Of a stretch of 15,913 nt of DNA, positions 1 through 15,913 are shown one piece after another. Both the position numbers and the translations under genes were made by a program. Within the stretch, counting starts at the first letter, position 1; every line of letters starts with the position of its first letter. The notes under the pieces were generated by a model that was not told the origin of the DNA, did not search any database, and saw only the letters and a program-made list of their open reading frames with translations. Source of the DNA: a bacterium (GTDB taxonomy: Bacteria; Actinomycetota; Acidimicrobiia; UBA5794; ZC4RG35); contig JAPPKR010000181.1 in the NCBI GenBank assembly GCA_028819835.1, forward strand, positions 1 to 15,913, written 5' to 3'.

Positions 1-794
1 TCCCGACACCAAGCAGCGTGGCTGCAGGGTCGGAACTGTTCCCCGATTACCTGGTCGCCGCTGGGGTTGATCCCCTGAAACGCAATGGCCTGCTGGCGGA
101 CCTGGAGCGCTGGTCGCGTTCCTACGCCCTCTTCACCCTGGAGAAGTTGGGTTGGAGTCGTGTCAAGGGCCAGGTCGTCGATCCCGATGAGCTGAGGCAG
201 ACCTTGGGGGTCATTCCCGAGCACCAGCGCCTGTTCCGCCGGATGTTCGAGATGCTTTCCCGCTCCGGGGTTCTGGAGGAGCGGGACGGCGCGTTCGCGG
301 TTTTGCTGGGGCCCGACGACCCGTTGCCCGCAGAGCTTCCCCCCGATCCGGAGGGGTATGCGGAGGAGATGGCCGAGCGGTATTCCCAGGGCCTGATCGA
401 GATCGGGCTGTTCAAGCGGTCGGGTGCTGCCCTGGCCGAGGTCCTGCGAGGCGGGGCGGACCCGCTGACTCTCCTGTTCAGCAGCGGTGAACCGACCGCC
501 GCCGATCTGTACCTGAAAGCCCCGGTGGCCCGCGCCGCCAACGCCTTGTTGCGAGACGCGGTCCGCGCACTCCTGGCCCGCTTGCCGGAAGGTCGCCGAC
601 TTCGAGTGATCGAAGTGGGAGCGGGCACGGGATCGGCCACTGCCTCCGTTCTACCGGAGCTTCCCGCTGGACGGTTCGATTACATGTACACCGATATCTC
701 CGCCGGTTTCTTCGCCGAAGCCGAAGCGAGGTTCGGCGACGGTGACGGGTGCATCGAGTACCGCCCGCTGGACATAGAGAAGGACCCCGTATAG
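1..794 (+). CDS. Type I polyketide synthase, partial: N-terminal part of the C-methyltransferase domain, ended by an in-frame TAG
   Basis: The frame is open from base 3 with no start codon, so this is the middle of a larger protein that begins outside the window. The segment has the helical lead-in typical of PKS C-methyltransferase domains, then the SAM-binding motif [13 protein letters not shown] at 606-644. It reaches the acidic stretch [11 protein letters not shown], where a TAG stops it. The next codons in the same frame (QGFDRHGYDLLIASNVLHAT) are the expected continuation of the same domain, so 1-794 and 795-6473 are one ancestral gene. C-MT domains transfer a methyl group from S-adenosylmethionine to the alpha carbon of the ACP-bound beta-ketoacyl chain. 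The upstream KS, AT and DH that such modules normally carry would lie left of the window; this is inferred. As read, the product would end inside the MT fold and be non-functional. What could rescue it is sequencing error, readthrough or a recent mutation. Confidence 0.85.
792..794 (+). other. In-frame amber (TAG) codon interrupting the PKS methyltransferase domain
   Basis: The codons read GTA TAG CAG GGG TTT at 789-803, in the frame of both flanking PKS segments. No base insertion or deletion is needed to join them. By memory of the family, the interrupted position usually holds a polar residue such as Glu or Gln (a form like DPxxQGF), so one substitution, for example GAG or CAG to TAG, would explain it. 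TAG also ends the PKS itself (6471-6473) and tatA (15529-15531), so global reassignment of TAG to sense is unlikely here. Confidence 0.9.
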
Positions 795-3700
795 CAGGGG
801 TTTGACCGACATGGCTATGACCTGCTGATCGCCTCCAACGTGTTGCATGCCACCCGCTTCCTGCAAGAGACCCTGGGGCACTGCAGGACTCTGATGGCGC
901 CCTCGGGCCAGTTGGTGGCCCTGGAAAACCTCCGCGGCCTGGGTTGGATGGACCTCACCTTCGGTCAACTGGACGGGTGGTGGAGATTCGCCGACCACTA
1001 CCGTCCGCACCACGCCCTGGCGACCCCCGAGGTGTGGCGACAGGCGCTGGGGGACGCGGGTTTCGAGGAAGTCGAAGTCCTGGGGGTGGACGACTCCTTC
1101 ACATTCGAGATGCTGGACAAGGGAGTGATCGTGGCCCAGGGGCCGGCGAAGGTGACCGAGCCTGCTGGGGTATGGGTGCTGGCTGGGGATCGGAGCGGCG
1201 TGGGCGATGCCTTGGCCACCGAGTTGGCGACTCGGAACCAGACGGTGGTACTGGCGAGCGGGGACGCTCAGGAGAAGACCATGACGGCCGGTGACGGACC
1301 GGCGGTGGTCAAGACCGCCCTGGACATGGAGTGCCGGGAGTCGTGGCTATCGCTGATCGAGGATCTACCCCGGGACTTGCCGCTCAACGGCGTCGTGCAC
1401 CTGGGCGCCCTGGACGGTCATGGAGATCGGGCAACCGCCGACGAGATGGCTGCGGACATCCGGGCCGCCGGAGCAGGCGCGCTGGCGCTGGTGCAGGGTT
1501 TGGCCGACTCCGACCTCATACCGGCCAAGGGAGTGTGGCTCGTCACCCGCGGTGCGCAGGTGCTGGAGAGGGAGCGGGGCGGAGAGTTGGCCGGGGCGAC
1601 TCTCTGGGGTCTTGGCAAGGTGATGGCACTGGAGACGCCGCACCTGCAGCCGAGGATGATAGACATCGATCCCGGCGTCCCCGGACCCATGGTCGACCTG
1701 GTAAACGAGTTGATGTATCCCGACCGGGAGAACCACATCGCCTACCGGCTCGGAAGTCGGAGAGCAGCTCGGCTGGTCCGCCCCGATGCGGTGGAGGGGC
1801 GACTGGCATTTCCCGAGGAGCCAGGCTGGGTCCTGGCCCCGGACCGGGGAGGGATCTTCGACCGACCACGGATCAAGACCCTTGGAGTTCGGCTCCTGGA
1901 GCCGAGAGAGGTCCGAGTAGCCGTGGAAGCCGCCGGGCTCAACTTCTGGGACGTGTTCCGGTCGCTGGGCTTCATCGAGGAGGGGGATCTGGGGAGGGAG
2001 ATGTGCGGATTCGTTGTCGACACCGGTTCGGAAGTCTCGACCGTTGCGGTTGGCGACCATGTGGTCGGACTGGGGTTCGGCGCGTTCGCGGCGGAGATGG
2101 TCACCCATGAGGAGTTAGTGGCCCCGGCCCCGGAGGGGCTCTCAGTCTCGGGGCTGGCCACCATCCCCAGCGCCTTCGTCTCGGCTGCTCTTTCTTACAA
2201 GTACTCCGGGCTGGAGGCCGGAGACCGGGTGCTGATTCACGCCGGCGCCGGGGGAGTCGGGCTGGCGGCTATACAGCTTGCACAGGCCGCGGGCGCCGAG
2301 GTGTTCGCCACCTGCAGCGCGCCGAAACGTGCATATCTGCGATCGGTGGGCGTCAAGCACATATTCGACAGCCGCCAGACCAGGTTTGGCGAGCAAATCC
2401 TGGAGGCCACCGGAGGGGAGGGTGTTGAGGTGGTGCTGAACAGCCTCACGAGCGAGGGCTTCATAGATGCCAGCCTGTCCTGTCTGGCCCAGGGTGGCCG
2501 GTTCGTCGAACTGGCCAGAAGGGACATCCTCAGCCCCGAGGAGATGGCTGAGGTGCGGCCGGATGTGTCCTATGACATCCTGGAGTTGGATGTGCTGAAG
2601 AAGACCGATCCGGCTTGGGTTGGAGAAGTGATGAGGGAGGTGATGGAGGGGATTTCGTCAGGAGAGCTCAAACCGCTGGTACACAGCAGGTGGCCCCTGG
2701 CCGAGGCGGGCGCGGCATTGGGATTCATGCGAGCAGCCCGCCACCTGGGAAAGATCGTCGTAACCGCTAGTCCGCTGGCGCAGGGCCACCTGCGGGGAGA
2801 TCGCACCTACTTGGTTACAGGGGGCCTGGGGGGAATCGGGTGCGCGGTGGCCGATTGGCTGGCGGATCGGGGCGCCGGCGCGATCGTTCTGAACGGCCGC
2901 CGGGATCCCGACGCCGCAGCGACAGAAACCATAGAAGCGCTGCGCCGACGCGGCGTCAGGGTGGAAGTCGAACTTGCGGACGTCACCGACCCAGGGGCGG
3001 TGGACGCCATGCTGGCGCGGATCGACGCCCGCTTGCCGCCGCTGGGCGGCGTTATTCACAGTGTGGGCGTGCTGTCGGACGCTGCCCTCACCAATCAGAC
3101 CTGGGGGAGCTTCGAACAGGTGCTGTGGCCCAAGATCGTGGGCGCCTGGCACTTGCACCGGGCCACTGAGGGCCGGGACCTAGACCTCTTCTGTCTCTTC
3201 TCCAGCCGAGTCGGTGTTATGGGCAATCCCGGCCAGGCCAATCATGCCGCCGCCAACGCCTTCTTGGACCAGCTTGCCGCTCATCGACGGGCGCTCGGTC
3301 TCCCCGGCCAGGCCATAGCCTGGGGCGCATGGTCGGAAATCGGGGAAGCCGCCGAACAACGGGACCGTATCGAGCGCCGCCGAGCGGCCCTAGGAGGCCG
3401 CTGGTTTACCCCGCAGCAAGGAATCCGGGCCCTCGAGAGGCTGGTGCGTCAGGACAGCACCGGGTCGGTGGTGATGTCCATGGACTGGTCGGTTTTCGAG
3501 GAGGCTGTCGAGGACCGTCCTCCCTTGCTGGAGGACCTGCTGTCTTCAGGCCCCGACGACGCGTCCGATGGCGCTGTCTCCTCGGAGGATCTGCTGACCC
3601 TGCTGAGAAGCGCGCCGACAATAGAGCCCGAAGAAGTGTTCGTGTCCTTCCTGCAGCAGGAGGTGCAAGCGGTGCTCAGGTTGCCCAAGGCGCCCTCACC

Positions 3701-6473
3701 GACGGTTGGTTTCTTCGACCTGGGAATGGACTCGCTGATGGCCGTGGAGTTGCGTAACCGCCTGAACCGCGCCTTTGCCGGTGAATACGTGGCGTCCAAC
3801 ACCGTCGTCTTCGACTACCCGGACATTGCCGCCCTGGCAGGGCATCTGGCTTCGGAACTCGGCCAACCCGGCGAGGTCCGGTCATCGCCCGAGCAACCGG
3901 TATTCGAGGAACCCCCTGCGACCGCCGTCGACGACGATGGCATTGCGGTGGTGGGTATGGCCTGCAAATTCCCCGGAGCGGACAACCTGGGGGCATTCTG
4001 GGATCTCTTGGATGCCGGCGCTGACGCCGTCACCGACGGCCGGCGGGACGCCGGGGCATGGGATGGCGTGGTGGGGGATCCCGAGGCTGCCGATGTCGCC
4101 TACCGGCGGGGGGCCTTCATAGACGGGATTGACCGGTTCGATTCCAGGTTCTTCCGGATCTCCCCGATCGAGGCGCAGTTGATGGATCCCCAGCAGCGGA
4201 TACTGCTTGAGACGAGTTGGCTGGCCCTGGAAGACGCGGGGTTCGGTCCCGACAGCCTGAGGGGTAGCCGCACCGGGGTGTATGCGGGGGTTGGCAGCGC
4301 CGAATACCGGGACTTGATCGAGGCCGCCAACAGGGCGGACAGCTACCTGGGCACGACCGGGAGCGTCGCGGTCGGCCGAGTGGCTTTCGCACTGGGCCTT
4401 GAAGGACCCGCGATGCCGGTTGACCTGGCCTGCGCGTCGTCGTTGGCTGCGGTCCATCAGGCCGTGGTGGGCTTGCAGCGCGGCGAGGTGGATCTGGCTC
4501 TGGCGGGAGGAGTGAATGTGGTGCTTTCTCCTTCGGTGTCCAGATTCATGATGGACATCGGTATGTTGTCGCCGACCGGGCATTGCAGTCCCTTTGACGC
4601 TTCCGCCGATGGATATGTACGAGGCGAAGGCTGCGGCATGGTGGTGTTGAAGCGATTGAGGGAGGCCGAGGCCGACGGCGACCGGATATGGGCCGTCATA
4701 CGAGGGTCTGCGGTCAACCAGAACGGGGCCAGCGCCGGTCTGACCGTGCCGAACGGCCCGGCCCAGGAACGGGTGATGAGGGAAGCCTTGCTGCAAGCCG
4801 GTGTGGCGGGGTCCCGGGTCGATTACCTGGAAGCGCACGCCACCGGCTCGCAGTTGGGCGATCCCATCGAGTTGAATGCAGCCGCGGCGGTATACGGCGA
4901 CGGGCGGTCGGAGGGACGTCCGCTGCTGGTCGGATCGGTCAAGTCCAACATCGGGCACATTGAATGGGCGGCGGGAATCGCGGCCTTTATCAAGACCGTC
5001 CTCGCCATGAACGAGGGCAGGATCCCCAGCCACCTGCACTTCCGGGATCCCAATCCGCATGTCGACTGGGATCGGATCCCGGTGCGAGTGACGTCTGAGG
5101 GAACACAGTGGCCTTCCGACCCCGGCGGACTTCCCCTGGCGGGGATCAATGCCTTCGGGCTCTCCGGGGCCAACGCCCATGTTCTGGTCGAGGGCTACCG
5201 CTCGGTGGGGAATGGCGCGATGGCCGGCAGCGGAGCCGACCCGGTGGCTGGCGGCGCACGGGCGGTGCCGTTGACGCTTCCCCCCGGGGTTGACGGCTCT
5301 TCGGCAACAGAACCCCCGGCGCGGGGCGTTCGCCTCTTGCCCCTGTCCGGGAAGTCGGCGGGGGCACTCCGGGATCTGGCGGATCGTTACCTCTCCTGGC
5401 TCGATGGCGAGGACGGCGCGCCCTCCGATGCGTACCTGGCCGATCTGGCCTGGACTGCGGGAGTGGGCCGGAGCCATTTCCCTCACCGCGCCGGGATTCT
5501 GTTCCGTAATGTCCTCGAACTGCGCCGGGAACTACGGACGGTGTCGGAGACCTATGAGTTCCCGGATTGGGAAACGCCTGAGAGAGCGACAAGAGTGGCT
5601 TTCCTCTACCCGGGTGCTGAGGGCTTTTCCCGCGCAGTGGGGGAGGCGGTTTATCGCAGCGAGCCGGTGGCTCGGGCGGTGTTGGACCGCTGCGACGACG
5701 TGATGCGCCAGCAGCGGGGGGATTCACTTCTTGAGGCGATGTTCCGTCGTTCCGGGGTCGGGGATCCGGAGGATCCGGCAACTGCTTACCCGGCGGTTTA
5801 TGCGTTGGGATGCGCTCTGACCGCCCAGTGGGCGAGCGTGGGCATTCGTCCCAACGTCGTGCTGGGGTGGGGTCCGGGTGCGATAGCGGCGGCGCAGGCG
5901 GCCGGGGTGTTCGGCTTGGAGGAAGGTCTGGGACTGGCGACCGCCCTGGGCACCCTGCAGAACTCATCATCGGACCATGACCATCGGGCTGTCCTGGAGG
6001 CTGCCCTGGACGGCCTTGCGCTGCAAACGCCGTCCGTATCCCTGCTGAACAATGTCTCCGGGCGGGTGGTGGAGTCTTCGGAGGACTTGGATCTCGAATA
6101 CTGGTTGTCCCAGGGCGGGGGTTCTCCCGGTGTAAGGAACTGGGGAACCCTGGCCCGCCTCGGGACGGATGCAATAGTTGTAACAGGTCCCGAGTCGTCG
6201 CTCGGAGAGGGGCTCCGTGGCCGCCGGCCCGATTCTCAAGAGACTCCCGTCGTACTACCCACCCCGGTGAGTCCATCCGCCAACGGGGAGGCGCCGGATT
6301 CGGGACCCGGATTTGTCGAAACGGTGGCAGGCGCTTACCAGGCAGGGCTGGACATTTCCTTCAACGGTTTGTTCGCAGGTGAGGTCCGGCGTCGAGTGGC
6401 TCTACCGGGCTATCCCTTCCAACGGCGGCGACACTGGATACGGCCTCCAGGCGATAGTGCCAAGGACCGCTAG
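795..6473 (+). CDS. Type I polyketide synthase, C-terminal part: MT(end)-structural KR-ER-KR-ACP-KS-degenerate AT
   Basis: The frame is continuous with the upstream PKS segment. The first start-type codon after the TAG is GTG 840, which lies inside the MT fold and is not a credible start. Counting from GTG 840, the order is: end of MT (to about 95); structural ketoreductase (about 110-320); enoylreductase with NADPH motif HAGAGGVGLAA from 467 (about 325-640); ketoreductase with TGGLGGIG from 660 and a GQANHAAAN active-site segment, where His802 sits at the usual Tyr position; ACP with GMDSL, Ser965; ketosynthase with Cys1198 (DLACASS), His1333 and His1373 intact. Last comes an AT-like remnant (about 1586-1788) with GWGPG in place of GHSxG, then the usual post-AT linker LPGYPFQRRRHW. 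The MT-ER-KR set predicts fully reduced, methyl-branched acyl chains, known for lipid-making PKSs. There is no terminal ACP or thioesterase; a discrete ACP gene follows. The lack of any other disruption over 5.6 kb suggests recent or ongoing selection. Confidence 0.88.
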   Translation, partial: QGFDRHGYDLLIASNVLHATRFLQETLGHCRTLMAPSGQLVALENLRGLGWMDLTFGQLDGWWRFADHYRPHHALATPEVWRQALGDAGFEEVEVLGVDDSFTFEMLDKGVIVAQGPAKVTEPAGVWVLAGDRSGVGDALATELATRNQTVVLASGDAQEKTMTAGDGPAVVKTALDMECRESWLSLIEDLPRDLPLNGVVHLGALDGHGDRATADEMAADIRAAGAGALALVQGLADSDLIPAKGVWLVTRGAQVLERERGGELAGATLWGLGKVMALETPHLQPRMIDIDPGVPGPMVDLVNELMYPDRENHIAYRLGSRRAARLVRPDAVEGRLAFPEEPGWVLAPDRGGIFDRPRIKTLGVRLLEPREVRVAVEAAGLNFWDVFRSLGFIEEGDLGREMCGFVVDTGSEVSTVAVGDHVVGLGFGAFAAEMVTHEELVAPAPEGLSVSGLATIPSAFVSAALSYKYSGLEAGDRVLIHAGAGGVGLAAIQLAQAAGAEVFATCSAPKRAYLRSVGVKHIFDSRQTRFGEQILEATGGEGVEVVLNSLTSEGFIDASLSCLAQGGRFVELARRDILSPEEMAEVRPDVSYDILELDVLKKTDPAWVGEVMREVMEGISSGELKPLVHSRWPLAEAGAALGFMRAARHLGKIVVTASPLAQGHLRGDRTYLVTGGLGGIGCAVADWLADRGAGAIVLNGRRDPDAAATETIEALRRRGVRVEVELADVTDPGAVDAMLARIDARLPPLGGVIHSVGVLSDAALTNQTWGSFEQVLWPKIVGAWHLHRATEGRDLDLFCLFSSRVGVMGNPGQANHAAANAFLDQLAAHRRALGLPGQAIAWGAWSEIGEAAEQRDRIERRRAALGGRWFTPQQGIRALERLVRQDSTGSVVMSMDWSVFEEAVEDRPPLLEDLLSSGPDDASDGAVSSEDLLTLLRSAPTIEPEEVFVSFLQQEVQAVLRLPKAPSPTVGFFDLGMDSLMAVELRNRLNRAFAGEYVASNTVVFDYPDIAALAGHLASELGQPGEVRSSPEQPVFEEPPATAVDDDGIAVVGMACKFPGADNLGAFWDLLDAGADAVTDGRRDAGAWDGVVGDPEAADVAYRRGAFIDGIDRFDSRFFRISPIEAQLMDPQQRILLETSWLALEDAGFGPDSLRGSRTGVYAGVGSAEYRDLIEAANRADSYLGTTGSVAVGRVAFALGLEGPAMPVDLACASSLAAVHQAVVGLQRGEVDLALAGGVNVVLSPSVSRFMMDIGMLSPTGHCSPFDASADGYVRGEGCGMVVLKRLREAEADGDRIWAVIRGSAVNQNGASAGLTVPNGPAQERVMREALLQAGVAGSRVDYLEAHATGSQLGDPIELNAAAAVYGDGRSEGRPLLVGSVKSNIGHIEWAAGIAAFIKTVLAMNEGRIPSHLHFRDPNPHVDWDRIPVRVTSEGTQWPSDPGGLPLAGINAFGLSGANAHVLVEGYRSVGNGAMAGSGADPVAGGARAVPLTLPPGVDGSSATEPPARGVRLLPLSGKSAGALRDLADRYLSWLDGEDGAPSDAYLADLAWTAGVGRSHFPHRAGILFRNVLELRRELRTVSETYEFPDWETPERATRVAFLYPGAEGFSRAVGEAVYRSEPVARAVLDRCDDVMRQQRGDSLLEAMFRRSGVGDPEDPATAYPAVYALGCALTAQWASVGIRPNVVLGWGPGAIAAAQAAGVFGLEEGLGLATALGTLQNSSSDHDHRAVLEAALDGLALQTPSVSLLNNVSGRVVESSEDLDLEYWLSQGGGSPGVRNWGTLARLGTDAIVVTGPESSLGEGLRGRRPDSQETPVVLPTPVSPSANGEAPDSGPGFVETVAGAYQAGLDISFNGLFAGEVRRRVALPGYPFQRRRHWIRPPGDSAKDR

Positions 6474-6562
6474 CCGGGGACGGTGGGTGGGACCGGTCGA
6501 TCCGCTTCGGGCCGGCGTCAGGTTGAGCAAATTGCCCGGCTCCCTTGGGCTCCGGCTTCCGT

Positions 6563-6568
6563 TACAAT
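6563..6568 (+). promoter_or_regulatory. Possible -10 element upstream of the discrete ACP gene
   Basis: TACAAT matches an actinobacterial -10 consensus and lies in the 168-base gap between the PKS and the ACP gene. I see no well-spaced TTGACA-like -35, so this is weak. It would allow the ACP and the phosphopantetheinyl transferase to be made independently of the interrupted PKS. I see no convincing terminator in this gap. Confidence 0.25.
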
Positions 6569-6630
6569 GAGTCAAGTATCGACGCGGTCTTCTTGATGCC
6601 GTCGATGTCGCGAATCGGACCTTGAGAGAC

Positions 6631-6635
6631 AGGAG
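6631..6635 (+). promoter_or_regulatory. Ribosome binding site of the discrete ACP gene
   Basis: AGGAG is followed by a six-base spacer and ATG 6642. It is a good Shine-Dalgarno match and fixes the ACP start. Confidence 0.75.
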
Positions 6636-6641
6636 TTAGGA

Positions 6642-6887
6642 ATGTCATCCACCGAAGAGAGGATCAGAGCACTGGTCGACGAGAATCTGGAGATCGAAGG
6701 ACGCCCACCCGGTCGCCCGCTGGATCTCGATTCAAGCCTCCGGGATTCCGGGGTGTCGTCGTTGGATTTTGTGGCGTTCGCCAAGTTGGTGGCCCAGGAG
6801 TTCGGCGTCGAAGTGAGCATGGAGGAATGCGCGAGCATCAATTCGGTTGGGGAACTCATAACGTTCCTGGACTCCAAAGCCGCCTGA
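6642..6887 (+). CDS. Discrete acyl carrier protein (PP-binding domain protein)
   Basis: An 81-residue stand-alone carrier protein of normal ACP length. The attachment motif is DSGVSSLDF; Ser40 is the expected 4'-phosphopantetheine site, with Ser in place of the usual Asp just before it. The N-terminal helix (EERIRALVDENLEI), the acidic second helix and the C-terminal helix (SVGELITFLDSKAA) fit the four-helix fold. It lies between a PKS that ends in KS-AT without its own carrier and a phosphopantetheinyl transferase gene. I infer that it serves the PKS in trans, either as partner of the terminal KS or as acceptor of the finished chain. It could instead serve another acyl pathway, but the gene order favours the PKS. 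The start is well supported by an AGGAG site. Confidence 0.88.
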   Translation: MSSTEERIRALVDENLEIEGRPPGRPLDLDSSLRDSGVSSLDFVAFAKLVAQEFGVEVSMEECASINSVGELITFLDSKAA

Positions 6888-6940
6888 TCTTCTAACTTCG
6901 GCCGGTCCGCCTTCGGTCCGCCTTTTGACATTGGTGCCTG

Positions 6941-7687
6941 ATGACCGCAAATCCGCAAGGTGGTCCAAGGGCAGGAGACGGCCTCCGATGGTGGAGGTCC
7001 TTCCGGTCGTCCGGTCCGGTTGAGGTTTTTCGCGTTGACCTGACCCCGCACTCGGGGCGTGAAGCCGCGGCTTGGAGCCTGCTTGATGCGGCTGAGCGGC
7101 GGCGTTGCCGCAGGTTTCTTTACCCGGCTCCGCGCCGCCAGTTCGTCCTGAGCCGGGCCGCGCTCCGGGCCGTGCTTTGTGTGGGTCTGGGTTGCGACAA
7201 TGGAGAACTCGCATTCGAGTTTTCCAGGTACGGCAAGCCGATTCCCCTGGTCGGCGGCGATCGCGTGACCATGCATTGCAACATCAGCCACAGCGGGAGC
7301 CATGGGTTGGTGGCGCTCTCCCATCGGAGGGTGGGTGTCGATGTGGAAGAGCGAAGACCTCGGAAGAACCTGGAAGAGCTGGTGGAAACGGTCTTTGGCC
7401 CCGAAGAACAGGCGCTCCTTACCAGACTGCAGGGCAGGAGGTGGCTGGATACGTTTCTCCTTTTTTGGACTGCCAAGGAAGCCTTGGCCAAAGCCTGGGG
7501 CATGGGCCTTCGGACGGACTTTTCGACCTTTCAGGTGCCTCCCGAGATGCTTCGAGGGGAGCGGACCGGCCTGTTCCGCTGCCCACGAATAACCAACGCC
7601 ACATGGCGGCTGGAAGACATCGGGTGTGACGAGTTGGCTGCGGCGGTGGCCTATGAGGAGGATCCGGGGCCCGCAGGGGAGTTCTGA
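6941..7687 (+). CDS. 4'-phosphopantetheinyl transferase, Sfp superfamily
   Basis: A 248-residue protein, the size of Sfp-type transferases, which move 4'-phosphopantetheine from coenzyme A to the conserved serine of carrier proteins. Visible motifs are NISHSGSHGLVALS (from 114, the substrate and CoA-binding strand), GVDVEE (132-137; Asp134 and Glu136 are the expected Mg2+ ligands) and FWTAKEALAKAWG (175-187), the WxxKE signature with Glu180. It begins 53 bases after the ACP stop on the same strand, so it most likely activates that ACP and the ACP domain of the PKS. No clear Shine-Dalgarno site precedes ATG 6941. The family is sure; its partners are inferred from position. Confidence 0.93.
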   Translation: MTANPQGGPRAGDGLRWWRSFRSSGPVEVFRVDLTPHSGREAAAWSLLDAAERRRCRRFLYPAPRRQFVLSRAALRAVLCVGLGCDNGELAFEFSRYGKPIPLVGGDRVTMHCNISHSGSHGLVALSHRRVGVDVEERRPRKNLEELVETVFGPEEQALLTRLQGRRWLDTFLLFWTAKEALAKAWGMGLRTDFSTFQVPPEMLRGERTGLFRCPRITNATWRLEDIGCDELAAAVAYEEDPGPAGEF

Positions 7688-7801
7688 CCGGCGGCGCCCC
7701 CGGTGTGGTCGAGGCATCGCCGATTATCTTTGGTTGTCTCTGGCCTTGGCCGGGGGGGGAGGCGTGGCGACCGCCACCGGCAACATGACGCTCACAGACA
7801 C

Positions 7802-7809
7802 AGGTGGTG
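7802..7809 (+). promoter_or_regulatory. Ribosome binding site selecting a TTG start for the permease
   Basis: AGGTGGTG lies four bases before TTG 7814. An in-frame TGA at 7808-7810 means TTG 7814 is the first possible start. GTG 7826 is an in-frame alternative four codons later. Confidence 0.5.
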
Positions 7810-7813
7810 ACTC

Positions 7814-9547
7814 TTGTCAGCCCAAGTGAACGATGGCATCCGGTACGAACCGGACGAGCGTTGCTCTCCGTGGATGGCGGGTGTGGTGGGGATGCAGGGC
7901 GTGATGACGGTGCTGGCCATCATCGTGTTGATCACGGCCATCACGGTCCTGGCTGTCGGCCAGGACCCGGACACACTGGAATGGTCGGTCTTCGCAGCTC
8001 TGATCGTCTGCGGATTGGTTTGCGCTTTGCAGACCACCCGGTGGGGACGCCTGGGAGGGGGGCACATCCTGATCACGGGCGTCACGCCCAACTACATACC
8101 GGTCTCGGTCCTCGCGCTGGAGGTCGGCGGGCCGGCCACACTGGCTGGCCTGGTGGTTCTCTCCGGCCTCTTCTACCTGATAATCGCCAAGTGGCTGCCC
8201 CTGCTGCGCAAGGTCATCACGCCGGTTGTCTCCGGTACGGTGCTGATGTTGCTCGCCACCATGATCCTCCCCTTCCCGATAGATCGCCTCTCCGAAGTGC
8301 CGGAGGACGCAACCAGGGCCAGCGGCCTGGCGGTGGCGGCGGTGACGGTGGCGGCCGTAACGATCCTGTTCCTACGCGCCAAGGGGACCTGGAGACTGTG
8401 GTCTCTGCTGCTCGGGATTGCGGCCGGGTGCGCGGCAGCCGTGCCGTTCGGGCTTTATGAGTATGAAAAGGTGCTCTCCGCGCCTTGGTTCGGCGTCCCC
8501 GACGGCGGGTTGCCCGGAGTGGACCTCACTCTGAGCCCTGGAGCATGGGCGTTGCTGCCGATGTTTCTCATGGTCACCCTCGTGCAGGCCATCAAGAGCA
8601 TTGGCGACAACATGGCGGCCCAACAGGTGTCTTACCGGAGGCGCAGGTCGATCGACTTCCGCGCCATCCAGGGAGCGATTTACGCCAACGGGTTGGGAAT
8701 ACTGATGTCGGGCGTGGCAGGGATCCCTCCCACCGCCGCCTATTCCTCATCCACCGTCTCGCTCGTCCACGTCACCGGGGTGGCGGCTCGGCGGGTCGGG
8801 TACGCGATGGGGGCGATCCTGGTGGGACTGGCTCTGTTGCCCAAGGCGACGGCCGTTCTGGTCGCCATCCCCAATCCGGTCATGGGGGCGGTCGTGCTCT
8901 TCGTGACCGGGACCCTCTTCATGGAAGGTCTGCGCACCGTCTCCCAGGCCGGTCTCAGTCTGCAGAACGTCGTGATGGTGGGACTGTCGTATGCGGTGGG
9001 GGTCGGCATGCTGCAACACAATGTCCTGGAGGGAGTCTTGGAGAGTCCCTGGGACCTGCTATTGGGGGACGGGCTCACCCTGGGCGCGGTCACCGCAGTG
9101 GGACTGTCACTGTTCCTGAAGCTGAGCCGTGGCCGGCCCAAACGGCTCCGGACGGCTCTGGACGGATCGTCTTTCTCCTTGATCGACGGGTTTCTTCAGG
9201 ACCTGGCCTGCCAAAGGGGTTGGGACGCTCCTTCAACCCGGCGGTTGTGTTCGGCGGGGGAAGAAGCCTTAGCCAGCCTGTTGGCGCCCTCCAACCGGTA
9301 CCAGGACGGCAAGACGCCGCGGCTGATCCTCTTGGCCTACCCCGAAGGGGGAGCCATTGAACTGGAGTTCCTCACGGTTGTGGAGGAAGAGAACCTCCAA
9401 GACCGGTTGGCATATCTCGATGACGAGCTTCAGACATGGGACGAGAGGGAGATCTCCTTTCGGCTCCTGCGCCACTATGCCTCCGATTTCCGGCACCAGA
9501 AGTATCACGGGATGGACATCATCACCGTGAGAGTGGAGGGTTCCTGA
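7814..9547 (+). CDS. NCS2-like (xanthine/uracil permease family) membrane transporter with a C-terminal cytoplasmic domain
   Basis: 577 residues from a TTG start. Residues about 20-435 are a string of hydrophobic helices with family landmarks: a VTPNY segment, LPLLRKVITPVVSGTV, SIGDNMAA, a helix start GIPPTAAYSSST, VTGVAARRVGYAMG and AIPNPVMGAVVLFVTG. NCS2 proteins are cation-coupled importers of nucleobases or ascorbate. Two usual substrate-site features are altered: the Glu before xIGD is Lys261, and the QNxGxxxxTG signature reads STVSLVHVTG (313-322). The substrate is therefore uncertain. Residues about 438-577 are soluble, start with a basic stretch (RGRPKRLR) and include AGEEALASLL and ISFRLLRHYASDF. 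They resemble an anti-sigma (RsbW-like) ATPase fold without clear ATP-binding glycines; this is inference. The gap before it (126 bases) shows no clear promoter. It is convergent with the next gene. Confidence 0.8.
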   Translation: MSAQVNDGIRYEPDERCSPWMAGVVGMQGVMTVLAIIVLITAITVLAVGQDPDTLEWSVFAALIVCGLVCALQTTRWGRLGGGHILITGVTPNYIPVSVLALEVGGPATLAGLVVLSGLFYLIIAKWLPLLRKVITPVVSGTVLMLLATMILPFPIDRLSEVPEDATRASGLAVAAVTVAAVTILFLRAKGTWRLWSLLLGIAAGCAAAVPFGLYEYEKVLSAPWFGVPDGGLPGVDLTLSPGAWALLPMFLMVTLVQAIKSIGDNMAAQQVSYRRRRSIDFRAIQGAIYANGLGILMSGVAGIPPTAAYSSSTVSLVHVTGVAARRVGYAMGAILVGLALLPKATAVLVAIPNPVMGAVVLFVTGTLFMEGLRTVSQAGLSLQNVVMVGLSYAVGVGMLQHNVLEGVLESPWDLLLGDGLTLGAVTAVGLSLFLKLSRGRPKRLRTALDGSSFSLIDGFLQDLACQRGWDAPSTRRLCSAGEEALASLLAPSNRYQDGKTPRLILLAYPEGGAIELEFLTVVEEENLQDRLAYLDDELQTWDEREISFRLLRHYASDFRHQKYHGMDIITVRVEGS

Positions 9548-9588
9548 GAAAAGTCCCGGTTCCCCTGATCCGCTGATCGAGCGAGGTG

Positions 9589-10497
9589 TCAGCCTTCCAG
9601 GATGTCGTCGATGAACTCCCGCAGCGCCGCGGCGCATTCCTCAGGTTCTTCAAGTTGAAGGAAGTGGGTGGCTTCGGGTAGGAAGTCGTAGTCGACGGTC
9701 AGGATGTCGCTCAGATCGAGAGTGGGGAGGTAGGAGAAGGGAAGCGTGGGATCTGCGCCCATGACTTTGGTGGGCGACGCCAGGGTGTCGAAGTCAACCA
9801 TCACCGAGAAGACGCCTGCGTACTCGACGATCCGGGCCTCGTATTCCTTGGGACATCTCAATTCGTAGCCCTGCTGACCCTCGCTTTCTCGCAGGGTCGC
9901 CCTGGCCATCAGGTCGAGCACGCCAGGGACCACGCGAGAGAACAACGGGACGAATCCGAGGAGGAAGGAAAAGTCCTCTCGGGTGGAAAACCGCTCCGCG
10001 CGCCGCCGGGTGAGCGTAGCGGTGCGGGTGGCGGCCTCCTCCATCTGCTGGTAGCTTCTGCCCGGCTTGCAGAGGGGGGGATCGAACAGGAAGCGCCCCG
10101 CAAATCCGCTTCCCCTGGTGGGCGACAGCAGCGAGATCAGGGCCGAGATCGAATGGAATACGCCAATCTTCGGCTTGTCGCCGAAGTACTGGTCGATGGC
10201 CTCCATTGTGCGATCGTGGTCATCGACGAAGGTCGGCATGTTGTGCGTTTCGAGGGGGCTGACCTCGTTCCAACCATGGTCCCTGAGGTCGTAGACGATC
10301 AGGTCGTAATCGTCGAGCAATAGAGACCAGAACGGGTAGTAGAGATCTATGGCCAATCCATTCCCGTGGGTGAGAACCAACCTGGGTCCATCCGGGTTCC
10401 CATGACGGCGCAACGCAATCTTGGTCCCGTCTCCCATCAACGCCTGGCGTGTGGCGGAGGGTTCGGGAATCTCCCACGTGGCTTCCTGAGCAGTCAA
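9589..10497 (-). CDS. Alpha/beta hydrolase-fold protein
   Basis: 302 residues from a TTG start. That is the only upstream choice, since an in-frame stop lies two codons further up; ATG 10437 (Met21) is an alternative but would cut into the first strand. Fold landmarks are the oxyanion-hole motif THGNG (43-47), YDLRDHG (69-75), the nucleophile elbow GVFHSISAL (Ser116, with Ser rather than Gly as the final small residue), Asp249 (MGADP) and His278 (EATHF). These make a plausible Ser-Asp-His triad; a helical lid lies at about 140-210. The substrate cannot be read from the sequence. It starts 8 bases after the sdhB stop on the same strand, so it is probably co-transcribed with sdhCAB. It has no signal peptide, so it is likely cytoplasmic. 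Confidence 0.85.
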   Translation of the reverse strand: MTAQEATWEIPEPSATRQALMGDGTKIALRRHGNPDGPRLVLTHGNGLAIDLYYPFWSLLLDDYDLIVYDLRDHGWNEVSPLETHNMPTFVDDHDRTMEAIDQYFGDKPKIGVFHSISALISLLSPTRGSGFAGRFLFDPPLCKPGRSYQQMEEAATRTATLTRRRAERFSTREDFSFLLGFVPLFSRVVPGVLDLMARATLRESEGQQGYELRCPKEYEARIVEYAGVFSVMVDFDTLASPTKVMGADPTLPFSYLPTLDLSDILTVDYDFLPEATHFLQLEEPEECAAALREFIDDILEG

Positions 10498-10505
10498 GGT
10501 CTAAG

Positions 10506-11258
10506 TCAGGCCCTTCCGCGGTTCGTGAGTTTGGCCTTCACGTAATCGCGGTTCATCATGGCGATGAAGTCGATAGAGATCTGTTTGGGGCAGGCCGCTT
10601 CGCACTCTCCGTGGTTGGTGCAGGATCCGAAGAACCGCTCCATGGTGTCCACCATGCGCTCGGTCCGGACGTACCGTTCCGCACTTCCCTGGGGAAGCAG
10701 GTTGAGGTGAGAGGCTTTAGCGGCGGTGAACAGTTGCGCGGCGGAGTTGGGACAGGCTGCCACACATGCGCCGCACCCGATGCACGCCGCGGCATCGAAA
10801 GCGGTCTCGGCCGTCTCCTTGGGAACCGGGGTCAGGTTGGCTTCCGGGGCGGAACCGGTGGCGACCGTGATGAAACCGCCCGCTTCGATGATCCGGTCGA
10901 AAGCGGACCTGTCGACCACCAGGTCGCGAATGACTTCGAATGCGGTTGCCCGCCACGGTTCGACGGTGATGGTGTCGCCGTCCCGGAAGCTCCTCATATG
11001 GAGTTGGCAGGTTGCCGTGGCCGCCTGCGGGCCGTGAGCCCGACCGTTGATCATCACCCCGCAGGCGCCGCAAATCCCCTCCCTGCAGTCCGAATCGAAG
11101 GCGATGGGCTCCAGTCCCTCCAGTGTGAGTCGTTCGTTCAATACGTCCAGCATTTCCAGGAAGGACATGTCCGTCGACACGTCGGAGACCTGGTAGGTCT
11201 CGAACCCGCCTTCGTCAGACGGGCCCGCCTGGCGCCATGCCCTCAGCGTGATGTTCAT
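10506..11258 (-). CDS. sdhB: Succinate dehydrogenase/fumarate reductase iron-sulfur subunit
   Basis: 250 residues, normal for SdhB. It carries electrons from the flavoprotein to the quinone site through three clusters. The [2Fe-2S] ligands are Cys58, Cys63, Cys66 and Cys84 ([10 protein letters not shown], then ATCQLH). The second domain has [12 protein letters not shown] (Cys159, 162, 165, 169) and [13 protein letters not shown] (Cys213, 219, 223), supplying the [4Fe-4S] and [3Fe-4S] clusters. The ATG overlaps the stop of the flavoprotein gene (ATGA), which suggests translational coupling. The clusters and gene order fit succinate:menaquinone oxidoreductases; direction in the cell (succinate oxidation or fumarate reduction) cannot be decided from sequence. 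Confidence 0.95.
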
Positions 11259-13180
11259 TTGTAGCTCCGGGTGGTTTGCTGCACGTTTTCAAACGCCAGA
11301 GGCTCTTCCTGCAACGAGGGCCGGGTGGGGTCGCCTGTCCAGAACCACGCCGACACCGTCGTGAACTGTTCATCGTCGCGGACCGCTTCGCCCTGAGGAG
11401 TCTGGTGCTCCTCCCGGAAATGGCCGCCGCACGACTCCTCCCTGTGCCGGGCATCCACGCACATGGCCATCGCCAACTCGAAGAAGTCCTCCAGACGGGC
11501 GGCCTTCTCCAGCGTCTGGTTGAGGCTTTCCCCGTCACCGGGGACCCGGGCTTCATTCTGGAACTCCTCATAGAGATCCGGCAGGTAGGCCAACGCCCGG
11601 CCCAGGCCCTCCTCGCTTCGGGACATGCCGCACTCGTCCCATACCACCCTGCCCAGTTGACGGTGAAAGTCGTCGACCGTGCGGCTGCCATTCATCGAAA
11701 GCAGTCCGGCGATCCGCTCCCGGAGTTCTGCCTCGGTGCGGGCGAATGCCTCGTCCGAGGTGGGCACAGGGGCTTCATTCAGGAATCCCGCCACATAGTC
11801 GCCGATGGTGTAGGGGAGCACGAAGTATCCGTCGGCCAGTCCCTGCATGAGGGCGGAAGCCCCCAACCGGTTGGCGCCGTGGTCCGAGAAGTTGGCTTCA
11901 CCCAGAGCGTACAGTCCGGGGATGGTGGTCATCAGGTTGTAGTCCACCCACAACCCGCCCATGGTGTAGTGGGGAGCGGGGTAGATCCGCATCGGGTCCT
12001 GGTAGGGATCCTCATCGGTGATCCGGTTGTACATCTCCATCAGGTTGTCGTAGCGAGCGACGATGGCTTCGCGGCCGAGCCGGGCGATCGCATCCTGAAA
12101 GTCCAGGTAAACGCCGTTCTTCCTTTCTCCCACCCCATGGCCTGCGTCGACCATGCGCTTGGCTGCCCGGGAAGCCACGTCTCTGGGAACCAGGTTCCCG
12201 AACGCCGGATAGGTCCTCTCCAGGTAGTAGTCCCGATCACTCTCGGGGATCTGTCGGGGCGGCCGATCGTCATCGGGGGAGGCGGGCACCCACACCCGTC
12301 CGTCGTTGCGCAGCGACTCCGACATCAGGGTCAACTTGGACTGGAAGTCCTCGGCGGCCGGTATGCAGGTGGGATGGATCTGGGTGAAACAAGGATTGGC
12401 GAAGGCTGCTCCCCGGCGATGGGCTCGCCATATGGCCGTGGCGTTGCAGGTCATTGCATTGGTGGACAGGTAATAGACATTGGAGTAACCGCCGGTGCAC
12501 AGGACCACCGCATGGGCCGAGTGGGAGGTGATCTCGCCGGTGAGGAGGTCCCTCACCACGACTCCGACGGCCTGCCCCTCCTTCAGGACCACGTCCATGA
12601 ACTCGGTGCGCACCCACAGTCTCACCGTGCCCAGTCCCACCTGTCGCGCCAAGGCCTGGTAGGCCCCCAGCAGCAGTTGCTGGCCGGTCTGGCCCCGGGA
12701 GTAGAAGGTACGCGCCACCTGGGCGCCGCCGAAGGAGCGGTTGTCCAGAAGCCCGCCGTACTCCCGGGCGAACGGAACACCCTGAGCCGTCGCTTGGTCG
12801 ATGATGTTGAGCGAGAGTTGCGCCAACCGGTAGACATTGGCCTCGCGGGAGCGGAAGTCTCCGCCCTTGATGGTGTCGTAGAAGAGCCGGTCCACCGAAT
12901 CTCCATCGTTTCGATAGTTCTTGGCGGCGTTGATGCCGCCCTGGGCGGCGATGGAGTGGGCCCGGCGGGGGGTGTCATGAAAGGTGAAGGCGTCGACCTG
13001 ATAGCCGAGTTCGGCCAATGTGGCGGCGGCCGAGGCGCCCGCCAGGCCGGTTCCGATCACGATGATCTTGAAATGCCGCTTGTTGGCGGGGTTGACCAGC
13101 TTGAGGGAGAAGCGGTGATTGTCCCACGCGTCGGCGAGGGGCCCTGGTGGGGTCTTCGCTTCCAACCGGACCGTGCTCAT
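11255..13180 (-). CDS. sdhA: Succinate dehydrogenase/fumarate reductase flavoprotein subunit
   Basis: 641 residues from ATG 13180. The frame stays open for 84 more codons upstream, but those lie over sdhC; the ATGA overlap with sdhC and the conserved N-terminus fix the start. Visible features are the FAD-binding [10 protein letters not shown] (43-52), the covalent-FAD histidine at position 75 in [14 protein letters not shown], the substrate-site segment TQIHPTCIP, and the capping-domain to FAD-domain sequence [15 protein letters not shown] and [16 protein letters not shown]. Together with SdhB it oxidises succinate to fumarate on the inner face of the membrane. The form ([14 protein letters not shown], about 640 residues) is that of enzymes paired with a single cytochrome b subunit rather than the E. 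coli type with SdhC and SdhD. Confidence 0.95.
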
Positions 13181-13851
13181 CCCACCCACCCGGTCCAGAC
13201 CGCGATCGGTATGCTGACGTTGCCGATCACGATCACCGCGGAGAAAGCCTGCGCGAACCAGCGTCGCCAGCGGTTGTAGGAGGGATGGGCCAGTCCCAGG
13301 CTTTGGAAGAGCGACCACGCGCCGTGGTAGATGTGGATGCCCAACAGCAGATTTGCAACTATGTACAAGACTGCCACTCCTCCCCGAGAGAGGGAGGCCA
13401 CAAGGTTGGCCTCCACCGCCCCGGCAGTCCATCCCTCAGGCGCCACGGGAGTCACCCCCCAGGTCAGATCGGCGAGATGCCACAACAGGAAAGCCGCCAC
13501 GATCACGCCGCTCCATCGCATGGTGCGGGAGGCGTAGCTCGCCACCGCCATGTCGCGGGGACCCTGATAGGCGGCATTGGCGCGTCGATTCAGCAAGGTC
13601 AGGCTGGCCGCGGCATGGATGTGCAGCAGAAAGGCGATCACCAACCCGGTCCGCATCAGCCAGAGGGTGACGGTCTTGGGAAGGAGCGGATAAAGCAGTT
13701 CCCTCAGGAAGTGGGCGTAGGAATCCAGCTGCCCTTCACCCAGATAGACCTTGAGGTTGCCGATCATGTGGGCCAGCACGAACCCCAGGAGGGCGATGCC
13801 GGTGACGGCCATGACCCACTTTTTCCCGACAGCCGAGCGGTAGAACTCCAT
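13177..13851 (-). CDS. sdhC: Succinate dehydrogenase cytochrome b subunit (b558 family, five membrane helices)
   Basis: 224 residues from ATG 13851, beginning [18 protein letters not shown], which matches where family members start. The frame extends to a TTG at 13896 (15 more residues, Arg/Pro/Ser-rich), a possible alternative; neither has a strong ribosome site. Five hydrophobic helices are visible at about 12-32, 64-86, 113-131, 157-178 and 199-220. His28, His79, His125 and His173 or His176 lie in helices, as expected for two b hemes. It anchors SdhA and SdhB and passes electrons to quinone. No sdhD gene is present, in keeping with the one-anchor, two-heme type. It is the first gene of the operon and overlaps sdhA by four bases. 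Confidence 0.9.
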
Positions 13852-13926
13852 CGGCCAGGGACGGCGTCGAGAGGTTGAAACGGAGGCGGGCGTCAAGGGA
13901 CTCGTTCAGGCATCGACTGCCCAAAG

Positions 13927-13932
13927 ATTGTA
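13927..13932 (-). promoter_or_regulatory. Possible -10 element of the sdhCAB operon
   Basis: Read on the minus strand, TACAAT lies about 75 bases before ATG 13851, within the divergent intergenic region. No good -35 is seen at the right distance. A start point near 13920 would put the TTG at 13896 about 24 bases into the message and the ATG about 70 bases in. An AAAAAGGAGG stretch at 13959-13968 on this strand has no in-frame start after it. Confidence 0.3.
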
Positions 13933-13971
13933 AACGTTCCGGACACAGTGCGCCGCAGCCTCCTTTTTCAT

Positions 13972-14000
13972 TTGACAATGTCCCGCTCCCTGTCTATAGT
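13972..14000 (+). promoter_or_regulatory. Near-consensus vegetative promoter for whiB
   Basis: TTGACA at 13972-13977 and TATAGT at 13995-14000 are separated by exactly 17 bases. This is an almost perfect sigma-70/SigA-type promoter and unusually strong-looking for a GC-rich genome. Transcription should start near 14007, leaving a leader of about 65 bases before ATG 14072. Confidence 0.82.
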
Positions 14001-14008
14001 CGCATGAT

Positions 14009-14027
14009 TGTAATTACATGGATGTAA
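14009..14027 (+). promoter_or_regulatory. Two overlapping palindromes at the predicted whiB transcription start (candidate operator)
   Basis: TGTAATTACA (14009-14018) is a perfect 10-base palindrome. TTACATGGATGTAA (14014-14027) has perfect 6-base arms around GG and shares TTACA with the first. The result is three alternating TGTAA/TTACA half-sites starting about two bases after the predicted start point. A dimeric regulator bound here would block the promoter or control escape from it. The regulator is not identifiable from the sequence. Confidence 0.55.
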
Positions 14028-14071
14028 CGACCGGGCGGCGGGCGGCCTGGTTTTGGAGATAAGGACGGAAG

Positions 14072-14347
14072 ATGCGACGGAGCTTGATAGATGCGATGGC
14101 CAACGATCAATTGGGCTGGCAGAACTATGCCAACTGCCTGGGAGCGGATACCGATTTGTTCTTTCCCGAGCGGGGGTCCTCCACCCGCAAGGCCAAGGCG
14201 ATCTGTGGGGAGTGCGAGGTGAAGATCGAATGCCTGGACTTCGCGCTGGACAACGGTGAGCGTTTTGGAATCTGGGGAGGGTTGTCGGAGCGGGAGCGTC
14301 GCCGGGTCCGGCACGAGCGGTCGAGGAGGACGGCGGTAGCCTCCTGA
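14072..14347 (+). CDS. whiB: WhiB-family iron-sulfur transcriptional regulator (WhiB2/WhmD-like)
   Basis: 91 residues with the four cluster-binding cysteines of the family at 22, 45, 48 and 54 (C...CxxCx5C). The segment FFPERGSSTRKAK comes before the CxxC, and ERFGIWGGLSERERR follows, containing the G[VI]WGG turn and the basic C-terminal tail that contacts DNA or sigma factor. These features are closest, from memory, to WhiB2/WhmD, which controls cell division and sporulation septation in model actinobacteria. WhiB proteins bind an O2- and NO-sensitive [4Fe-4S] cluster and act with the primary sigma factor. ATG 14072 follows a purine-rich GGAGATAAGGA stretch. A strong promoter and a palindromic site lie upstream. 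The family is almost exclusive to Actinobacteria and their phages, which is the main evidence for the host group. Confidence 0.95.
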   Translation: MRRSLIDAMANDQLGWQNYANCLGADTDLFFPERGSSTRKAKAICGECEVKIECLDFALDNGERFGIWGGLSERERRRVRHERSRRTAVAS

Positions 14348-14409
14348 GATCTCCCTACAATGGAGAGGCCGAGAACTAGGGAGTAATTCTGGGACTGTTC
14401 GGTTATGCC

Positions 14410-15294
14410 GTGCTCCTGCTGGCGTTGGCAGGCCTCATCATCCTGATTGTCAAGGTGGTTCGTCGCGTCCGTCCCCGCTCCTCCTCCCAACCCGAGCCGG
14501 ATCCCCTGGCGCCGGTCCCAAACCTTCAGGACCTATCGGTGTCCGGAGATGCGATCCAGGTCACCTTCGGGGTGCCGATGGTCGAGGACGACCCGATCCT
14601 CGCCGACCTGCTGTGCTACTACGCCCTGGAGGCTGTGCGGCGCGCCCGCCAGACCCTTCCCCTGGAAGGCTTGCACAGGGTTGAGGTCTTCGTCGTCCAC
14701 AAGGACCAGTCGAAACGAGTCGGGAGTGTGGACTTCGACGAGCCGGGCAAGCTTCCCGAGAACTTCCCCGTCCCCGAGATCGTGGGGCTTTCAGAGGCCA
14801 CCCGAGATCCGCTGGACAGCGACTTCGTGGCGGCCGGAGCCTCCGCTACGCCGGCCCCGCCGGCCGAGGGGGAGGGACTGGCGCCTCTGGCGGTGTTTCT
14901 GACCATCCCGGCCAAGGTGGAGGCTGCCCTCCGCCTCCAGGGCGTAGATCCTCAGAACATGACCGCCGGGGCGTTGGTGCGCGCCATTCTGGCCTTGCGC
15001 GGTTACACGGTGTCACCGGGTCCGGATTCGGTGACCTTCCACGCACGCAAGGGCGCCGCCACCGTGATGGTGAGGGAGATCCCACACCTGGCGAATGGGC
15101 ATCCTGAGCTCACGGAGAGCGACATGCGCCGCTTCGTCATGGACATGGCAGGCTCCCGCATGGCCCGCGGGATGCTGGTTACGGAGAAATATGGGCCCTT
15201 TTCCGTCTACGAGTGGGAACGCCGAGACCCCCGGATCCGGTTTGTCACCAGGGAGCGGCTCCAGAAAGCCATCGATGCGCTAGCCTTGGGTTAA
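14410..15294 (+). CDS. Membrane-anchored protein of unknown function with possible degenerate Mrr/restriction-endonuclease-like C-terminal domain
   Basis: 294 residues from GTG 14410. The GTG has no ribosome site. The frame is open back to a TAG at 14377, and AGGGAG (14378-14383) lies before ATT 14386 and CTG 14389, so a longer N-terminus (adding LGLFGYA) from a non-standard start is possible. One membrane helix (about 1-17) followed by VRRVRPR predicts an N-out, cytoplasmic-C topology. A low-complexity Ala/Pro linker (about 141-157) separates two soluble parts. The C-terminal part has GYTVSPGPDSVTFHA (198-212), VMVREIPH (219-226), RGMLVTEKYGPFSVYEWE (253-270) and RFVTRERLQKAI. This order resembles Mrr-like nuclease folds, where a Val-Thr strand and a final 'L' helix follow the active site, but a clear D...ExK site is missing. 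The function is unknown. It lies between whiB and tatA, probably as one transcript. Confidence 0.75.
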   Translation: MLLLALAGLIILIVKVVRRVRPRSSSQPEPDPLAPVPNLQDLSVSGDAIQVTFGVPMVEDDPILADLLCYYALEAVRRARQTLPLEGLHRVEVFVVHKDQSKRVGSVDFDEPGKLPENFPVPEIVGLSEATRDPLDSDFVAAGASATPAPPAEGEGLAPLAVFLTIPAKVEAALRLQGVDPQNMTAGALVRAILALRGYTVSPGPDSVTFHARKGAATVMVREIPHLANGHPELTESDMRRFVMDMAGSRMARGMLVTEKYGPFSVYEWERRDPRIRFVTRERLQKAIDALALG

Positions 15295-15326
15295 CTGCTC
15301 CGCACCCCGGCGGTGCAAGAGACCAC

Positions 15327-15333
15327 AAAGGAG
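15327..15333 (+). promoter_or_regulatory. Ribosome binding site selecting the TTG start of tatA
   Basis: AAAGGAG lies six bases before TTG 15340. A GTG at 15313 is in frame but places this site inside the coding region and adds nine residues (QETTKEKT) not seen in TatA proteins, so TTG 15340 is preferred. Confidence 0.75.
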
Positions 15334-15339
15334 AAGACG

Positions 15340-15531
15340 TTGTTCGGGCTGAAACCCTTGGAACTTGGGATAATTGTTCTGATACTGCTGCTCCTGTTCG
15401 GCGCCTCCAAGCTTCCCAAGCTGGCGCGGTCGTTGGGATCATCTGCCCGCGAGTTCCGCAAGGGGGTTGAAGAAGGCAAAGCCGAAGAAGCCGCCGCCGC
15501 AGCGGACGCGGACGCCGCCGAGGAGTCCTAG
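15340..15531 (+). CDS. tatA: Sec-independent (Tat) translocase subunit TatA/E
   Basis: 63 residues from TTG 15340. It starts FGLKPLELGIIVLILLLLFG, the short TatA membrane helix (about 5-20) followed by the FG hinge, then the amphipathic helix ASKLPKLARSLGSSAREFRKG and an acidic Ala/Glu-rich tail (EEAAAAADADAAEES). TatA oligomers form the pore through which folded proteins with twin-arginine signals cross the cytoplasmic membrane. TatB and TatC are not in this window. It follows the unknown membrane protein by 45 bases on the same strand and ends 38 bases before a convergent gene. I see no hairpin-plus-T-tract terminator in that gap. Confidence 0.93.
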   Translation: MFGLKPLELGIIVLILLLLFGASKLPKLARSLGSSAREFRKGVEEGKAEEAAAAADADAAEES

Positions 15532-15569
15532 GAATAAGCCAAGGCGGGGTTCCGAGGGGAGGCGGCTGA

Positions 15570-15913
15570 TCAGAGGCGTTGCAGCGCTTCGCCGTACCTC
15601 TGGAATTCTCGAGGAGTCTTCAACGCGTCGGTGGAGATTATCTCTCTGACCACTCCGCTCTGGTCGAGTACGTAAGTGGACCGAGACGCCACGCCCATTT
15701 CGTCATTGAAGCACCCATACTCCCGGGCAGTCTGGCCATGTGGCCAGAAGTCGGAGAGGATGGGGAACTCAAAACCTTGTTCATCCGCCCACTTCTTGTT
15801 GGAGAATCGGGTGTCGCAGGTGATTACCACCACATTTGCGTCGAGACCCGAGATATCGTCGGAGTGGTCTCGGATCTCACAGAGTTCTGCTTCACAGATG
15901 CCGGTGAAGGGGA
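15570..15913 (-). CDS. Peroxiredoxin, BCP/AhpE-like (5' end beyond the window)
   Basis: The frame runs off the right edge; the visible 113 codons are the C-terminal two thirds of a thioredoxin-fold peroxidase. PFTGICEAELCEIRDHSD carries the TxxC peroxidatic cysteine (codon at 15894-15896). A second cysteine sits five residues later (15879-15881), the spacing of the resolving cysteine in E. coli BCP. Then come VVVITCDTRFSNKKWADEQ, the FPILSD strand and the C-terminal SRSTYVLDQSGVVRE, all standard for the family. It reduces H2O2 and organic peroxides with thiol-based recycling. The GTG at 15833 is internal and not the true start. It is convergent with tatA. Confidence 0.92.
   Translation of the reverse strand, partial: PFTGICEAELCEIRDHSDDISGLDANVVVITCDTRFSNKKWADEQGFEFPILSDFWPHGQTAREYGCFNDEMGVASRSTYVLDQSGVVREIISTDALKTPREFQRYGEALQRL

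Follow-up and report, generated by a model that had tools for sequence, protein, structure and literature searches.

The Sup polyketide synthase (PKS), which is widespread in symbionts of high-microbial-abundance sponges, is described in the available parts of its literature as a small, monomodular enzyme, and it has been proposed to make mid-chain-branched fatty acids (PMC3908369; PMC4245539). A permease, SupE, is recorded from a sponge-symbiont sup clone (PMC3908369, Table 1), and in one sponge more than 99% of those ketosynthase (KS) amplicon sequences that matched a KS came from Sup PKS genes (PMC4245539). The accessible text of these two papers yielded no account of chain termination and exit from the enzyme. 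A second type I PKS of sponge symbionts, Swf (swfA), consists of one complete module, KS-AT-DH-ER-KR-ACP, and its clusters carry reductase/sulphotransferase genes, with radical SAM genes in 2 of 3 clusters (PMC3908369, in part). The ketosynthases of trans-AT PKSs provide a further point of comparison, since their flanking subdomain ends in the motif LPTYPFx5W (PMC11260071, in part).

The stretch of DNA analysed here (15,913 nucleotides, hereafter the window) carries a type I PKS reading frame (3..6473, + strand) whose 5' end is lost at the window edge. In the nearest relative genome (G001) the protein is intact, 3378 aa in length, with the order KS1-AT1-DH-MT-ER-KR-ACP1-KS2-shortened AT. Likened by description only, the window cluster may resemble Sup in that it encodes a single complete module, which includes a C-methyltransferase, and also a permease; it differs in its terminal KS with a gutted AT, its discrete ACP and its hydrolase, which are absent from the descriptions in the available parts of PMC3908369 and PMC4245539. 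A single complete module is likewise shared with Swf, although neither a methyltransferase (MT) nor a second KS is given for Swf in the accessible text of PMC3908369. The hosts of the window family are metagenome-assembled genomes (MAGs) with isolate names resembling those of sponge surveys, and prefixes such as RHO, COS, and IRC appear to denote sponges, a reading helped by the available part of PMC8163846. Two NCBIfam models, for mycobacterial Pks2-type lipid PKS and PKS_plus_SDR (NF041183 and NF045894), also match the window KS-AT region, but with scores of 825.5 against a cut-off of 2400 and 1058 against a cut-off of 1740, both lowered by the 5' truncation of the window PKS. The products of Pks2 are methyl-branched lipids. 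The Sup-type lipid PKS, named as a lead in the earlier note, is judged a good one. We give an even chance to the reading that this locus encodes a methyl-branching lipid PKS of a sponge symbiont, probably of the Sup type, and that its terminal module is split and AT-less, in which case the chain would pass from KS2 to the discrete ACP and be released by the hydrolase. Should the cluster indeed be related to Sup, its conserved terminal KS would form, with the discrete ACP and the hydrolase, a concrete and testable chain-end machine. No description of the KS2-gutted-AT tail was found in the literature covered, in part, on how Sup enzymes are built and on ATs that are inactive, truncated or reduced to remnants, a scope outside which the founding Sup papers and most subscription papers lie.

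The internal carrier domain ACP1 (3648..3848, + strand; Pfam PP-binding, FDLGMDSLM at 3714-3740) is followed by the terminal ketosynthase KS2 (3933..5198, + strand), in which the family signature EAH..GS replaces EAHGTGT. The earlier note had called this KS active-looking, and its Cys-His-His triad is indeed located at 4431-4433 (DLACASS), 4836-4838 (EAHATGS), and 4956-4958 (KSNIGH). Next come a KS-AT linker domain (5331..5590, + strand; CurL-like/RhiE-like linker, Pfam PF22621 and PF22336), present in every tail type examined, a shortened AT core (5601..6290, + strand) and a post-AT linker (6291..6437, + strand), which is kept, as had been claimed, and ends in LPGYPFQRRRHW (6402-6437), fitting the pattern LP.YPFx5W. 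In the AT core, FLYPGAEGF (5601-5627) and GWGPG (within 5859-5882) were both found, as reported previously, in the places of GQGxQ and GHSxG, so that the nucleophilic Ser is absent; a stretch of about 75 residues bearing the catalytic His is missing (approximately 5957 to 6042), with a gap at the His column, and Pfam Acyl_transf_1 covers only profile positions 2-123 of 319. An intact Ser-His dyad within the remnant, set beforehand as refuting, was not found. The terminal AT hence lacks both catalytic residues and, judged from alignment, is dead. The reading frame stops at 6473 with no fused carrier after the AT, again in agreement with the earlier note, and 1-23 aa follow the LP.YPFx5W motif in 80/80 loci listed.

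The domain search and structure prediction that had been suggested for the remnant recovered, in a predicted model and its fold matches, the fold of the large AT subdomain. The CurL KS-AT didomain (PDB 4mz0) is both its top Foldseek match (E 1.3e-13) and its best PDB sequence match (E 2.3e-23, in two pieces), though the window lacks any equivalent of CurL residues 711-793. CurL is also the best single-domain match of KS2 (431 bits); the top PDB row for KS2, 7zma, which we take to be a trans-AT bimodule, leads through two domains (292 and 313 bits).

The condition of this AT was examined across relatives drawn from two protein searches (the best 120 of 2519 and the best 120 of 3417 matches). 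Among the 210 matches listed, 197 are two-KS homologues, the others being P0162 (multimodular), nine other multimodular proteins, and the two-KS proteins P0220, P0262, and P0288 with a short second match. A homologue with a complete terminal AT, also named beforehand as refuting, was found by alignment in 0 of the 197 listed; as a control, the last AT of P0162 (4140 aa, three KS by motif) was scored intact by the same alignment (Ser, His, spacing 126). The terminal tails of these 197 comprise 168 with a shortened AT, 5 that are shorter, and 24 without any AT core, the last count not being a frequency because the second search targeted AT-less tails. In the 111 listed terminal ATs compared by column with internal ATs, the elbow residue is Gly in 101, Asp in 6, and Arg, Asn, Glu, and Ser in one each; in the 168 shortened ATs among the matches listed it is Gly in 151, Asp in 9, Ser in 4, Asn in 2, and Arg and Glu in one each. 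The loss of the segment with the catalytic His holds throughout: its column is a gap in 111/111 listed terminal ATs versus His in 110/110 internal ATs, and a gap in 168/168 of the larger listed pool, whereas AT1 keeps Ser and His in 110/110 checked among the matches listed. The shortening is equally evident in the distance from the elbow to the SN(V)TG strand, with a median of 61 residues (45-65) in terminal ATs versus 136 (132-138) in AT1. Four listed proteins (P0215, P0233, P0295, and P0301; 4/197) keep GHSLGE and lack the His stretch. GxSxGE also occurs in 5 of 80 loci listed (L022, L023, L036, L055, and L064), and inspection of the L023 and L064 tail sequences found no catalytic His. An HS motif in L077, considered as a hidden AT His, was discarded because the L077 tail sequence does not contain it.

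A local deletion in the window is ruled out by these results, since the shortening is common to the listed family. Shortened ATs are present in MAG loci of at least 12 phylum-level groups (taken from record titles), these loci being the matches listed from a search with the shortened AT and hence biased toward it. Between the window and G001, dN/dS is 0.26 for the AT core, which indicates that the core is under purifying selection; together with the distribution over at least 12 groups, this points to more than chance. The KS-AT linker gives 0.37 from few changes (dN 0.03, dS 0.07), which is not low, and its upkeep is therefore argued from its presence rather than from the ratio. The shortened AT might be a docking platform through which KS2 recruits either a discrete AT or the discrete ACP, and this would explain why the large subdomain is kept in most listed members; we regard this as improbable, since the core is absent in 24/197 listed members and its loss recurrent, its dN of 0.10 exceeds that of MT, ER, KR, ACP1, and KS2 (0 to 0.04), and no trans-AT gene lies among the window proteins scanned.

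The remnant had earlier been regarded as an old structural relic rather than random decay. The change is indeed old and common to the listed family, but the tails without a core indicate that AT loss is still in progress and that the remnant is not just an old relic. All tail types share the KS-AT linker and the post-AT linker, and the KS tree requires at least 6 label changes, indicating that complete excision of the AT has recurred. The core-less tails consist of the two linkers only, which is the layout of trans-AT ketosynthases (PMC11260071, in part); like these, KS2 itself lacks a working AT and retains the flanking linker and post-AT motif. The window differs in that the large AT subdomain is still present, the AT-less state is confined to the last unit, and no discrete AT gene occurs among the window proteins scanned; moreover, the sister of KS2 is the family's own KS1, whose cis AT is intact. 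KS1 and KS2 form sister clades (100/100 each) in a KS tree comprising sequences other than trans-AT KS, and this tree shows, as far as its sequences allow, that KS2 descended from the family's own KS lineage. AT1 and the terminal AT are poorly separated in an AT tree, an outcome to which copying from one to the other has at least contributed, and descent is therefore argued from the KS tree. The multimodular proteins P0102, P0103, P0104, and P0106, whose last AT is also shortened, were considered as carriers of the same cassette and rejected, as the KS tree sets them apart; their shortened ATs look independent in origin. By eye, three of these four have a DH-like tail.

Graded and repeated AT loss with both linkers kept amounts to a natural experiment on which parts of the KS-AT didomain are needed by the KS, and the series bears on the origins of trans-AT enzymes as well as on engineering that uses the LPTYPFx5W boundary. 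We put forward, tentatively and at somewhat less than an even chance, that the extant members of one family display how a cis-AT KS becomes AT-less, through a duplicated KS-AT, loss of the nucleophile and small subdomain, further erosion, and repeated complete excision of the core down to KS-linker-LPxYPFx5W. The driving force would be that the last step of a lipid pathway found in at least 12 bacterial phylum-level groups passed to a discrete ACP and a hydrolase dedicated to it.

A discrete ACP of 81 aa (6642..6887, + strand; Pfam), with its pantetheine Ser in GVSSLD (conserved Ser40), lies downstream of the PKS and is proposed as the acceptor carrier for KS2; generic ACP models match it below cut-off. 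The earlier note had asked whether a KS with a separate ACP occurs elsewhere, and of 80 loci listed, 62 have an ACP match in the 9 kb that follow the terminal AT, while none was found there in the other 18. A 4'-phosphopantetheinyl transferase (6941..7687, + strand; Pfam ACPS), proposed to prime the ACPs, is linked in 43/80 and an NCS2 permease of the xanthine/uracil type (7814..9547, + strand) in 35/80 loci listed. An alpha/beta-hydrolase (9589..10497, - strand) is near the terminal AT in 66/80 loci listed; its Ser116, Asp249, and His278 are each conserved in at least 95% of 63 sequences and invariant in 47. In one phylum sample of 201 genomes, the 20 with the PKS at E <= 1e-30 are the same as those with the hydrolase at E <= 1e-40. 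In the window's class, represented by 198 genomes, all 9 PKS-positive genomes fall within the 10 hydrolase-positive and all 8 ACP-positive within the 9 PKS-positive; in both samples the PKS probe matches AT1 too, and G179 was matched through AT1 only. On the basis of linkage and triad the hydrolase is proposed as the release enzyme, its fold matches (MpaH, Lpx1, and a curacin thioesterase among them) being generic for alpha/beta-hydrolases and not fixing the substrate. This tightly linked gene was missing from the earlier note.

The suggestion that KS2 and the dead AT form a chain-transfer or release device is plausible. In our preferred reading, the terminal AT, as the listed homologues show, has been disabled and is on its way out with both linkers retained, probably because the last step uses a separate carrier and then a dedicated release enzyme. 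The finished chain would move from the adjoining ACP1 to KS2 and on to the discrete ACP, most likely through one decarboxylative condensation with malonyl supplied in trans by AT1 or a host malonyl transferase, after which the hydrolase would free the product. No malonyl transferase or discrete AT is among the window proteins scanned by Pfam, the upstream side lying outside the window; the remaining window ORFs were searched for a discrete AT by eye only. A starter acyl chain might conversely run from the discrete ACP through KS2 into the module, as an iterative lipid PKS requires a starter that a discrete FAS-like ACP could carry. We hold this loading role to be very unlikely, as the usual entry is KS1 at the N-terminus and, in modular PKSs, a downstream KS accepts chains from the preceding ACP in the same polypeptide.

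Extension by KS2, though favoured, meets objections. Because KS2 has no reductive domains after it, a single round of extension would end in a beta-keto thioester, a poor fit to a plain fatty acid, and a finished saturated branched acid requires no extra extension. KS2 may thus merely move the finished chain, unextended, from ACP1 to the discrete ACP, which with the hydrolase would release it or pass it to a lipid acceptor; repeated AT loss agrees with this, as transfer needs no AT. One catalytic His is lost in 3 of 111 listed KS2 (P0143, P0180, and P0211), so condensation may be dispensable in those members. The Cys and both His are, however, complete in 108/111 listed, and non-elongating KS (KS0) of trans-AT PKSs usually lack the HGTGT His, which is present in the window KS2 and in 110/111 listed, so that KS2 does not qualify as KS0. 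Transfer without extension is given a roughly one-in-four standing, and KS2, from triad conservation and a dN/dS of 0.07 between the window and G001, looks active.

An in-frame TAG lies in the methyltransferase region of the window PKS (792..794, + strand), where G001 has GAG; it too was absent from the earlier note. It would suit a PKS decaying locally into a pseudogene, which we consider extremely improbable, as the gene is open in G001 and KS2, which lies 3' of the stop, shares 99% identity with the G001 KS2 at the same low dN/dS. The TAG may have arisen through an error in assembly or may be a variant within the population.

The 5' edge of the window cuts into a type I polyketide synthase (PKS), which continues through MT, ER, KR and ACP domains to a terminal ketosynthase (KS2) and a shortened acyltransferase (AT2), its frame ending at 6473. 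The nearest relative, found in genome G001, is uncut (3378 aa), with the order KS1-AT1-DH-MT-ER-KR-ACP1-KS2-shortened AT (assigned by eye and from matches) and with the motifs GQGSQ, GHSVGE and RAFHS in its internal acyltransferase, AT1. The two proteins are 92% identical over KS2 and the AT, 99% over KS2 alone and 83% over the remnant region. An in-frame TAG at 792-794, in the MT region of the window PKS, is GAG at the same place in G001 and represents an assembly error, a population variant or a broken copy. The window KR (3231-3257, GQANHAAAN) has His at the position where the catalytic Tyr is expected, and this His recurs in all 189 motif-bearing proteins from a sample of 200 proteins of 3050-3600 aa (motif unmatched in 11). 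Two family members, P0148 (3091 aa) and P0153 (3151 aa), are without zinc-dehydrogenase Pfam domains in the match listing, so that the ER is probably absent from them.

The terminal AT is, judged by its aligned active-site positions, dead in the window and in its relatives alike. A search with KS2 and the remnant as query scored 2519 proteins, and the best 120 of these included 110 two-KS proteins of 3050-3600 aa, giving, with the window, 111 terminal and 110 internal ATs. Ser and His are aligned in 110/110 internal ATs from these matches; the nucleophile column of the 111 terminal ATs holds Gly (101), Asp (6), Arg, Asn and Glu (one each) and a single Ser, in P0215, and their catalytic-His column is a gap in every case (111/111). 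The median spacing from the elbow to SNVTG is 61 in terminal ATs versus 136 in internal ATs, and CurL residues 711-793 are skipped when the window remnant is aligned to CurL; we interpret what is absent as the His loop together with the ferredoxin-like small subdomain. Read from these alignments, AT2 is without the residues on which the known transfer mechanism depends. P0215 has regained GHSLGE by a copying event: AT1 sequence has overwritten the opening part of its terminal AT (99% identical between GQG and Ser), and the resemblance to AT1 falls off at the deletion.

KS1 (21 rows) and KS2 (22 rows) form sister clades in a KS tree, each with 100/100 support. Three multimodular proteins (P0103, P0104 and P0106), in which a DH-like tail was recognized by eye behind a shortened last AT, stand apart from KS2 in this tree. 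Cys and both His are intact in 108 of 111 KS2 domains (from the best 120 of 2519 matches), and at the position of EAHGTGT, present in KS1 of 109/110 proteins, most KS2 read EAH..GS. KS2 retains, at the level of aligned residues, those of a working KS. Between the window and G001, dN/dS (NG86) is 0.07 for KS2, 0 for ACP1, 0.13 for MT, 0.12 for ER and 0.11 for KR, and 0.26 for the remnant AT, 0.23 for the post-AT linker and 0.49 for the interdomain linker; the KS-AT linker value of 0.37 reflects few changes (dN 0.03, dS 0.07). This pattern indicates that KS2 is strongly kept and that the remnant AT is held, though loosely.

The AT core is absent altogether from two relatives of the window's class, L087 (read out in full) and L090 (from the match pattern). 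AT-less tails of this kind were the target of a third protein search, which scored 3417 matches; its best 120 were pooled with the earlier best 120 of 2519 to give 210 proteins, 198 with two full KS matches, and exclusion of the multimodular P0162 left 197 for comparison. Among these, the tail from the KS end to the YPFQRRRHW motif falls into three length classes: 175-197 aa (24 proteins), 330-345 aa (5) and 368-438 aa (168). Since P0162, whose last AT is intact, has a tail of 437, intactness is not readable from length, and all tails were therefore placed in one alignment with AT1. There, a gap occupies the His column in 197/197 of the tails listed, and both Ser and His are scored in P0162 and in 40/40 AT1 rows of the same alignment. 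The elbow residue of the 168 shortened ATs is Gly in 151, Asp in 9, Ser in 4, Asn in 2, and Arg and Glu in 1 each. Mapped on a 60-row KS2 tree, absence of the AT core requires 9 changes, at least 6 of them forced by well-supported branches; some may be explained by regain through recombination, as P0239, with a shortened AT, is nested within an AT-less group. Of the 24 AT-less proteins, 5 retain the opening strand of the AT (KVAFAYTGQ or variants of it) and the other 19 do not, which fits separate excisions.

A strict LP.YPFx5W-like pattern ends 168 of the 197 tails, and the remaining 29 are near variants, mostly with IP or VP replacing LP. A flanking subdomain ending in LPTYPFx5W is borne by trans-AT KS domains, according to PMC11260071. 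We propose that the terminal unit may work like a trans-AT module, a likeness drawn from its layout. PMC4245539 and PMC3908369 describe the sponge symbiont ubiquitous (Sup) PKSs as small, monomodular and carried by sponge symbionts, with mid-chain-branched fatty acids as their proposed products; SupE is named as a permease in one of the two. The window PKS is probably Sup-type, as its methyltransferase, the accompanying permease and probably the host type fit this published description.

The window genes near the terminal AT were searched by tblastn (E <= 1e-3) in 80 listed loci from metagenome-assembled genomes, yielding the alpha/beta-hydrolase (9589-10497, - strand) in 66, the discrete ACP (6642-6887, +) in 62, the PPTase (6941-7687, +) in 43 and the permease (7814-9547, +) in 35; hydrolase and ACP were thus unmatched around the terminal AT in 14/80 and 18/80. 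Restricted to the 69 loci that extend 2.5 kb or more downstream, the search gives 58, 58, 41 and 33, respectively. Whole-genome searches, covering 13 of the 14 hydrolase-less loci (L041 left out) and the genome of L031, located the hydrolase in 13 of 14 genomes, the L011 genome having none on this search. Within the window's class (198 genomes), screening at E <= 1e-40 (hydrolase), 1e-30 (PKS) and 1e-12 (ACP) found the hydrolase in 10, the PKS in 9, all within those 10, and the ACP in 8, all within those 9; the PKS probe also catches AT1, the sole match in G179. Hydrolase and PKS were found in the same 20 of 201 genomes from the phylum of G002, and the hypergeometric value for their co-occurrence, 6e-28, ignores kinship and overstates the case. 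Partner order and strand vary, ACP and hydrolase preceding the PKS in L087. The discrete ACP and the hydrolase travel with the PKS. The hydrolase triad (Ser116, Asp249, His278) is kept in at least 95% of 63 sequences. In G001, another member of this hydrolase family (C30:45833-46726; 67% identity to the window copy) lies upstream of the PKS.

No carrier domain follows KS2/AT2 on the same polypeptide in 80/80 loci, with 1-23 aa past the YPFx5W-type motif. We suggest that the chain assembled on ACP1 would be taken up by KS2 and handed on to the discrete ACP, from which the hydrolase would free it. Passage through KS2 probably includes one extension, a reading favoured by the kept condensation residues; its weakness is the keto group that would be left. 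Plain transfer to the discrete ACP is judged about half as likely. The discrete ACP has Ser, rather than the usual Asp, preceding its pantetheine Ser (GVSSLD), a position occupied by Ser or Pro in the commonest relatives; this Ser may be connected with the PPTase that the cluster itself encodes. The permease extends 174 C-terminal residues past its Pfam match (24-403), with NCBIfam models ending at 429-437, and this tail had no family match in Pfam and NCBIfam scans. Within 10506-14347, inspection by eye picked out a WhiB-like gene (+ strand), which points to an actinobacterium, and a set of succinate dehydrogenase-like genes (- strand).
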